Of a stretch of 64,000 nucleotides of DNA, positions 1-64,000 are shown piece by piece. The position numbers and the translations under genes were made by a program. The stretch covers positions 806,001 through 870,000 of the forward strand of contig NZ_CP062310.1 in assembly GCF_014876775.1 (NCBI RefSeq). The letters run 5' to 3'. The stretch's first letter is position 1, and each line of letters opens with the position of its first letter. The notes below the pieces were generated by a model, which searched no databases, was not told the DNA's origin, and saw nothing but the letters and a program-made list of their open reading frames with translations. The DNA is from Infirmifilum lucidum (lineage in GTDB: Archaea > Thermoproteota > Thermoprotei > Thermofilales > Thermofilaceae).

Positions 1-767
1 TTATAGGAGGCTCGGGCCTATATTCTCCAGATTTTCTCGAAAAAGTCCAGGAGTATAAGATCTACACGCCTTATGGGGCTCCATCATCAGACATAATGAT
101 CGGCGAGATAAAAGGAGTTAAAGTGGCCTTCCTCCCCCGACACGGCAAGAGGCACAGCATACCCCCACATATGATTAATTACCGTGCCAACATCTGGGCT
201 CTGAAAGAGATTGGAGTCGAAAGGCTCATCTCGGTCTCGGCAGTGGGCAGCCTGCGCGAGGACTATAAGCCCGGAGACTTCGTGTGCACAGATCAGTTCA
301 TCGACATGACAAAGAGACGCGAATTGACCTTCTACGACGGGCCTGTTGTTGCCCATGTTTCAATGGCTGACCCCTTCTGCCCAGAGTTACGCACACTCTG
401 CATTGCGTCCGCCAAGAGCCTAGGAATAACCGTGCATGAAAAGGGGACTTACATATGTATTGAGGGGCCTCGGTTCAGCACGCGTGCAGAGTCGAGACTC
501 TGGAGAAGCTTCGGGGCGGATATTATAGGGATGACTCTTATCCCAGAAGTTAACTTGGCGCGCGAGGCGCGCATGTGCTTCCTCAATATAGCCATGGTAA
601 CCGACTATGACGTGTGGGCTGAGAAGCCTGTTACTGCGCACGAAGTAGCCCGGGTTATGGCCGAGAACACCGAGAAAGTCAGAAGGCTTCTTGTGGAGCT
701 TATTCCGAAGATACCTGAGAAGAGGGGCTGCCAGTGCGCCCGGTATCTGGACGAGGCCCTTCTCTAA
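1..767 (+). CDS. mtnP: 5'-methylthioadenosine phosphorylase, 5'-truncated by window edge
   Basis: Phosphorolyses methylthioadenosine to adenine and 5-methylthioribose-1-phosphate in the cytosol, salvaging the by-product of polyamine synthesis. The frame is open from base 3 and begins with IGGSGLY, the usual family N-terminus, so only a few residues are missing and the internal ATG at 96 is not the start. Family motifs are [12 protein letters not shown] (phosphate loop), [10 protein letters not shown] and TDYDVW. A CxC pair lies about ten residues from the C-terminus; a similar pair forms a stabilising disulfide in Sulfolobus MTAP II (recalled knowledge). It is followed 48 bases later by adenosylhomocysteinase, another enzyme that removes an AdoMet by-product. 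A purine nucleoside phosphorylase is the main alternative. Confidence 0.9.
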
Positions 768-815
768 AAACACTATCTTATTTATAAGTGACTCGTTTTT
801 CCTCTATGGTGAAAA

Positions 816-2117
816 ATGGTTGAGTACAAAATAAAGGATTTGTCGCTGGCAGATAGAGGTAAGCTAGCCATAGAGTGGGCCGAAAGACAGATGCCCGTTC
901 TGAGACTCATTAGGGAAAGCTTGTTGCGCAGGAAGCCTCTTAGCGGTATCAAGATAGCCGCCTGTATGCACGTCACTAAGGAGACGGCTGTCCTCATGCT
1001 AGCCTTACGCGATGGAGGGGCGGAGATTGCTCTCTCGGCTTCGAATCCTCTGTCGACGCAGGATCACGTTGCAGCCTACCTCGTAGAAGAGGGTATTCAC
1101 GTGTATGCTTGGAGGGGTATGACGGAGAGAGAGTATTTTGAGGCCATTGCTTCTGCTGCATCGATAGGCCCCGACATAACTATGGACGATGGGGGCGATT
1201 TGACAGTGATGCTCCACAAAGTCGCTCTTGGAGAAAGGTCGGGGCTAGACTATGAGATAGGGTCGAGCATTTTAAGCCCAGAAATGGCTAAGAAGATCCG
1301 AGGGGGCACCGAGGAGACGACGACAGGTGTTATAAGACTCAAAGCATTGCAGAGGCAGGGTAAGCTGCTCTACCCGGTGATCGCTGTTAACGATTCTCTT
1401 ACGAAGTTTATGTTTGACAACAGATTCGGCACAGGCCAGTCGTCGATCGATGGCATCCTCAGAGCCACGAACATCCTATTAGCCGGCAAGAACGTCGTCG
1501 TGGCTGGGTACGGGTGGGTTGGCAGGGGTATTGCCTGGAGAGCCAGAGGAATGGGGGCCAGAGTGATTGTCGTGGAGGCAGACCCTATCCGCGCACTAGA
1601 GGCATACTACGAGGGCTTTTATGTAACAGATATGAGCTCAGCCGCTGAGCTCGGGGACGTATTCATAACAGCAACTGGGAATACCGACGTTATACGTAAT
1701 GAGCATTTCCTGCGTATGAAAGACGGTGCCCTGCTCGCTAACGCCGGACACTTTAATGTTGAAATCTCTGTACGTGACCTCGAAAAAATGTCGACGAGTG
1801 TAAGGAACATAAACGAGTACGTCAAGGAGTACACTCTTCCAAATGGTAAGAGGCTGTACCTATTAGCCGAGGGCAGGCTCGTAAACCTTGCCGCTGCAGA
1901 GGGACATCCTAGCGAGGTTATGGACTTGTCGTTTGGCAACCAGGCGCTAGCCGTGAAACTACTCGTAGAGAGAGGTGCATTGCTGGATAGGAAAGTTTAC
2001 AGGCTCCCGAAGAGCATCGATAAGAAGATAGCCCTCCTAAAACTAAAATCCCTGGGGGTGAAGATCGAGAAGCTTACGGAGGAACAGAAGAAGTACCTGG
2101 AAAGCTGGAGTGCCTAG
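816..2117 (+). CDS. ahcY: Adenosylhomocysteinase (S-adenosylhomocysteine hydrolase)
   Basis: Reversibly hydrolyses S-adenosylhomocysteine to adenosine and homocysteine using tightly bound NAD, relieving product inhibition of methyltransferases. The 433 residues match the compact archaeal form. Near the N-terminus are [13 protein letters not shown] and the substrate segment TMDDGGD; EETTTGV follows mid-protein. The Rossmann motif GYGWVGRG lies at about residue 230, followed by the acidic end of the second strand (VVEAD). The C-terminal motif [14 protein letters not shown] is intact. The ATG at 816 gives the expected N-terminus. Its end overlaps the convergent methylthiotransferase gene by four bases. 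Confidence 0.96.
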
Positions 2118-3397
2118 TCGATGACCTCTCCCACAAGTGCTAGAGGTGTAGCGCCCTTTACTCTCGCTTTCACGATTTTGCCCAGCTCGAGATTGTAGCC
2201 CTTAAAGATCACTGGTTTGTACTCTATTGTCCTACCCACAAAATCCATCTTAGGCGAAACAGAGTTTACTAAAACGTCAAAGACCCCTCCGACGTATTTT
2301 TTGTTGATCTCGTAGGCCACCCGTAGTGACAGTTCTGAGGCAATTTTACTTCTCTCCTTCTTCACGGGCTCTGGAATACTTTTCATGAGATACCCTTTTG
2401 TGAATGGCCTCAGAGTGTATCTAGCTACATGAACTTTGTCGAATTTAACCTCCTCTATTAGCCTTAGCGTGTTCCTGAAAGCTTCCTCGTCCTCGCCCGG
2501 AAAACCAACTATTATGTCTGTCGCTATGCTCGAGGAAAACCCAGAAGAGCGTATCTTCTGGATTAATGACTTGTACTCGGCAACTGTGTACTTGCGGTTC
2601 ATAGCCTTTAATACGCGGTCGTCTCCGGCCTGCACAGGTATGTGGAAGTATTTGTAGACGCGACCATCAGCCATAGTCACTAATAATTTTTCAATCTGAG
2701 TAGAGAGTAGCATGGGCTCCATCATGCCTATCCTGAGCCTGTACTCGCCGTCAACTTCTTCAAGTACCATATTTATGAGAGCTGTAAGATTCGTCCCGAG
2801 GTCGTAGCCATATGCCGCCAAGTCCTGCCCTACGAGGTACACCTCCTTAGCTCCCCTCCTTACAGCATCTTTCACTGCATTAACTATTACTTCCGGCGGG
2901 TAGCTCTTTACCCCTACTCCTCGAGTAACCCACTCAATGCAGAACGAGCACGAGCCCAAGCATCCGGACTGAATCGGTAAAACATAGGTTACACCTCCCC
3001 AGTACTCCGGGAGGGTTTTCCTGGCACGAGGGTAACTCCTGAGCATAAACAACTGCTTGTCACTCTGAACGACTTCAACTATTCTTTCAAGAGCATCAGG
3101 CTCCACTAGACTTGCTTCTGGCGTAACTTGCAATATGGACTTCGGGCGAACATTTACAAGGCAGCCTGTAACAACTATTCTGAACCCTCTTTTCTTCCTT
3201 GATTCCTCTAATTCCCTGAGCCGTCTAAAGATCTTGACTTCCGTGTCTCCTCTGACGGCACATGTATTTACTATTACCGCATCTGCATTCTCTAATGAGT
3301 CTACGACCTCGTGACCGGCATGTAAAAGCAGGGTTTTCATCACCTCACTCTCCCCTTTGTTAAGCCAGCACCCATAGGTCTCAATGTATACCCTCAC
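2114..3397 (-). CDS. tRNA threonylcarbamoyladenosine methylthiotransferase (MiaB family, CDKAL1/MtaB-like)
   Basis: Radical SAM enzyme expected to convert t6A37 to ms2t6A37 in tRNAs reading ANN codons. Domain order is typical of the family: an N-terminal UPF0004 domain whose three cysteines bind the auxiliary 4Fe-4S cluster ([22 protein letters not shown]), a radical SAM core with CxxxCxxC in CLGSCSFC near residue 148, and a C-terminal TRAM-like domain ending ALVGEVID. The length of 427 residues is normal. CDKAL1-type function is favoured over MiaB because archaea lack i6A, but this is inferred from taxonomy. The gene is monocistronic, with its start about 155 bases from the divergent exported-protein gene. 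The t6A substrate links it to Pcc1 at 41.9 kb. Confidence 0.88.
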
Positions 3398-3552
3398 TGT
3401 AGGACGCCCCTAGATTATTGCAGAAGGTGTTTTTATCACTTACAGCGAGGCTCCCGAGAAGGTTTAGTCTTGAGCGGGGCCAGAGAGAACCGGGAAAGAG
3501 GGTCAGAGGCTAAAAGCATAAATTAGCTCTCTATGTAACAAGAGGGGGCCAT

Positions 3553-5148
3553 ATGAAAACTCAGTTTAAAGGATGGGCTACGCTGTTGATCCTCGCCGCC
3601 ATACTACTACCCTATTATGCATTTTCCCAGCCCTCGACGCCCGCCAAAGCCACGCTGACAGCCAGGCTTGAGTACAGTTATGGCCTAGTCTTTTACAACC
3701 TAGAGCTTCCTGAGGCCACCTCGACGCTATCTTTCAATATTTCAGGGTTTAATGATAGGCTTGTCTTAGGCGTTGCCAGAGCCCCGAGACAGCCTACGGT
3801 TCTCGGCGTGAGCGATGGGAAAGTTGTGTCGTTTAAGTTCCGAGAACCTGTGCGTCAGGTCAACTTCACCTTCGTCTTCAGAGTAGTAAACGTATCACAG
3901 CAAAAAGTTGAGATCATGCTACCTGTTCCGCTAAGCCCTCTCGGTTACATAACCGATGTGAGTGGTTCGGTGACGTTTACAGCGGGTGTTGCTCTGAACT
4001 CAACTGTGGGGAAGGTTACAGGCTCCCAGATCAGCTATAACCTTACAGCTACTTCAGGTGTACTAGACGTTGTAAGAGGCTCTTCCCACATATCCCAGAT
4101 ACCCTTAGGCCAGATCGCGAGACTTAACAGGACGATTCTAGTGGAGCCTGGAAAAGTAGTGTTCGAAGATACAGTGGAGGTACGAACACTCTCAAACTAT
4201 CCAATAGAGACACTTACATTGAACCTTCCGAGAGGCTACGTGTTCGACGGGGCGATGGGCGTGCTAGGACCCTACCCTAGGAATTACTGGAGAGTGTACA
4301 ATGCCTCTAACTCCACGCTCGTAACGCTTAACCTTATGTCATCTCCGCAACTCGCAGGACAGCGAACTGTGCTAACCCTTAGGTTTCACACGGCTCTGTC
4401 TTCGAGTATTAATGCGTTCCTCGGGTGGGGGGCTACGATTGAGGAGTATAGCATTAGGGTGTGTATTCGGGGGACTTTAAGCCTGCCTCAGCAATACGTA
4501 ACTGGAGAGGTAGTGGAGGACACCATGCGGTGTTACATCCTTAAGCCTATGGGGCCTCTGTTCCTATCAGACATTTACCCGAATGTCCCAGTAACCTCGG
4601 TGGCTTTCCAGCCACAGACAAACACCACAGCCTTAGCCGGGATAATAGTACTCCTGGCCGTGGTCGCGAGCGGGGTCTATGCTCTAGTTAAAGTGCGGCA
4701 GAAACCTATAGAGAAGGTTAGAGATAAGGTGCTCGAGAGAGTTGTACTTTCTACTGAAACCCGCGAGAAGTTGGAGAAGAATCTCGTGCGCCGGGAAGAG
4801 TTACTACTATCACTGCTCGGGCAACTCCGAGGACTAAGGGAGAGGAGAGCTGGGACGGCAAGGATAATGTCTCTTATTCGTGAATACGAGAAGAAAGACG
4901 CAACTATAGAAACGGAGATAGCGAAGCTCCTGGGCCAGCTCGGAGACAAGGGACGGAGCATGGCATCAGAGCTTGCATCCATTAGCTCCAGTCTACGTGA
5001 GAAATTGAGAGAGCTCGAAAGGACAGAGAGGGACTATAGGGTTGGCCGACTCGAAAAGAAAGAGTATCAAGAAAGAATTGAAAAAATCGAGAGCGAGCTC
5101 AGAAAGCTCTCGCAAATGTTTAGAGAAATCTACGAAAAGTATTTGTAA
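3553..5148 (+). CDS. Exported, membrane-anchored protein with C-terminal coiled coil, unknown function
   Basis: I do not recognise this 531-residue protein. It starts with a signal peptide (charged MKTQFKGW, hydrophobic stretch to about residue 24, then FSQPS). A beta-rich extracellular region of roughly 330 residues with many NxS/NxT sites follows. A transmembrane helix lies near residues 358-380 (ALAGIIVLLAVVAS) followed by basic KVRQK, so the last 150 residues should be cytoplasmic. That tail is highly charged and predicted to form coiled coils (LEKNLVRREELL, REKLRELERTERDY). A TATA-like element (GCATAAATT, about 3517) and a strong GAGGGGG ribosome-binding site precede the ATG. The architecture suggests a link between the cell surface and cytoplasm, which is inference only. 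Confidence 0.8.
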   Translation: MKTQFKGWATLLILAAILLPYYAFSQPSTPAKATLTARLEYSYGLVFYNLELPEATSTLSFNISGFNDRLVLGVARAPRQPTVLGVSDGKVVSFKFREPVRQVNFTFVFRVVNVSQQKVEIMLPVPLSPLGYITDVSGSVTFTAGVALNSTVGKVTGSQISYNLTATSGVLDVVRGSSHISQIPLGQIARLNRTILVEPGKVVFEDTVEVRTLSNYPIETLTLNLPRGYVFDGAMGVLGPYPRNYWRVYNASNSTLVTLNLMSSPQLAGQRTVLTLRFHTALSSSINAFLGWGATIEEYSIRVCIRGTLSLPQQYVTGEVVEDTMRCYILKPMGPLFLSDIYPNVPVTSVAFQPQTNTTALAGIIVLLAVVASGVYALVKVRQKPIEKVRDKVLERVVLSTETREKLEKNLVRREELLLSLLGQLRGLRERRAGTARIMSLIREYEKKDATIETEIAKLLGQLGDKGRSMASELASISSSLREKLRELERTERDYRVGRLEKKEYQERIEKIESELRKLSQMFREIYEKYL

Positions 5149-5151
5149 CCT

Positions 5152-7356
5152 CTAGGACTCCAGGAAGTCCTCTATTCTGGGAAGTCTCTTTGACAACCCT
5201 TTCCGCTCCCTTATAGCTAGAGCTATTTCCTCTAGTTGGGATGCGGGTACTGGAGCCCAGCGATAGAACTCGTAAGCGAAGAAAGCTCTGCCTTGTGTGG
5301 CTTCGCGGAGCTCGTCTGCTATGTTGAAGCTCTCAGCTACGGGTAATTCAGCAAGTACGCGCATTATCAGCCCTCTCTCCTCCATGCTCAGAATTTTACC
5401 CCTGTGTCTGTTTAGAACTGTTAGGACTCCGCTAACATGAGTTGTTGGAACTTTAACGTCCACCTTCAATATGGGCTCTAGGAGCGTTGGTTTGGCCGAG
5501 AGCAGCGTAGCCATAATGCTATTCTTAGTTGCAGGCATTATCTGTGCCGGGCCTCTGTGGGCAGGATCCTCGTGGAGGATGGCATCTACTAGTACGACCT
5601 TCACGCCTCTCACGGGTTCCTGTGCTAGAGGGCCTGCCTCCATAGTCCATCTAAAGCCCTGAATTATGGTATCTTTGACCTCCCTCAGATACTGTACACC
5701 GCTAGTCTTGTTAACTATAATGTTAAAGTTCTCATCTATATCCCAGATATTCCTTGCCTCGTCCGTGTCCCACCCCGCGTATTCCCTCAGGGTGGAAGCT
5801 CTCTCGCGCCAATCCTGGTCGGCGTAAACCTTGCCTTCCTGGAGAAGCTTTATAGTCTCTTCGTTGAGGGGCTCAGCGTAGAAGTAAAGCTTGTTATGCT
5901 TGTTAGGCGACTTGCCTTCAAATACCTGACCTCTTTCCCGTATCGTCTCCCTATAACGCACTATTGGAGACGATGTTACGATCTCCAGGCCTGTTCTCTG
6001 CTTAAGTTCCCACAGAGTAATCTCGAGGTGTAGTGTTCCGACACCGCTCAGAAGGTACTCGCCCGTCTCCTGATTTATGTAGACCTTAAGGGTTGGGTCT
6101 TCAATTGCTAACTTCCTTAGAGCGTCGACAAGTTTTGGCAGGTCGCTGCTCTTCTTGGGTTCGAGAGCTATTGTGACAACAGGTTCGGCAACATAGGTGA
6201 GGTGCTCAAATGGAACTATTACATCTTTATATTTCGCGTCAACAACGGTCTCACCGGCTCTAGCTTTTTCTAGTCCGAGCATAGCAACAATGTTTCCAGC
6301 AGATATCTGCTCAGTTTTTTCACGATACGGTCCCATGTACAGACCTACCTGTAGAACCCTGGCACCATCTTTGGCATTCACGAGGTATACTTCTTGCCCT
6401 TCAGTTACAGTACCGCTGAAAACCCTGCCCGTTGCAACGTGTCCTGCGTGGGGGTCGATTGTTATCTTGCTTACAGCCACAACCGTCGGCCCGTCAGGAT
6501 TGCACTCCAGCATGGCCTTGCCTATCTCACTGTTTAAGTCTCCACGCCATAGCTTAGGCACTCTGTAGCGCTGAGCCTCTCTGGGGTTTGGTACATGCTC
6601 TACTACCATATCTAGCAGAGCCACGTAGAGGGGGAACTCCTGGGCAAGTTGTTCTTTGTTGTCATGTATGTAAGCATCAATTATGTAGTCGAACTTTACT
6701 CCCTTCTCCATAGCGAGAGGCACTGTGAGTCCCCACTTATGTAGCGCGCTACCGAATGCGACCTGTCCTTTAGCGAAATCCACTTTCCACTTGTCTCTAA
6801 ACTCCTTGTCGGCGTAAAGCTCGATTAAACCATTGAATTCCTTCACTATCTCGACAAAGCGCTGCTGGATTTCCCTCGGCTCTAACCTAAGCTCCTTTAT
6901 GAGCCTGTCCACCTTATTAATGTAGAGTAGTGGCCTCACGTATTCCTGTAGAGCCTGCCTTACGACGGTCTCAGTTTGAGTCATTATGCCCTCTACAGCG
7001 TCAACAACGACGATGCCTCCGTCCATCATCCTCAGACTCCTGGTGACGTGGCCCGTAAAGTCCACGTGTCCCGGGGTGTCTACCAGGTTGATGACATAGG
7101 GCTTGCCCTGCCACTCGTGATAGAGCGAGACGTTAGCTGCTTTCACAGTCATCTGCCTAAGTTGCTCGATCTCAACATAGTCTAGGGCTAGTGCCTGTCC
7201 TGCGACCTTAGGGCTTAGAATCCCTGCTCCCATCAGTAGTGAATCTGAGGTTGTTGTCTTCCCGTGGTCAACGTGTGCCAGTGTACCGATATTTCTAACT
7301 TGCTCAACATTTCTCATTATTTTGACTATATCTGAGACCTGTTTGTAGCGAACCAT
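5152..7356 (-). CDS. fusA: Translation elongation factor 2 (aEF-2)
   Basis: GTPase that translocates peptidyl-tRNA on the ribosome. All G motifs are visible: AHVDHGKT at residues 27-34, switch II DTPGHVDF, and NKVD for guanine recognition. The tip of domain IV has HEDPAHRGPAQIMPA, the archaeal/eukaryotic EF-2 segment carrying the histidine modified to diphthamide. At 734 residues it is full length. A TATA-like CTTATAAAC near 7395-7403 and GGTGTGAG just before the ATG give an obvious promoter and ribosome-binding site. Its C-terminal end abuts the exported-protein gene, three bases away on the opposite strand. Confidence 0.98.
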   Translation of the reverse strand: MVRYKQVSDIVKIMRNVEQVRNIGTLAHVDHGKTTTSDSLLMGAGILSPKVAGQALALDYVEIEQLRQMTVKAANVSLYHEWQGKPYVINLVDTPGHVDFTGHVTRSLRMMDGGIVVVDAVEGIMTQTETVVRQALQEYVRPLLYINKVDRLIKELRLEPREIQQRFVEIVKEFNGLIELYADKEFRDKWKVDFAKGQVAFGSALHKWGLTVPLAMEKGVKFDYIIDAYIHDNKEQLAQEFPLYVALLDMVVEHVPNPREAQRYRVPKLWRGDLNSEIGKAMLECNPDGPTVVAVSKITIDPHAGHVATGRVFSGTVTEGQEVYLVNAKDGARVLQVGLYMGPYREKTEQISAGNIVAMLGLEKARAGETVVDAKYKDVIVPFEHLTYVAEPVVTIALEPKKSSDLPKLVDALRKLAIEDPTLKVYINQETGEYLLSGVGTLHLEITLWELKQRTGLEIVTSSPIVRYRETIRERGQVFEGKSPNKHNKLYFYAEPLNEETIKLLQEGKVYADQDWRERASTLREYAGWDTDEARNIWDIDENFNIIVNKTSGVQYLREVKDTIIQGFRWTMEAGPLAQEPVRGVKVVLVDAILHEDPAHRGPAQIMPATKNSIMATLLSAKPTLLEPILKVDVKVPTTHVSGVLTVLNRHRGKILSMEERGLIMRVLAELPVAESFNIADELREATQGRAFFAYEFYRWAPVPASQLEEIALAIRERKGLSKRLPRIEDFLES

Positions 7357-7542
7357 CTCTCACACCTATTCTTTTGCATTAGCAACAGCAATAGCGTTTA
7401 TAAGAGTTTCTTGTAGAGGTGCCGACCAGAGAGCGTGTACTCAAAAGTATTGAGCCTTTCCCTCGTTGAGTTTACCGTTGTAGGATTGTAGGACGGCACA
7501 AGAAAAAGATACAGAGTGGTTCCAGTAGCAGTGTAATTTTGT

Positions 7543-8877
7543 CTAGTAGAAAGTCCCAGCGATCGGGGAGAAGGTAGGGCTAGGTTCTGAACTTAAACCC
7601 TGGATCTCTAGAGGCCGGGTCAGATGCCTATATGCTCTCATGCTCTGGACGTATAAACTGGGTTCCAGTACTCTTGGTAATTCCTCCCGGATTTTCTGGA
7701 GGTGCCTACTGCGGTATCCGCATTTGGAGCACTTAAACCCCTTGTTCCTTCCCGCAGATTCCATCCGGGCCCCGCATACTGGACAGGGAGGGTTAAGGAT
7801 ATTTACAGCAGTCTTAAGCGAGAGCACGCGCAAGAATTCTGCATTTAGTGTTAACCCCTTCCTCGGCACAACTCCACCTCCAATTTCTACCTCGTCCCCC
7901 ATTCTTAGGAGCCTCGCCGCTCTGTTCAGCCTACCCGTCTCCTTGTAGAACATGGAGTTAATACAGCCACTGCCGTCGCACACTCTGACCTTTACATGTC
8001 CCCCCTCTACTGCCACTGGTTCATCCCAAACGACTCCACTTACAACGACCGAGTCATAGGGCCTTATATCGGCTATCTGCTTCCTACGCCTTAGGTGTGC
8101 GTTTGTGGCCTGGTTACTCTTGTAGAGGATGAACCCCTCCGCGCCTATTTCTTTGGCATGGGGACTCAGGTACTTGTCTAGTACTTCGATTAACGCGTAT
8201 ACACTGACCGACCTTAACCCAAGTAGAACAGGGTCAGGACCGCGGGGAACAGCCAGAAGCCGTTCTTCAGAGTAGTCATACGTTGCGAAAATAATCGGCC
8301 TATACCTCCTGTCTATGTCTAGAATAACATCCTCGCTAAAGCTGGTTTTGTGGCCTCGGAGTGTAGGACTTCTGTATACAAGGAGTTCATACGTATAGTC
8401 CTCAAGAGGGTATGCGCCTATCGCGGCTAGAGCCCCTATAACTCCTCTCTTTTCCTTCCTCCCACCCGTTACTATAGTCTCGGCACTACCCTCCTTAACT
8501 ATTTCTTCGACATAACCCCGAGGAACTATACTAGTCAAAGCAGTATTGTACAGCTCCCGCAGGACGCTGTTCACCCTTCCCTTCGCGATTGCAAAACCCG
8601 GCGAAGTCTTGCCATGTTGCTCTGAATGCTCCATCACGAGATTCTCTACGAGCTCAATGACTTCCGGTACTTCATCTTCACTGACATCCACGTGGATAGA
8701 AACCGCGGCGTTCCCTCTGGTCTTAAATGGAATATTCGGATTTAATCTCACCAGATACGGAAGGTCTAATAGTCGGGCACCCCTCTTATGCAGTTCGAGT
8801 GTTAGCAGGTAACCTAAGTACGATGTACAGTAGCCATCCGGAGAATCTACATCATCTACTCCAACGTGGAGCTCCAT
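7543..8877 (-). CDS. tiaS: tRNA(Ile2) 2-agmatinylcytidine synthetase TiaS
   Basis: ATP-dependent enzyme that attaches agmatine to C34 of tRNA-Ile(CAU), letting it read AUA but not AUG. The N-terminus (HVGVDDVDSPDGYCTSYLG) matches the TiaS catalytic region, an OB-fold-like segment lies near residues 270-350, and a zinc ribbon of four cysteines (CPVCG ... CSKCG) follows near residues 370-395. The length of 444 residues is normal. It lies three bases downstream of uL6, suggesting co-transcription. The tRNA with anticodon CAU at 61,960 could be its substrate if that gene is tRNA-Ile2. Confidence 0.93.
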   Translation of the reverse strand: MELHVGVDDVDSPDGYCTSYLGYLLTLELHKRGARLLDLPYLVRLNPNIPFKTRGNAAVSIHVDVSEDEVPEVIELVENLVMEHSEQHGKTSPGFAIAKGRVNSVLRELYNTALTSIVPRGYVEEIVKEGSAETIVTGGRKEKRGVIGALAAIGAYPLEDYTYELLVYRSPTLRGHKTSFSEDVILDIDRRYRPIIFATYDYSEERLLAVPRGPDPVLLGLRSVSVYALIEVLDKYLSPHAKEIGAEGFILYKSNQATNAHLRRRKQIADIRPYDSVVVSGVVWDEPVAVEGGHVKVRVCDGSGCINSMFYKETGRLNRAARLLRMGDEVEIGGGVVPRKGLTLNAEFLRVLSLKTAVNILNPPCPVCGARMESAGRNKGFKCSKCGYRSRHLQKIREELPRVLEPSLYVQSMRAYRHLTRPLEIQGLSSEPSPTFSPIAGTFY

Positions 8878-8880
8878 GTA

Positions 8881-9462
8881 CTATTCCTTCAAATGTTCGA
8901 CGGCATAGAGGTATATACCATCGAGAATACCTGGACCCGTACCTTCACGCCCGTGAGGGCTAGGCCTCCTGTCCCCAGTAAGACGCGTTGCGTGGTAAAT
9001 GTTAGCAGCGGTCTGGGCAACAGCTTCTTTGTCTACGCCTTCAACCACTACGTCGTCCTTCTCAACTCTTACTTTGACGCCCGGCAGGATCTCTGCATAT
9101 CTCTTGCCCCTCTCCCCCAAGAAGTTCTCAATGATAACTTTATCCTTATCAACCTTAAGAGTCATCGGAAAGTGAGCGTAAACAATCTTCATCTTATACC
9201 TAAATCCCTTCGTCACGCCAGTAATCATGTTATTAATATGAGACGCTATGGTTTTCACCAGCGAGTACTCCCGCTTGTTCGCCAAGTACGTTTCCACTTT
9301 GACAGAATTGTCCTCGATGGACAACTCTATTCTCTTTGCATAGCTGAAGTCTCGCTCAACCCTGCCCAACGGCCCTTCAACGCTAACTTTCTTTCTATCG
9401 ATGCTTACCTTAACGCCATCGGGAATCTTAACTCTCTCTTCAACGTGAAACACCTTAACCAT
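8881..9462 (-). CDS. rpl6: Large ribosomal subunit protein uL6 (L6P)
   Basis: Ribosomal protein binding 23S rRNA near the factor-binding site. The 193-residue sequence has the two-repeat uL6 architecture: IPDGVKVSIDRKKVSVEGPLG in the first repeat and EILPGVKVRVEKDDVVVEG in the second, plus GVTKGFRYKM typical of archaeal L6P. A GGAGGGG stretch about a dozen bases upstream of the ATG is a strong ribosome-binding site, and TTTATAGTT farther upstream is TATA-like. In most archaea this gene sits inside the long ribosomal operon; here it stands with tiaS, away from its usual neighbours. Confidence 0.96.
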   Translation of the reverse strand: MVKVFHVEERVKIPDGVKVSIDRKKVSVEGPLGRVERDFSYAKRIELSIEDNSVKVETYLANKREYSLVKTIASHINNMITGVTKGFRYKMKIVYAHFPMTLKVDKDKVIIENFLGERGKRYAEILPGVKVRVEKDDVVVEGVDKEAVAQTAANIYHATRLTGDRRPSPHGREGTGPGILDGIYLYAVEHLKE

Positions 9463-9594
9463 AGTAGCCCAGCCCTCCCCTCCAAGAATAAACTAAACTA
9501 TAAATTTTGTCTTATGTAATCCTCTACTCATCCCTTGACTCTCCACCAGTCTCCTCCTAGCTATAGCAATATTCCCAGAAGGATGACGCTCGAG

Positions 9595-9679
9595 TGCGGG
9601 GGCCGGGATTCGAACCCGGGCAGGCCGACGCCAGCGGAGCCTGAGTCCGCCCCCTTTGACCTAGCTCGGGCACCCCCGC
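9595..9679 (-). tRNA. tRNA-Leu (anticodon CAG)
   Basis: Class II tRNA, 85 bases with discriminator A. Acceptor GCGGGGG pairs with CCCCCGC. The anticodon arm is GCGGA-CTCAGGC-TCCGC, the variable arm is long, and the T-loop is TTCGAAT. No intron. It differs from tRNA-Leu(CAA) at 51,127 at only four positions, and the two share their 3' flank. Confidence 0.96.
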
Positions 9680-9717
9680 TCTTCTAAAGAAATGAACTGG
9701 GTAGAAAAATATTTTTC

Positions 9718-10101
9718 TCAGCCCCTGTAAGCAATAACTGAGACCTCCAATAGTACTCCCCTAGGAAGGTCAGCTGCCTGTATAGTGACGCGCGCTGGAG
9801 GATCTTTGGTAAAATACTGAGAGTAAACCTCGTTAAATTCGCTGAATAACTTTAGGTCTCTGAGGAAGACTGAGACATAGACTACATTCTCCATAGCAAG
9901 CCCTGAAGCCTCGAGGATCGCCTTTATGTTCTCAAGTACCTGCTTTGTCTGCTCCTTTATCCCGCCCTCAACGACTTCGCCTGTTTGAGGGTTCAGCGGT
10001 ATCTGGCCAGAGACGAAAACAAAGCCACCAGCTTCTACAGCTTGGCTGTAGGGGCCTATTGGCTTAGGAGCCCTGGGCGTGAATATTACTTTCCTGGACA
10101 T
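9718..10101 (-). CDS. ridA: RidA (YjgF/UK114) reactive enamine/imine deaminase
   Basis: Hydrolyses the reactive 2-aminoacrylate and 2-aminocrotonate released by PLP-dependent dehydratases. The 127 residues contain PKPIGPYSQAVEAGGFVFVSGQI and the C-terminal PPARVTIQAADLPRG with the conserved arginine that binds the carboxylate. The gene starts directly after the stop codon of threonine dehydratase, whose product is its substrate, so the two form a functional operon. Confidence 0.95.
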   Translation of the reverse strand: MSRKVIFTPRAPKPIGPYSQAVEAGGFVFVSGQIPLNPQTGEVVEGGIKEQTKQVLENIKAILEASGLAMENVVYVSVFLRDLKLFSEFNEVYSQYFTKDPPARVTIQAADLPRGVLLEVSVIAYRG

Positions 10102-11325
10102 TCACGTCACCTCTTCGAAATTTAACCCGAGGTCTTTTAACTTTATTAAAAGGAGGTTTACAGATTCGCGGGAGGGAACCTCTAGGCCCAGGGTTACCTG
10201 AGCCATACCTGGCGCAACGAGCGGGTTGACACGCTCATGGTCAATGGATATGATATTTAAACCGAGTTCTGCAATTACATCAACAACCCTCTTCAGCTGT
10301 CCTGGCCTGTCTGGTAGCAAGCCCTTAATCTTGACCTGCCTACCTTCAATAAATAACACCTGGTTTATTATCCTGGAGAGCATTGACGGGTCAACGTTCC
10401 CGCCTGAAACTACGGCGGCAACGCGCTTACCCTTCGCCTCTACTGCGCCAGAGAGCAGGGCAGCGACGGATAGAGCCCCAGCCGGCTCTGCGACGGTCTT
10501 CGCTCTCTCCAACAGGATAAACACTGCCCTGGCGATGTCTTTGTCATCGACTAAAACCATGTCGTCCACAGTCTCCTCCATAATCTTGAGTGTGGTTTCC
10601 CCGGGTCTCTTTACGATGACTCCGTCGGCTATACTCCACACGCTGGGCGTTTCTACGACTCTCCCCTGTTTATAGGAGAAAAACATTGCCGGTGCCCCTG
10701 AAGGCTGTACGCCAATAACCTTAATCCTCTCGTTGAGTTTTTTTAGCGCCACAGCTATACCCGATATAAGCCCTCCTCCACCAACTGGAACTATGACGAT
10801 GTCTAGGTTCGGAGCATCTTCAAAGATCTCGACGCCTATCGTCCCCTGTCCGGCTATAATGTCTATGTCGTCGAAGGGGTGTATGAATGGCACTTTTTTA
10901 GACTCTGCGAATTCCATGGCCTTCATGTAGGCGTCATCGTAGGTATCTCCGTGAAGGATGACTTGTGCGCCATAGCTACGCGTGGCGTTAACCTTATAGA
11001 AGGGTGTGTGGCGGGGCATGAATATTGTTGCCTCAACGCTGAGGAGCAATGCGGAGTACGCGACGCCTTGAGCGTGGTTTCCGGAGCTAGCAGCTACTAC
11101 GTGTGAGACATTCTCGAGTTTCTTCAGCTTGCTTATCTTGTAATATGCCCCCCTAACCTTGAAGGCTCCGGTCTTCTGTAAGTTTTCGAGCTTGAGGTAG
11201 ACTTCTGCCTTTGTAAGGTCGCTCAGTGTTCTGCTATGAAGGAGGGGCGTCCGGTGAATTACTGTACTGAGCATTTCGCGCGCCTCTTTTATCCTCAGAC
11301 TAATTTCGTCTACTAGCGACTTCAT
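10102..11325 (-). CDS. ilvA: Threonine dehydratase (threonine ammonia-lyase) with ACT domain
   Basis: PLP enzyme converting threonine to 2-oxobutyrate and ammonia (also serine to pyruvate), feeding isoleucine synthesis or catabolism. The PLP lysine lies in KTGAFKVRGA near residue 57; SSGNHAQGVA binds the substrate carboxylate and VPVGGGGL cradles the PLP phosphate. A C-terminal ACT-type domain (KGLLPDRPGQLKRVVDVI onward, about residues 330-407) suggests allosteric control. The single ACT domain and 407 residues resemble TdcB-plus-ACT forms common in archaea. It is co-transcribed with ridA downstream. Confidence 0.94.
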   Translation of the reverse strand: MKSLVDEISLRIKEAREMLSTVIHRTPLLHSRTLSDLTKAEVYLKLENLQKTGAFKVRGAYYKISKLKKLENVSHVVAASSGNHAQGVAYSALLLSVEATIFMPRHTPFYKVNATRSYGAQVILHGDTYDDAYMKAMEFAESKKVPFIHPFDDIDIIAGQGTIGVEIFEDAPNLDIVIVPVGGGGLISGIAVALKKLNERIKVIGVQPSGAPAMFFSYKQGRVVETPSVWSIADGVIVKRPGETTLKIMEETVDDMVLVDDKDIARAVFILLERAKTVAEPAGALSVAALLSGAVEAKGKRVAAVVSGGNVDPSMLSRIINQVLFIEGRQVKIKGLLPDRPGQLKRVVDVIAELGLNIISIDHERVNPLVAPGMAQVTLGLEVPSRESVNLLLIKLKDLGLNFEEVT

Positions 11326-11370
11326 CAGGTATTCTCTTGCTACATTAGATTTAAAAACTTTGCAAAAATA

Positions 11371-12276
11371 TCAAATTTCTCTTATATTTTCTAAGACCTT
11401 TTCTGCCCTCTGGGCGAGCTCCCACCTATTCCTGAGGCCATCGATACCAGGCTTTTCAATCAAGTACGACACTGCTGCGGTTGCATAACTTGCCGCCTCC
11501 TTTATGTCTCCCGAGCGCTGGTACTCGATGGCGAAGACAGTAGTAAACACGTCTCCAGCGCCAGTCCTGTCTACGACCCGGTCAGCCTCGGCAGGAGGCA
11601 CGAAGTAAAGCTTCTCGCTCGTAGCTACGTAGCCACCCTCAGCACCCAGTGTAACCAGTGCAATAGCAGCACCAGTTTCAACGATCTTCTTCGCGAGCCT
11701 CTCCGGAGGGGCTTCTCCGAAGAGTGCCTTAGCTTCGCTGATCTCCGCATGGACAATGTTTGAGAGGGATATTATTAAGGGAGCTTCCCTAGAGGGGGTA
11801 AGGTATACCTTCCTATCTGGGCCAGCACGCCTAACATACCCCTGGAGGTCACTTACGACAAGCGCAGCACGGTCGGATATCTCCTGAACCACGCTTGGGG
11901 CTACTTCCCCGATAAGCGCACCAATTATCGCTACAGACCCCCTTATTTTCTCGAGGGGGACATCACTGGTAAGAATGTCTTCGCACCTCGACAGTAAGTA
12001 CAGCGCTCTCTCCGAGTCCTCGTAGACGAGTTTGAACTTCGTCGTGGGGAGATCCTTAGACACCGAGACATAAGTCGTATCGACGCCGCTCCTCGAGAGA
12101 AAGAGCAGGTACTCATCCGGGAAATCCATCCCTATCTTCGACACAATGTGGGGTCTGGCTCTATGCCTGAGCGCTGCCATAGCACCGTAGGTTACTGTGC
12201 CGCCAAGATTTCTCCTGATGCCCCCACGCACCACCAGTATGTCTACAACTAAGTGCCCGATCAAGAATACCTCCAT
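11371..12276 (-). CDS. PfkB-family carbohydrate or nucleoside kinase
   Basis: Ribokinase-like sugar or nucleoside kinase; substrate not determinable by eye. The N-terminus has FLIGHLVVDI followed by the LGGTVTYGA glycine pair, and the C-terminal PfkB signature DRTGAGDVFTTVF contains the catalytic aspartate and anion hole. I chose the ATG at 12,276; an upstream TTG at 12,297 would add seven residues. The gene diverges from geranylgeranyl diphosphate synthase with about 100 bases between them. PfkB members in archaea include ADP-dependent glucokinases, ribokinases and nucleoside kinases; nothing here distinguishes them. Confidence 0.88.
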   Translation of the reverse strand: MEVFLIGHLVVDILVVRGGIRRNLGGTVTYGAMAALRHRARPHIVSKIGMDFPDEYLLFLSRSGVDTTYVSVSKDLPTTKFKLVYEDSERALYLLSRCEDILTSDVPLEKIRGSVAIIGALIGEVAPSVVQEISDRAALVVSDLQGYVRRAGPDRKVYLTPSREAPLIISLSNIVHAEISEAKALFGEAPPERLAKKIVETGAAIALVTLGAEGGYVATSEKLYFVPPAEADRVVDRTGAGDVFTTVFAIEYQRSGDIKEAASYATAAVSYLIEKPGIDGLRNRWELAQRAEKVLENIREI

Positions 12277-12372
12277 AGATGGCTCGTTGAAATACAACAG
12301 CGCCTATTACTAATCATTTTCGCCAATCTAAAAGAATAAATTATAATTGGTTACTCTCGTTCTGAAAAAGAG

Positions 12373-13386
12373 ATGAGCAACCCCGTAGACCTACTTGTTG
12401 AGTATGGTAAGAGAGTTGACCCAGTAATGGAGAAGTATCTCTTGAGAAACACTCATCCCGACTTTGCAGATGCTGTACTATATCCTATTAGAATGGGCGG
12501 TAAGAGGGTTAGACCCGCTCTCACGATACTGTCAGCCCTCGCAGTTGGGGGTAAGGCCGAGGACGCCTACCCTGCAGCCGCGGCCGTCGAGCTAGCGCAC
12601 AACTACTCATTGATTTTGGACGACATAATTGACCACAGCGAGTTACGCAGGGGCCTTCCCACTGTGTGGAAGAAGTACGGCCTCAGCACAGCCATCCTGG
12701 TTGCTGTTCACTACAGAGAGAGCATTTCTGAGGCCCTCAACGATACTAGGAACCCAAGAGTGTTCCACGAAGAAATGGCGCGTACTATTAAGTTGCTTAC
12801 GGATGGGGAGCGATTAGACATATTATTTGAGCAGTCTGGGAGAGAAGACGAGCCCTATGTAGTGGATAGACGTTACAGAAGAGTCACCCTCAGCGAGTAC
12901 CTTGAAATGGTAGAGAAGAAGACTGGAGTTCTCATCGAGACAGCTTGCGTGTTTGGAGGCCTATCCGTAGAGGGGGTTGAGGTCAAAACCCTGGACGCGC
13001 TGAGAGAGTATGGGAGGAACGTCGGTGTAGCCTTCCAGGTGAGCGACGACATAATAGATATCTTTGGGAGAGAGGAGAAGACGGGTAAGAAAGTTGGCGG
13101 CGATATAAAAGAGCACAAGCTGGGCAATATTGTTATTCTGTTGGCTCTTGAGGAACTTGGAGATGAGAGCATATTAAGGAGAATACTCACAAAGAGCGAC
13201 GTATTATGGGAGGAAGTATCCCTAGCCATAAACGAAATCAAGAAGACAGGTGCGTACAACAAAGCTGAAGAAGTAAGGAGAAAGTATACCAGGAACGCCT
13301 TGGCTGCTCTTGAAAGGCTTCCAGACACCCCGTATAGGCGTATGCTCGAGGACTTAGCCATCTTCATTGAAAAACGTGAATTCTAG
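12373..13386 (+). CDS. Geranylgeranyl diphosphate synthase (trans-polyprenyl diphosphate synthase)
   Basis: Condenses IPP with allylic diphosphates to make the C20 (possibly C25) chain of archaeal ether lipids. The first Asp-rich motif DDIID is at residues 83-87 and the second DDIID at 225-229. GGKRVRPAL supplies the IPP-binding lysine and arginines. Tyr78, five residues before the first motif, is the bulky chain-length position of archaeal type I GGPP synthases. The isopentenyl phosphate kinase gene follows after 12 bases, joining two consecutive steps of isoprenoid synthesis. The product length is inferred. Confidence 0.92.
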   Translation: MSNPVDLLVEYGKRVDPVMEKYLLRNTHPDFADAVLYPIRMGGKRVRPALTILSALAVGGKAEDAYPAAAAVELAHNYSLILDDIIDHSELRRGLPTVWKKYGLSTAILVAVHYRESISEALNDTRNPRVFHEEMARTIKLLTDGERLDILFEQSGREDEPYVVDRRYRRVTLSEYLEMVEKKTGVLIETACVFGGLSVEGVEVKTLDALREYGRNVGVAFQVSDDIIDIFGREEKTGKKVGGDIKEHKLGNIVILLALEELGDESILRRILTKSDVLWEEVSLAINEIKKTGAYNKAEEVRRKYTRNALAALERLPDTPYRRMLEDLAIFIEKREF

Positions 13387-13398
13387 CAAGGTGGAGTT

Positions 13399-14172
13399 TT
13401 GTTGCTGGCAGTAATAAAGCTTGGAGGTTCCGTCGTGACTGAGAAGACAAGACCGTACACTCTCCGCGAGGACAACATCAACTTGTTCGCCGACAAGACT
13501 CGACAGCTCTACAATGAGAATATTGAGGTGGTAATCGTCCACGGAGGCGGATCCTTTGGGCACCCCACAGCGGCGAAATACTCCCTGGGTAGTAGCGAGT
13601 TCTCGAGGATAAAAGCCTACGGCTTTGCAGAGACGAGGTACTGGATGAGCTACCTTAACTTGAAGATCATAGAGGAACTATTGAGCAGGGGTGTCCCAGC
13701 AATCTCTGTTCAAACATCAGCTATAGCACAGACAAGGAACCGTCAGCTCCACAGGTTTAACACTGAAGTAGTAAACGCGTTTCTTGAGAGAATGCTTGTG
13801 CCTGTACTCTACGGCGACGCAGTAATAGACGTTACTTATGGCGTGGCAATTCTCTCAGGAGACGACATAGCGGCGTATCTGGCTCAAGAGCTGAGGGCCG
13901 ACGTCTTAGTCTACCTGATAGGATCCGGAGGAGTTTATGACCGCCCGCCTGGTAGACCTGATGCGAGACTCCTACGAGAGATACGTCCTAGCGGAGCCTT
14001 GCCTCAAACAAGCGAAAGCGCACTAGATGTAACGGGAGGGCTTCGACACAAGCTCAGTTGCGCATTTTCAGCCGCTAGAAGTGGCGTGAGGGTTGCTATA
14101 GGTGGCTTAACGTACCTAAGAGAAATGGTGCTAGGCCAAGACGCCCCGTATACCCGTGTATTACCTGAGTAA
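13399..14172 (+). CDS. ipk: Isopentenyl phosphate kinase
   Basis: Phosphorylates isopentenyl phosphate to IPP, the last step of the archaeal mevalonate pathway. This amino-acid-kinase-fold protein has IKLGGSVVTEK at the N-terminus (Lys7), the HGGGSFGHP loop with the catalytically important His55, and LIGSGGVYDRPP plus DVTGGLRHKL for nucleotide binding. The start is TTG at 13,399 or TTG at 13,402, preceded by AAGGTGGA. The length of 257 residues is normal. It lies just downstream of the prenyltransferase that consumes its product. Confidence 0.95.
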   Translation: MLLAVIKLGGSVVTEKTRPYTLREDNINLFADKTRQLYNENIEVVIVHGGGSFGHPTAAKYSLGSSEFSRIKAYGFAETRYWMSYLNLKIIEELLSRGVPAISVQTSAIAQTRNRQLHRFNTEVVNAFLERMLVPVLYGDAVIDVTYGVAILSGDDIAAYLAQELRADVLVYLIGSGGVYDRPPGRPDARLLREIRPSGALPQTSESALDVTGGLRHKLSCAFSAARSGVRVAIGGLTYLREMVLGQDAPYTRVLPE

Positions 14173-14209
14173 CGAGAAAAATTAATACTGGAAAAGCTTC
14201 CTGTCAAAT

Positions 14210-14623
14210 GTGAGAGTCGTAACGAAAATCCTCACATTCTCCACAAGGGAGAAGTTCGAGCTCATAAACATAACAGCCGACGTAGAAAGAACAGTCTCTG
14301 AAAGCGGTATATCTAACGGCATATGCCTGGTTTTCGCCCCTCATGCTACAGGAGCTATAATAGCGAACGAAAATGAAAGGGGATTAATTAAGGACATTCT
14401 CAACCACATATCCAGCCTGTTCCCGCCAGGGAGAGAGTGGCTACACAACAGAATTGACGATAACGCGCACGCTCACGTGGCATCCTCACTGATAGGTACT
14501 AGCCTCACCCTACCGGTCATAAACGGCAAGCTCGTGAGGGGGACGTGGCAAGATGTATTCTTCGTGGAGATGGACGGGCCGAGGACAAACCGCCGAGTGA
14601 TAGTCGAGGTACTGGGAGAGTAG
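14210..14623 (+). CDS. YjbQ family protein (UPF0047)
   Basis: Member of the UPF0047/YjbQ family; members have thiamine-phosphate synthase activity in vitro, but the physiological role is unsettled. The 137 residues contain the full conserved core: FAPHATGAIIANE, HNRIDDNAHAHVASSLIG and WQDVFFVEMDGPR, with the conserved histidines that would coordinate a metal or phosphate. The start is GTG or ATG at 14,210, shortly after an AT-rich promoter-like stretch (AAAAATTAATACTGG). It ends two bases before the convergent acyl-CoA synthetase gene. Confidence 0.93.
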   Translation: MRVVTKILTFSTREKFELINITADVERTVSESGISNGICLVFAPHATGAIIANENERGLIKDILNHISSLFPPGREWLHNRIDDNAHAHVASSLIGTSLTLPVINGKLVRGTWQDVFFVEMDGPRTNRRVIVEVLGE

Positions 14624-14625
14624 GC

Positions 14626-16743
14626 TCATGCCTCTAATCTCCTGAGAGTTACTTTAACGTCGACCGCGAGTGCGCCGCGGCCTTTCTCATAGACAAAGAA
14701 TGGATTGATGTCTATGTCTTCTATCTCAGGGATGTCCAGTGCCAGCTGCGATATTCTGATTAGAGCATCTACGACGCTGTCCACGTCGGAAGGGGGCTCT
14801 CCTCTGTAGCCCTTGAGAACCTGGTATATTTTCGTTTCCTCTAACATCTCGGCTGCGTCCTCTAAAGCAATGGGTGCTACTCTAAAGCTGACGTCTCTCA
14901 GCAGCTCAACGAGAACACCGCCGCTACCCACCATGATTAGCGGGCCGAACACTGGGTCTCGGTGCATACCTATCGCAACTTCTTTGCCTTTTTCAGCCAT
15001 TTTCCTAACGATTATGCCCAGTATTCTTGCATTTGGAACCTTCCTGGAAACATTGTCCATTATTCTGCTATAAGCCTCGATTACTGCCTCGTCTGAGTCT
15101 ATGCCAACTACTATACCTCCCACGTCGCTCTTGTGAAGCACGTCGGGTGACTCGACCTCTAATACTACAGGATAGCCTATTTCTCTGGCTGTTTTCAGGG
15201 CCTCCTCTGGTGATTTCACGAGGATTTTCTGGAGAACAGGTATCTTGTAGAAGGAGACTAGCTTTGCGGCCTCGGCAGGGGTTAGGACTTGCCTTCCCTC
15301 CTTTAATACGCTTAGGACAAGTTCACGTGCCTGTTCCCGGTCTCGCTCGACGGCAACGAAGGTTCTCCTCTCTAAGCGCTCTCGCGTGCGCGCGTACTTG
15401 TAGAGAACCCCGAGTGCTGCGACAGCCTTTTCGGGTGACTCGTAGCAGGGTATGCCGTTCTCGGTTAGCAAGCTACACGCATTGGCAACCTCCTCTCCTC
15501 CTATAAATGAAGCTATAACGGTCTTGCTGGATCCTGTCTCCCTCATTGCTCTCAGTATAGCCTGTGCTATGTCAAGGGGGTTTGTGATCGCTGTGTGACA
15601 GTACAGGACTATAATGGCGTCCACGCGCGGGTCTAGCAAAAGGTCTTTCATCGCGCCCATGTACTGTTCGGCGTCGGCCATACCCGTCAAGTCGATAGGG
15701 TTGAATACACTACCGAAGGGGGGCATGTGCCTCCTGAGCTTATCTGCAAGGTCGCCCGGGACATCCATGAGCCTGATGCCCCACTTCTCGGCAGCGTCTG
15801 TAGCCATAATCCCTGCGCCTCCACCATTAGTCAGTATAACCACATTTCCTCCCTGAGGCAACTGGCTCTTCGAAAGTGCTATAGCCCAGTCAAAGAGGTC
15901 TATGAAGCTATCAGCCAGTATGACCCCACACTGCTTGAAGGCAGCCTCATAGGCGGCAAAACTTCCAGCGAGAGACCCCGTGTGGGACTTTATAGCACCT
16001 ATCGTCCTCGCCCCTCTCCCTGCCTTGAGAATAATTACCGGCTTCTTCCTCGCAACGCGCCTTGCGACCTCCATGAAGCGTGGCCCATTGCTTATACCCT
16101 CTAGGTACGCTGTTATGACGCGCGTGTGGGGATCCTTTTCAAAGAACTCTAGCATGTCGACTTCGTCTACATCTGCCTTGTTACCGAGACTCACAAGGTC
16201 AGAAAGCCCGATACCCTTTAGTTTAGTCCATCCAACCAGTGCTATCCCGAGGGCACCGCTCTGGGTCACGAAAGCCACTTCCCCGGGGTTAGGTAGTCCC
16301 TGACAGAAACTAGCGTTCAGCTTCTGGACAGTGTCGCAGACCCCGACAATGTTTGGGCCTAAGAGCCTCATCCCGTATTTCCTCGCTATTTCTACAAGCT
16401 TGTTCTCCAGCTCGTAGTTACCTATCTCCTTAAAGCCGCTCGTTATAACCGCTACTGCTTTTACTCCCTTCTTACCCGCTTCCTCGAGCACTGATGGGAC
16501 TGCAGGAGCAGGGACAACTATAACAGCCAGATCTACCTCGTACGGAACGTCAAGTATACTTGGGTAGCACTTGAGACCTAAGATCTCGTCTGCATGGGGG
16601 TTGACCGGGTAGATCTTTTCTCTCGGGAAACCAGCTTCTATTAAATTCCGGACAACTTGGTAACCTATCTTCTCGGGACTTCGTGACGCCCCAATAACAG
16701 CCACTGACGTGGGACGTAACAGAAATTCTACCCTACTCGACAA
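14626..16743 (-). CDS. Acyl-CoA synthetase (ADP-forming), fused alpha and beta domains
   Basis: Converts acetyl-CoA or another acyl-CoA plus ADP and phosphate to the acid, CoA and ATP; in peptide- and sugar-fermenting archaea this is the main substrate-level ATP step. Order: N-terminal CoA-binding domain ([15 protein letters not shown]), succinyl-CoA-ligase-like domain with the phosphohistidine in KSHTGSLAG near residue 254, and an ATP-grasp beta part from about residue 470 ([20 protein letters not shown]). The 705 residues make it a single-chain fusion of the two subunits seen in Pyrococcus. Acyl specificity cannot be read here. It could work downstream of the 2-oxoacid:ferredoxin oxidoreductase at 63.5 kb. 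Confidence 0.93.
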
Positions 16744-16849
16744 GACACAACCACCGATTAAGCAAGGTCAGTACGCTTAAAGGTTTTTAGAATAAGGTTG
16801 AATAATTACTTCAACGATCCGATAAAGATACATCAACATTTAACGAAAA

Positions 16850-17854
16850 CTATCTCTCCCTTACTGTAACCGGCGGCCTCTCCGGGACTAGTCCACCAGG
16901 ACGCACCATTACGACAAGTATTAACAGGAGCCCGAAGATGATGTAGGAGAAGTAGTTGATGTCGAATGGGAGTGAAATCAGCTGTTTCGCGAATGTTATC
17001 GTGCGGTCAAGGGCTATATATATTCCGGCGCCGACAAGCGGCCCAAGAGGATTTCCTTTACCCCCGATTACGACCATAAGTATGACAATGAACGTCTTCA
17101 TGACTGTGAAGTCGTCTGGGTTGACGGAGCCTACGTAGAAGGCGTAGAGTACCCCTGCTATTGCGGCGAGCACGGAGCCCAGCGTCAGCACCTTTGCCCG
17201 TATCTTCACGATGTCCCTGCCCAGACTCTGAGCGGCAACTTCGTTGTCTCTGATAGCACGTAAAACCCTCCCGAAAGGCGAAGTTGTTAGCCTGTAGTAT
17301 GCTACCCATATGCCGGCGAGAAAAGCCACGGAGAGCAAGAATAAGGCGATGCTCCTAAGCTGTACTGGTAAAAACGCCAAAAAGTTTGGGACACCAGCAC
17401 CGAAAGTACCGCCCAGCAGTGGTTCGTAGTTTCTGACAAATACTCTTACAAGCTCGCTGAATGCTATTAGAGTTATCCCGAGGTAGTCTTCTCGAAGCCG
17501 TAAAGCGGGATAAGATGCCAGTAGGCCCAGGAGAGCTGCTAAAGGCATTGCGACAATCAGGGGGACTACAAATACTACCACGCCTAGCATAGGACTTGAA
17601 GCTATCCTCTCTGAGACCATCGTTGCATATATCCAGCTAGTACTCTTGAACTCTCCCTCCCACGCGACTCCAGTAAGCCAGACGCCGAGCCGCGTGGCCA
17701 GAGCACCTACGGAAAAGGCCCCAATTGCATACATTGCAGATTTCGCGAAATTGGGTATGCCTAGCTCTCCATATTCGATTTCAACAGAGATCGCAAGTAT
17801 AGCGTAGATAGAGTAAAGGACACCGAGATCTAAGATAAACATAAGCGGATCCAT
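16850..17854 (-). CDS. livM: Branched-chain amino acid ABC transporter permease (LivM-like)
   Basis: Second inner-membrane permease of a LIV-type importer. It has about nine hydrophobic helices and the coupling-helix signature (FGRVLRAIRDNEVAAQSLG) that contacts the ATPases. I chose ATG at 17,854, preceded by GAGGGTGAGAGG; an upstream in-frame start at 17,902 would overlap livH by 44 bases and has no better signal. Last gene of the five-gene operon (binding protein, ATPase, ATPase, permease, permease). Confidence 0.92.
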   Translation of the reverse strand: MDPLMFILDLGVLYSIYAILAISVEIEYGELGIPNFAKSAMYAIGAFSVGALATRLGVWLTGVAWEGEFKSTSWIYATMVSERIASSPMLGVVVFVVPLIVAMPLAALLGLLASYPALRLREDYLGITLIAFSELVRVFVRNYEPLLGGTFGAGVPNFLAFLPVQLRSIALFLLSVAFLAGIWVAYYRLTTSPFGRVLRAIRDNEVAAQSLGRDIVKIRAKVLTLGSVLAAIAGVLYAFYVGSVNPDDFTVMKTFIVILMVVIGGKGNPLGPLVGAGIYIALDRTITFAKQLISLPFDINYFSYIIFGLLLILVVMVRPGGLVPERPPVTVRER

Positions 17855-17858
17855 CCTC

Positions 17859-18758
17859 TCACCCTCTTCTGCTCCAAAGAGAGGAGACACCCCCCGGAGC
17901 AAGCAACAGGGTTAGAATTATGGCAGTGAAGGAGACTGCCGGGCGGTAGGCGGTGCTTAGCCCAAGACTTGACAGAGCAAAGGTGAACAGGGTCTCTGAG
18001 AAACCGATGAGGTATGCCCCTACAATGCTACCGAGTAGACTCGTTAACCCTCCAAGAGTAGCGGAGGCAAAGATCGAGAGCAAAAGCGCGAAACCAGTAT
18101 CGGGGTTGACAGGTATCCTGAAGGGCAGGAATACTCCTGCGACTGCCGCCAGGCCTGCTGATAAGGCCCAGCTTATCGCGAACACTCTCCTAACGTTTAT
18201 CCCTAGAGTCTCTGCGAGAGAGGGGTTTTCTATCGCTGCTCTCATCGCAATGCCTATCTTCGTCCTGAAGAGAAGTAAGTATAGGGCTAGGAGCAGGAGC
18301 ACTGTTGTAGCTGTTGAGAAAACAAGTACGCCGGCTACTGGTACACCAAACACGCTGAGTATCACGTCGCTGAATATAAAACCTCTGGAATAGACTCCCA
18401 ACGTGAGCTGAAGGAAGTCTGCGTAGAGTTGCATAGATGCTCTCAGGATAATGTCGATAGCCATAGAGACTATCATCAGCGTGACAAGGCTAGCTCTACT
18501 CCTCAGTTGGTCAAATACAAGAAGGTATATTAGGGAGCCTACCAGCGCTCCTGTCGCGAATGCAACGGGTATCTGCAAGTATGGTGAAAGCCGTGTAATT
18601 ACGCTGGCAGTGTAGGCGGCGTAGACCCCGATTACGGCAAAATCGCCTTGAGCGAAATTTGAGACTTTCGAAGTGAGAATCGTTAGCGTAAGCCCGATGG
18701 ACAGTAGGGCTAGAAGGTTGCTGTATAGCAGGCCATTAACAATTATTTCTGGGAGCAT
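17859..18758 (-). CDS. livH: Branched-chain amino acid ABC transporter permease (LivH-like)
   Basis: First permease of the LIV-type importer. It has multiple membrane helices, the N-terminal NGLLYSNLLALLSIGLTL typical of LivH, and the conserved coupling segment (IGIAMRAAIENPSLAETLG). ATG at 18,758 with GGTG about nine bases upstream is preferred; a GTG at 18,785 directly after the upstream stop would add nine residues but lacks a ribosome-binding site. Confidence 0.92.
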   Translation of the reverse strand: MLPEIIVNGLLYSNLLALLSIGLTLTILTSKVSNFAQGDFAVIGVYAAYTASVITRLSPYLQIPVAFATGALVGSLIYLLVFDQLRSRASLVTLMIVSMAIDIILRASMQLYADFLQLTLGVYSRGFIFSDVILSVFGVPVAGVLVFSTATTVLLLLALYLLLFRTKIGIAMRAAIENPSLAETLGINVRRVFAISWALSAGLAAVAGVFLPFRIPVNPDTGFALLLSIFASATLGGLTSLLGSIVGAYLIGFSETLFTFALSSLGLSTAYRPAVSFTAIILTLLLAPGGVSSLWSRRG

Positions 18759-18785
18759 AAGATTACACCGCAGAAGCAACCTCAC

Positions 18786-19508
18786 TTAAATGCCTAGATA
18801 TAGTTTTGCCAGCTCTCTGTTCTCAAGCAATTCCTTTGAAGCCCCATAGAACTTGGGTTGCCCAGAGACTAGTAGGAGCGCTCTATCCCCTATCTCGAGG
18901 GCCTTGAGAGCGTTCTGTTCTACGAGTATTATTGTGAGGCCATGTTCGTTCCTGAGTGCCTGTATTTGGTTAAAGACCTGCGCTGCAAGTTTTGGCGAAA
19001 GCGCCGCTGTCGGCTCGTCCATCATGAGTACGAGCGGGTTTCTCAGGAGGTTCATTGCAAGCGCCAACATTTGTCTCTCGCCTCCGCTTAACGTCTTGAC
19101 TTTCCTTCTCAAGAGGTTTCTCAGTGCAGGGAATATCCCCAGGATGTCCGAAAGACGTTCCTCAAATTTGTCGCGTGGCAGGTCGTGAGCTGCCAGAACT
19201 AAGTTTTCGTAAACGGATAGGTTCTCAAAAGTGTTCCCGAGCTGGGGGAGGTACGCGAGGCCTAGGAGAGACTTCTTGTGAGGCGGGAGGCTGGTGACCT
19301 CGTTACCGTTGAACAACACGCGCCCTCTAAATACTTTTGCCAAACCGAAAAGTCCTTTGAGCAGGGTACTTTTACCGCTACCGTTAGGCCCGACGATAAC
19401 GAAGATTTCGTTTTTATATGCACTGAAGGAAACTCCATTTACAATTTCCATTTTTCCATAGCCAACCGATAGGTCTTCAACATCCAGTAGTCCCATCTCA
19501 GCCACCAA
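18786..19508 (-). CDS. livF: Branched-chain amino acid ABC transporter ATP-binding protein (LivF-like)
   Basis: ATPase subunit of the LIV-type importer. Walker A GPNGSGKST, signature LSGGERQM, Walker B LMMDEPTAAL and the switch histidine region (LVEQN, where the usual His is Gln as in LivF proteins) are present. The length of 240 residues is normal. Its start overlaps the end of livG by 11 bases, implying translational coupling. Confidence 0.95.
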   Translation of the reverse strand: MVAEMGLLDVEDLSVGYGKMEIVNGVSFSAYKNEIFVIVGPNGSGKSTLLKGLFGLAKVFRGRVLFNGNEVTSLPPHKKSLLGLAYLPQLGNTFENLSVYENLVLAAHDLPRDKFEERLSDILGIFPALRNLLRRKVKTLSGGERQMLALAMNLLRNPLVLMMDEPTAALSPKLAAQVFNQIQALRNEHGLTIILVEQNALKALEIGDRALLLVSGQPKFYGASKELLENRELAKLYLGI

Positions 19509-20262
19509 GATAAGCCTCGATTACTGCCGGGTGCTTCACGACGGCGTCGGGCGGGCCTTCAGCTACTACTCGCCCCTGGTGCATTGCGAAAACGTAATCG
19601 ACGAACTTCAGAGCTATATCTAGTCTGTGCTCCACAATTAGAAAGCTCACCCCGAGCTCGCTGCGCAAGCTTGTAAGATAGCCCATTATCTCGTTTGCCA
19701 GAGAAGGATTGACGCCGGCCAGCGGCTCGTCGAGAACTATAACCCGAGGGTCGCTCATGAGTATCCGGGCAAGCTCTAAGAGCTTCATTTGCCCGCCGCT
19801 GAGGTCAGAGGCTGGAGCGTCCCATAAGTGGTCTAGGTTAAGTAGCCTTAAGATTTGGAAAGCTCTGTCTATGTACTCCCTCTCTCGCAGTCTCCACGCA
19901 TTACGCAATAAAATCTCTAAAACACGTTCCTCATAGTATTCGTGCATCGGTACTAAGACATTTTCCAGAACGCTAAGACTCGTGAAAAGTTGTGGTGTCT
20001 GGAAAGTTCTAGCAAGGCCAAGCCGGAATCTTGCATGAGGAGGGAGCTTCGTAATGTCCCTTCCGTTTAGAACCACCCGGCCACCATCTGGCCGGAGAAT
20101 CCCACCTATGACGTTTATTAAAGTCGACTTGCCGCTACCGTTTGGGCCTATTACTAGAGTAAGCATCTTAGGGCTGACGTGAACATTCACGCCATCAAGA
20201 GCTACTACGCCGCCAAACCTCTTGGAGACATTTTCTGTATAGAGAATTGGAGAAAGAGACAT
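19498..20262 (-). CDS. livG: Branched-chain amino acid ABC transporter ATP-binding protein (LivG-like)
   Basis: Second ATPase subunit. Walker A GPNGSGKST, signature LSGGQMKLLELAR, Walker B IVLDEPLAGVNP and the switch motif IVEHRLD are all intact. LARTFQTPQLF in the Q-loop region is typical of LivG. The length of 254 residues is normal. It starts eight bases after the binding-protein gene. Confidence 0.95.
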   Translation of the reverse strand: MSLSPILYTENVSKRFGGVVALDGVNVHVSPKMLTLVIGPNGSGKSTLINVIGGILRPDGGRVVLNGRDITKLPPHARFRLGLARTFQTPQLFTSLSVLENVLVPMHEYYEERVLEILLRNAWRLREREYIDRAFQILRLLNLDHLWDAPASDLSGGQMKLLELARILMSDPRVIVLDEPLAGVNPSLANEIMGYLTSLRSELGVSFLIVEHRLDIALKFVDYVFAMHQGRVVAEGPPDAVVKHPAVIEAYLGG

Positions 20263-20270
20263 TTTTTAGA

Positions 20271-21539
20271 TCACCCGCCGCTCCCGGCAGGCGTCCAGCT
20301 ATCTGTAGCAAGACTATAGATTGCCACTAGCACCCATTCGTAACCTTTGTCTGTCTTCACGACTTTCCACGCTGCGTAGTCTCCTGCTGCTCTGTCTCCT
20401 GTTTGGTCTAGTGCTGTGTTCCCTGTTACTCCGTAGTAGTGCTGGGCGATTGTCGGGAGTGCCCTGGCTATCGCCTCGCCGCTGTACTGGCCTGTAGCCA
20501 TCACAGACAAGGCTATAAGCCAGGCAGCGTCGTAGGCGTTCATCGAGTAGGCATCAGGGTCTTCTCCGAACCTGGACTTAAACTTCGCTTTAAAGTTCTC
20601 CTGGAGTGAATTTTTACCGGGCTGGAACACCGTACTTACAAGGCCGCCAAGAGTAACAAGTTGCTCCCCGATTTGCTGGGCCATTTTTGAAGATCCCGAT
20701 GTACCGTCTGTCCCGAACCACTTGAGCTTTGACAGTGTTGGGTTTTGTGCTGCGGCCTGTACTACTCTTATGCCGTCGTCCTCGAAGCTTATGAGTACTA
20801 CTGCTGTCGCCGGGCCTAGCTTCGAGGCTATGTCCGCGAGCCTGGCTACTTCGCCTGAGACGTCCTGGGCGTTGGGGTCGTAGGCTACGCCCTCCACTCT
20901 GCCCCCGAGCTCCCTGAACCTGGCGGAGAACGCGTCGAACAGCCCCTTGCCCCAGGCGTCGTTCCTGTATATCACGGCCGCGCCCCTAAAGCCGCTGTCG
21001 AAGACGAGCCTAGCAAGAGCACGCCCCTGGTAAGCGTCGTTAGGCACAACACGGAAAATATAGTCGCCGGCAATGGAGAGCGATGGGGCTGTCGATGACT
21101 GACTTATCACGACTATCTTGTTCGCGTCTGCAAACTGCTTGACTTGGCTCACCTCACTACTTGCCATTGGTCCTACCACGGCCTGTACTCCTTGTGCTGC
21201 TAGTGCCTGTATTTTCGCCCTGGCCTGCTCGGGGTTTGTGCCAGTGTCCTCTACGACGAGCCTGAACCTGAAGGGCGACCCAACTTGCTCGGCGAAGGCG
21301 TTTATGTCCTCAACAGCGAGCTCGAGAGCACGCTGATTTCTCTTCCCGAAGGAAGAGAGGTCGCCGGTCAGGGGGAGGAGCGCTCCTATCAAAACAGTTG
21401 TTGTCAGTTTCTGAGCAGGGGTAGAGGGTCTAGGTGCGATGAGGTACCCTATTGAGACACCTACCAGGAGCCCGATTACCAATACTGCAAACAGTTTTAT
21501 GACTTCTCTCTTTTTCTGTACTGGTACTTGTTGGGACAT
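20271..21539 (-). CDS. Branched-chain amino acid ABC transporter substrate-binding protein
   Basis: Periplasmic-binding-protein-fold receptor (Peripla_BP_6, LivK type) that captures leucine, isoleucine, valine or a related ligand outside the cell. An N-terminal hydrophobic anchor at about residues 15-34 lacks a lipobox cysteine, so membrane tethering by an uncleaved helix is likely. Mature-domain motifs are IGALLPLTGDLSSFGKRN, GPMASSEVSQV and SMNAYDAAWLIA. First gene of the operon; a TATA-like AT-rich element lies around 21,559-21,575, about 25-30 bases before the start. Ligand specificity is inferred from the operon only. Confidence 0.92.
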   Translation of the reverse strand: MSQQVPVQKKREVIKLFAVLVIGLLVGVSIGYLIAPRPSTPAQKLTTTVLIGALLPLTGDLSSFGKRNQRALELAVEDINAFAEQVGSPFRFRLVVEDTGTNPEQARAKIQALAAQGVQAVVGPMASSEVSQVKQFADANKIVVISQSSTAPSLSIAGDYIFRVVPNDAYQGRALARLVFDSGFRGAAVIYRNDAWGKGLFDAFSARFRELGGRVEGVAYDPNAQDVSGEVARLADIASKLGPATAVVLISFEDDGIRVVQAAAQNPTLSKLKWFGTDGTSGSSKMAQQIGEQLVTLGGLVSTVFQPGKNSLQENFKAKFKSRFGEDPDAYSMNAYDAAWLIALSVMATGQYSGEAIARALPTIAQHYYGVTGNTALDQTGDRAAGDYAAWKVVKTDKGYEWVLVAIYSLATDSWTPAGSGG

Positions 21540-21743
21540 CGGAGCTTCTTCTTCTAGGCTTTTTTTAAGCTTTTTGATTTATTTGATGAACATTGTTACA
21601 CATGATTTTTACTTCATTAATAAGTCTTTTGTAGAAAGCGATATTTACATGCTAAAAATTTCTTAGACCTGTTTACGGGAAACGGATATTTTTGTCTAGA
21701 AATAACGTATAAATCCTCAGAAATTAATGAGATTATAGGTGTT

Positions 21744-22730
21744 TTGTTGCTAGTAGACAGGTTTGGACGCCCCCTAACGAACCTCCGAATATCTGTCACG
21801 AGCAAATGTAACTACGCCTGCATATTTTGCCACAGAGAGGGGGAGGAGTCTACTGCTGATAAGCTCTCCACACGAGATATAGAACTTGTCGCGCGAGCGG
21901 CCTATTCCCTTGGCATAAAGACTTTTAAACTGACAGGAGGAGAGCCTCTCATAAGGCCGGATATTGAGGAGATAGTTTCAGGTATAAAAAGCATAAGTCG
22001 CGACGTTGAAGTCTCTGCAACAACAAACGGCTACTTCCTTCTAGAACGGGCCAAAAGCCTCCAAGAAGCCGGCCTTGATAGGTTGAATGTCAGTCTCCAT
22101 GCAATAAGCCCGGTAAATTACAACACGATGACCGGCGTGCGCGGAAGCGAGAGGGTTATCAAAGGTCTACACCTTGCACGAGACCTAGGCATACCTGTTA
22201 AACTCAACTTTGTTCTGACAAAGTACAATGTCGTTGAACTCCCACAGCTCCTCGACTTCGCTTCAAAAATGAGCTTTGATATCAATATCATTGAACTGAT
22301 ACCCGAGGGAAAAGGCAGAGAAAACTTTCACGCGCTCTACTACCCAGTTGAGAAGGTTCTGCCCATGTTAGCCGAGAAATCATCAAAAATCGAGAGAAGA
22401 TCGCTTCACAACAGGCCGGTATTCATCCTCGACACGGGGATAAGAGTTGAAGTTATAGCGAACTACTGTAATCCCATGTTCTGTCTCGGATGCACCCGTA
22501 TAAGACTTACTCACGACGCTAAGCTCAAGCCGTGCCTAAATAGGAACGACAACCTTGTCGATATCGGCAGCATATTACATGGCGGGGACACTAGCCAGGA
22601 GGAAAAACTGCGAAACCTGGTGGATGCGATTAAACTGGTCAATTCACTACGGGAACCCTTCTTTAAACTCAACGGTAACAAGTGCATATCATACAAAGGC
22701 AGCTTAGTCGGCGAGCCTAGGAAAATATAG
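21744..22730 (+). CDS. moaA: GTP 3',8-cyclase MoaA
   Basis: Radical SAM enzyme starting molybdopterin/tungstopterin synthesis by cyclising GTP. The N-terminal cluster is CxxxCxxC in CNYACIFCH near residue 27; KLTGGEPLIRPD and SATTNGY follow. The C-terminal GTP-binding 4Fe-4S cluster is CLGC plus a further Cys 13 residues on (KLKPCL). The start is TTG at 21,744. The length of 328 residues is normal. It runs divergently from the transporter operon and convergently with the hydrogenase operon. The pterin would serve tungsten or molybdenum oxidoreductases not in this window. Confidence 0.95.
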   Translation: MLLVDRFGRPLTNLRISVTSKCNYACIFCHREGEESTADKLSTRDIELVARAAYSLGIKTFKLTGGEPLIRPDIEEIVSGIKSISRDVEVSATTNGYFLLERAKSLQEAGLDRLNVSLHAISPVNYNTMTGVRGSERVIKGLHLARDLGIPVKLNFVLTKYNVVELPQLLDFASKMSFDINIIELIPEGKGRENFHALYYPVEKVLPMLAEKSSKIERRSLHNRPVFILDTGIRVEVIANYCNPMFCLGCTRIRLTHDAKLKPCLNRNDNLVDIGSILHGGDTSQEEKLRNLVDAIKLVNSLREPFFKLNGNKCISYKGSLVGEPRKI

Positions 22731-22749
22731 AGAAAGATATGGGAAAAAA

Positions 22750-24087
22750 TTACTCTAAGTTTTCAGCGAGAAACTCTGAAAGCATCTTCAGTTTTACGTT
22801 AACGCCAAAGGCCTGGGTTGTCATGCCCATTGTGTGGAAGCACCCAATGCAGGCTGTCACAACGGTCGAAGCCCCGCTCTCCCGTATCTCATCTACTTTG
22901 GCTTTACCGGCAACTAACATATCTCTGTAGAGCTTATCAAGGAAAACCTTCTCGGAGCCTGTAATAGGGATGCTCACACCCATAACTTTCTCCATTACCT
23001 GCTGGGTGGGCGGGACTATACACGCTATGGAGCCGCCTCCCCCGCAACACTTGCTAAAGACCCCGTGGCTTTTCAGCTTCACAAGGTTGCTCGAGACTTT
23101 GCTGAGCACCTCTACAGGCTCGTCAATAAGCCCTCCAATGCGCCCCATCTTGCATGGGCTATGCCACGTCACCTTCTCCTCCGCATTCTTGAACTTCAAT
23201 CTACCCTCTCTAAGAGCCTCTCCGACGAGCTCAACTATATGGATTACCTTGTACGAGGGCTTCTCCCCAACGATCCTGGGCAGGTCGAACCTGAAGAACG
23301 TGTAGGGGTAACCTCCATCGCTTAGAACTACATATTCAGGGTTTATCTCCTTAATGTATTCATGAATTCTCCTAGCTACTATAGTAGTCGCCTCGTCGTC
23401 CCCTGCCAGTGAACCTATGGGTGCTCTCATAGACAGGGGCTTGTCCGGCATCGTCCAGTCGAGGTTAAGTTTTTTGAAGAACTTCACTGCTCCCAGGACG
23501 GATCCCGGAGTCATCATAACCTCTGCGAGAGATGTCAAGTAGAGGTATTTGGTGTTCTTTTTGTTGAATTCAACACCTTCCGCCTTGATCCTGTCAATCA
23601 TGCCCTCCCATACTTTTCTCAACCCCTCGTTTTCTAGCAGAGTGTTGGAGGCCTCTGTATCAATCATCATCTTGAGCAACGTTGGGATCCTGCCCGTCCT
23701 GGCTAGGTATGACCTAAGAACCTTTATCATCTCGCCACTGTGGATCCCGAAGGGGCATGTCACGTAGCAGAGCCCACAGTTAGTACACCTGTAGGCTTTC
23801 TCAACCCACTTGTCAAGCTCCTCCTTGCTCTTTGGTGAATTCGCGCCGAAAAGCCACGGGAATAGCTTCGGGAGTATCTGTGCATGTGGCCTATAAATTC
23901 TTCTCAGAGGCTCTGCTTTCTCCACAGGGCCGTACTCCTCGCCGGCTGCCGTGTAGGGACAGTTTACTTCGCACAACCCACAGTTCACGCAGTCCTCGAA
24001 GAAATGAAGCATTACTGCGTCAAGGTGCTTAAGGGTATAAGTCTCAGCGCTTTTGAAACTCTCGGGTTTAAACTCCTCCCAGCTCAT
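22750..24087 (-). CDS. HdrD-like iron-sulfur subunit of membrane hydrogenase (Isp2-like)
   Basis: Iron-sulfur protein of 445 residues expected to relay electrons between the hydrogenase and the quinone-linked membrane subunit. Two ferredoxin clusters are near the N-terminus (CVNCGLCEVNCPY at about residue 34 and CTNCGLCYVTCPFG at about residue 107), followed by cysteine-rich CCG regions. The C-terminal CCG domain is complete (HSPC, then SKCCGGGG, then CIGC). The first is degenerate: where a CxxC is usual I read LSDGGYPYTFF. Last gene of the hydrogenase operon, overlapping the cytochrome b-like gene by four bases. Homologues are called Isp2 in crenarchaeal group 1 hydrogenases (recalled knowledge). 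Confidence 0.85.
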   Translation of the reverse strand: MSWEEFKPESFKSAETYTLKHLDAVMLHFFEDCVNCGLCEVNCPYTAAGEEYGPVEKAEPLRRIYRPHAQILPKLFPWLFGANSPKSKEELDKWVEKAYRCTNCGLCYVTCPFGIHSGEMIKVLRSYLARTGRIPTLLKMMIDTEASNTLLENEGLRKVWEGMIDRIKAEGVEFNKKNTKYLYLTSLAEVMMTPGSVLGAVKFFKKLNLDWTMPDKPLSMRAPIGSLAGDDEATTIVARRIHEYIKEINPEYVVLSDGGYPYTFFRFDLPRIVGEKPSYKVIHIVELVGEALREGRLKFKNAEEKVTWHSPCKMGRIGGLIDEPVEVLSKVSSNLVKLKSHGVFSKCCGGGGSIACIVPPTQQVMEKVMGVSIPITGSEKVFLDKLYRDMLVAGKAKVDEIRESGASTVVTACIGCFHTMGMTTQAFGVNVKLKMLSEFLAENLE

Positions 24088-24875
24088 AGCGCCCCCCTAT
24101 TATACTTGAGGTCGTACCACTCGTGAAGCTTGCCGTACCAGTAACCAAAGACGAAGTGCCAGAACTTCGTAAAAGGCAGGGTAGCTACAAGTAGCTCGGC
24201 GAGGAGTATGTGTATGCCTAAGACTGTCCTGTATGTCCCTGTCTCTCCCGATGGGAGGTGGTGTGTCGCCATAAAGCCTGAGACAAGGATGGCTAACAGG
24301 AGAACAAGGGCATACCAGTCGCCTATGCGGGCATTGCCCAGCTTGTGTACTAGGCGTACAATTTTGTCGCCTATCTTGTAGCTGACGCCTATAATTGCAA
24401 GTATAGCTAGAAGGTCACCATTCAGTATCACCGTCAGGGGGCCCCAAACAGTGTTCACGAATGTCCACGACATATCCGAGGACGGGACTACATTAGCAAG
24501 GGCAGTAAGGCTCGATGAGGTTATTGACGAGGGTATAGCTAGCGGCCGTAGAGCCAAATAGAAGGGTATCCAGTAGGAAAACATGGCTACATGCTGTCCT
24601 AGTAGGAAGATTAGCGGTATTACTCCGAGGATGTGAAGCGCTACGAGTCCGCCTAGAAAATCTCCTTTCCTGTACTTAAACCCCTGAATCAGTGGGTCGA
24701 GGAAAGTTTTGATGAGTCCTATAAAGAGCTTCAAGAGTGGTCGTTGCCTACGAAGTGCTGAAGGCTTTCTCCTCCAAAAGAAAATATACCTGCCGATCCT
24801 GTAGCCTACCCCGAATAGGAAAATCGCCACAACGAGTGGTGGCGCGACGTATATTGCGAAGTCTAGTAAGTCCAT
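24084..24875 (-). CDS. Membrane cytochrome b-like hydrogenase subunit (Isp1/NarI-like)
   Basis: 263-residue integral membrane protein with about five transmembrane helices. Membrane histidines that could ligate b-type haem lie in LHILGVIPL, LLGQHVAMF, THHLPSGETG and GIHILLAEL. Such subunits anchor the hydrogenase and pass electrons to quinone. Position between the large subunit and the HdrD-like subunit, with four-base overlap to the latter, fixes it as part of the complex. Haem binding is inferred. Confidence 0.85.
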   Translation of the reverse strand: MDLLDFAIYVAPPLVVAIFLFGVGYRIGRYIFFWRRKPSALRRQRPLLKLFIGLIKTFLDPLIQGFKYRKGDFLGGLVALHILGVIPLIFLLGQHVAMFSYWIPFYLALRPLAIPSSITSSSLTALANVVPSSDMSWTFVNTVWGPLTVILNGDLLAILAIIGVSYKIGDKIVRLVHKLGNARIGDWYALVLLLAILVSGFMATHHLPSGETGTYRTVLGIHILLAELLVATLPFTKFWHFVFGYWYGKLHEWYDLKYNRGAL

Positions 24876-24884
24876 AACCTTTCT

Positions 24885-26675
24885 TCACCTCACGATCATC
24901 TTCTGTATTGCCTTCACCTTACCAACCTGTATGTGCACGGCACAGGCAAGGCACGGGTCGAAGCTCCTGATAGCCCTTACGAAGTCCAGGCCTTCCCACT
25001 TCTCGGGAGGCACCTCCTCTGTTATCACGCTGTTAGCTACGCTCTGCTCAAAGGGCGACATGCCCCACTGATCCTTCGGCGAGACGTTGCCCGTTGTCGG
25101 GGCGTGGATCTGGTAGTTAACAATTCTCCCGCCCTCCTGAACCACCCAGTGCCTTACGGTTCCTCTTGGTGCCTCAGTAAACCCTACTCCAAATGTTCTA
25201 CGGGCGGGGGCTGTCCATGGTCTTGAAGTCTTAGTCCTCCCGTTCCTGACGAGATCTATTGCTTTAAGAACATTCTGCCACGCCACGGCAACATCCACCA
25301 CGACGTTGAATGCGCGTGCCAAGACTCGTTGCAGTGTAGTCGAGTATGGCGGAGCTTTCCACTCCAGAGTCATCTCATCCACTACCGACGCAGGCAGGTC
25401 TTCGGCTCCACCGCTTCTCGGTAGCGTCACCCTTAGTACGCCGTTCCCGCTGCCGAAGTCGCTAGGCTGGTAAGCTGTCGCCATAAGCCTGGCTATTGGT
25501 CCCACCTCAAACGGCGTTATTGTCCCGTCCTTCCAGACGAAGCGGACGACAGCAGCCCAGTTGTACTTGCCATTCCAGTCTCTAGCACCGGGTTTGGGTA
25601 TTGTGACCTTATTCCACGGGTGGTAGGCTGGATCATGCTTGCCCCAGAGGAGCTTGTTGCCCTCCGGATCTGTTTCAGTGTACAGCGGGAACTTCCCCTT
25701 CCAGTCCTCGTAGAACGAAGAACTTACGTGCTCCATTATACTCAGGTTGATCTCCCTGTAACTCTTTGTAACGAGCTCGCCGTTTACGAAGGCTCCCGGC
25801 TTCACGCTACGCTTGATCGCTGCTTTGTCTATATTCTTGTATACATCTTCAGGTGTTTCTCCGAGCGCTGAATACTCTTCCGGATCGTCGAAGAAGCCGC
25901 TACTAACCATATTGTGCCTGCGGTACGTGAGGCCCTGCTCCTTGTAGTTCTCCATCTCCTCGTAGAACCACACGATGTCCTGCCATATCGCGTAGAGGTA
26001 CTTTGCCCAGGCCGTTAGCTTTGTAAGCCTGTAGGTGTAGCCAATTAGAAGGTACTCTGCATTGGAGAGATCTGTAGATATGCCGCCAGGGATTATCGTG
26101 CTCGGGTGACTGTGCCTACCATAGATTAGCACCCCACCTTCGCGGGCGATCCTCTGGTACTTCACCGTCAATTGCCATAGTTTGCCCTCGATTGGGTTCA
26201 GCGCGCGCATTACATCCGAGATCTTCGCAAAGCCGTGGATATCGCGGTTAGGAGCATCAGTCCTCTGGGCGTCTGCCCAGACCTTGGGCGTCAGTTTCTT
26301 CACTATGAGCTCGCTGTAGTCGGGGCCACCAAGCATGTTTAAGATAAGTGGGTGGTCATACAGTGGATCTGTCATGGCAAAGGCCATGTTCCTCAGGACT
26401 ACTCCTAGCGGTTCCGGGACAACACCATAGGCCATGTCTACAGCGTGCATAGACGCATTAGCGTGACTTGCACCGCATACACCACATATCCTGGACGTGA
26501 TGTGGATTGCGTCCTCAGGAGGCCTCCCCCTTAGGAATACTTCGAAGCCCCTAAACATTGTAGCATATACCCATACGTTCTGAGGCTTCTTCGTTGTTGT
26601 GTCGACAAGTGCTCTCAGTGCGAGGTGCCCTTCAATCCTGGTAATAGGGTCTATAAATACCTCCCGGACACTCAT
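24885..26675 (-). CDS. [NiFe] hydrogenase large subunit, group 1 type
   Basis: Catalytic subunit carrying the NiFe(CN)2CO centre; oxidises H2 in uptake enzymes. The four Ni-binding cysteines are in RICGVCGASH near residue 62 and DPCLACAVH near the C-terminus. The 15 residues after that histidine (starting IQVGKVK) are the expected C-terminal peptide removed by the maturation protease encoded at 28.9 kb. The N-terminal PITRIEGHLAL is also diagnostic. The length of 596 residues fits group 1 enzymes. It lies between the small subunit (9 bases upstream) and the membrane subunit. Confidence 0.96.
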   Translation of the reverse strand: MSVREVFIDPITRIEGHLALRALVDTTTKKPQNVWVYATMFRGFEVFLRGRPPEDAIHITSRICGVCGASHANASMHAVDMAYGVVPEPLGVVLRNMAFAMTDPLYDHPLILNMLGGPDYSELIVKKLTPKVWADAQRTDAPNRDIHGFAKISDVMRALNPIEGKLWQLTVKYQRIAREGGVLIYGRHSHPSTIIPGGISTDLSNAEYLLIGYTYRLTKLTAWAKYLYAIWQDIVWFYEEMENYKEQGLTYRRHNMVSSGFFDDPEEYSALGETPEDVYKNIDKAAIKRSVKPGAFVNGELVTKSYREINLSIMEHVSSSFYEDWKGKFPLYTETDPEGNKLLWGKHDPAYHPWNKVTIPKPGARDWNGKYNWAAVVRFVWKDGTITPFEVGPIARLMATAYQPSDFGSGNGVLRVTLPRSGGAEDLPASVVDEMTLEWKAPPYSTTLQRVLARAFNVVVDVAVAWQNVLKAIDLVRNGRTKTSRPWTAPARRTFGVGFTEAPRGTVRHWVVQEGGRIVNYQIHAPTTGNVSPKDQWGMSPFEQSVANSVITEEVPPEKWEGLDFVRAIRSFDPCLACAVHIQVGKVKAIQKMIVR

Positions 26676-26681
26676 TCGCGC

Positions 26682-27941
26682 TCACCCCTTTACCTCCTTA
26701 ATAGTTTCTTCCTTTTTCTTCTCAATACTTTTAGAGACACCATAGGCGAGGCCTACACCTGCGAGCAATGCGGCCACAGCCGCTACGCCCTCCAGCCCTG
26801 AGGGCACGCGGGGCGCCTGGAGAGGCTTATAGAAGGGTTCATAGGAATCCGTAAAGCCTGGCATTGTACAACCAATGCATACGCCCCCAGTCCTGGTAGG
26901 GCCACCAACACCGTTCACCCATCCTAGCTTGTTCCATGGACAGTTCGATATCGGCCCTTTACATCCTACCGCGTAGAGGCACCTGTAGCTGTTCTCTCCA
27001 GGGTATGCTCTGAAGTCGCCGGCGGCGTAAGAACCGGCTCTAGGGCACTGCTCGTGAACAGTGTGGCCATATATGAACTTTGGCCTCCAATACCTGTCAA
27101 GCTCCGGTAGCGGTAACAGACCCTTAGCCCAAAGCACGAGGTTTGCAAGCACGCGTAGCTGGCCGTCCCCGTTAGCTGGACACCCGGGTACTGCTACCGC
27201 GGGCCTGCAGTCCGCGCGGATCTCTCCAGGTTTAAGAGTACACTGGCCAGTAACGAACCTGCGGAAGGGCTCAGCCTCCGGTAGAAGGCTCACAAGGCCC
27301 TTTATGCCGCGGATAGGGTCATCGAAGAAACCGACAGCGCCTGTTGGACTGTCGCTCCAGGCAGAGCTAGGCAGTCCTTGTACACGATCCAGAACCTTAT
27401 TTGCTACAAGGCCTCCGTAAGATGCGCAGTTACCCATAGTTACGACGGCGACGGCTCGCGGGAGGAGCCTCCTCATCCATTCAACACAGGAGATAGGCTT
27501 TCCACCCTCTTCGCCTATAAAGCAGTAGTAGTCGCTTCCAGGAGACCCTCCAGCCTTCTCGTCCTGCGGGAAACTCCCCTCCAACACGAGGACAAAGGGG
27601 TCGAGCTTGCCCTCTGCTGCGGCTCGCGCAATATCTAGAGCACCCTCACCCCACTCGGGCATCACGGTCTCGTGGAAAACAAGCTTCACGTTGCCAGGCC
27701 CAACAGCGTAGAAAGACCCTCCCAGAACATCTACGAGGTCGGGTTGAGTGGCCTGTATTAGTGCCGTCGTGTTCCCGGCACAGTCCTGCGCCTCAAACCA
27801 GACGATGTTTATTGCACCACTCTTCGCCTGAGCCGCCGCCAGTTTCACGACCTCGCGCCAATTTATAGAGGCTAGAAGAGCTGTCGCCCCAGTGATCTTT
27901 AGAAAGTCTCTACGGTTTAACCCTATACTGCCTAGAGACAT
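26682..27941 (-). CDS. [NiFe] hydrogenase small subunit with Tat signal
   Basis: Iron-sulfur subunit relaying electrons from the NiFe site. A twin-arginine signal (LNRRDFLKITGATALL, residues 8-23) shows the folded dimer is exported across the membrane. Cluster ligands visible: EAQDCAG and MGNCASYG (proximal), VPGCPANG, a His/Cys set (GHTVHEQCPR with C...C downstream) and GGVCIGCTMPGF (distal/medial). A C-terminal hydrophobic helix near residues 385-405 would anchor it. First gene of the operon; AAGGGGCGG eight or so bases before the ATG is the ribosome-binding site, and a TATA-like element (minus strand TTTTTATAAC) lies about 40 bases upstream. An uptake enzyme on the outer face of the membrane is inferred. 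Confidence 0.96.
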   Translation of the reverse strand: MSLGSIGLNRRDFLKITGATALLASINWREVVKLAAAQAKSGAINIVWFEAQDCAGNTTALIQATQPDLVDVLGGSFYAVGPGNVKLVFHETVMPEWGEGALDIARAAAEGKLDPFVLVLEGSFPQDEKAGGSPGSDYYCFIGEEGGKPISCVEWMRRLLPRAVAVVTMGNCASYGGLVANKVLDRVQGLPSSAWSDSPTGAVGFFDDPIRGIKGLVSLLPEAEPFRRFVTGQCTLKPGEIRADCRPAVAVPGCPANGDGQLRVLANLVLWAKGLLPLPELDRYWRPKFIYGHTVHEQCPRAGSYAAGDFRAYPGENSYRCLYAVGCKGPISNCPWNKLGWVNGVGGPTRTGGVCIGCTMPGFTDSYEPFYKPLQAPRVPSGLEGVAAVAALLAGVGLAYGVSKSIEKKKEETIKEVKG

Positions 27942-28174
27942 TTAACCGCCCCTTGCGACAATTGTTAGTTATTAACAGTTATAAAAATATTCAATGTGAG
28001 AAAAGTTATATTTTCACAAAATTTGTCAATTTAAATAAAAACTTCAGTAGCTAGAATATTAATAATCTTTGATTATATGTTTTAAAAATACTTAATAATG
28101 ATATGTAAATACAAATATATATTAGGGGCGGCGCCGACATACTTTTATTCTTTCTACTCGGATCAAATATTTGA
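27942..28174. promoter_or_regulatory. AT-rich divergent promoter region of hydrogenase and maturation genes
   Basis: About 230 bases between the leftward hydrogenase operon and the rightward maturation genes. A TATA-like element for the left operon is around 27,978-27,988; one for the right operon is ACTTTTATT at 28,141-28,149, about 30 bases before the ATG, suggesting a nearly leaderless mRNA. CCGCCCCT at 27,946-27,953 and AGGGGCGG at 28,124-28,131 form an 8-base inverted repeat at the two ends of the AT-rich spacer. Confidence 0.55.
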
Positions 28175-28858
28175 ATGCCGGAGACAAAGAGCCTATACAG
28201 GTTCCTTCTCGATGCTGTTAGAGTGTTTAAGGCAATAAATGACGCTATTAACTCAGTGTTCCCGCAGACTTCTTCTCTGGCTGTAACAGAGCCTATTTAC
28301 AAGCGGGTAACGGCTTTCAAGGAGAGAGTTGAGAACATAGGGGAGGAGAGAAAAGTGCTTATTGAGAGCGGATACGGCGAGCTTGTCGAGAAGATTTCAG
28401 AGGCCAGCTATAGAGTCTTAATCGGCTTTCTATCCTACTATGGTGAAGACGGCGAAGCAGTATACAGGGCTTTCGAGGAGTCTTTGGAACTCCCAGAGTG
28501 TAGCCATGTAGTTATTGAGGACTTCTCTACCGACAGTCTCACAGCGTCATTTCTCATTGATAAGCACAGGCCCAACCGCGTGATGATCCTAACTCTCAAG
28601 AGGAGAGGCAGGCTCCCAGGAGTTTACAGGCAGGTGATTAACCTAAGACAGCCCGATAAGGAAGATGCACCCGAAGCCGCAAGAGCCTCGCTTGAGGGGT
28701 CACTTGACATAGATCACTTTATTAGAGGCTTGGGGGTCTTCTCACCGAATATAGAAGTAGAAGTCATTGAATGTGACCCCGGAGACGGGGAAGCTTCTCC
28801 CTGCTTCGATAAACTACTCAAGGTCGTTGAGGAAGAGTACAATCGCTGGTGTCGCTGA
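28175..28858 (+). CDS. Hydrogenase-associated protein with degenerate M52 maturation-protease-like domain
   Basis: 227 residues, start ATG. The N-terminal 90 residues are helical and unrecognised. By eye, residues from about 108 on follow the same strand/helix order as the maturation protease encoded next door: VVIEDF...FLIDKHRPNRVMILTLKRRG corresponds to DVFSVVSH...SSLVIFIDVLDES, and GLGVFSPNIEVEVIECDPGDGEAS, in two parts, corresponds to the segment around GGFSGEAW and the end of the protease. The metal-binding residues of M52 proteases are absent (IDVLDE becomes LTLKRRG; AHKVTPAH becomes SLDIDH). It may be a non-catalytic chaperone or recognition factor for hydrogenase maturation. Function is inferred from position and resemblance. 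Confidence 0.7.
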   Translation: MPETKSLYRFLLDAVRVFKAINDAINSVFPQTSSLAVTEPIYKRVTAFKERVENIGEERKVLIESGYGELVEKISEASYRVLIGFLSYYGEDGEAVYRAFEESLELPECSHVVIEDFSTDSLTASFLIDKHRPNRVMILTLKRRGRLPGVYRQVINLRQPDKEDAPEAARASLEGSLDIDHFIRGLGVFSPNIEVEVIECDPGDGEASPCFDKLLKVVEEEYNRWCR

Positions 28859-28861
28859 GCA

Positions 28862-29395
28862 GTGAAAAGCCGCTACCTCATTATCGGGGTGGGGAACGTG
28901 ATGTATGGTGACGATGCAATAGGACCTATCCTCGCAGAGGGACTATCAGAGTGCGGCGTTAACGCCTTACCGGCGGAATTGGACGTGTTCAGCGTTGTCT
29001 CCCACATCGAGGAATCATCGTTAGTCATCTTCATTGACGTATTAGACGAGTCCTTCGGGCAAAGGGGGAGAGTCGTAAAGATAAGGCTCGACCCCCAGAG
29101 GCTTTCAGCAGAGGACATAGTTGATATGATCAATTGGGAGCTTAGCGCCCACAAGGTTACACCCGCACACCTCATAGCTCTAGCCTATGCCTCTGGGGGG
29201 TTCTCCGGGGAAGCCTGGATTATAGGCCCCGTGGCGAGCAATTTTGAGTTCGGTACTTACCCTTCAGAAGACACTCTGAAAAAAGTAGAGGACATCATCT
29301 CTGAAATAGAGGATATTGTTGGAGAGAAAATCGACAGAGAGTGTGTTGTGAAAAAAGTTAGTCAAAGGCTTTCAGAGCTCAGAGCTTTATTCTAG
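28862..29395 (+). CDS. [NiFe] hydrogenase maturation protease (M52 family)
   Basis: Endopeptidase that removes the C-terminal peptide of the large subunit after nickel insertion, using the bound nickel as recognition element. 177 residues, GTG start three bases after the preceding stop codon. Family motifs: GVGNVMYGDDAIGP (first metal-binding Asp), FIDVLDE (second acidic ligand) and AHKVTPAHL (His ligand). The presumed substrate is the large subunit at 24.9-26.7 kb. Its 3' end overlaps the convergent PEP synthase gene by nine bases. Confidence 0.92.
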   Translation: MKSRYLIIGVGNVMYGDDAIGPILAEGLSECGVNALPAELDVFSVVSHIEESSLVIFIDVLDESFGQRGRVVKIRLDPQRLSAEDIVDMINWELSAHKVTPAHLIALAYASGGFSGEAWIIGPVASNFEFGTYPSEDTLKKVEDIISEIEDIVGEKIDRECVVKKVSQRLSELRALF

Positions 29396-31861
29396 CTCGT
29401 CAACCCTGCGGGCAAACTTTGGCAACCCCTTCCTCTCGCGCCGCATCGGCCAACCTAGATCCTCCTCGACTCTCTCGATCCCCAGCGACTTCTCGAGGAG
29501 TATCCTTCTCTCGATGGATGCTACAAGTTCCCTAGTACGAACTACCACGTCAGGGTTCACGCTTATGCTGTCGATGCCATGCCTCACGAGGAATTCTGAG
29601 AATTCTGGGTAAACGCTTGGAGCTTGACCGCATATCGAGACTGTCCTATACCCGTAGGGAGAGTTGTGGGCCTTTTCGATCAACATGGCTATAGCCGTCC
29701 GAACAGCAGGGTCTCGTTCGTCGAAGTATCTGGGGTCTATCTTCGGAAGTATCGCAGAATCCCTGTCTGTGCCTAGCGTGAGTTGTGTGAGGTCATTGCT
29801 ACCTATAGAGAAGCCGTCGAAATACCTCGCGAACTCTTCTGCGAGGAAGACTATGCTTGGAACCTCTGCCATAGCCCATATCTTAAAGTCCTTGCTGCTC
29901 TCAAGTCCTTCCTCGGCGAGCAGTTTGATGAATTTCTCGGCCTCCCAGAGAGTCCTTACGAACGGTGCCATAACCCATACGTTTCCTAGGCCCATCTCGT
30001 CCCTTACTTTCTTGATCGCCTTTACCTCCAGCCTGAAAGCCTTCTCGTATTGAGAACTGATGTACCTGCTGACACCGCGCCAGCCAAGCATTGGGTTGTC
30101 CTCCTGAGGCTCGTACTTCTCGCCACCCTTTAGTTGCCTGTACTCGTTTGTCTTGAAGTCGCTGAAGCGCACGACGACTGGCCTGGGGTATATCTCCCGT
30201 GCAACTAAGGCGATGCCCTCAGCCATCTTGTTGACGAGCACGTCTCCTCTCCCAGTCTCAAGCAGGTAGAGCGGGTGCTCACCTACATAGCTGGCCATTA
30301 TGAACTCCACGCGCATCAGCCCGATGCCGTCAAAGGGTAGATCCTTGTACTCCTTAATCTTCTCGGGCACACCCAAGTTCATGTATATTTTAGTAGCAGT
30401 AATGGGTTTCCAAATGATCTCGATTGGCGCAGCAGCAACAGCCTTCTCTTCTTTCTTACCGCCCAAGAGCTCCTCTACTCTCCCCTCATAGACAACGCCT
30501 GTTCTAGCGTCTACAGTGTAATCCTTGCCGTCAACCATGAGCTTTGTCGCCTCTCTGGTTCCAACAATTGCTGGAATGCCCAGCTCTCGGCTCACAATCG
30601 CCGCGTGGGCAGTCATTCCTCCCTCGTCAGTGACTATAGCAGCCGCTATTTTCATGTAGGGTACCCAGTCTGGATCAGTCATCTTAGTGACCAGGATGTC
30701 CCCGGGTTGCATTTTAGCCTTCGCGTCCTCAAGCGTGAGGCATATCTTGGCTCGTCCGTAGGCAACGCCAGGACTAGCCGCGAGCCCCTTTACTACGGGC
30801 TTTGCCTCTGCTACGCTCTTCACGGTCGCTGTTTCAGCGCCCTTAGCTTCCTTCACGCTCCAGACAGTCTCGGGTCTCGCCTGGACTATGAAAACGCTCT
30901 CAGGGAATGGTAGATCCCTGTCAACAGCCCACTCAATGTCCATGGGCCTGCCGTAGTGTTGCTCAATCTTCACAGCTAGTTCCGCGAGTCTCAAGACTTC
31001 CTCGTCGCTCAGAGACGGTGCGTTCCTCCTCGATGGCTCTATCTCGCGCTCCACGGTTTTACCCGTTTGTGGATCCCTGACTAGCTCGATCCTCTTCTCT
31101 ACGATGTTCCGCTGGATAATCTGCATAGTTCTCTTGTCCACAACCCACTCGTCGGGAGTAACCTTGCCGCTCACCACGGCTTCTCCCAGCCCCCAGTGGC
31201 CCTCGATAACGATTTTATCCCTCTCGCCTGTCACAGGGTGAAGCGTGAACATTACACCGGCAGACTTAGAGTTGACCATCTTCTGTACTGCCACGCTGAT
31301 AAGAACCTTCTCATGCTCGAACCCCTTCGACTCCCTGTAGAATATCGCCCTAGGCGTGAACAGGCTTGACCAGCACTTCTTCACCTTGCTGACAACGTCG
31401 TCCTCACCCCTCACGTTCAGGTATGTCTCCTGTTGCCCCGCAAAACTCGCGTCTGGGAGATCCTCCGCCGTAGCACTACTCCGCACAGCGACAAACTCCT
31501 CTTTCTTGCCGACGCGCTTGCCGAGATCCCTGTAGGCCTTCCTAATCTCTTCTTCGATGTCCTCCGGCATGGGGGCGCTCTCAATAAGCTCTCTTATCTC
31601 CTTGCTAGCCTCCATGTAGTCCTCGGGCTTCGCAGCGCCTGCTGGAACACGGCTACGGAGTATCTCATAGATCTTGTCGCGGATACCAGTTTCCTCGATG
31701 AACCTCTTATAGGCATAAGCTGTTACCGCGAAGCCGGGCGGGACGGGTATCCCGGCCTTTATCATCTCGCCGAGGTTAGCATTCTTGCCACCCACTATTG
31801 GCACGTCTTCCTTTGAGAGCTCTTCAAACCACAGGATTATCTTGTTCTTCTTCTCACTCAT
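29387..31861 (-). CDS. ppsA: Phosphoenolpyruvate synthase
   Basis: Makes PEP, AMP and phosphate from pyruvate, ATP and water (gluconeogenesis; may run in reverse in hyperthermophiles). Order: N-terminal ATP-binding domain (VGGKNANLGEMIKAG; VRSSATAEDLPDASFAGQ), central swivelling domain with catalytic histidine in GGMTAHAAIVSREL, and C-terminal PEP-binding barrel with IGSNDLTQLTLGTDRDS and the catalytic cysteine in SICGQAP. The length of 824 residues is normal. Pyruvate phosphate dikinase is less likely because family-specific insertions are missing. The gene is monocistronic. Confidence 0.95.
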   Translation of the reverse strand: MSEKKNKIILWFEELSKEDVPIVGGKNANLGEMIKAGIPVPPGFAVTAYAYKRFIEETGIRDKIYEILRSRVPAGAAKPEDYMEASKEIRELIESAPMPEDIEEEIRKAYRDLGKRVGKKEEFVAVRSSATAEDLPDASFAGQQETYLNVRGEDDVVSKVKKCWSSLFTPRAIFYRESKGFEHEKVLISVAVQKMVNSKSAGVMFTLHPVTGERDKIVIEGHWGLGEAVVSGKVTPDEWVVDKRTMQIIQRNIVEKRIELVRDPQTGKTVEREIEPSRRNAPSLSDEEVLRLAELAVKIEQHYGRPMDIEWAVDRDLPFPESVFIVQARPETVWSVKEAKGAETATVKSVAEAKPVVKGLAASPGVAYGRAKICLTLEDAKAKMQPGDILVTKMTDPDWVPYMKIAAAIVTDEGGMTAHAAIVSRELGIPAIVGTREATKLMVDGKDYTVDARTGVVYEGRVEELLGGKKEEKAVAAAPIEIIWKPITATKIYMNLGVPEKIKEYKDLPFDGIGLMRVEFIMASYVGEHPLYLLETGRGDVLVNKMAEGIALVAREIYPRPVVVRFSDFKTNEYRQLKGGEKYEPQEDNPMLGWRGVSRYISSQYEKAFRLEVKAIKKVRDEMGLGNVWVMAPFVRTLWEAEKFIKLLAEEGLESSKDFKIWAMAEVPSIVFLAEEFARYFDGFSIGSNDLTQLTLGTDRDSAILPKIDPRYFDERDPAVRTAIAMLIEKAHNSPYGYRTVSICGQAPSVYPEFSEFLVRHGIDSISVNPDVVVRTRELVASIERRILLEKSLGIERVEEDLGWPMRRERKGLPKFARRVDELE

Positions 31862-31984
31862 GGTCTCGGAAATAGCAACCCTAATGACTATAAAAACACA
31901 GTGTTATAACCAGGTATACTCACTAAGCCATCCAAATTACTAAGCGGCATAAACCCCAAAGAGACACCCGTTCGTTCTTTTCAG

Positions 31985-31998
31985 AAAAAGTTTAAATC
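31985..31998 (+). promoter_or_regulatory. Probable TATA/BRE promoter of the permuted initiator tRNA gene
   Basis: AAAAAGTTTAAATCG has a purine-rich BRE-like stretch followed by a TATA-like TTTAAA. Its distance of about 25 bases to the GC-rich leader helix starting at 32,020 is right for an archaeal transcription start there. Confidence 0.55.
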
Positions 31999-32019
31999 GC
32001 TACACGCATGATTATAAGT

Positions 32020-32129
32020 GCCGGCACACCCTGAAAGTCCACCCCCCGCTACCAGGAGCGGGGTGGGGAAGCCAGGCATCCCGCGGGGCTCATAACCCCG
32101 AGGTCGGTGGTTCAAACGGGTGTGCCGGC
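32020..32129 (+). tRNA. Circularly permuted initiator tRNA-Met (CAU) gene
   Basis: The 3' part comes first: T60 at 32,038, T-stem CCACC 32,039-32,043, acceptor CCCCGCT 32,044-32,050, A73 and encoded CCA to 32,054. Two bases (GG) follow, then the 5' part: acceptor AGCGGGG 32,057-32,063, D-arm GGGA/TCCC, anticodon arm CGGGG-CTCATAA-CCCCG (CAT at 32,091-32,093), variable AGGTC, T-stem GGTGG and TTCAAA to 32,116. T-stem GGTGG pairs only with the upstream CCACC. Leader GCCGGCACACCC (32,020-32,031) and trailer GGGTGTGCCGGC (32,118-32,129) are perfectly complementary over 12 bases and should form the bulge-helix-bulge that joins the ends in the T-loop. A1-U72 and three G-C pairs in the anticodon stem mark an initiator. 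Confidence 0.93.
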
Positions 32130-32159
32130 GAATTTTTACAGTATGAGATTGTTTTGAGC

Positions 32160-32558
32160 CTAGCAAGTAGGGGTTAGGGTTTTTCTCCATGTGCAGGTTA
32201 CTTCCCTTATCCTGGCGAGCCTCCAGTCCTCGCTACTCCACAGGACGCACTCTCTGGGCCCCAGCTTCGTGAATATACCTGCCATCTGCCGGCCGAGCAC
32301 CCCCTCGAGCGCAGGCCTCTCGACAGGATTGTGGGAAGAAGAGGAGTATACCGCACTGGGCCACTGTCTCCAGCCACCGTAGTTATGCTCTGATCCGCTA
32401 CAACCAGCTGTATGCCTGGCCCCCTGGGCACGAGCGACAATGAGGGCAGCACCCCAGTAGCCGGCTCTGTAAGCCCACTGAGGGCTAGAGAGAGCCGGAA
32501 AGAGGGGGTCTACTGAGACAGAGAGGTCGCTTCCCCAAGGCACGTAGAACCAATACAT
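32160..32558 (-). CDS. Hypothetical protein, possibly real 132-residue gene
   Basis: Unrecognised, Trp-rich open frame (MYWFYVPWGSDLS at the start). Its codons look native (AGG/AGA arginine, ATA, GCC, CTC, GTC frequent), and a TTTATAAA box at about 32,576-32,583 lies some 20 bases before the ATG, which would allow a leaderless transcript. No signal peptide or known motif is seen. The stretch between the permuted tRNA and tRNA-Ser is otherwise without a gene; I looked for SRP or RNase P RNA signatures here and found none. Confidence 0.4.
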   Translation of the reverse strand: MYWFYVPWGSDLSVSVDPLFPALSSPQWAYRAGYWGAALIVARAQGARHTAGCSGSEHNYGGWRQWPSAVYSSSSHNPVERPALEGVLGRQMAGIFTKLGPRECVLWSSEDWRLARIREVTCTWRKTLTPTC

Positions 32559-32615
32559 AGAGCAAACAAACTTCTCTTTATAAAAACGGTTATCCAGTTA
32601 AAATAGTCAAGATAG

Positions 32616-32699
32616 CGCCGGGGCCGGGATTCGAACCCGGGTTCCCTGTCGGGAAGCGGATTAGCAATCCGCCGCCTTGGGCCGCTCGGCCACCCCGGC
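32616..32699 (-). tRNA. tRNA-Ser (anticodon GCU)
   Basis: Class II tRNA, 84 bases with discriminator G. Acceptor GCCGGGG pairs with CCCCGGC; anticodon arm GCGGA-TTGCTAA-TCCGC; long variable arm (TTCCCGACAGGGAA region); T-loop TTCGAAT. No intron. Confidence 0.96.
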
Positions 32700-32734
32700 C
32701 TCTTAAGAAAACCGCACGCCCCCTTTAATAACTT

Positions 32735-33784
32735 TTATCTTAGCGGCGATAGTACAGGAGTTTTCCCGAACATGCCGAGATCTATATCACTGCCGTCTTC
32801 AGCGGGAGCAAGGATGAGGCGCATTCCAAGCGGCCTCCTCTTTAACAGGTGAATATCCCAGAGATCCCTTAGGAGGCCAAGGAGAACCGTGTCTTCGGAT
32901 GTATCAGGTATCACTACCATGTCCAGGCCTGCCACACAGTATGAGGCGTAATTTAAGAGGTGGCTGAACCTGAGCTGTCCGATTCGGGCTAGCTCCTTGA
33001 GGCGGTTGTCCTCGGCCAGCGGGAGCATCACTTCATTAAATCCTGTTGTCTTTACATGGCTAGCTAGGTATTCGATCCTTCTGTTTAGCTCTCTGATGGC
33101 TGCAATTGTTCCAGGCAGCGTAAACGTGATGCCCGAGATCTCCTCAACAAGGGATGCCACGCTACGCTCCATCCACGGAGAGATTGAGAGGTCTACTCCA
33201 AGGAAGCTATCCCAGCTTGCCTCGGCTTGTCTCTGCATCTCCTTAAGTCTCTCTAGCAGTGATTCAAGCAAGGCTCCCTTCTTAAACTGCTCGACATAGA
33301 GTAGACTCAAAGATACACCATTCTCCTTGCTCTGAGTAGCAGGGAAGTATGGTGTCTGAACTCTTTGACCGAAGCTTACCGCGAAGCGTGTCGCAAGCAT
33401 GTACGAGCTCTCCGAGAACACTCTGAAGACTTTGAGTATGTCAGACTCTGAGCCGGGGCCGTACTCGACCGAGAGAAATAGTCTTGGATATGTGAGCAGT
33501 GCTTCGTATAAAGTGCTCGGATCCCAGTGACCCAAGGGTATACCTACGTAATTTATACCTTGGCTCTCTGCCCTTTCATACAGAGTCTTTAGCGTGCGCT
33601 CTAATTCAGACTCGGACGTGAGGGGGGCCACTACCCTCTTACTCACTATCTTTAAATGTGTCGACTCTGCGAAATTGTCTAGACCCTCCAGGAACTTCGA
33701 GAGATCTCTCTCGAGCCCGTCGGTAGACGACAAGGTCTTAGCGTCGATGTGTAGTGCGGCAGCTCTTATGTCAATGGTGCTCAA
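32735..33784 (-). CDS. DUF711 (UPF0210-like) family protein
   Basis: 349 residues. Recognised from the overall DUF711 pattern: RVQTPYFPAT in the middle, TLPGTIAAIRELNRRIEYLASH and FNEVMLPLAEDNRL in the C-terminal half. The family has no firmly established reaction, although members have a barrel-like fold distantly resembling glycyl-radical proteins. Its start overlaps the stop of the upstream P-loop fusion gene by four bases, so the two products probably act together. Confidence is in the family, not the function. Confidence 0.75.
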   Translation of the reverse strand: MSTIDIRAAALHIDAKTLSSTDGLERDLSKFLEGLDNFAESTHLKIVSKRVVAPLTSESELERTLKTLYERAESQGINYVGIPLGHWDPSTLYEALLTYPRLFLSVEYGPGSESDILKVFRVFSESSYMLATRFAVSFGQRVQTPYFPATQSKENGVSLSLLYVEQFKKGALLESLLERLKEMQRQAEASWDSFLGVDLSISPWMERSVASLVEEISGITFTLPGTIAAIRELNRRIEYLASHVKTTGFNEVMLPLAEDNRLKELARIGQLRFSHLLNYASYCVAGLDMVVIPDTSEDTVLLGLLRDLWDIHLLKRRPLGMRLILAPAEDGSDIDLGMFGKTPVLSPLR

Positions 33785-34887
33785 AGAGTGCCCACCTCGC
33801 GTAGGTAGTCTAGGAGGCTGTCAGCATCCTTAAAAACCTTTGTAGTGTAGTACTCGAAGAAGGGGCTTGACTCTTCAAAGGGGAATATTGCGTAGACATT
33901 CTTGTTGTGAGTATAGCCATACTTTACCTCGCTTAAGACTCCGGGCGAAAGCACTTTAGTTGGGTAGAATACGATTATCATGTCGCTCTGATTTATTAGC
34001 TGGTAATCCCTCATAACTATCTGGTCTTTAATGTCGCCTACGGCATCCAGTATCTCTTTAACTTTTATTTCTCCGACCTTCCCGTCGACCTCTACTTCAA
34101 TGGTTTCCCTGCCCTTTGAGATGGCGTCGTGAGCCATGTCTATTAGTATAGAGTCTTCTATTGATATTGGGTCGAATAGGACTATTCCCGCTTCCTTCAG
34201 CTTCTTCTTTATCTCGTCCTTCTGCTCCCATACCTCCACGTCGCCCTTAACATGTGTGATCGGATAGCTGAGGTATGCCTTCGGTAGCGGTTTTCCGCCA
34301 GATTTACGAGCCTTCTCAACGTTGAAGAGTATCTTCTCGAGCATGGCAGGATCCTCTCGGCGTGGGAACAGATAGAAGGGCTTCTTCTGGTACTCCGCGA
34401 GCATTCGAGTAATGAAGGCTTCCTCATCCCGCCAGACAAGTACCTCCTTTAATGTGAGCCTTCTACTCCACACCCTATCGTGGAGGAGATTTAGGTACAC
34501 GTTGTGGGCATTATCTATCACGTTGATGTAGACGTCTGGGTTCAGGGTATTCACGTAATGGAAGTTGAACGCTTGCATAAGGTGTTTCTTCCAGCGGAAA
34601 CAGACGTGAGTGCTAACCCCGACGACGCCTCCAGTAGAGCGTATGCTTTCTACCTCTTTGAGAATGTCCTCGAACGTGGCCGCCCTTAAGTAATCCAGAG
34701 CTAGTGGATCCATGTCCAAGATCTTGCCGTCCGGTATGTGCACTCCTAGATCACTGGACTTCTTAAACATCCTCGACCCCACGTCTACTACTCTCAACAT
34801 GCTGTTTCGCGCCTGGACTTCCTGTAGTATGCTGAGGCGCCCGCTGCCACTAATGCCTGTAACGAAGGCTACCAGTCCGTCGCTCAC
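33781..34887 (-). CDS. P-loop (adenylate kinase-like) protein fused to nucleoside 2-deoxyribosyltransferase-like domain
   Basis: 368 residues in two parts. Residues 1-190 resemble an adenylate kinase-like NTPase, but the P-loop reads GISGSGRLS: the invariant lysine is arginine and the following Ser/Thr is leucine, so nucleotide hydrolysis is doubtful. The C-terminal part, from about residue 205, resembles the nucleoside 2-deoxyribosyltransferase fold: KAYLSYPITHVKGD, then QLINQSDMIIVFYP and SPGVLSEVKYGYTHNKNVYAIFP, the last resembling the family's substrate-side SxGxxxE segment. A nucleotide-binding or processing role is inferred. It is translationally coupled to the DUF711 gene. Confidence 0.7.
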   Translation of the reverse strand: MSDGLVAFVTGISGSGRLSILQEVQARNSMLRVVDVGSRMFKKSSDLGVHIPDGKILDMDPLALDYLRAATFEDILKEVESIRSTGGVVGVSTHVCFRWKKHLMQAFNFHYVNTLNPDVYINVIDNAHNVYLNLLHDRVWSRRLTLKEVLVWRDEEAFITRMLAEYQKKPFYLFPRREDPAMLEKILFNVEKARKSGGKPLPKAYLSYPITHVKGDVEVWEQKDEIKKKLKEAGIVLFDPISIEDSILIDMAHDAISKGRETIEVEVDGKVGEIKVKEILDAVGDIKDQIVMRDYQLINQSDMIIVFYPTKVLSPGVLSEVKYGYTHNKNVYAIFPFEESSPFFEYYTTKVFKDADSLLDYLREVGTL

Positions 34888-34919
34888 AACGCCTCACTAC
34901 ATTTACATGTTTTTATTTT

Positions 34920-36890
34920 CTATTTAAGGTTAAGTTTTTTGACTAATGTTTCTCCTTCACTTGTCAGCCTATAACCTACTACGGGCCTGCCCTCTACATA
35001 GATGAGAGTGGGTATAACCAGGCGCTTCCCGCTGAGTTCTCCCATGGCTTTGACGAATTGATCCCTTGAAAGCGAAGTAAGGGAGAGGACGGACGTGTGA
35101 TCCCCCTCACCTCCTAGTACAGCAAGAGCCCTTAGAACCGTCATGCTTTCAGAGCTAACACTGATGCTGATGTCTGTCGTCACTTCTTCTCTCTTATCGA
35201 CAGAGGGTGTCTGTAGCACTGTGGAAGCCCGTTGAGCCGGAGTAGGTCTTGTAACAGTTACTGCAGGCCTTGGAGCCACTTCAACTTCGATCCTAGGGGT
35301 TATCTTTACCGGCTGTGGAAGCGCGTTCATCTCCTTCAGCTCCGCGTAGGCTGTAGAGTGCACCTCCTCCGGATATACGTAATACCTGTTGATGTACGTG
35401 AACACATCCTTAGTCTCCTTTATTCCTTTAACCTGCAACCACTTCAAGACTACCCGCCTGCGCTCGATCTCCCTATAGAGATCCTCTACCTTCTTACCAG
35501 TTCTTTCAGCTATGTACCGCAGGTGGTAGCTCTCAGACACTACCCTGTGAACATCTTTCACCGGATCCCACCGAACTATTTCCCGGTACTTCTCGTATTC
35601 CTCCACCTCCCACACGTGCTTGACCCTCCTGGCAAACCCCCCACTAGGGAGAATAGTTCTCTCGGTCATAATGGCGACATTAAGGGAGGGTATGTACGCC
35701 GGAGACACATTCATCGGCGGGCTGGTGAGCCTCTTAACTGCACGGTCTAGCGAGTCGGCGTGCATTGTAGACATCCCCCCGTGCCCCGTGCTCATAGCTT
35801 GGAATAGCACGAATGCCTCTTCACCCCTCACCTCCCCGACTATGATGTAGTCGGGCCTGTACCTCAGAGAAACCTTGACGAGGTCGTAGAGCGTTATCTC
35901 CCCTACCTTAGACTCCCCAAGCCCATAACTCTCCCTACTAACTAACTGAACCCAGTTCTCGTGGGGTAAGTTGAGTTCGGGAGTCTCCTCTATAGTCACT
36001 ATTTTGTAGCCGGGCTTGAAGAAGTTTGCTATAGCGTTTAGGAGCGTTGTCTTCCCCGCTGCAGTGGCGCCTATAACCATGAGTGTCATCCTGTTCTCCA
36101 ACATAACCCATAGGTATGCAGCTGTCCAGTCGTCGATGTTCCCCCCGCTTATTATCTCAATTATCGAGAGTGGCTTCTCACGGAACTTACGGATAGTGAA
36201 GGTACTGCCCCTTGGCGAGACCTCCTCCCCATACGTTGCCGCCAGCCTGTGCCTCCCCGGGAGCATCGCGTCGACAATGGGAAAGGCTGCTGAGATGTGT
36301 TTCCCAGACATGTGTGCCAGCTTCACGATGAACTCGCGTAGATAGTCCCGGCTCCTGAACACAATATTTGTCGGTATGCTCTCATAGTCTCTATGCCACA
36401 CGTGTATTGCCCTGTCAACGCCGTCACAGCTAATGTCCTCGAGCTTGTAATCCTTCATTAGAACCTCTATCGGGCCATAACCGACTAAGTCGCGCTCTAT
36501 GTAGTATACTATCTTTCCCCAGCTCTCCTCACTTATCCCCCTGATAGACTTCCTGTATTTCTCAGCAAGTCTCCTCGCCTCCTCTATAATGTGTTGCCTC
36601 AAGTCCACGTCGAACGATGCTGGAGGCTCCAGCTCTACGCTCAGAATATCGATTAGTTTATTGACGGCCTTCCTCTCCTCCTCTGTTAGTTGAACCTCCT
36701 CGACAAAGTACGCACGCTGGTTGCCAGCCTCCGGTATTTCGACGATCTTGACCTTGGCAAAGGGTTCTACGACCCAGTACTCGTCTATAACCTTGTAGTC
36801 CTCCCTAGCGGGCAGGTAGACTACAGCTTCCTCGACTCTCTCTCCTTCTTTAGCCTTCTCCTTTATCTTTTTAGGCTTCTTTCGAGGCAT
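34920..36890 (-). CDS. Type IV pilus / type II secretion-like ATPase (GspE/VirB11 superfamily)
   Basis: 656-residue cytoplasmic hexameric ATPase expected to power assembly of archaeal type IV pilus-like surface structures. The N-terminal part (VDLRQHIIEEARRLAEKY) is the ring domain; the C-terminal ATPase has Walker A GATAAGKTTLLNA, the Asp-box/Walker B region around EVRGEEAFVLFQAMSTGHGGMSTMHAD. Beyond about residue 560 comes a proline/threonine-rich linker and a winged-helix-like tail (LSLTSLSRDQFVKAMGELSGKRLV), an unusual extension. It diverges from its membrane platform partner at 37.0 kb; no pilin with a class III signal is seen nearby. Confidence 0.92.
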   Translation of the reverse strand: MPRKKPKKIKEKAKEGERVEEAVVYLPAREDYKVIDEYWVVEPFAKVKIVEIPEAGNQRAYFVEEVQLTEEERKAVNKLIDILSVELEPPASFDVDLRQHIIEEARRLAEKYRKSIRGISEESWGKIVYYIERDLVGYGPIEVLMKDYKLEDISCDGVDRAIHVWHRDYESIPTNIVFRSRDYLREFIVKLAHMSGKHISAAFPIVDAMLPGRHRLAATYGEEVSPRGSTFTIRKFREKPLSIIEIISGGNIDDWTAAYLWVMLENRMTLMVIGATAAGKTTLLNAIANFFKPGYKIVTIEETPELNLPHENWVQLVSRESYGLGESKVGEITLYDLVKVSLRYRPDYIIVGEVRGEEAFVLFQAMSTGHGGMSTMHADSLDRAVKRLTSPPMNVSPAYIPSLNVAIMTERTILPSGGFARRVKHVWEVEEYEKYREIVRWDPVKDVHRVVSESYHLRYIAERTGKKVEDLYREIERRRVVLKWLQVKGIKETKDVFTYINRYYVYPEEVHSTAYAELKEMNALPQPVKITPRIEVEVAPRPAVTVTRPTPAQRASTVLQTPSVDKREEVTTDISISVSSESMTVLRALAVLGGEGDHTSVLSLTSLSRDQFVKAMGELSGKRLVIPTLIYVEGRPVVGYRLTSEGETLVKKLNLK

Positions 36891-37006
36891 TACTGAAACT
36901 GATTAACAGCAACCGTGGATATATATCCTTCTCTCCCTGCTCTTAGATCCTCTCACCTCTCTGCATTAAATATTAAAATCTCGCAACAGCTCTTCTTCAT
37001 GAGCGT

Positions 37007-38815
37007 ATGGTTTCGATTGATGGAATTGCGTACGGCGTTTTCGGTTGGGCTGGAGAGACTCTTCTAAAGATGTTCCCAAGCCTAAAGAGCGATATAGAGT
37101 CGGCGGACATGAAAGTTTACCCTCCAGCTTATGCCGCTCGTTGCATAATGTTGTCACTAGTGGCTTTCGTCCTGGGTCTTGCCTTCGATGCCCCGCTAGT
37201 ATTTATAATGAGCAGGCTTGGGGCAGGTGTACTCCAGATTGTTTCCATGTCGGTTCTAGCCCCTGTGCTCCTGGCCTCGCTGACCTTCGTGTTTCTCCTA
37301 TTCTACCCCAAGATCAAGGTATCGTCCCGCCAGTTGAGGTTCGACCTGGAGATACCCTACCTCTCTGTCTACATCACGGTCATGGCTACCGGTGGCATTT
37401 CACCGTACACGAGCTTCGAGAGGCTGGCGAAAGCCCCGAAAGTGCTCTTCCAGGAGGTGAAAAAAGAGGCTATGCGCTTCTTCATAAGCGTGAAGGCTAT
37501 GGGTAAAGACCCCCTTACGGCAATCGAGGAGAGCGCAAAAAGAGTCCCCCACAATGGCTACAAGCAACTCATGCTTGGCTACGCGGCTACTCTCAAGGCA
37601 GGTGGCGATGTAATTCACTATCTTCAACGGCAGACAGAAGTCATGCTCAGAGAAAGGGTATCTCAGATAAAAACGGTTGGGGAGAGAATTGGCGCGCTGA
37701 TGGAGTCTTACATGGCGGTAGTGCTCCTCAGTTCGATGACTTTATACGTGCTCTACGTAGTTAACATGGCTCTGGCCCAGGCCGGGCTCGGGCTCCAGCA
37801 GGGGGCCTTTCAGTTTGTGCTAGTCTCATACATTGTAATGCCTATGCTCTCTGGAGTCTTTATATATCTCGCCGACCTCATGCAGCCCAAGTACCCCGTA
37901 TACGACAGCAGACCCTACCTGATCTACTTTTCAATAGGCATACCCCTAACAGTCTTCCTCTTCGTCACGACAACACTACCGTTCATCACGCCACCCCCGC
38001 TCTCCACAGCGCTGAGGAGAGCATTTACTCCATTCGTACTCCTGGTAGAAAGCCTTACGAGGGGGCTAGGCATGGAGAAAGGCTATGAGGCTGGCGTAGG
38101 CATGGTTATTTCCCTGGGAGTCGGCCTCATCCCGGGCATGGTAGCTGATAACCTCTCAGTTCTGAAGTTCGGAGGTATTCAATACGGACTTACAAGGTTC
38201 CTAAGGGATCTGGTGGAAGTCAGGAAGACCGGCATGGCCCCGGAGCGGTGTATAGTAAACTTGAAAGACAGAGATTATGGAAGATTTACTCCATACCTGA
38301 GGGATATAGCAACACAGGTGGGGTGGGGCGTCTCCCTAAGTAAAATATTTGAGAGATTTTCCCGCGGGATGAAGAACTGGTTCGCGCTAATCTCGATGTT
38401 CCTACTTGTTGAGAGCATTGAAGTCGGTGGCGGCACACCGCAAACCCTTGAGGCACTTGCAAGCTACGCTGAAACCCTCGAGCAGATCGAGAAGGAGAAG
38501 AAGGCTATGCTAAGGCCGCTCATGCTTATGCCCTATGTCGGGGCGCTTATTATAACGGTGGTTGTACTCATTCTTATCAGTTTCATGAGTTCGATGCTCA
38601 GGTTCGCGGGGCAGAGTATATCTACCGAGCAGTTAATTTCTATGTTCCTCCCACCAGTGATTATAAACAGTTACATGATGGGTCTAGCCGCGGGTAAAAT
38701 AAGTTCCGAGAGAGTCTCTGCGGGATTCCTCCATGCATTCCTGCTGCTCCTAGCAAACCTAGTTTCAATGATCATTGCCCCACAAATCACTGCGGGGATG
38801 ATGCCCAGAATCTAG
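37007..38815 (+). CDS. Type IV pilus assembly membrane platform protein (TadC/FlaJ/GspF-like)
   Basis: 602-residue integral membrane protein with two GspF-type cytoplasmic domains, each followed by transmembrane helices (first GGISPYTSFERLAKAP, second RDLVEVRKTGMAPERC). Hydrophobic segments cluster near residues 50-110, 235-330 and 500-600. It should form the inner-membrane platform on which the divergent ATPase acts. A TATA-like CATTAAATATTAAAA at about 36,963-36,977 lies some 30 bases before the ATG. The double GspF arrangement matches archaeal FlaJ/PilC-type proteins. Confidence 0.9.
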   Translation: MVSIDGIAYGVFGWAGETLLKMFPSLKSDIESADMKVYPPAYAARCIMLSLVAFVLGLAFDAPLVFIMSRLGAGVLQIVSMSVLAPVLLASLTFVFLLFYPKIKVSSRQLRFDLEIPYLSVYITVMATGGISPYTSFERLAKAPKVLFQEVKKEAMRFFISVKAMGKDPLTAIEESAKRVPHNGYKQLMLGYAATLKAGGDVIHYLQRQTEVMLRERVSQIKTVGERIGALMESYMAVVLLSSMTLYVLYVVNMALAQAGLGLQQGAFQFVLVSYIVMPMLSGVFIYLADLMQPKYPVYDSRPYLIYFSIGIPLTVFLFVTTTLPFITPPPLSTALRRAFTPFVLLVESLTRGLGMEKGYEAGVGMVISLGVGLIPGMVADNLSVLKFGGIQYGLTRFLRDLVEVRKTGMAPERCIVNLKDRDYGRFTPYLRDIATQVGWGVSLSKIFERFSRGMKNWFALISMFLLVESIEVGGGTPQTLEALASYAETLEQIEKEKKAMLRPLMLMPYVGALIITVVVLILISFMSSMLRFAGQSISTEQLISMFLPPVIINSYMMGLAAGKISSERVSAGFLHAFLLLLANLVSMIIAPQITAGMMPRI

Positions 38816-38817
38816 CT

Positions 38818-39381
38818 ATGGCAATACTGATTACCGGCACACCTGGCGTTGGAAAAACCACTATAGCTCGGCTTCTCGCGGAGCGTACAGGGAAGAAGTA
38901 CATAGATTTCGCAGAAGTTGTAAAGAATGAAAGGCTTTATGCGGCCTATGATCCCGAAACGAACTCCTACGTAGTTAACCTCGACAGAGCTCGGAGCTAC
39001 ATGGAACAACTTTTGAGCTGTGAAGAAATCCTGGATACCCACCTCGTGGAGGCTCTCCCCCCTGACAAAGTGTCAGTTGCTATAGTCCTCAGACTAGACC
39101 CCCTTGTACTCCGCGAGCGCTTGAATAAAAGAGGATACCCCAGTAGGAAAATTCGTGAAAACATAGAGTCGGAGATTCTAGACGCTGTGCTCATTTCCGC
39201 TATAGAGAACTTAGGCGAGGAGAAGGTCTTCGAAGTAGACACTACGGGGAAAACTATTGCAGAAATTATTGAAATTATTACACAAATACTGAATAAAAAT
39301 GGAAAATTATACAAGCCGGGACGAGTAGACTGGCTTGAAAAATACTACTTTCTCATCGGGAAAGAGGGGGGAATTATTTAA
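38818..39381 (+). CDS. AK6/Fap7-type adenylate kinase-like NTPase
   Basis: 187 residues. Walker A GTPGVGKTT at about residues 7-15, then the AK6-type TGKKYIDFAEVVKNERLY and DTHLVEALPPDK. The lid region RLNKRGYPSRKIRENIESEILDAV is characteristic of Fap7/AK6, an atypical adenylate kinase that helps 40S/30S maturation with uS11. It starts two bases after the pilus platform gene stops. uS15, another small-subunit protein, lies downstream. Confidence 0.88.
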   Translation: MAILITGTPGVGKTTIARLLAERTGKKYIDFAEVVKNERLYAAYDPETNSYVVNLDRARSYMEQLLSCEEILDTHLVEALPPDKVSVAIVLRLDPLVLRERLNKRGYPSRKIRENIESEILDAVLISAIENLGEEKVFEVDTTGKTIAEIIEIITQILNKNGKLYKPGRVDWLEKYYFLIGKEGGII

Positions 39382-39414
39382 ATTTTGAGGGTTTACTCTT
39401 GATTTCGTAGGGAA

Positions 39415-39861
39415 ATGACGGGGAAAAATCGTGGGGTGAGAGGAGGAGGCGTTGGTCGCCACCTGATAGTGGAGATGTTCGAATGCGACCCCATAGCACT
39501 CGACAGTATTGAGACGATAAGGACAGCACTACTAGATTCGGCAGTGGCTTCAAATAGTACAGTTGTAAGCTTTGACTTTTATCGCTTTAAACCCCACGGT
39601 GTCAGCGGATACGTCCTCGTGGCAGAGTCCCACATATCAATACACACGTGGCCCGAGTACGGCTATGCCGCTATAGACGTCTTTACATGTGGAGAGCACA
39701 CAGATCCTTGGAAAGGCTTAGATGTGCTGAAAGACAGATTGAAAGCGAAGAAGATGACTGTTCTCGAAATTGTCAGGGGAGTCGGCATTGAGAACTATGA
39801 GGGATACTGGATCCCGCCGGAGAAGAGGAGAGAGGAGGCTGTAGTCGCAACAACACCATAA
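39415..39861 (+). CDS. speD: S-adenosylmethionine decarboxylase proenzyme (pyruvoyl; possibly arginine decarboxylase)
   Basis: 148-residue SpeD-type proenzyme. Self-cleavage between Glu71 and Ser72 in AESHISIHTWPE creates the pyruvoyl group on Ser72; FTCGEHTDPWKG supplies the catalytic cysteine. The usual role is supplying aminopropyl groups for polyamines, whose by-product MTA is the substrate of the first gene in this window. In crenarchaea close paralogues are arginine decarboxylases instead; the substrate cannot be settled by eye. The start is ATG at 39,415. Confidence 0.9.
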   Translation: MTGKNRGVRGGGVGRHLIVEMFECDPIALDSIETIRTALLDSAVASNSTVVSFDFYRFKPHGVSGYVLVAESHISIHTWPEYGYAAIDVFTCGEHTDPWKGLDVLKDRLKAKKMTVLEIVRGVGIENYEGYWIPPEKRREEAVVATTP

Positions 39862-39975
39862 TAGCAAAAAGTATTTTTTCTTTTAGGCTACTTTGTCCTC
39901 TTCTTTGTCTCGAGGCTTACGGCCCTGCAATAACTTTTTATTATTCTGCTCTGTTTTATCGGGACGGAGAATATT

Positions 39976-40422
39976 ATGAGAAAGTCAAAGGAGAAGGGTC
40001 GCTCAAGCTCAAAGAGACCCCCGGAACTCAAGAGACCCGAATGGGTGGGCATGAAACCCGAGGAGGTAGAGGAACTCGTCGTCTCGCTATTCAGGAAGGG
40101 GTATCCCCCGTCTATGATAGGCTTGATTCTACGCGACCAATATGGCATTCCGCTAGTCAAGTCAGTTACAGGTAAGAGCATACTGCAGATTCTACGAGAA
40201 CGCGGTCTCGCTCCAGAGATTCCTGAAGATCTAATGAATCTCATCAGGAAAGCCATTAAAATAAGAAAACATCTCGAGGAGCACCCAAAGGATTATCACT
40301 CTAAGAGGGGGCTCCAGCTAGTCGAGAGCAAGATTCACAGACTGGCAAAGTACTACGAGAGGGAGGGGGTGCTTCCGCCAGACTGGAAATATGAGCCCGA
40401 GAAAATCGCACTATACGCCTAG
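39976..40422 (+). CDS. rps15: Small ribosomal subunit protein uS15 (S15P)
   Basis: 148 residues, the longer archaeal/eukaryotic form. The conserved core is visible: [22 protein letters not shown] and the C-terminal [21 protein letters not shown], which binds the central domain of 16S rRNA. The N-terminus is Lys/Arg-rich. It begins an archaeal gene order (uS15-RecJ-Pcc1) seen in other crenarchaea. Confidence 0.97.
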
Positions 40423-40452
40423 TAGAGGGACACAGTACTCTAGGGCTTTTCT

Positions 40453-41847
40453 ATGCCTCCCTCTCTCGACGAACTCCTAGCCCACTCTCAGAAGTTCCTG
40501 GAGGATCTAAGAGAGCGTAAGGAACCAACACTTATAGTATCTCACTACGACGCCGACGGGCTCTCATCAGCGTCAATATTTGCCTGGATTTTCCTACAAC
40601 TTGACGTACCCTTTCACCTTGTTTTTGTCGAGCAGACGTACCCCGATACTCTTGAAGATCTCCCTTTCAAAGACTATTCCTATGTAATATTCCTTGATCT
40701 AGGTAGCGGCTATAAAGAACTGATTAGAGAATTTACCTCAAACAAGAAAGTAATGATCGTGGATCACCACGTCCCTTCAGAACCAGAACGCTGGGATCAT
40801 CTTGTAGAAATAAACCCGTATCTCGTCGGCGTAGATGCGTCCACGCAAACGAGCTCTTCCACACTCTCCTATAGTATAGCTCTACGTGTAGTAAGAGCCG
40901 ATGAGAACCTTATTCCTGTTGCTCTCGCTGGCGCTTTAGGGGACAGGCTAGATATAGGGGAAAAATCATCACTACTAGGGCTTAACCGGGCTGTCCTAGA
41001 GGAGGGTAAAAAGAGAGGGGTGGTAGGTGAGGCCATCTCACTTAGGCTCTTTGGGTTCAAAAGGAGGCCGCTAGTCGAGGCTCTAGCCTCCACTATAGAC
41101 CCGTATATTCCTGGGTTGTCAGGGAATCCTACAGCATGTATAAAATTTCTTGAGAGTATCGGCATAAATCCCCGCAACGGTGACACTGCACGTAATATTG
41201 GTTCTCTGAGCCACGCCGAGATCAAACACCTTGCCTCAGAGCTTGTAAAGTACATGATTAGCATGAATGTGAACGTAAAAGAGGCCGAGAAAATTTTTGG
41301 TTATAACTATTTCTCTTTACGCGAAGCTGACTCCAGCCCACTTAAAGACCTAAGAGAGTACGCGTACGTGTTAAATGCTCTAGGTAGGCTAGACCAGTAT
41401 GGGACTGCTATCTCGCTTAACTTCGGACACAGAGGGAAATATATTGTAAGAGCAGAAGAAAGTATAAAAGAGTACAGGAGGTTGATTGCAAAACAGTTAA
41501 ACAATATAGTAGAGCAGAGAAGCGCTCGCGTTGTTTCTGGTCGTGCCACTATCGTGTTCTTCATCGAGGAGAACATGCCAAAGCTTACGGGCCCGGTGAG
41601 TTCTATCCTAGCTAACGAGTTCGCCCAAATCCTACGCAACACAGGTAATAAGATTGTAGGTGTAGCTTCTCCTCTGGAGGGCGAGAAGATGAAGGTATCC
41701 TTTAGGAGACTAGACGAATCTGTAAATCTGGGATCCTTGCTACAGAAGTACGCCAAAGAACTAAATTTTGTGGGTGGCGGTCACCCCGCAGCCGGAGGTG
41801 CCTTGCTCGATGAAAAAATCCTTGAGGAACTCCTTAAACGAATTTAG
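40453..41847 (+). CDS. DHH-family phosphoesterase (archaeal RecJ-like exonuclease)
   Basis: 464-residue DHH-DHHA1 protein. Motifs: SHYDADGLSSAS (motif I), IFLDLGSG, the DHH triad in IVDHHVPSEP, AGALGDRLD, and the C-terminal substrate motif VGGGHPAAGGA. Archaeal members include RecJ-like 5' or 3' exonucleases that associate with the replicative CMG complex (GAN/Cdc45 relatives); which activity this has is not readable. It sits in an operon with uS15 upstream and Pcc1 downstream. Confidence 0.9.
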   Translation: MPPSLDELLAHSQKFLEDLRERKEPTLIVSHYDADGLSSASIFAWIFLQLDVPFHLVFVEQTYPDTLEDLPFKDYSYVIFLDLGSGYKELIREFTSNKKVMIVDHHVPSEPERWDHLVEINPYLVGVDASTQTSSSTLSYSIALRVVRADENLIPVALAGALGDRLDIGEKSSLLGLNRAVLEEGKKRGVVGEAISLRLFGFKRRPLVEALASTIDPYIPGLSGNPTACIKFLESIGINPRNGDTARNIGSLSHAEIKHLASELVKYMISMNVNVKEAEKIFGYNYFSLREADSSPLKDLREYAYVLNALGRLDQYGTAISLNFGHRGKYIVRAEESIKEYRRLIAKQLNNIVEQRSARVVSGRATIVFFIEENMPKLTGPVSSILANEFAQILRNTGNKIVGVASPLEGEKMKVSFRRLDESVNLGSLLQKYAKELNFVGGGHPAAGGALLDEKILEELLKRI

Positions 41848-41860
41848 CAGGGACAGAACC

Positions 41861-42097
41861 TTGAAGAAGATCCGAATAAAAATCGAGCTCCCTGTATCGC
41901 CAGAGGCCTTCAAGGCGTTAGTTGTGGATGACTTTAGCACAGTACAGCTTGAGATCAACGCAGGGTATCATGAGGGAAGAATAGTGTACACCATCACGCT
42001 TGATCCCAGGAAAACAGGTGAAGCGAAAGGTATCGTTAACGAGGTGCTGAGAATCCTTAAATCGATTGAAAATTTAAAGCCCCTAGCTGACTCATGA
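41861..42097 (+). CDS. KEOPS complex subunit Pcc1
   Basis: Small dimerising subunit of the KEOPS complex that makes t6A on tRNAs decoding ANN codons. The 78-residue core has IELPVSPEAFKALVVDD, LEINAGYHEGRIVYTI and VNEVLRILKSIE, matching Pcc1. I prefer the TTG at 41,861 with GGGA upstream, which gives the usual length of about 80 residues; an ATG at 41,810 would overlap the RecJ-like gene by 38 bases. Functionally linked to the methylthiotransferase at 2.1-3.4 kb, which modifies t6A further. Confidence 0.8.
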   Translation: MKKIRIKIELPVSPEAFKALVVDDFSTVQLEINAGYHEGRIVYTITLDPRKTGEAKGIVNEVLRILKSIENLKPLADS

Positions 42098-42136
42098 GCT
42101 AAAACTTTTATAGCATCCCATGACAGCATGAATACT

Positions 42137-42240
42137 GGGCCCGTGGCGTAGCCAGGAAGCGTGGCGGCCTCCGGAGCCGTAGACGTGGCGGCGTCGCCGC
42201 TGCTCGGCGGATGTCCCGGGTTCAAGTCCCGGCGGGCCCG
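42137..42240 (+). tRNA. tRNA-Arg (anticodon CCG) with intron in the variable region
   Basis: Acceptor GGGCCCG (42,137-42,143) pairs with CGGGCCC, discriminator G. The anticodon arm GCGGC-CTCCGGA-GCCGT is uninterrupted. T-arm CCGGG-TTCAAGT-CCCGG. Between anticodon and T-stems are 35 bases instead of five. Removing 42,183-42,212 (30 bases) restores variable loop AGGTC and a 74-base tRNA. The exon CCGT and intron GCGG can form the 4-bp central helix flanked by 3-base bulges AGA and ATG. The exact splice sites are inferred. Confidence 0.85.
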
Positions 42241-42467
42241 TAATTTTCCTCTTGAGAAAAGGAGTTGCCTCTACTCTGGCGTCCTTCTCATTTTTAGCGG
42301 CTTACCGGCAACATCGGCCCTTCACCACAGAGCGCTCAGAGAGTGCCATATTTCTCTATCATTTGTAGGTCTCGGGATTCCAGGAGGCCATAAATCCTTC
42401 ACACCCACAATTTGATGCTGTAATGATGTTCTATGATGTGTGCACCTGGCTCTTTTATACGCCCTAA

Positions 42468-42509
42468 AATTTTTTAACCAGTATTTCGATAAACACTTGG
42501 TTGAAAATT
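42468..42509. promoter_or_regulatory. Inverted repeat at Lrp-family gene start, candidate autoregulatory operator
   Basis: AATTTTTTAACCA (42,468-42,480) and TGGTTGAAAATT (42,498-42,509) are reverse complements apart from one extra base and one mismatch, with a 17-base spacer. The right arm abuts the ATG at 42,510. A TATA-like CTTTTATAC lies just upstream. Lrp/AsnC proteins commonly repress their own genes through such sites. Confidence 0.5.
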
Positions 42510-42980
42510 ATGAGTGAACAAGTTTTGGAAGTCAAGCTTGACCACATTGACAGAAAAATACTAGAGATACTGCAGGACAATGCTAAGACGCCGTATTCTC
42601 AGATTGCAAGCCAGCTGGGGATCTCGGAGGCTACTGTACACCTTAGAATCAGGAAACTCGTCAACGCAGGCGTGATAAAGAGGTTCCAGGCAGTCGTAGA
42701 CCCCGAAAAAGTCGGGAAGAAAGTAACTGCCATTATAGCTGTCATAGCTGTGCCCCAGAAGTACGGCCAAGTTCTCAAACAGCTCGAGAAGATGCCTGAA
42801 GTCTACGAGATATACGACGTCACAGGGGAGTACTCAACTATACTCAAAGTTAGAGTTAAGAGTAAGGAAGATCTGGCAAAGTTGATAGACGAAATAGGAG
42901 GCATCGACGGTGTCGAAAGTACAAAGACAATGTACGTCTTGAGGGTGATCAAGGAAGACACACGAATTAGGATAGATTAG
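42510..42980 (+). CDS. Lrp/AsnC-family transcriptional regulator
   Basis: 156 residues, starting at ATG 42,510; a TTG nine bases upstream in the same frame is less likely because the inverted repeat covers it. N-terminal winged HTH (LDHIDRKILEILQDNAKTPYS, QLGISEATVHLRIRKLV) and C-terminal RAM ligand-binding domain (VTAIIAVIAVPQKYGQ, VYEIYDVTGEYSTILKV). Such proteins form octamers that sense amino acids. The target genes other than itself are unknown. Confidence 0.93.
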   Translation: MSEQVLEVKLDHIDRKILEILQDNAKTPYSQIASQLGISEATVHLRIRKLVNAGVIKRFQAVVDPEKVGKKVTAIIAVIAVPQKYGQVLKQLEKMPEVYEIYDVTGEYSTILKVRVKSKEDLAKLIDEIGGIDGVESTKTMYVLRVIKEDTRIRID

Positions 42981-43025
42981 CTACAGGGAAGAGACACTGG
43001 AGGCAAAAAAATATTTCTACTTGGC

Positions 43026-43646
43026 GTGTTAAAACTTGTGGCTGAAGATGTCAAGAAGGCTATGAGTAGTATTACAGAGTACATAGCTAAGGTTATAAAC
43101 GAGATTGATTCCGAAATGACCGTAAGGTTTCTCAAGCTCCTCACTTCTGCCCTCGCAAACAAGAATAAAATCCTAGTAGTAGGCGCCGGCCGTAGCGGGC
43201 TGGTCGCAAGGGCATTTGCTATGAGGCTCATGCACCTCGGCTTTGATGTATACGTAGTCGGAGAGACCATAACACCATCGGTTAAAGAGGGCGACCTCTT
43301 GATAGCTGTGTCAGGGTCAGGTAGCACCCAGATCGTGCTGTCCGTAGCCTCCGCCGCTAAAAAGGCTAAGGCAACTGTCATTGCCGTAACATCCTTTGAA
43401 GACTCCCCTCTGGGGAAGATTAGCGATTTTATAGTGAAAATACCGGGTAGAACCAAGGTGGCTGCAGAAACCGACTACTTTGCGAGACAAGTAATGGGGC
43501 TCTACGAGCCACTGGCGCCTCTCGGCACGCTATTTGAGGATACCGCGATGATATTCTTCGACGGCGTCATATATGCGCTGATGAACCTGCTAGGCGTGCG
43601 CGAGGAAGACTTAAAGAAAAGACATGCAAACGTTGAGGGCCTGTAG
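43026..43646 (+). CDS. hxlB: 6-phospho-3-hexuloisomerase (PHI)
   Basis: SIS-domain isomerase of the ribulose monophosphate pathway. In archaea without a full pentose phosphate pathway it works with hexulose-phosphate synthase to make ribulose-5-phosphate from fructose-6-phosphate, releasing formaldehyde. Motifs: [18 protein letters not shown] and [12 protein letters not shown] in the sugar-phosphate site, and [21 protein letters not shown] near the C-terminus. 206 residues; GTG start at 43,026 (or GTG at 43,038). The partner synthase is not adjacent. Confidence 0.9.
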
Positions 43647-43669
43647 CAGCACCCCTATTTTTTCCGGTA

Positions 43670-45442
43670 TTAGTTCTCCGGAAAGACGCGAGGGGCAATA
43701 CCATATAGTTCGAAGAACCCTAAAGCCTCGGGTTCAGCTGCTCTCTCGTCCAAGAGGTATACTCTAATGCAGTCAGTCTCAGACCTTATCCCTCTACCAA
43801 TAATTTGAATAGTCTTCATTAGAGCCGGATATAGGAATACTTGATTCCACGCCCACTTCCAGTCTCCCGTCGCATCCTTGAGGGTTTTTAAAAGCCTCTG
43901 GTTGCTGGGGGAGGGGGTTGGAACAGGCAACCCGGCAATAACAATAGTATCGATTAGGTTCTTTTTCAACGCTCTAAACTCAACTCCCTCGGAGAACTTC
44001 CCCCAAGCGACAATCATTACAAGGCCTTTCCTATTTTCTAATAAGAAGTTGAGAATCTCGTCGAGCGCTGTATCGTGCCTCTCCATGAGCCTCGGCCTGG
44101 CTTTCAGGAATGGATAGACTTCCATCATAAATGAGTACGAGGGGAAGACAGCTAACACGTGGAGGCTTTCAGGTTCCGCGAAAATAGCGTCGATAAGCCG
44201 GGCATAGCGCTTGTACAACTCGCCTGTTCTTAACACATACCTTGATGAGATTCCCCGTGTAATGGTCAACTCAACATTCTCTCCCCATGCAAACGGGTAC
44301 GTAACCTCTAACAACTTATCCTTTTCAATGCCCAGTACTGCCGTGTAGTAGTCTGCGGGGGGAAGAGTAGCCGACAGCAAAACGGCCGATCTTATGCTCT
44401 GGAATACTTTCCTAGCAATTCTGGAGACATTGTAGAAATGTATTTTGAACAACTTACTCCCATGCTCGTCTAAGGCTAGGAGTACAGTGTCGCCAGGCAT
44501 GTTCTCCACTTTACTTATAAATTCTGAGACATACCACACAGCAGAAACTGTGCCTGTCTTCTGCTCGACGGCTTGGGCTAGCAAGTTTAGGCTTGTGGAC
44601 GGCGGAGCTATCTCCAAGAATACCTCAGCAGGAATTTCCTCCCCTTCCTCTGAGGCTTTCTTGTCTAGGAGCAAGAGGAAACTTTTTAAGGCTTCTCTAA
44701 TCTCCAGGAACCCCTGCCCCCCAAACCTTTGGATTTCCCTCAGTGCAGACCTTATAGTAGACTCGCTTAGCTGGCTACTCAGGCTGTCTGAAATAAACGT
44801 AGGAAGGTTGTGTGCTTCATCGATGATTACGAGAGTTTCAGAAAGATTTACTCTACCCTTCTCTACAAGGATGTTCAAGAGCGACAGGTCGAAGAGATAG
44901 GGATAAGATGCTATAATAATCCTGGCTTTCTCCAAAGCTCTCCAAGCTACCGCATAGGGGCATACTTGTTTTTCACGTCCTAGCCTCCTCAATAGGGAGA
45001 CTGTCAGAACCTGTGGTACCTCAAGGGATTCTATAGTGTCCTTATAGGGGCACTCTCTGCTCACTCTCTTCAGGAGGCAGAACCTCGCGAAGCGATCATA
45101 ATCCATCTCCGTTACCAGTTTCCTGGGAAAAAGACAGAGATCCTTCTTGCTCGTAAGCGTTACAACGGCGAGGCCCACTCCTCTATCAACGAGTCTTGCG
45201 GCCTCGCGAATTGGAGCTTGAAACTGGCTCTTCGAGTGGGCAAGGTACACTATGCGTGGGACGCCAGACGCTAGAGCCCCTGCGAGAGCTGCGGCAGTCT
45301 TCCCGAACCCTACTGGATAGCGGGCGAGTAGTATCTTAGAGCCCACAACGCTCTCATACACAAGCCTCGCTAACTCGAGCTGTCCACTACGCGGGTTCAT
45401 GTATGGGAAGAACCCCTTGATCCTGGCTACTAGCTCTTCCAT
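43670..45442 (-). CDS. XPD/Rad3-family DNA helicase with iron-sulfur cluster
   Basis: 590-residue 5'-3' SF2 DNA helicase (archaeal XPD, repair and unwinding). Walker A GFGKTAAAL near residue 38, then four cysteines of the FeS domain (DLCLF, RFCLLKRVSRECPY, QVCPYA, about residues 100-160), DEAH box IIDEAHNLP, and helicase motifs in LLSATLPP and QIIGRGIRSETD. I start at ATG 45,442; the upstream open frame to 45,574 is antisense to the neighbour's N-terminus and lacks XPD-like sequence. It shares a promoter region with the small membrane protein. Confidence 0.9.
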   Translation of the reverse strand: MEELVARIKGFFPYMNPRSGQLELARLVYESVVGSKILLARYPVGFGKTAAALAGALASGVPRIVYLAHSKSQFQAPIREAARLVDRGVGLAVVTLTSKKDLCLFPRKLVTEMDYDRFARFCLLKRVSRECPYKDTIESLEVPQVLTVSLLRRLGREKQVCPYAVAWRALEKARIIIASYPYLFDLSLLNILVEKGRVNLSETLVIIDEAHNLPTFISDSLSSQLSESTIRSALREIQRFGGQGFLEIREALKSFLLLLDKKASEEGEEIPAEVFLEIAPPSTSLNLLAQAVEQKTGTVSAVWYVSEFISKVENMPGDTVLLALDEHGSKLFKIHFYNVSRIARKVFQSIRSAVLLSATLPPADYYTAVLGIEKDKLLEVTYPFAWGENVELTITRGISSRYVLRTGELYKRYARLIDAIFAEPESLHVLAVFPSYSFMMEVYPFLKARPRLMERHDTALDEILNFLLENRKGLVMIVAWGKFSEGVEFRALKKNLIDTIVIAGLPVPTPSPSNQRLLKTLKDATGDWKWAWNQVFLYPALMKTIQIIGRGIRSETDCIRVYLLDERAAEPEALGFFELYGIAPRVFPEN

Positions 45443-45465
45443 CCCTAAGAAGGGTCTGCCAGCGG

Positions 45466-45480
45466 AGGCTATATATTTAT
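45466..45480. promoter_or_regulatory. Shared TATA-like element between XPD and small membrane protein genes
   Basis: TATATATTTATG and its complement CATAAATATATA read as a TATA box on both strands. The distance is about 30 bases to the XPD ATG on one side and about 25 bases to the GTG at 45,498 on the other, so it could drive two leaderless or short-leader mRNAs in opposite directions. Confidence 0.5.
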
Positions 45481-45497
45481 GCCGCGCAGGAGTGTTC

Positions 45498-45743
45498 GTG
45501 AGCGGTATGGGCAGTAAGTATCTTGGGTACTTCAAAGTGGCTCTCGGCGCAGTCACGATAATTGCGCTCGCCATTAGCGCTTACTACGCATACAAGGTTT
45601 TCGCGTACATCATGAACTGGGAGGCTGGTAGCCAGCAGACATATACCTCTTACATGACCATACTAATCTATGTTCTATTTATTCTCACGTCGTTCTTCTT
45701 AATATACGAGACACTCCGGAGAGGCTATGAACAACGAAGTTAG
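45498..45743 (+). CDS. Small membrane protein, two predicted transmembrane helices
   Basis: 81 residues from GTG 45,498 (GTG 45,492 also possible). Helix 1 is about residues 9-37 (FKVALGAVTIIALAISAYYAYK) and helix 2 about 50-75 (MTILIYVLFILTSFFLIYETL). The tail overlaps the start of thiL by 17 bases, suggesting coupling. I do not recognise a family. The in-frame extension upstream to 45,399 is antisense to XPD and rejected. Confidence 0.7.
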   Translation: MSGMGSKYLGYFKVALGAVTIIALAISAYYAYKVFAYIMNWEAGSQQTYTSYMTILIYVLFILTSFFLIYETLRRGYEQRS

Positions 45744-46665
45744 GGAAGATGCTATCGTCGACTGGATTACACGCACGTTTAACATCGTGAAAAGCGACGC
45801 CGTAGCAGTGAATACGGGTAGCGGCAACGTGATAATAAACGTCGATGCTTTCGACTCGGAGATCCACTGGCCGCCATTTCTAGACGCGTATTCAGCCGGA
45901 CAGAAAGCTTACTTTTCCTCCACAAGCGACGTGATAGTAAAAGGAGGAAAACCCGTGGCTGCACTTGTCTCCCTAAGGGTTCCGAGAACATTTAGTGCTG
46001 AGTGCGTGAAGAAGTTCGTACTAGGCCTCGGTACAGCAGCATCGAGTTTAGGGGCGCTCTACCTTGGAGGAGACACAGACGTGACAGAAGGAGGCCCGTT
46101 CAGGGCAGAGATTGTGAGCATAGGGGTGCCTACTGGGAAAACACTATCTAGGGGCGGCGTCAAGCCGGGAGATCTGTTGGCAATCACAGGTCATGTCGGC
46201 GTCTCCGGCATTGTGTATGGGGTTCTCTACGGAGAGCTCGAGAGCCGACTACTCGTAGACGCCCTTAGGGATTGGGTTAAGCCGCAGTGGCCGCGCCTCG
46301 ACGCCTGGTTCGAACTGACGCCGCTCGTGAACGCCTCAATAGACAACAGTGACGGCCTGGCACTTAGCCTGCACTATCTAGCCGAGAGCTCAAAGGTGAG
46401 ACTCGAATTATCAGAAATCCCCCTGTACGACAGGATCATTGAAATATTTGGAGAGGATAGAGCGGTCGAGTACGCGCTGTACAATAGCGGAGAGGAGCAC
46501 AACTTTATCTTTTCGCTCCCAGATGGCCACGAGTGGGTCGCCGAAAAACTCGGAGCAAGAGTAATTGGAAAAGCTGTTGAGGGCCAGGGCGTATACCTCG
46601 CTGGCTACGGGGAGGTAAAAAGGAGAGGTTGGGTGGGGGGCGAGGGGTTCCGCGACAGAATATGA
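45727..46665 (+). CDS. thiL: Thiamine-monophosphate kinase (ThiL)
   Basis: Phosphorylates thiamine monophosphate to the diphosphate coenzyme. AIR synthase-fold protein of 312 residues: NVDAFDSEIHW in the N-terminal half, YFSSTSDVIVKGG with Mg-binding aspartate, YLGGDTDVTEGGPF, AITGHVGVSGI, and DNSDGLALSLHYL. The metal-binding aspartates are present. It overlaps the downstream radical SAM gene by four bases (ATGA). Other AIR-synthase relatives (HypE, SelD) lack the first aspartate arrangement. Confidence 0.88.
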   Translation: MNNEVREDAIVDWITRTFNIVKSDAVAVNTGSGNVIINVDAFDSEIHWPPFLDAYSAGQKAYFSSTSDVIVKGGKPVAALVSLRVPRTFSAECVKKFVLGLGTAASSLGALYLGGDTDVTEGGPFRAEIVSIGVPTGKTLSRGGVKPGDLLAITGHVGVSGIVYGVLYGELESRLLVDALRDWVKPQWPRLDAWFELTPLVNASIDNSDGLALSLHYLAESSKVRLELSEIPLYDRIIEIFGEDRAVEYALYNSGEEHNFIFSLPDGHEWVAEKLGARVIGKAVEGQGVYLAGYGEVKRRGWVGGEGFRDRI

Positions 46666-48224
46666 CCACGGCAGTAATAATCGACGGTTACACAGACGAG
46701 CCTGCAGGTCTCGGCGTGCCACCATACATAGACGTCTACCCACGCTACATTGCCGGTGCGATCTGGCACGCCGATAAAACAGCTAAGCTCTACTACTTCA
46801 CGATCGACACCTACCGCTTAAACGAAGAGAAAATCTCCAGGCTGATAACAAAAGCTGACCTACTCATCGTCTCAGGAGGCGTGGTAGTCCCAGGACGGTA
46901 CATTGGGGGCGCTCCAATAACGCCGCAAGAGATTATCTCTATCCCGAAGAAGTTCGAGAAGCCCCTAAAAATCCTGTGCGGTCCCGTCGCGCGCTTTGGG
47001 ACAGCGATACGCGGCGGCAGGAGGGCTATCCAACCAAAGGATTTGGACGAGTCCTATGACCTAGTCGTGAGGGGGGATCCCGCTCACGTCATCTACGACC
47101 TCCTCAAGGAAAAGAGCGTGGAGAGAGTCAACCCCTACAAGATCCCACACGAATACAGCCTCACGAATGTTTTTGCCGTGAAAGGCGCCCGCATCGTCCT
47201 GCAACATCCCAACATCGGCTTCAACCTTACAGCCGAGATAGAGACCTTCAGGGGGTGCCCGCGGTGGCTCACTGGAGGCTGCTCCTTCTGTATTGAGCCG
47301 CGCCTCGGAAGAGTTGTGTGGCGTGACCAAGACGCTATAGCCTCCGAAGTTAGGGCTCTCTACGAGTATGGGGTACGCGCCTTCAGACTCGGACGCCAGA
47401 GTGACATACTGTCGTATAAGGCTAAGGGGGTCAACGAGGTAGAGTTCCCCGAACCGAATCCAGAAGAAATAGAGAAACTCTTCCGCATGATACGCCAGGC
47501 TGCACCGAGCCTAGAGACTCTCCACATCGACAACGTAAACCCGATGACCGTAGCTCTGCACGAGGAGAAGGCAGAGAAGGTTCTCAAAGTGATAGTAAAG
47601 TACCACACCCCCGGCGATGTCGCCGCTTTCGGGCTTGAGAGCTCCGACCCCGTGGTTTCGAGGGAGAATAACTTAGGGAACGACAGCGAAAGCGTTCTGA
47701 GAGCCATAGAGATAATCAACAGGGTGGGCCGCAGGCGTGGATGGAACGGGATGCCGGAGCTACTCCCTGGCGTGAACTTTGTCCTAGGCCTCAGGGGCGA
47801 GACGAGGAGGACGTTCGAGCTAAACAAGGAGTTCCTGGAGGAGGTGCTGAGGAGAGACCTAATGCTCAGAAGGGTAAATATTCGAGAGGTCTTACCTTTG
47901 CCTGGCACACCTATGTGGAGCATTGGGGATAGGATAGCCAAGCGGCACAAAAAGTACATACTTAGCTTCAAGAGGTGGGTGCGCGAATACTTTGATGTCG
48001 AAATGATGAAAAAATTGTTCCCTAAGGGGACTCTAATCAGGCGATGCTACGTGGAGACGGTCGTCGAAGGAAAACCCGTGGCCAGGCCCACCGGGAGCTA
48101 CCCTGTGACGATATTCCTCGATAGCGGGAAGATTGGCTCCCGAGTGGACTGCATAGTCCACGGGTGGAAGGCGAGAAGCCTACTGGGTACCCGCTGGGCG
48201 CCTCGCAGGGTTCAGGGAGCCTGA
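46662..48224 (+). CDS. Radical SAM protein with extended CX7CX2C motif
   Basis: About 520 residues from ATG 46,662. N-terminal about 190 residues are vitamin-B12-binding-like in outline (IDGYTDEPAGLGVPPYIDVYPRYIAG ... LLIVSGGVVVPGR, shown in parts). The radical SAM cysteines are in RGCPRWLTGGCSFC near residue 210, giving CX7CX2C rather than the usual CX3CX2C. GLESSDPVV and GMPELLPGVNFVLGLRGET follow. Likely a B12-dependent or related radical SAM enzyme of the UPF0313/YgiQ type; substrate unknown. Coupled to thiL; an upstream frame extension to 46,629 overlaps thiL and is less likely. Confidence 0.75.
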   Translation: MTTAVIIDGYTDEPAGLGVPPYIDVYPRYIAGAIWHADKTAKLYYFTIDTYRLNEEKISRLITKADLLIVSGGVVVPGRYIGGAPITPQEIISIPKKFEKPLKILCGPVARFGTAIRGGRRAIQPKDLDESYDLVVRGDPAHVIYDLLKEKSVERVNPYKIPHEYSLTNVFAVKGARIVLQHPNIGFNLTAEIETFRGCPRWLTGGCSFCIEPRLGRVVWRDQDAIASEVRALYEYGVRAFRLGRQSDILSYKAKGVNEVEFPEPNPEEIEKLFRMIRQAAPSLETLHIDNVNPMTVALHEEKAEKVLKVIVKYHTPGDVAAFGLESSDPVVSRENNLGNDSESVLRAIEIINRVGRRRGWNGMPELLPGVNFVLGLRGETRRTFELNKEFLEEVLRRDLMLRRVNIREVLPLPGTPMWSIGDRIAKRHKKYILSFKRWVREYFDVEMMKKLFPKGTLIRRCYVETVVEGKPVARPTGSYPVTIFLDSGKIGSRVDCIVHGWKARSLLGTRWAPRRVQGA

Positions 48225-48883
48225 AACAAAATTCTCTGGATCTGCATAAGCTCGTGGCCTGTAGTTTCGCTTCCAGCTAACGCTCCTTTCGTGTTGGCAA
48301 CAAGGCCTGCCCTCAGGAACATCCTACCCTTGTTTACCGTGAGGAGGCCGGCCTGCACCTTGAGGATAGACTCGAACTCCGACATTTCTTCGTCGGTCAC
48401 GAAGGGAGGCACGGCTAAAGCCCTATTAGTTGCGACAGCAAGTGAGCCCACAAACGGGCTTCCGCCTAGGCTTCTGGTTTCGCACTCCACGCCTAACGTG
48501 TCCGCGATGACTTTAACAGTCTTATGTGATAAGAGGGGGCTTGTAACACACCCTCTATCATTTACTAGGACGAGGTTACCGAGGCTTGTCTCCCTAACGT
48601 CCTCTAATACGGCAGTGTTGAGCCCCATCCTCTTTACAGCCTCGAGCTCTGCCTCCAGCGTAATGCGCGGCAATACAACACCAGTATTGTTGCCACAGAT
48701 CAATACTCCGAGTAGCCTAGACCCGGCAATCGAGGCTCTTATGACGTCTACTTTAAGTGTATCAGCGACTTTGTCTTCCAGTTTGCTTGGAGCGTCGAAA
48801 GGTATTAGCGCGTAATTATCGTTAATAAATATGAAGACGCCAATCTGAGGCGTCCCGAATATCTCTGTGACGTCCACCGACAT
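48212..48883 (-). CDS. eif6: Translation initiation factor 6 (aIF6)
   Basis: Anti-association factor that binds the 50S subunit through uL14/uL24e and blocks premature joining. 223 residues, the pentein fold with five repeats: VFIFINDNYALIPF, SIAGSRLLGVLICGNNTGVV, LVNDRGCVTSPLL, FVGSLAVATNRALAVPP and LVANTKGALAG. It closes the leftward eS19-PDCD5-eL39-eL31-aIF6 operon. Its 3' end overlaps the radical SAM gene by 13 bases. Confidence 0.96.
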   Translation of the reverse strand: MSVDVTEIFGTPQIGVFIFINDNYALIPFDAPSKLEDKVADTLKVDVIRASIAGSRLLGVLICGNNTGVVLPRITLEAELEAVKRMGLNTAVLEDVRETSLGNLVLVNDRGCVTSPLLSHKTVKVIADTLGVECETRSLGGSPFVGSLAVATNRALAVPPFVTDEEMSEFESILKVQAGLLTVNKGRMFLRAGLVANTKGALAGSETTGHELMQIQRILFQAP

Positions 48884-48888
48884 ATGAA

Positions 48889-49206
48889 CTACTCTTTCTC
48901 CTCTACATTACCAGTAGCGGGTGGGAGGTCGACCTCTGCCTCTACGACTTCCCCCTCCTCGACGTTCACTCTCACGCTAACAGTGACCCGTCTAGGAGGT
49001 TTCTCGATGCTCTTGCTCCACAGCAACTCATTAAGCTTGTTGCCGACCTTTATGGCTCCACTTACGTGAAAATGCCTGGCGACCCACTCCTTGACAAGCC
49101 GAACTGCCACCTTAGCCCGTTTCTTCCTAGGAGCCCTGAAGGCGTCGCGCAGCGGTATTGTTACCGTGAAAACGTTCTCACCGTCCTGGAGCTTGGGCAC
49201 TATCAC
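48889..49206 (-). CDS. rpl31e: Large ribosomal subunit protein eL31
   Basis: 105 residues at the rim of the polypeptide exit tunnel in archaea and eukaryotes. Conserved features: VFTVTIPLRDAFRAPRKKRAKVAVRLVKEW near the N-terminus and GNKLNELLWSKSIEKPPRRVTV in the middle, plus an acidic C-terminal tail (GNVEEKE). Part of the eS19 to aIF6 operon, eight bases after eL39 and six before aIF6. Confidence 0.96.
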   Translation of the reverse strand: MIVPKLQDGENVFTVTIPLRDAFRAPRKKRAKVAVRLVKEWVARHFHVSGAIKVGNKLNELLWSKSIEKPPRRVTVSVRVNVEEGEVVEAEVDLPPATGNVEEKE

Positions 49207-49213
49207 TCACCCC

Positions 49214-49366
49214 CTATAGTTGCATTCTGCTCCTACGCCAGTTACGGCGGGGCTTCCTGCGTACTCTCCCAAGGGTCTTCGCTATGACCCATATTGGAAC
49301 CTGCTGGTTCTCACGTGTAGCGGCAATTAGCCTTATCTTCTTCCCGAATGGCTTGTTATGGGCCAT
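49214..49366 (-). CDS. rpl39e: Large ribosomal subunit protein eL39
   Basis: 50-residue ribosomal protein lining the exit tunnel. Translating from ATG at 49,366 gives MAHNKPFGKKIRL, then TRENQQVPIWVIAKTLG and an Arg-rich end (RRKPRRNWRRSRMQL), a full-length match to the family. GGTGCGAG precedes the ATG. It lies in its standard archaeal place between PDCD5 and eL31. Confidence 0.97.
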   Translation of the reverse strand: MAHNKPFGKKIRLIAATRENQQVPIWVIAKTLGRVRRKPRRNWRRSRMQL

Positions 49367-49411
49367 AACTCGCACCTCTCCACTCAACATCTACCTGTTT
49401 AATAAAAACCT

Positions 49412-49759
49412 TTACCCAAAGCTAACCCTGAACCGTATCTCCTGCCGCGTATCTGTTAGCCGTGCAAGGATCTGCTTGAGGGTCTCGTCGTCTATCGGGA
49501 GCCTTATCGACCCACTCTGCGCGAGTTGGACTAGCTGCACCTCTAGTGCTTCTACAAGCTCGGGCTTTACGAGCTTCAGGTTCGAGAGCCTTGCCCGGGC
49601 CTCAGGGGTCAAAATCCTCCTCAGGAGCTCCTGCCGCCTTGCTTCTTCAGCCGCGCGCTGGGCCTCGCCTTTCTGGGCCTCGGCAAGCCTCCTCTGGTAC
49701 TCTAGCAACTTTCGCTTTTTAATCTCCTCCAGCTCCGCGCCCTCATCTAACTCACTCAT
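49412..49759 (-). CDS. PDCD5/TFAR19-family DNA-binding protein
   Basis: 115 residues, helical. Charged N-terminal helices ([20 protein letters not shown]) lead into the conserved core [20 protein letters not shown] and a C-terminal [16 protein letters not shown]. Archaeal members bind double-stranded DNA non-specifically; the gene's fixed position between eS19 and eL39 suggests a link to translation that is unexplained. Normal length. Confidence 0.94.
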
Positions 49760-49804
49760 AGACCCCTCACCCAGAGTACTCTTCTAAGAAAGATGTTGCA
49801 AAAG

Positions 49805-50263
49805 CTACTCAATATACTTTTTGAGCTCGGGCCTCTCCTCGGCAAGCTTCTTGAATAACGTGATCGCAATCCTATCTACCAGCGAGCGGCCCTTATCCGT
49901 TATGACCCTACCCTTTGGCGTCTTGGCGACGAGCCCCGCAGCTTCGAGTTGCTGTAAAGCCTTTCTTATAGCAGACCCCCCGCTCTTCTTGAAGTGTTTA
50001 CGCTTGACTGTGTTCTTTGTCCTACCGCCATAGGCCGTACGTAGCCTCTCAAGGCCCACGGGACCGTAGATGTAGACCTTTCTGAGGAGTGCTGCACACC
50101 TCTTATACCACCAGTCAGGGTCGCTTGGAACTCTCTCCCTACTAGGGCCTGTTTTAGCATAGAGTGCCCACTCAGGGGGTTGTATTTCCTTCATGTTTTC
50201 CTTGAGGTATCTTGCAAGCTCCTCTATTAGCATGTTTGGCGGCACGATCTTTGCATTAACCAT
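49805..50263 (-). CDS. rps19e: Small ribosomal subunit protein eS19
   Basis: 152-residue archaeal/eukaryotic head protein of the small subunit, needed for late 30S/40S maturation. Conserved: ALYAKTGPSRERVPSDPDWWYKR, LRKVYIYGPVGLERLRTAYGG and AIRKALQQLEAAGLV. First gene of the leftward operon and divergent from TrmI, about 60 bases away. Confidence 0.97.
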   Translation of the reverse strand: MVNAKIVPPNMLIEELARYLKENMKEIQPPEWALYAKTGPSRERVPSDPDWWYKRCAALLRKVYIYGPVGLERLRTAYGGRTKNTVKRKHFKKSGGSAIRKALQQLEAAGLVAKTPKGRVITDKGRSLVDRIAITLFKKLAEERPELKKYIE

Positions 50264-50325
50264 TACTCCACCTTCTCTGTTCTCGTAGTGGTAGCCTTAT
50301 AAAGTTATCCCTACCCTTAACCCCG

Positions 50326-51093
50326 ATGGTGGACACGGTTAAAGAGGGTGAATGGGTTCTCCTGTACTATAACGAGAAAAAGAGCTATGTGGTGCGGGTT
50401 GAGAGGGGGAGAGTTTTCCACACTACACACGGCTCCATTGACTTGGCAAAGCTAATAGGGTTACCCTATGGTAGCTTTGTGGAAACAAACGTCGGCGAAA
50501 AACTCGTTGTGACGCGAACAAGGTTTGTTGACAGGCTTGAAGGCCTACAGCGCACAACTCAAGTCATCTACCCGAAGGATCTCGGCTATATCCTGCTAGA
50601 GGCAGGCGTAGGTCCCGGGAGTACCGTCGTGGAGGCAGGTACGGGTACAGGGTTTCTAGCCGCAACTCTAGCGTGGTATGTTAGGCCTAGCGGCCGCGTA
50701 TACACGTACGAAGTCCGGAGGGACTTCTACGAGATAGCCCTAAAGAACTTCGAGAGTCTAGGAGTGCTCCCGTACATTACCCCGAAGAACAAGGACATAC
50801 AAGAGGGGATAGAGGAAGACAATGTTGACGCTGTTATACTCGACCTGCCGACCCCCTGGAAAGTCACTGAAGACGCTGCCTCAAAACTCGTTAACGGTGG
50901 CGTACTCGTAGTATTCGTCCCGACAACAACCCAAGTTGAAAGAACCCTACTCTCGCTGAAGAAAACAGGGCTGAAAATGGTAGAGGTGACAGAGATCATG
51001 GCGAGGAAGTACCAACCTGTCCCAGGCGAGTTCCGCCCGCACAGCATTGGAGTAACGCACACCGGGTACGTGATCAGCGCGAGGAAACTATAA
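50326..51093 (+). CDS. trmI: tRNA (adenine-N1) methyltransferase TrmI (m1A57/58)
   Basis: Class I SAM methyltransferase forming m1A at T-loop positions 57/58, which helps tRNA stability at high temperature. 255 residues: small N-terminal beta domain, QVIYPKDLGYILLEAGVG, then the SAM-binding VVEAGTGTGFLAATLA near residue 105, VYTYEVRRDFYEIA, DAVILDLPTPW (catalytic Asp region) and C-terminal RPHSIGVTHTGYV. Divergent from eS19; it precedes tRNA-Leu(CAA). Confidence 0.95.
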   Translation: MVDTVKEGEWVLLYYNEKKSYVVRVERGRVFHTTHGSIDLAKLIGLPYGSFVETNVGEKLVVTRTRFVDRLEGLQRTTQVIYPKDLGYILLEAGVGPGSTVVEAGTGTGFLAATLAWYVRPSGRVYTYEVRRDFYEIALKNFESLGVLPYITPKNKDIQEGIEEDNVDAVILDLPTPWKVTEDAASKLVNGGVLVVFVPTTTQVERTLLSLKKTGLKMVEVTEIMARKYQPVPGEFRPHSIGVTHTGYVISARKL

Positions 51094-51126
51094 TAAATTT
51101 AACCCCCTGCCCCGTAAGTTGTATAG

Positions 51127-51211
51127 GCGGGGGTGCCCGAGCCAGGTCAAAGGGGGCGGACTCAAGATCCGCTGGCGTCGGCCTTCCCGGGTTCGAATCC
51201 CGGCCCCCGCA
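51127..51211 (+). tRNA. tRNA-Leu (anticodon CAA)
   Basis: Class II tRNA, 85 bases with discriminator A. Acceptor GCGGGGG/CCCCCGC; anticodon arm GCGGA-CTCAAGA-TCCGC; T-loop TTCGAAT. Its sequence and the 10 bases after the acceptor stem are almost the same as in tRNA-Leu(CAG) at 9,595. A run of ten C residues (51,221-51,230) follows. Confidence 0.96.
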
Positions 51212-51245
51212 CTCGAGCGTCCCCCCCCCCGCATGGATTTGTCTC

Positions 51246-51683
51246 CTATAATTCCTCTGTATAGCTACTAAACCCAGCCGCCTTCTCAGCGCTCATGTCC
51301 AGGAAAAACTTGCTTTTCCAGCCGGCTCGAGAGAGTATTTCGTTTATTTGGAGGAGCGCGCCCGGAGTAAAGGAGGCGATAACGGCATAGATAATTCGAC
51401 TGCCCCTCGCGAGCGTCACTAAAAGCAACGGAGACGCCCTTCTCGTCTCGCCAGAGAGTTGAGAGCGTAGCACGTAGCTTGAAAACTTGTAGTCTTCGAC
51501 TTTCACACCGTAGTCTCTAAGCCACTCATTAATCCTGTCAAAGTATGTAGTGTAGCGCTCACCCCCCTTAACTCTACGGTACCCCGCAAGCGAGAGGTCA
51601 AGCCAGAACACCTCAGAATCCTTATTGACATAGTACGCCGCTATGTTCTTGAGGCCGCGCACCCGCACAGAGCACACCTGCAC
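51246..51683 (-). CDS. Hypothetical protein
   Basis: 145-residue soluble protein of unknown function. It begins MQVCSVRVRGLKNIAAYYV and has mixed alpha/beta character, with a hydrophobic strand-helix segment (RIIYAVIASFTPGALLQINEIL) in the C-terminal third. No signal peptide, membrane helix or metal motif is apparent. Its codon choice looks native. It stands alone among tRNA genes. Confidence 0.65.
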   Translation of the reverse strand: MQVCSVRVRGLKNIAAYYVNKDSEVFWLDLSLAGYRRVKGGERYTTYFDRINEWLRDYGVKVEDYKFSSYVLRSQLSGETRRASPLLLVTLARGSRIIYAVIASFTPGALLQINEILSRAGWKSKFFLDMSAEKAAGFSSYTEEL

Positions 51684-51733
51684 TCGAAAGACCCGGCCAC
51701 TAAATAAACCTATCCCAGGTTCTAGAGGAAATC

Positions 51734-51783
51734 TTTTCGAGAACCTCGCCTCCCTGAGGGCTACCAGGGTGGATTCTCGAAAA
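51734..51783. repeat. Perfect 10-base inverted repeat enclosing a second hairpin
   Basis: TTTTCGAGAA (51,734-51,743) and TTCTCGAAAA (51,774-51,783) are exact reverse complements. Inside, CCCTG (51,752-51,756) pairs with CAGGG (51,765-51,769). The two-stem shape separated by internal loops would suit a structured RNA or an operator; no coding frame crosses it. It lies in the 250-base gap between the hypothetical gene and tRNA-Gln. Confidence 0.55.
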
Positions 51784-51935
51784 TTTAGTAACCATTATTA
51801 AAGAAAAGCACACCATGAGTACCCCGACGCTGAGGCCGCGACTGCTTCCACGAATTATGCCGGCTCTAGAGAGTTGAAAAGAAAGGATAAACCTTCCTTT
51901 CCCCTTAAACCGCTAACCGGTTAAAATAAAAAATA

Positions 51936-52009
51936 TAGCCCGGCGGGGATTCGAACCCCGGATCTGCGGGGCCAGAGCCCGCCATGCTTGACCGCTACAC
52001 CACCGGGCT
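51936..52009 (-). tRNA. tRNA-Gln (anticodon CUG)
   Basis: 74 bases with discriminator A. Acceptor AGCCCGG/CCGGGCT; anticodon arm GCGGG-CTCTGGC-CCCGC; T-arm CGGGG-TTCGAAT-CCCCG. No intron. Confidence 0.93.
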
Positions 52010-52131
52010 TCATTATAGTGTTGGAAAACGCCGGGATTTAAATTTTAACCTTCCTAACCCCTTTCCCACGTTCCCGCGCGCAGAGAGCGGTTTTACAAAG
52101 AACAGTTATTCGGTTAAAATACATAAAAAAG

Positions 52132-52239
52132 TGGGGCCGCCGGGATTTGAACCCGGGACCACCTGGGCTCTTGTCCTTAGATCCCGAATCCTGCGGTTTT
52201 AACCGTGCCAGGCATCCTACCAGGCTGGACTACGGCCCC
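52132..52239 (-). tRNA. tRNA-Pro (anticodon CGG) with two introns and a 5-base exon
   Basis: Acceptor GGGGCCG/CGGCCCC, discriminator A, T-arm CCGGG-TTCAAAT-CCCGG, anticodon stem CCTGG/CCAGG. Between those stem halves are 41 bases instead of seven. A 19-base intron at 52,188-52,206 (position 32/33) shows a good bulge-helix-bulge: central helix CCTG/CAGG, bulges GCA and ATT, inner hairpin CGGT/ACCG. A second 15-base intron at 52,168-52,182 (position 37/38) is inferred, with central helix CTCG/CAAG having one mismatch. The exon between them, TCGGG (52,183-52,187), contains the CGG anticodon. Mature length 74. Confidence 0.85.
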
Positions 52240-52347
52240 CTGCAGTTAATGGGGGAGAGTGGTTTTAAAGGATTTCGACCGCTTAGAGGATGGTTCTGTG
52301 GGGGAAATTTTAAAATCATTGGTGAGTGTTTTCTCCGGCGCTCGGTT

Positions 52348-52506
52348 ATGACGAAGTGGACTCTTAGGTGTGAGAGCTGTGGGGGTGAGAAGGTACTTGA
52401 CGTGGGCTTTAACTTATACGAGTTTAAGAGGGTGTACATCTACTGCCCAAAGTGTAGGGCAAATACTTTCCACATAGTGGTCGGGCACGAAGAACAGTCC
52501 GAGTAG
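52348..52506 (+). CDS. Small zinc-ribbon protein
   Basis: 52 residues from ATG 52,348, with two CxxC pairs (RCESCGG and YCPKCRAN) that should bind one zinc. Length and content resemble small archaeal zinc ribbons found near translation genes, but I cannot name the family. The open frame continues upstream through the tRNA-Pro region and is not coding there. Confidence 0.65.
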   Translation: MTKWTLRCESCGGEKVLDVGFNLYEFKRVYIYCPKCRANTFHIVVGHEEQSE

Positions 52507-52601
52507 GGACGTGTCAGTGGCTGCTCGCGTGATCACGGGTCACTGGTTCTTGCCTCATCATCCTATAGTTGGATCAACTGACCCCTAATAAACTCTCTGT
52601 G

Positions 52602-54998
52602 TTAGAGCTGTATTATGTTGACCCCCTCTATTCTCTTGGCGATGTCCTCGGCTTGAGTGGTCAGGATTGCTTGCCTTATGTCGAGTACCGTCGATAGGGA
52701 CTTTAAGAAGTTCACTTTTATCCTGTCGTCGACGTTCGGTAGCGGCTCGTCAAGCATAACGAAGTCAATGTTCCTCCTTATCTGAGAGTATATGGCCAGC
52801 AGGAGTGAGAGGACGACTATGGTCTTCTGGCCGTCGCTTAGTAGCTCGCTGAACCTGTATTTGGTTCCGCCTACCTCTACGAATACTTCGTAATAGCTGG
52901 TGGGTGCTGTTCCCTTCTTCCGCTTTTCCACTACTTCTAGCTCTACAGCTCTGACTTGCTCTGCCGGGTACACAGCTCTCAATATCTCGTTTATCTTTCT
53001 GTTAAGTTCCTCTATTCTCTTGCGCCTCAGCTCTGTCAGGATCTCGCGCGTCGCCGACTTGATTCTCTCGAGGCGCGAGTAGAGGGATTCGAGCTCCGCC
53101 AACTCGTTCTCGAGGCTATGGATTTTCTCCTCCAGGCGCTTGACCTGGTCTACTACGACGGATTCCTCTAGTGTTTTGAGTTGGGCGTTCAAGCTGTCTT
53201 TTTCTTTGGTTAACGAGTCTAGCTCACTCTTGGCCGTTACGTACTCCTTGTACTTGGGCTCATACTCGGCGAGCTCCTCCTCTAGTTTTCTCAGTCTGCC
53301 CTCTGCTTTCAAGATCTCAGAGACCACTTCCTGTTCAGCAAATCTCCTCCTTAAATCGTGGGCTCTCTCGTCGACCCTTGTTAGAATAGCTGACAACTCC
53401 TTGTACTCCCTCTCCTTCTCTCTAAGCTTTATTTCGTCTTCTCGCACTTCCTCGTCGAGAGATTCTTTGCGCTCTAGATATTCTTTATACTTCTCGTACT
53501 CCAACTCACGGCTAACAAGCAACACCTTTAACCCTCTGAGATCCTCAAGAACCTCCCGCAACTCTCTCAACCTTTTCTCACTCTCCGACAGCTTCCTCTC
53601 CAGATCCACTATTGATCGGGTGAGCTGTTCCACCCCCTCCTCAACCTTCTCAATACTCCTGGAGTCCAGCGTTGTCCCGCAGACTTGGCACTGGACACTC
53701 CTCCTCTTGCTAGCCTCCTCAATTAGAACTTGCTTTAACTGTAGCAGACTTCTGGATATCTGGATTTTCCTGGATGTTTCCTTAATTTCTTGCTCTAACT
53801 TCCTGACCTCCTCCTCTAGCTCGCTGGCCTTACCGTACTTACTCTCAAGCTCCTGTACCCTCTCCTCTGCTTCCTCGTACTCGGTCGCGCTGGGTTCAAG
53901 TTCCACGAGTACCTTCTCAAGCGCAGCGAGCTCGGCTTTCTTCAGTTCTACCTCCCGTGCTGAGGCCTGGAAGTCCTCCCACACTCTATCGTAGTGGCTC
54001 CAAGCCTCGTCGACTATTTTCTCAAGGTCGGCGAGTGCACTGCCCGTGTTCTCGCTAGTAAACGTTAGGTGCTCGAGCGCCTCCAACAGCTTCTGGGGGG
54101 CCTTCAGCCTCTCTAGGATGTCTCTGAGCGAGTGCTTCAAGCCTTCAGCCTCCTCCAGTATCTTATACAGGTCTACCTCAGAGGGGGCATGCTTTACTCT
54201 CTCCCTGAGCTTCGAGACATAACTCCTTTCACCCTCAATCTCCCGCTTGAGGCTCTCGTACTTCTCAGCGACTGGCCTTAAGGCTTCGACCCGGGCAGAC
54301 AGCTCTCCAAGGCGCTTCTCAATGTCCTCCACCTCACTTGCAATCTGTGCCCGTTTCTCACTTAGAACGGAGAGATTCCTCACGGCTTCCTCGTATTCGC
54401 TTCTCAGAGTTGCGAGCTCAGCTCTGACTCTCTCCAGGGAACTTCTTACCCTGTTCAAGGAAATAGATTCGTGGAAACTCCTCACGGCGTTTATGCCCAG
54501 GAGGATGTCTAAAGCCCTGCTGCGCGTAAGAGACCTGCCGTAAGCAAGCATGTGCACGAGTACGTAGCTCAGAGAAGCCGAGCGTATAAACTCCTGGAAG
54601 TCCATCCCCAAAATCTCCTCGATAACACCCTCGACCTTACTGGGCCCCTCGAAAACCTCTCCTGTAGGCGTTTCTAAGGCTACGTGCTCAACAAGTCTGC
54701 CGTCAGCTCTCGCCAAGCGACGCTCAAGCTTGTACACCCCCTCCCCAGTAACCTCGAAGTATAGCCGGACAAAGGCTTCTCTACACCCGACATTCACCAG
54801 GCTCTCCCTCTGGATGACGCCGAGCCCTGCGTAAAAGTCAGTACCGAAAAAAACGAACTGAATAGCGGAGAGAATGCTTGTCTTCCCAGCGCCTACTGGG
54901 CCTATGATCAACGTTATCCCATCCGGAAAGTCAAAGACCCTATGGCTCGAAAAGCCTCTAAAGCACTTGACTTCAAGCCTCCGCAGCTTCACTCCCAA
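52602..54998 (-). CDS. Rad50/SMC-like ATPase with zinc hook, crenactin-cluster member
   Basis: 798-residue ABC-type ATPase. Walker A IIGPVGAGKTSIL at about residues 31-43, long coiled coils with a zinc-hook CxxC (QCQVCGTT) near residue 435, signature LLSDGQKTIVVLSLL and Walker B FVMLDEPLPNVDD near the C-terminus. Rad50 normally stands beside mre11, herA and nurA, none of which is here. Instead it ends the crenactin operon, overlapping the small upstream gene by 26 bases. As I recall, crenactin clusters in Thermoproteales include such a Rad50-like gene among the arcadins; which arcadin number it corresponds to is uncertain. Confidence 0.85.
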   Translation of the reverse strand: MGVKLRRLEVKCFRGFSSHRVFDFPDGITLIIGPVGAGKTSILSAIQFVFFGTDFYAGLGVIQRESLVNVGCREAFVRLYFEVTGEGVYKLERRLARADGRLVEHVALETPTGEVFEGPSKVEGVIEEILGMDFQEFIRSASLSYVLVHMLAYGRSLTRSRALDILLGINAVRSFHESISLNRVRSSLERVRAELATLRSEYEEAVRNLSVLSEKRAQIASEVEDIEKRLGELSARVEALRPVAEKYESLKREIEGERSYVSKLRERVKHAPSEVDLYKILEEAEGLKHSLRDILERLKAPQKLLEALEHLTFTSENTGSALADLEKIVDEAWSHYDRVWEDFQASAREVELKKAELAALEKVLVELEPSATEYEEAEERVQELESKYGKASELEEEVRKLEQEIKETSRKIQISRSLLQLKQVLIEEASKRRSVQCQVCGTTLDSRSIEKVEEGVEQLTRSIVDLERKLSESEKRLRELREVLEDLRGLKVLLVSRELEYEKYKEYLERKESLDEEVREDEIKLREKEREYKELSAILTRVDERAHDLRRRFAEQEVVSEILKAEGRLRKLEEELAEYEPKYKEYVTAKSELDSLTKEKDSLNAQLKTLEESVVVDQVKRLEEKIHSLENELAELESLYSRLERIKSATREILTELRRKRIEELNRKINEILRAVYPAEQVRAVELEVVEKRKKGTAPTSYYEVFVEVGGTKYRFSELLSDGQKTIVVLSLLLAIYSQIRRNIDFVMLDEPLPNVDDRIKVNFLKSLSTVLDIRQAILTTQAEDIAKRIEGVNIIQL

Positions 54999-55176
54999 TG
55001 TTACCAGCCTCTACAAGCTCCTGTATAAGCTTCCTAACGCCATTGCGCCCTTCCCTGGCATACACCTCGAGCAACTCCAGCGCAAGCTTAAGAGTCCCGG
55101 GGTCGTCTGCCAAAAACTTGCGGAGCCCCTCGCGCACCGTGTCTTCAATGCCGCGGCCCAGATACCTGACCGGCAT
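54973..55176 (-). CDS. Small helical protein of crenactin operon, unknown function
   Basis: 67 residues, apparently all helical (VREGLRKFLADDPGTLKLALELL), with no recognisable motif. The ATG lies eight bases after the arcadin-2-like gene and its end overlaps the Rad50-like gene by 26 bases, so it is almost surely translated as part of the operon. It may be an arcadin homologue; identity is not established. Confidence 0.7.
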   Translation of the reverse strand: MPVRYLGRGIEDTVREGLRKFLADDPGTLKLALELLEVYAREGRNGVRKLIQELVEAGNIGSEAAEA

Positions 55177-55184
55177 GACTCCCC

Positions 55185-55817
55185 TTACCCGCCCCCAACT
55201 GGTTTTTTACTCCCGAGAACCTGGAGCCAGGGATTATCCTTAATGAAGTCCGGTAGATCCCCGCTTGATCCTGAGGGCTGTGTCCCTGTAGCGGGCTGGA
55301 TCTCGGGCCGGAGTGGTTGTGCTGGCACAGGCTTCAGTTTTACAGAGCCCTCTAGTGGGACAGGGGCTTCTTGCAACGCGCTCTGTATTTTTAAACCCTG
55401 GGTAGCACGGATTATTTTATCAGTTTGGACACGTGTACTTCTGCGTTGCCTGGGAACTCTTATCTCAATTACTTCCCCATTATCCCGTACCTCTAAAACC
55501 CCCACGTTTTTCTCCGAAACGATTTGTATAGTTCGCCTATTCGCATGCACTAGTTTCCTGCCTGGTACTGCGAGGTACACGTAGCTCGCATCAAGAGACT
55601 CACTCTCGTGTGCCTCGTGGGTAATTTCAGCGTCAATAGCGCTTAGTGGAATCCTTGCTCCGATGTACTTGATTACTATCTTCTCGCCAGTAGGGCTTAC
55701 GGCGATAATGTCGGCTTTCCCGTCATGAAAGAGCACATTCTCCACACGCCCCCCTATGCTCCTCTCAACATAACTTTTAACGTAGTCAATGTACATTAAG
55801 TCGTCTCTTCTCGCCAT
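55185..55817 (-). CDS. Arcadin-2-like protein (candidate crenactin regulator)
   Basis: 210 residues next to crenactin. An N-terminal globular region of about 135 residues (with VIKYIGARIPLSA) is followed by a Pro/Gln-rich flexible linker and a short C-terminal segment DLPDFIKDNPWLQVLG that could form an amphipathic helix. Arcadin-2 of Pyrobaculum has about the same length and a C-terminal peptide that binds crenactin and limits filaments (recalled knowledge). The match is by length, position and architecture, not by a sequence search. Confidence 0.65.
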   Translation of the reverse strand: MARRDDLMYIDYVKSYVERSIGGRVENVLFHDGKADIIAVSPTGEKIVIKYIGARIPLSAIDAEITHEAHESESLDASYVYLAVPGRKLVHANRRTIQIVSEKNVGVLEVRDNGEVIEIRVPRQRRSTRVQTDKIIRATQGLKIQSALQEAPVPLEGSVKLKPVPAQPLRPEIQPATGTQPSGSSGDLPDFIKDNPWLQVLGSKKPVGGG

Positions 55818-55866
55818 TACTGTGCATGTAAAAGATGCTACGAGACCCTAAAAGGGTTTCGGGTCT

Positions 55867-57138
55867 TTAATAGTGGACGCCCCGCTTGTACCAGCCCTCC
55901 CTGCTCCTCCAGTCCCACTCAATATCCTCCGGCAAAGCAATACTATAGACGATTGTACCCTTCCACACCGAGTACAAGGGATCAGAGACCATGTGCACGC
56001 GGGCTGTTATACCTACATTTGACAGCTCAAGCCTCAGTTTCTCCGCACTATCAACAGCAACGTCTTCAAGCCCTTTTGGAACCTTCCAGGAAAAGTTGCC
56101 ACCACTGAGTATAAAGTCATTGTAGAGGCTCGGCAGAAGCTCAACAGAAACCTTGCCCAGCGAGGCTTGTATCGCCTCGACAAGGGGGGCGTCTCCCTGA
56201 ATTACATTCTCGCCAACTCTTGTATCCTTAGGCCTGGGCATGCCGCGCTTATAGTAGCTCTCGAAGAGCTCATGTTTAGGATTGAATATGACCTCGCCTA
56301 TCAGAAACCTCATCCACCCGTTTTTCTCCATGTCAACCTGTATAGTAGTCCCAGGTATTCTGAAAACAGTTCTAAATCTTTCGGGGTCGCTCTTGGCGAT
56401 TTCGATTGCCTCGTTTAAATCCCTCGGAACCAGGCCAACAGCTTCCTTAAACATTCGGACAAACTTCTCCTCCCGTGCCCTGTCTCCGTAGCCTAAATCC
56501 TTGAGGATCTCGGCTGCTATTGCGTCAGCCTCAGCGCCCCCACGGTTCAATGCGACAATAGCACTGCGAATAGGGTATGCTGAAATCGGAGTTATCTGAG
56601 TGTTCCCGTGCCCGCTCTCGATGACGACACATGTTACGGACTTCTCCGCGATAGCCACTGCCAATGGCTGAGGTATAATCGTGACCGCCTTGACATAGTG
56701 GCCCTCCTCATCCAGTTTGGCATGAATCTCGAAAAGTCTCTCGTACATGTAGTCCGGAGCAACCGCAGACAGAGCGGCCGTCACGTAGAACCCATCAAAG
56801 TCCTTAGCTTGGGGCTTCGAGACCATAAAGCCGTACCTCGTGACCTCTTCTATCACCCTCCAAGCTCTCTCGTCGTTCTTGTCAACAAGCCCGTCGCGCA
56901 TAGGGTAGACTAGGTAGCGCGATACGTCCTCAAGACTCCCCAGATACCTCACTACGTCGGGTCCCACAACGACGTCTTTTTCGATGCCATATATCCTTAG
57001 AAGCGTCTTAGACTCGCTCAGGAAAAGCCCCCTATTCTCGATTACCTGGGGCCTCTCGGCTAGGGGGCCGAACTTGAACTGGCTGGTCCCGTAGTCCTCT
57101 CCGTAGGCAAACCTCTGCTTGTACAGGCTTATAGACAT
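55867..57138 (-). CDS. Crenactin, archaeal actin-like protein
   Basis: 423-residue actin-fold ATPase forming double-helical filaments in Thermoproteales, thought to shape cells. Actin-family elements: phosphate-1 region near the N-terminus (RFAYGEDYGTS), phosphate-2 ESGHGNTQITPIS near residue 170, adenosine motif FILSGGNFSW near residue 345, and C-terminal WDWRSREGWYKRG. It fits crenactin better than MreB, which is shorter. First gene of the leftward operon; a TATA-like element lies about 30 bases upstream of the ATG. Confidence 0.92.
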   Translation of the reverse strand: MSISLYKQRFAYGEDYGTSQFKFGPLAERPQVIENRGLFLSESKTLLRIYGIEKDVVVGPDVVRYLGSLEDVSRYLVYPMRDGLVDKNDERAWRVIEEVTRYGFMVSKPQAKDFDGFYVTAALSAVAPDYMYERLFEIHAKLDEEGHYVKAVTIIPQPLAVAIAEKSVTCVVIESGHGNTQITPISAYPIRSAIVALNRGGAEADAIAAEILKDLGYGDRAREEKFVRMFKEAVGLVPRDLNEAIEIAKSDPERFRTVFRIPGTTIQVDMEKNGWMRFLIGEVIFNPKHELFESYYKRGMPRPKDTRVGENVIQGDAPLVEAIQASLGKVSVELLPSLYNDFILSGGNFSWKVPKGLEDVAVDSAEKLRLELSNVGITARVHMVSDPLYSVWKGTIVYSIALPEDIEWDWRSREGWYKRGVHY

Positions 57139-57164
57139 TACAACCCCTGATCTACTTTACGCAA

Positions 57165-57178
57165 CCCTTAAATAAATT
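57165..57178. promoter_or_regulatory. Shared TATA-like element between crenactin and divergent gene
   Basis: CCCTTAAATAAATT reads as a TATA box on both strands. It lies about 25 bases before the GTG at 57,196, giving a leaderless mRNA, and about 33 bases before the crenactin ATG at 57,138, so one site may serve both sides of the cluster. Confidence 0.5.
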
Positions 57179-57195
57179 CACGCATCTCAACGCCC

Positions 57196-57585
57196 GTGGG
57201 CGATGTATTAAGGGTGGAGTTCCGGAAGTTTGGGAAGGTAGTATCGGAGGCTGAGGTACGGCGGGACCTAGTCCCCCTAAACTTTGAAACAATAAGGAAA
57301 ACAGGGAAGATTGTGACTACAGTGACAAATAGGGACGAATACATCGTTGTCAACTTCCCGGCCAGACTAGTGAACGAGGGAAGCCTCTACACCAGTTTCA
57401 AGGCAGGGGACCTACTCATAGCCCCCGCGGCTTCATCTCTAGTTGTTGTACTAAAGGCCTTCAGCGAGAGCAGGTGGAGAATGTTCAAGGCGGGTGAGGT
57501 AAAGAGCGGGTTAGAGGCCCTGCGCAGTATGAAGACGGGTGAAAGTATAACTATAGCAGTGACCGAGGTGGAGCAGAGTGTCTGA
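57196..57585 (+). CDS. Hypothetical protein of crenactin locus (129 residues)
   Basis: Unknown, beta-rich (VEFRKFGKVVSEAEVRRDL, IVTTVTNRDEYIVVNF, LVVVLKAFSESRWRMF), no signal or metal motif. GTG start at 57,196, close to the shared TATA-like element. It overlaps the next gene by eight bases. Divergent position from crenactin suggests an arcadin-like or regulatory role, possibly arcadin-1, which is also a small protein; I cannot confirm it. Confidence 0.7.
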   Translation: MGDVLRVEFRKFGKVVSEAEVRRDLVPLNFETIRKTGKIVTTVTNRDEYIVVNFPARLVNEGSLYTSFKAGDLLIAPAASSLVVVLKAFSESRWRMFKAGEVKSGLEALRSMKTGESITIAVTEVEQSV

Positions 57586-57952
57586 GCAACAATTCGAGCC
57601 AATGATGCCAATAAAGCTTACAACACTTAATGACCTTGCCAGGCTAGCTAGTAGCACAAGTGCTCTTGGCCACGTCACGTACATAGTTCACTTCACCCAT
57701 GGCGAGAAGCACTACTACGGCGTGTTCGTCGTCTTCCGGGACTACTACAAACTATACGGACTTCCGATGTTCTACTACATAGAGATGGACAAAGAGCTCC
57801 CTGGCAACTACATTCTCTTCCGCTCCGACGAAGCCGGGGAGAACGTTGAAATATCGAGGGGAACCAAGCCTGGATATATAGCACTGCCAATTATAAACCT
57901 GTCACTCGACAACCCCCAGTTCCTCAAAGTAATCCAACTGCTTAACAAGTGA
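57578..57952 (+). CDS. Hypothetical protein of crenactin locus (124 residues)
   Basis: Unknown small protein rich in aromatic residues (HFTHGEKHYYGVFVVFRDYYKLYG, shown in part, then MFYYIEMDKEL and YILFRSDEAGE), predicted beta-strand-rich. GTG start overlapping the upstream gene by eight bases. A good second candidate for an arcadin-1-like protein by size, but no motif fixes it. Confidence 0.7.
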   Translation: MSEQQFEPMMPIKLTTLNDLARLASSTSALGHVTYIVHFTHGEKHYYGVFVVFRDYYKLYGLPMFYYIEMDKELPGNYILFRSDEAGENVEISRGTKPGYIALPIINLSLDNPQFLKVIQLLNK

Positions 57953-57989
57953 CCGTCTTTTAAGCATATAAACAATACTAGAGGGGGGA

Positions 57990-58448
57990 ATGAGGGACAG
58001 GCAAACCAGCATAAATATCCTCCAAGGGTATCCATCAATCCTCTGGGACTCCTACAGTATTTTCGCAAGCACATCCAGAGCCCTCGTATCTACCCTCAGA
58101 CTAGTCCAGCACAATGTAACAGACAGCGCCGTCCAGGTGGTACTAATCTTGCTGGTTGAGGCTTTACGAATCAGCATCAGGAATCTCAGGACACATATAA
58201 TACACACAAGAAACTCGGGTTTCGGAGATAGAGCGGTGCTCAAGAAGATTGCGTATGGCTACATTGCACGGTGCTCTGACCTTGTGTCAAATATAAGGAA
58301 TGCAGAGATAACACTCAGAGGGATAGACTACAGAAATGCAATGTTCGTACGTGAAAAGCTGAGGGGCATAGAGGACGATCTTGAAGGGCTAAACCACTAC
58401 ATCGACTTGATAATTGAAGAACTCGATTCTAAAGAAAACACGGCGTGA
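57990..58448 (+). CDS. Hypothetical all-helical protein of crenactin locus (152 residues)
   Basis: Predicted all-helical (SIFASTSRALVSTLRLVQHN, VLILLVEALRISIRNLR, EKLRGIEDDLEGLNHYID). No membrane helix or nucleotide motif. It could be a coiled-coil partner. It follows the two small beta-rich proteins in the same direction after 38 bases and converges with alba, ten bases away. Confidence 0.7.
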   Translation: MRDRQTSINILQGYPSILWDSYSIFASTSRALVSTLRLVQHNVTDSAVQVVLILLVEALRISIRNLRTHIIHTRNSGFGDRAVLKKIAYGYIARCSDLVSNIRNAEITLRGIDYRNAMFVREKLRGIEDDLEGLNHYIDLIIEELDSKENTA

Positions 58449-58457
58449 AAACTCTGA

Positions 58458-58748
58458 CTATTTCTTACGGGCGAGGACTATCTCTATGATGGATATAGTC
58501 CTCTTCTTGTCTCCTTCGCCTACCTGTTCGCTTCCAATCTTTATTGTCTCGACGTCGACCTCGTCCTTGAGGAACCTGCTCTTCACTATCTCGGCAACGT
58601 CTACCGCGCGGCTTATAGCTCTGCCCCTAGCCTTGATTGCGACCCTCTTGGCGCCCTGGTTGAATTGAATGACTGCTGCGAGGACGTAGTTCATGACGTT
58701 CTTGCTTCCTACTAGTACGCTTCCTTCTTGGACACTCATTTGCTTCAC
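58458..58748 (-). CDS. albA: DNA/RNA-binding protein Alba
   Basis: Dimeric archaeal chromatin protein of 96 residues. Signature: [40 protein letters not shown], and C-terminal [12 protein letters not shown]. The lysine regulated by acetylation in Sulfolobus corresponds to the region near the GSKNVMNY segment (Lys13). Standard length. Downstream of PINA on the same strand. Confidence 0.97.
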
Positions 58749-58798
58749 CGTTTGCAGAGTCCCTTATACTAGTGCGTTAATAAATGTTACGCATATCC

Positions 58799-60388
58799 CT
58801 AGAAGGAGGGCTTAAGCTCGAGCTCGTAACCGTAGCGCCTGACTATCCTCTCGAGCTTGCGCCTAGGCTTTCCAGTGAGGTAATTGTAGTAGTCGGCGGA
58901 GACCTGTATGGTGACGGTGGAGGAGTTCGAATCTATCGTTACCTGGTACCCGTCATCGCCGAGGATTTTGTACAGGGCTCTCTCGATTGCAGACTTTATC
59001 TTGTACTCCTCCACGCTAACTCTCCCAGACGGCTTCTTTATAGGAACCACGAAAGTCCTCTCGCCGAACACGTACAGCTCGTATTCGGGTTCACCGGTCA
59101 TGAAGTCACGCACAACGACTACAGGGCGTGCAAGATCCTCCTCCCTAAGGCCGTGAGGTATTTTGACTGTGGTCTCAAGAGAGTACACCTTCTCCACTTG
59201 CCCGTTCTTGATGTAGATCACTGTGTCAACTATCGATGGAATCATGCCGAGCTCGACCCTCCCGATAAACCTCTGAATAGCGTCAATGGGGCTTGTAGCG
59301 TGCACTACCCCAACCATGCCTACTCCAGCAAGCCTTAGATCCGCATACAGCTGGAAGTCCCTTGTGTCCCTCATCTCGTCGAAGAACGTGTAGTCAGGCC
59401 TGGACAGTAGAAGCACATCGTGTATCTCCTCAGAGGTTGCATAGTTCTTGGAGTACTGCGTAATTTCCACTGGAAGGTGCATGTCCCTAGGAGACTCGAT
59501 AGTCTTGACGACCTTCCCCTTCCTATAGTAGTATTCAGCTAGGGCCTGCGCGAACGTAGTCTTGCCCATGCCTGGGGCTCCTGCTATCAGTATCCCTTCA
59601 GCCTGCTTCTCGAGTCTCTCAATGAGCTTCCTAGGTAGATTATAGTCCTCCAAGCGGAGTTTCGCAACAGGCCTCACAGCTGTTATCTCTATGCCGTCCG
59701 AGAACGGAGGCTTTGTTACAACGATGCGGTACGTGTCTAGTTGCACTATAATTACCCCTCTACCCTCGTACTCCACGAATGCTGATTGGCTCTCGTTCCT
59801 AACGCGTTCAAAAATCTGCCTTATATAGTCTTCAAGCTCCTCCCTTGTCAACGGCTCACTACGCAGCTCCACAAAGGTCCACTTCCCGGGTAGCCCCTTC
59901 TTTGCGTAGGGCTTAGACCCCTCCTTCAAGTGGATAGACATTATGTCGTTGTCGAAGAATTTCTCGAGAAAGAACTCTTCACCACGCCTCGGCGGCAGGT
60001 ACAGAGCCTTAATACCCATAGCTTCTGCAGCCTTGGCAGATACCTCATCGCATGTCACGAGAGTCCCGCCGTGCTCGAACGCTAAGAGCCTGACAATAAT
60101 GTCCGGGTCTAGATCCCGCGTCGCCCGCAAGCCCTGCGGCATGTTGTGAGAGTACTCCAGTTCGACGACCTCCTGTAGAGACTCAATGGCGTCCCTCAAT
60201 AGCCCAAGCTCCCGCAGCCCTGAGAGACCGCTTCCCGCGCCTTTCCTGGCGAGCTCTTCGAAGTAGTTCACCAGGCTCACGTGGAGAATTACACGGCCAG
60301 CTATCCTACCCTCCGCGATGGCCTCGCGGAGAACCCCGCTCAGTATAGCGGATGTGTCTGGAATGTACACGTTTTCCTCTAGACTCAT
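58799..60388 (-). CDS. PINA-type ATPase (PIN domain, RecA-like ATPase, C-terminal KH-like domain)
   Basis: 529-residue archaeal ATPase. N-terminal PIN domain (IPDTSAILSGVLREA ... LVTCDEVSAKAA) with several acidic residues, central ATPase with Walker A GAPGMGKTTFAQA near residue 275 and Walker B YTFFDEMRD, and a C-terminal KH-like domain. Sulfolobus PINA is a hexameric Holliday junction migration ATPase that works with the resolvase Hjc (recalled knowledge). Related to the VirB11/PilT superfamily, but the PIN domain makes a secretion role unlikely. It lies upstream of alba by 50 bases. Confidence 0.9.
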   Translation of the reverse strand: MSLEENVYIPDTSAILSGVLREAIAEGRIAGRVILHVSLVNYFEELARKGAGSGLSGLRELGLLRDAIESLQEVVELEYSHNMPQGLRATRDLDPDIIVRLLAFEHGGTLVTCDEVSAKAAEAMGIKALYLPPRRGEEFFLEKFFDNDIMSIHLKEGSKPYAKKGLPGKWTFVELRSEPLTREELEDYIRQIFERVRNESQSAFVEYEGRGVIIVQLDTYRIVVTKPPFSDGIEITAVRPVAKLRLEDYNLPRKLIERLEKQAEGILIAGAPGMGKTTFAQALAEYYYRKGKVVKTIESPRDMHLPVEITQYSKNYATSEEIHDVLLLSRPDYTFFDEMRDTRDFQLYADLRLAGVGMVGVVHATSPIDAIQRFIGRVELGMIPSIVDTVIYIKNGQVEKVYSLETTVKIPHGLREEDLARPVVVVRDFMTGEPEYELYVFGERTFVVPIKKPSGRVSVEEYKIKSAIERALYKILGDDGYQVTIDSNSSTVTIQVSADYYNYLTGKPRRKLERIVRRYGYELELKPSF

Positions 60389-60829
60389 TACTGGTGCTCA
60401 AGAACCGAGACTCTACTTGACTTTTAAAGATTTCGTATAAAGAGGGTCTAGACCCCTAGTCTTCCACTGGAACAGCCTTATAGAGTCACTTCATATACAG
60501 AGCAGAAGTAGTGAAACCTAAAATCAGGCACTAGTGTTCCACAAGTTCCACACGAAATGTAGGGGTCTCAGGACGTTATACACTATTCAAGGAGAATCTA
60601 CAATTATACGAGTCTATACTCCCGTGTGTAAGGGGGTTTAAATAACCCCTCAATTTCCACTGGAGCATGTGGAAAAAAGAAGAATTCAACGGAAAAGCCT
60701 TTATAGCAATGAATAATTCTCTGTCTGGAAATACTAATGAAAACTTTTGAGAAAAATTTAAACAGAGAAAAACTAGAGTTTATACTATATCCCCCAGCAT
60801 GTATATTTTCAAGAGATTGTGATAAATAG
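60389..60829. other. Non-coding stretch with two inverted repeats
   Basis: No gene can be supported in these 440 bases. They contain a perfect 12-base palindrome GGGTCTAGACCC at 60,444-60,455 just after a TATA-like CGTATAAAG, a hairpin GGGGTT-TAAAT-AACCCC at 60,633-60,649, and the motif TTCCACTGGA twice (about 60,459 and 60,654). The right end is AT-rich and holds the probable promoter (GTTTATACTATAT, about 60,778-60,790) of the winged-helix gene. Confidence 0.5.
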
Positions 60830-61249
60830 GTGCAAGAGTTGGTTATACAGGGTGTAATGGCTCCTAGAATCAAGATCGAGGACTCGCTCCCCTCGGGGGA
60901 GAAAATCTCCCTGATGATAGAGGGAGGAGACCTAGACGAAGCAAAGATACTTCAGATACTGTCCATGCTTAAGAGCCTCAAAGCGTCCAGCGAGGTCGAG
61001 ACTGGACAGGTCGCGGAGGGCTCGCTGAAGGAGAGAGTCTGGAGAATAATAGTCGAGAACTTCGGGGATGGCACATGGTTTTCGCTCAGGGATCTGTACA
61101 ACATAGCCATACGTGAAATGCCAGACCTGAAGATAACGGCAGTGTCCACGTACGTGACGCGGCTAGTAAGCGAGGGGCGGCTCTTAAAGCGCGGAACCAA
61201 GCCGAACACGCGCTACAGAATAAAGACCCTGGTAGTCGAGAAGGCCTAG
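60830..61249 (+). CDS. Winged-helix DNA-binding protein
   Basis: 139 residues from GTG 60,830 (ATG at 60,857 also possible). The C-terminal half is a winged helix (SLKERVWRIIVENFGDG, FSLRDLYNIAIREM, VSTYVTRLVSEGRLLKRGTKPNTRYRI), the last segment forming the wing. The N-terminal part is charged and may dimerise (DLDEAKILQILSMLKSL). Targets unknown. Convergent with the CBS regulator, four-base overlap. Confidence 0.75.
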   Translation: MQELVIQGVMAPRIKIEDSLPSGEKISLMIEGGDLDEAKILQILSMLKSLKASSEVETGQVAEGSLKERVWRIIVENFGDGTWFSLRDLYNIAIREMPDLKITAVSTYVTRLVSEGRLLKRGTKPNTRYRIKTLVVEKA

Positions 61250-61815
61250 ATCTTCTTTAAGAGTAACTTGGCAATATCGCTCTTAGTTATAATGCCGACG
61301 ACCTGCATCCCCTGCTCCACTAGGACAGCCGGCACGCCACGGCTAAGCATCCTCGCTACGACCCTTATCTTGGTTCCGCACGGGACTAGCGGGAGGGGGT
61401 CTGACATGACGTCGCTGACAGTCAGCATAGCCGCCTTCGCGTTCTCGCGTATAAAGGCGCTGAGGACATCGTCGTCGAAGAGTGTTCCGACGTTCTCCCT
61501 CGTCTCGGGGTTTATGACGGGGAGCTGGCTAAACCCCCTCTCCCACATTACTCTCGTAGCGTCCACGAGCTTCGTGTCGGGAGTGACGTAGACCACCGGA
61601 GACGTCATGAGGTCGCAGGCTGTAAGTTCCTCCTCTAGGAAGCTCTCTAAAGCCTTATATATGCGCAGGAGCGTGGATACCCGCGGGTTAACTTTGCCAG
61701 ACTCTATCCTGGCAATTAGGCTCTGGCTAACCCCCGCTCGCTTGGCCACCTCGCTCTGCGTCAACCCGGCTTTCAGCCTTAGTAAGCGTAGCTCCTCGGG
61801 AGAGGGGATGGGCAT
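61246..61815 (-). CDS. HTH (XRE-like) transcriptional regulator with two CBS domains
   Basis: 189 residues. HTH at residues 8-60 (LRLKAGLTQSEVAKRAGVSQSLIARIESG), then two CBS domains (DLMTSPVVYVTPDTKLVDAT and DVMSDPLPLVPCGTKIRVVARML) that should bind adenine nucleotides or AdoMet. The pattern is common in archaeal regulators that sense energy state. A TATA-like repeat sits 13-32 bases upstream of the ATG, so the mRNA may be leaderless and the gene autoregulated. Confidence 0.9.
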   Translation of the reverse strand: MPIPSPEELRLLRLKAGLTQSEVAKRAGVSQSLIARIESGKVNPRVSTLLRIYKALESFLEEELTACDLMTSPVVYVTPDTKLVDATRVMWERGFSQLPVINPETRENVGTLFDDDVLSAFIRENAKAAMLTVSDVMSDPLPLVPCGTKIRVVARMLSRGVPAVLVEQGMQVVGIITKSDIAKLLLKKI

Positions 61816-61827
61816 ATCGAAAACGTA

Positions 61828-61847
61828 TATAATAAATGACTATTATA
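61828..61847. promoter_or_regulatory. Inverted repeat overlapping TATA box, candidate operator of HTH-CBS regulator
   Basis: TATAATA (61,828-61,834) and TATTATA (61,841-61,847) are perfect 7-base inverted repeats with a 6-base spacer AATGAC. Their centre lies about 22-25 bases before the ATG, where a TATA box would be, so binding of a dimeric HTH protein would block initiation. Confidence 0.5.
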
Positions 61848-61959
61848 CATTTCGCTTATGGAAAATTGACCCAGCTCCTTAGCGGACTCTTCAAGAGAGG
61901 TTAGCAAGAGTTCAATAATGCGTAAAAATTATATCTTGCTCTGCTGTGAAGGTATAGGC

Positions 61960-62033
61960 GGGCCGGTAGCTCAGCCAGGTAGAGCACCCGGCTCATAACC
62001 GGGGGGTCCCGGGTTCGAGTCCCGGCCGGCCCA
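61960..62033 (+). tRNA. tRNA with anticodon CAU (elongator Met or Ile2)
   Basis: 74 bases with discriminator A. Acceptor GGGCCGG/CCGGCCC; D-arm GCTC/GAGC; anticodon arm CCCGG-CTCATAA-CCGGG; T-arm CCGGG-TTCGAGT-CCCGG. No intron. G1-C72 excludes the initiator. Met and Ile2 cannot be separated by anticodon; if Ile2, it is the TiaS substrate. Confidence 0.93.
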
Positions 62034-62110
62034 TATTTTGCCAGTTTTAACCGGATAACCATTTTTGTAAAAGAATGTTTACACCAGGTGCCCTGAAGAA
62101 TAAATGAGAT

Positions 62111-63448
62111 CTAGGGGGTCTCCTGCAAGGCCTTCCTAATGGAGTTGTAGAGGATGTCTAGGCCAACGTCCATTTCCTCCTTGGTTATTATAAGAGGCGG
62201 GGCGATCCTGATGGTGCTCAGGCCGGCCCCTATCACTAGAAGGCCTGATTTGAAGGCTATGTCTAGAGTTTTCCTCAGCAGCTCTGGATTTGGAGAGCCG
62301 TCCTGCTTGATTAGCTCAACGCCTATCATCAGGCCTTTACCTCTGACGTCACCTATCGCCGGGATCTCCTCCTTCATCTCGTTGAGTCTTTTCATAGCAT
62401 GTTCTCCTACGCGTGTCGTATTCTCTAGTAGCTTCTCCTCCTCTATTACTTCCAGTGCGGCAATAGCCGCTGCACAGCTGACAGGGTTCCCGCCAAACGT
62501 GCTGGCGTGGCTACCCGGCGGGAGGTTCATGATTTCTCTCCTACCAACGAGCGCGCCCAGCGGTAGGCCTGACGCGATGCCCTTGGCTATGGCTATCAGA
62601 TCCGGCTCTACCCCCCAGTGCTCGATGGCAAACCATTTACCTGTTCTGCCTATGCCGGCCTGTACTTCGTCGTCCACTAGGAGTATGCCGTACTTATCGG
62701 CCAGCTCTTTGAGCCTTCTGAAGAACTCGGGTGGAGGGACTATATATCCCCCCTCACCCGCGATAGGCTCGAACACGATGGCGGCGACTTCTTCTGGAGG
62801 CACGTACTTCTTCAGCACCCATTCCTCTATGTAGTCAACACACCAGAGGTTACAGTCCGGGTATTTTTGCCTGAAAGGACACCTGTAGCAGTACGGGTAG
62901 GGCACGTGGACGACGCCCGGAACCAGGGGCGCGAACCCCCTCCTCTGCACGGGCTTGCTTGCTGTGAGCGATAGGGCCCCCATTGTTCTGCCGTGGAACG
63001 AGCCCGCGAACGCGATTATGTAGGGCCTAGCTCCCCTGAAGTGGCCGCGAGCAACTTTTATGGCTGCCTCGATTGACTCAGCGCCACTGTTTGTGTAGAA
63101 AACTTTCTTTGGGAAGGAGCCGGGGGTTATTTTCACAAGCTTCTCCGCTAGGCGGACAGGAGTCTCGTACAGGAAGTCTGTAAGCGAGTAGTGGAGGAGT
63201 TTTTCTGCTTGATCCTTTATGGCTTGTACAACTCTTGGGTGTGCGTGCCCTACGTTAGTAACGCCTATGCCAGAGTTGAAGTCGAGGTACTTGTTCCCAT
63301 CGAGATCCTCGAGCCACACTCCTTGGCCGCGCTTCGCGACAAACGGGTACCAGCGCGCAAAGCTCTGCATGATCAACTCGTTGTCTTTGGAAATTATCTC
63401 CTGGGACTTTGGTCCCGGAGGTGGGACTTTAATTTCAGGCCTTGACAC
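62111..63448 (-). CDS. Class III PLP aminotransferase (4-aminobutyrate aminotransferase-like; possibly amino acid racemase)
   Basis: 445-residue PLP enzyme. N-terminal GQGVWLEDLDGNKYLDFNSGIGV, DDEVQAGIGRTGKW with the PLP-N1 aspartate, and the Schiff-base lysine in AIAKGIASGLPLGA. It has the four-cysteine insert YCYRCPFRQKYPDCNLWC found in archaeal relatives, which include 4-aminobutyrate/ornithine aminotransferases and broad-specificity amino acid racemases of Pyrococcus. Substrate unresolved. Divergent from the oxidoreductase gamma subunit. Confidence 0.88.
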   Translation of the reverse strand: MSRPEIKVPPPGPKSQEIISKDNELIMQSFARWYPFVAKRGQGVWLEDLDGNKYLDFNSGIGVTNVGHAHPRVVQAIKDQAEKLLHYSLTDFLYETPVRLAEKLVKITPGSFPKKVFYTNSGAESIEAAIKVARGHFRGARPYIIAFAGSFHGRTMGALSLTASKPVQRRGFAPLVPGVVHVPYPYCYRCPFRQKYPDCNLWCVDYIEEWVLKKYVPPEEVAAIVFEPIAGEGGYIVPPPEFFRRLKELADKYGILLVDDEVQAGIGRTGKWFAIEHWGVEPDLIAIAKGIASGLPLGALVGRREIMNLPPGSHASTFGGNPVSCAAAIAALEVIEEEKLLENTTRVGEHAMKRLNEMKEEIPAIGDVRGKGLMIGVELIKQDGSPNPELLRKTLDIAFKSGLLVIGAGLSTIRIAPPLIITKEEMDVGLDILYNSIRKALQETP

Positions 63449-63508
63449 AATTTAAATATTGATAGAAAGCTATAAATCTTTTTATGGCTCTATTAGACTG
63501 AAAATGAT

Positions 63509-64000
63509 ATGGATGTATCATTTGACGTGGTGTGGCTGGGGAGAGGCGGGCAGGGTGCTGTAACTGCTGCAATGTTGCTTGCTCAAGCCGCTGTCAACAA
63601 GGGACTTTATGCGCTAGCGATACCCTTCTTCGGCGCGGAGAGGCGCGGGGCACCTGTCTTTGCGTATAATAGGATCTCTGAGAAGACGTTACACGTTAGG
63701 TCCCGCGTCGAGAAGGGGGATGTTGTCGCCGTCCTGGACTCCTCGTTGCTCGGCATGTACAGCTTGGAGAGGTTTGTGAAACCCGGTGGAAGCGTGGTTG
63801 TCAACGCAACTGAGCGTGGGAGAGCCGCGGGGAATTTTAAGGAGTACTGCCTCGATGCTGTGGAGATAGCCGAGGATCTCGGGCTCAAAGTGGCTGGCTG
63901 GGCGCTCGTCAACATGCCAGTCTTAGGAGCGGTCGCGCGTGTCTCGGGGCTTATAGGTGAACTCGAGCTAGAGGCGGCGGTGAAAGAGCTCATTAGGGCG
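63509..64000 (+). CDS. 2-oxoacid:ferredoxin oxidoreductase gamma subunit (partial, cut by window end)
   Basis: Start ATG at 63,509; the frame stays open to the window edge. Translation gives WLGRGGQGAVTAAMLLAQAA, then FFGAERRGAPVFAYNRIS and VAVLDSSLL, all typical of PorG/IorB/VorC gamma subunits. These enzymes oxidise 2-oxoacids to acyl-CoA, CO2 and reduced ferredoxin. Pyruvate, 2-oxoisovalerate or indolepyruvate cannot be told apart. Subunits delta, alpha and beta would be expected just beyond the window. Confidence 0.9.
   Translation, partial: MDVSFDVVWLGRGGQGAVTAAMLLAQAAVNKGLYALAIPFFGAERRGAPVFAYNRISEKTLHVRSRVEKGDVVAVLDSSLLGMYSLERFVKPGGSVVVNATERGRAAGNFKEYCLDAVEIAEDLGLKVAGWALVNMPVLGAVARVSGLIGELELEAAVKELIRA

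Follow-up and report, generated by a model that had tools for sequence, protein, structure and literature searches.

How is an initiator tRNA obtained from a gene in which the 3' half of the molecule is encoded ahead of its 5' half, and how could such a gene arise? The question is posed by positions 32020-32129 of a 64,000-nucleotide stretch of the Infirmifilum lucidum genome (hereafter the window; coordinates refer to it unless stated otherwise), which an earlier note had read as a circularly permuted initiator tRNA-Met gene. The explanation that we favor, and consider almost certain as a whole, is that this is the sole initiator tRNA gene of its genome, permuted between tRNA positions 59 and 60, transcribed from its own promoter, presumably processed by EndA and RtcB, and of single, probably in-place origin.

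Gene anatomy and copy number

Read directly, the locus is one tRNA-iMet(CAU) gene on the forward strand, with its 3' half first and its 5' half second. A leader, GCCGGCACACCC (32020-32031), which forms one strand of a 12-bp helix according to the reading, the fold, and the compensatory changes described below, precedes TGAA (32032-32035), one strand of a central 4-bp helix. A bulge, AG|T (32036-32038), follows, with the putative cut between 32037 and 32038. The 3' half (32038-32054; tRNA positions 60-76, TCCACC-CCCCGCT-A-CCA) comprises T60, the 3' strands of the T-stem and the acceptor stem, the discriminator A (32051), and an encoded CCA (32052-32054), as in permuted initiator genes of the Thermofilum type. 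Only GG (32055-32056) intervenes before position 1 of the 5' half (32057-32116; tRNA positions 1-59, AGCGGGG...CTCATAA...GGTGGTTCAAA), which carries the anticodon CAT at 32091-32093; the gene lacks an intron. A second bulge, AA|C (32115-32117; putative cut between 32116 and 32117, from the fold), leads into the trailer, GGGTGTGCCGGC (32118-32129), which is the second strand of the 12-bp helix. A run of T lies 3' of the trailer (32133-32137).

Pairing is complete in the acceptor stem (7/7), the T-stem (5/5), the TTCA:TGAA central helix (4/4), and the leader/trailer helix (12/12). The bulges AAC and AGT, of 3 nt each, form with the 4-bp TTCA:TGAA helix a canonical bulge-helix-bulge at 59/60, and the predicted cuts at its canonical sites would yield a 7-nt T-loop, TTCAAAT. 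The minimum free energy structure given by RNAfold for the linear 110-nt RNA is, unaided, exactly the predicted one (-65.3 kcal/mol; z = -4.05). The order of the halves, the GG between them, and the perfect 12-base complementarity flanking the T-loop break are therefore as the earlier note had described them. Its view that the arms pair only after circularization did not hold, since all of them are able to form in the linear precursor, so that splicing would only seal the T-loop covalently.

When the halves are joined (77 nt), ARAGORN calls a tRNA-Met(cat) with a normal cloverleaf and a defined isotype; the permuted gene as it stands is reported neither by ARAGORN nor by Rfam at its gathering score. 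The joined molecule has the A1:U72 pair, the three G:C pairs closing the anticodon stem, and the CAU anticodon of an initiator tRNA, and ordinary CAT genes are found elsewhere: an elongator Met gene at 61960-62033 and a second at genome position 986091. The leader/trailer bulge-helix-bulge at 59/60, together with the normal joined cloverleaf, places the locus among type IV (T-loop) circularly permuted tRNA genes. A split, trans-spliced tRNA was considered and rejected: the halves lie 2 nt apart on one strand, and a second copy of either half was not found. The locus is thus confirmed as a permuted initiator tRNA gene with its T-loop break at 59/60.

The window genome (G000) is a single contig of 1,625,846 bases (1.63 Mb; 99.95% complete). 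An Rfam tRNA search combined with targeted sequence inspection gives 45 tRNA genes in ordinary order and the permuted one; this complete genome yielded no other permuted tRNA, no second copy of either half, and no further initiator tRNA. A second, ordinary initiator gene, which the earlier note had named as part of what would overturn its reading, was thus looked for and not found. The Tyr, Glu(CTC), and Pro genes, missed or scored low in the Rfam search, were examined as candidate permuted tRNAs; all were located, in ordinary order. Separately, an intron-containing tRNA-Arg(CCG) at 42137-42240 (forward strand) matches Rfam and is missed by ARAGORN.

A single promoter-like box, the BRE/TATA-like element AAAAAGTTTAAA (31985..31996, forward strand), stands 5' of the leader. 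From its center it is 26 nt to the leader and 63 nt to the 5' half; the median box distance in 41 other tRNA genes of the genome is 29. The gene thus likely has a promoter of its own, situated immediately 5' of the leader. Its downstream neighbor is a convergent ordinary tRNA-Ser(GCT) gene (32615..32699, reverse strand); upstream, a phosphoenolpyruvate (PEP) synthase/pyruvate phosphate dikinase gene (29387..31861, reverse strand) is syntenic in relatives.

Constraint, distribution, and origin

We scored the window gene with a covariance model (R2) trained on seven other genomes, leaving out G000, G001, G006, G014, and G019. The gene scores 123.7 bits (E 7.7e-29), and the next match in the window, at the elongator tRNA-Met, reaches 27 bits; anatomy, fold, and this leave-out model together support the identification of a permuted initiator tRNA-Met gene. 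In an alignment of eleven distinct genes, from which introns had been taken out by hand beforehand, 14 pairs changed on both sides, including all 12 leader/trailer pairs. Of the cells, 95.3% are paired, compared with no more than 50.1% once partners are shifted by 1-3 columns, and none of 500 shuffles was as good as the real alignment. The mature tRNA is nearly invariant across the eleven genes, and the leader and trailer change rapidly while staying paired, which indicates that selection for pairing holds them together.

Since standard tRNA finders miss the locus, it might be taken for a decayed or nonfunctional relic, the initiator tRNA coming from another gene. This is hardly credible: the complete genome holds no other initiator tRNA, and the conservation of the gene in 11 genomes with compensatory changes contradicts such a reading at the sequence level.

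A model search of 81 genomes of the class gave a bimodal result, with 12 genomes at 97.7-135 bits and all others at 54 or below. The high-scoring genomes are seven of the window's genus (by the tool's taxonomy), G009, G012, G014, and G016 of the same family, and G019 of another family. One of the seven congeners, G004, carries the gene at G004:C2:539167-539296, the published coordinates of the Thermofilum pendens gene; the precedent named in the earlier note is correct (PMC3218864). G019 apart, 11 related genomes carry the permuted gene whole, and in G015 the leader and 3' half are followed by the contig end. A tree built from the PEP synthase protein groups the permuted genomes in a single clade (support of 98/96); this is a single-gene tree whose forks outside that clade are moderately supported and from which G019 is absent, having no match for the protein. 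These sequence comparisons show that the permuted initiator gene is a heritable trait of one Thermofilaceae clade, which is new here, the arrangement in T. pendens being known before. As a strong taxonomic marker, which the earlier note had proposed, it serves for a clade within the Thermofilaceae but not for one species alone.

In G000, G001, G004, G005, and G006, the permuted gene stands upstream of the PEP synthase gene, at a distance of no more than 2 kb. The lineage next outside the permuted clade (G008 and G013) has an initiator gene in ordinary order that likely contains a 37/38 intron and is located on the same side of the PEP synthase gene, some 5 kb upstream; with the pattern used, the initiator tRNAs of G007, G010, and G011 were not found. 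The position of the sister lineage's ordinary gene is better explained by vertical descent, with permutation in place, than by a lateral gain of the permuted gene and its flanks, which had been proposed for T. pendens in 2011. That proposal drew on T. pendens flanks that are most similar to species outside the Thermoproteales (PMC3218864), and two occurrences outside the clade, G019:C19 and G349:C10, could be read in the same way. Yet the gene follows the species clade in 11 genomes, and both outside occurrences look like stray contigs; together with the sister lineage's gene, this makes lateral gain quite improbable. For G019:C19, a GC content of 0.46-0.54, where another contig of the bin has 0.35-0.44, and the bin's intact RNase P RNA indicate that it is probably a stray contig from a binning error, or else a transfer. 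G349:C10 is the sole permuted initiator gene outside the clade in a 398-genome sample of the phylum, and it too is probably a stray contig, as G349 has its own ordinary initiator gene. Contig G019:C19 also carries 5S and SRP RNA genes; G349:C10 (7092 bp) has a gene for a ParA-like ATPase and a 494-amino-acid open frame without Pfam match that runs antisense across the tRNA. Searches of plasmid and phage collections returned only partial 5'-half matches, as expected of ordinary Met tRNA genes.

Permutation of the initiator gene would then have occurred once, in the ancestor of the Thermofilaceae clade; probably, an ordinary-order gene that carried a 59/60 intron in its T-loop was rearranged where it stood. 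A model of tandem duplication followed by loss of the outer halves predicts intron-bearing genes of this kind, and two relatives have them: G011, in the window's family just outside the permuted clade, has an ordinary-order tRNA-Tyr with an intron exactly at 59/60, and G058 (contig C32), of a more distant family, has an ordinary-order tRNA-iMet with a 22-nt intron exactly at the same site. By eye, the ends of these introns resemble a bulge-helix-bulge; the 4-bp central helix is partial for G058 and missing for G011 in RNAfold. The G011 tRNA-Tyr (C112, near 1715-1890) has a further insertion in its D-loop. No tandem-duplicate intermediate was seen among the genomes examined, and it is the match of position and isotype in these two relatives that makes the route from intron to permutation probable. 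tRNA-Tyr, the other isotype with permuted genes in this group, is permuted in six genomes (G004, which is T. pendens, G009, G012, G014, G015, and G016), versus one published species, and is in ordinary order in G000, G001, G005, and G006; on the tree, its permutation was either lost in these four or gained twice.

Precursor processing and the RNase P RNA

The window genome encodes two EndA paralogues, one RtcB, and one RNase P RNA (genome 878686-878963, reverse strand). Two EndA paralogues are expected for a heterotetrameric enzyme with broad tolerance of bulge-helix-bulge motifs. From this encoded machinery and by analogy with the algal pathway (PMC3978253), we infer that the precursor folds its leader onto its trailer and presents the canonical bulge-helix-bulge, that the splicing endonuclease EndA would cut both bulges, and that RtcB would join position 59 to 60, a circle resulting where the acceptor loop has yet to be cut. 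The 6-nt acceptor loop, ACCAGG, would lose its GG to RNase P and 3' trimming, so that the encoded CCA becomes the 3' terminus. A circular intermediate has been seen in red and green algae; the same review describes it as undemonstrated in archaea and the removal of a one-nucleotide spacer as unexplained (PMC3978253).

The earlier note had stressed that a 2-base spacer leaves almost no room for separate end processing. The GG is indeed present, but so short a spacer is not unique: in the permuted genes compared, spacers between CCA and position 1 range from 2 to 23 nt, with 2 nt also in G001, G005, and G006, and that of the T. pendens tRNA-Tyr is 1 nt. A script found CCA after the discriminator in 0 of 41 ordinary tRNA genes of the window genome, and inspection showed that the Tyr, Glu(CTC), and two further Pro genes also lack it. 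All ten tRNA genes sampled in G003, and all ten in G008, encode CCA, as do 3 of 20 in G005; loss of the encoded CCA seems to be recent in the window lineage. That it was lost from the 45 other genes and kept in the permuted one is, as a pattern of a single gene, suggestive only. In the permuted gene on G349:C10, ACCA is replaced by ATCA and the spacer is nearly 30 nt long; thus, it may be chiefly with short spacers that the encoded CCA matters.

Matches to RNase P RNA reach 65-102 bits within the permuted clade, versus 113-172 bits in the remaining genomes that yielded one; in G009, the search did not detect it. To compare the T-loop anchor, we set six genomes of the permuted clade, covering both of its deep branches (G000-G005), against G007, G008, G010, G017, G018, G019, and G021. 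By alignment and motif checks, a deletion of about 8-11 nt has removed the CR-II motif (consensus CAGAAACGA) from all six, and their CR-III (UGAAACGGCC) is altered, CR-V being intact in the clade; the seven genomes outside it keep CR-II and CR-III with at most one mismatch. A near-match to CR-II in G002 was discarded as a retained motif, since it falls outside the CR-II alignment position. In the M. jannaschii structure, CR-II and CR-III constitute the T-loop anchor, which stacks against the T- and D-loops of the tRNA (PMC6565675).

The order of processing steps could differ. Were RNase P to act first, it would open the acceptor loop and leave a pair of RNAs, kept together by leader/trailer pairing, which EndA and RtcB would join as in a split tRNA, with no circle formed. 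Nearly all arms fold in the linear precursor, the 6-nt acceptor loop is exposed, and an RNase P RNA without a T-loop anchor might not be hindered by an unsealed T-loop. The circular intermediate observed in red and green algae (PMC3978253) and the very stable helix that EndA has as its substrate here speak against this order, which we regard as unlikely, though worth keeping in view; cleavage and joining by EndA and RtcB ahead of the acceptor-end steps is the order that we prefer.

Loss of the anchor and breakage of the T-loop map to one and the same part of the tree, each as a single event, which is an unreplicated correlation and not proof. Anchor loss, with CR-II deleted and CR-III changed, might have made precursors with an open or interrupted T-loop processable and so let introns at 59/60 become permuted genes in place, the encoded CCA and minimal spacer being the solution for the 3' end; we offer this as a speculative proposal that is rather doubtful at present. 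Pyrobaculum-type RNase P RNA has no recognizable specificity domain (PMC6565675), yet none of five sequenced Pyrobaculum species has permuted tRNAs (PMC3218864), which calls for caution about the link. Our literature search returned no description of anchor loss in Thermofilum RNase P RNA; the 2010 minimal-RNase P paper lay outside that search, and the novelty of the observation is uncertain.

Comparison with known systems

The window gene is an ortholog of the permuted tRNA-iMet(CAU) gene of T. pendens (Chan, Cozen and Lowe 2011, PMC3218864), with which it shares isotype, the 59/60 break, the encoded CCA, a single promoter before the 3' half, and single copy. It differs in its spacer (2 versus 7 nt), in having no 37/38 intron, and in its leader and trailer sequences. 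The permuted tRNA-Tyr(GUA) of T. pendens (PMC3218864) likewise has a 59/60 break and encoded CCA but is of another isotype, and the tRNA-Tyr of the window genome is in ordinary order. Type IV permuted tRNAs of Cyanidioschyzon merolae have the same 59/60 break and bulge-helix-bulge termini, but no encoded CCA, spacers of 8-38 bp, and other isotypes (PMC3978253), and are likely of independent origin from the archaeal ones. The permuted SRP RNA of Thermoproteus tenax also has termini that the tRNA splicing endonuclease cuts and that are then joined, steps that are predicted for the window gene; it works as a circle, however, so that opening of an acceptor end is unneeded (PMC4731332). In the split tRNAs of Nanoarchaeum, Caldivirga, and Desulfurococcales, as in the window gene, leader/trailer pairing and a bulge-helix-bulge unite the halves, yet these come from two transcripts rather than from one with the halves reversed.

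Permuted tRNA genes are rare, and the archaeal reviews consulted name a single species. Beyond that precedent, our analysis adds constraint across a clade, ordinary and intron-bearing relatives, a retained CCA, and the coincidence with RNase P. As the only initiator tRNA depends on the permuted-gene route, its processing must be essential to this heat-loving archaeon. A heritable clade trait that stands beside ordinary and intron-bearing relatives makes the duplication-and-loss model of origin testable on real intermediates, and the co-occurring loss of the RNase P anchor offers a checkable reason why the T-loop could break in this lineage.
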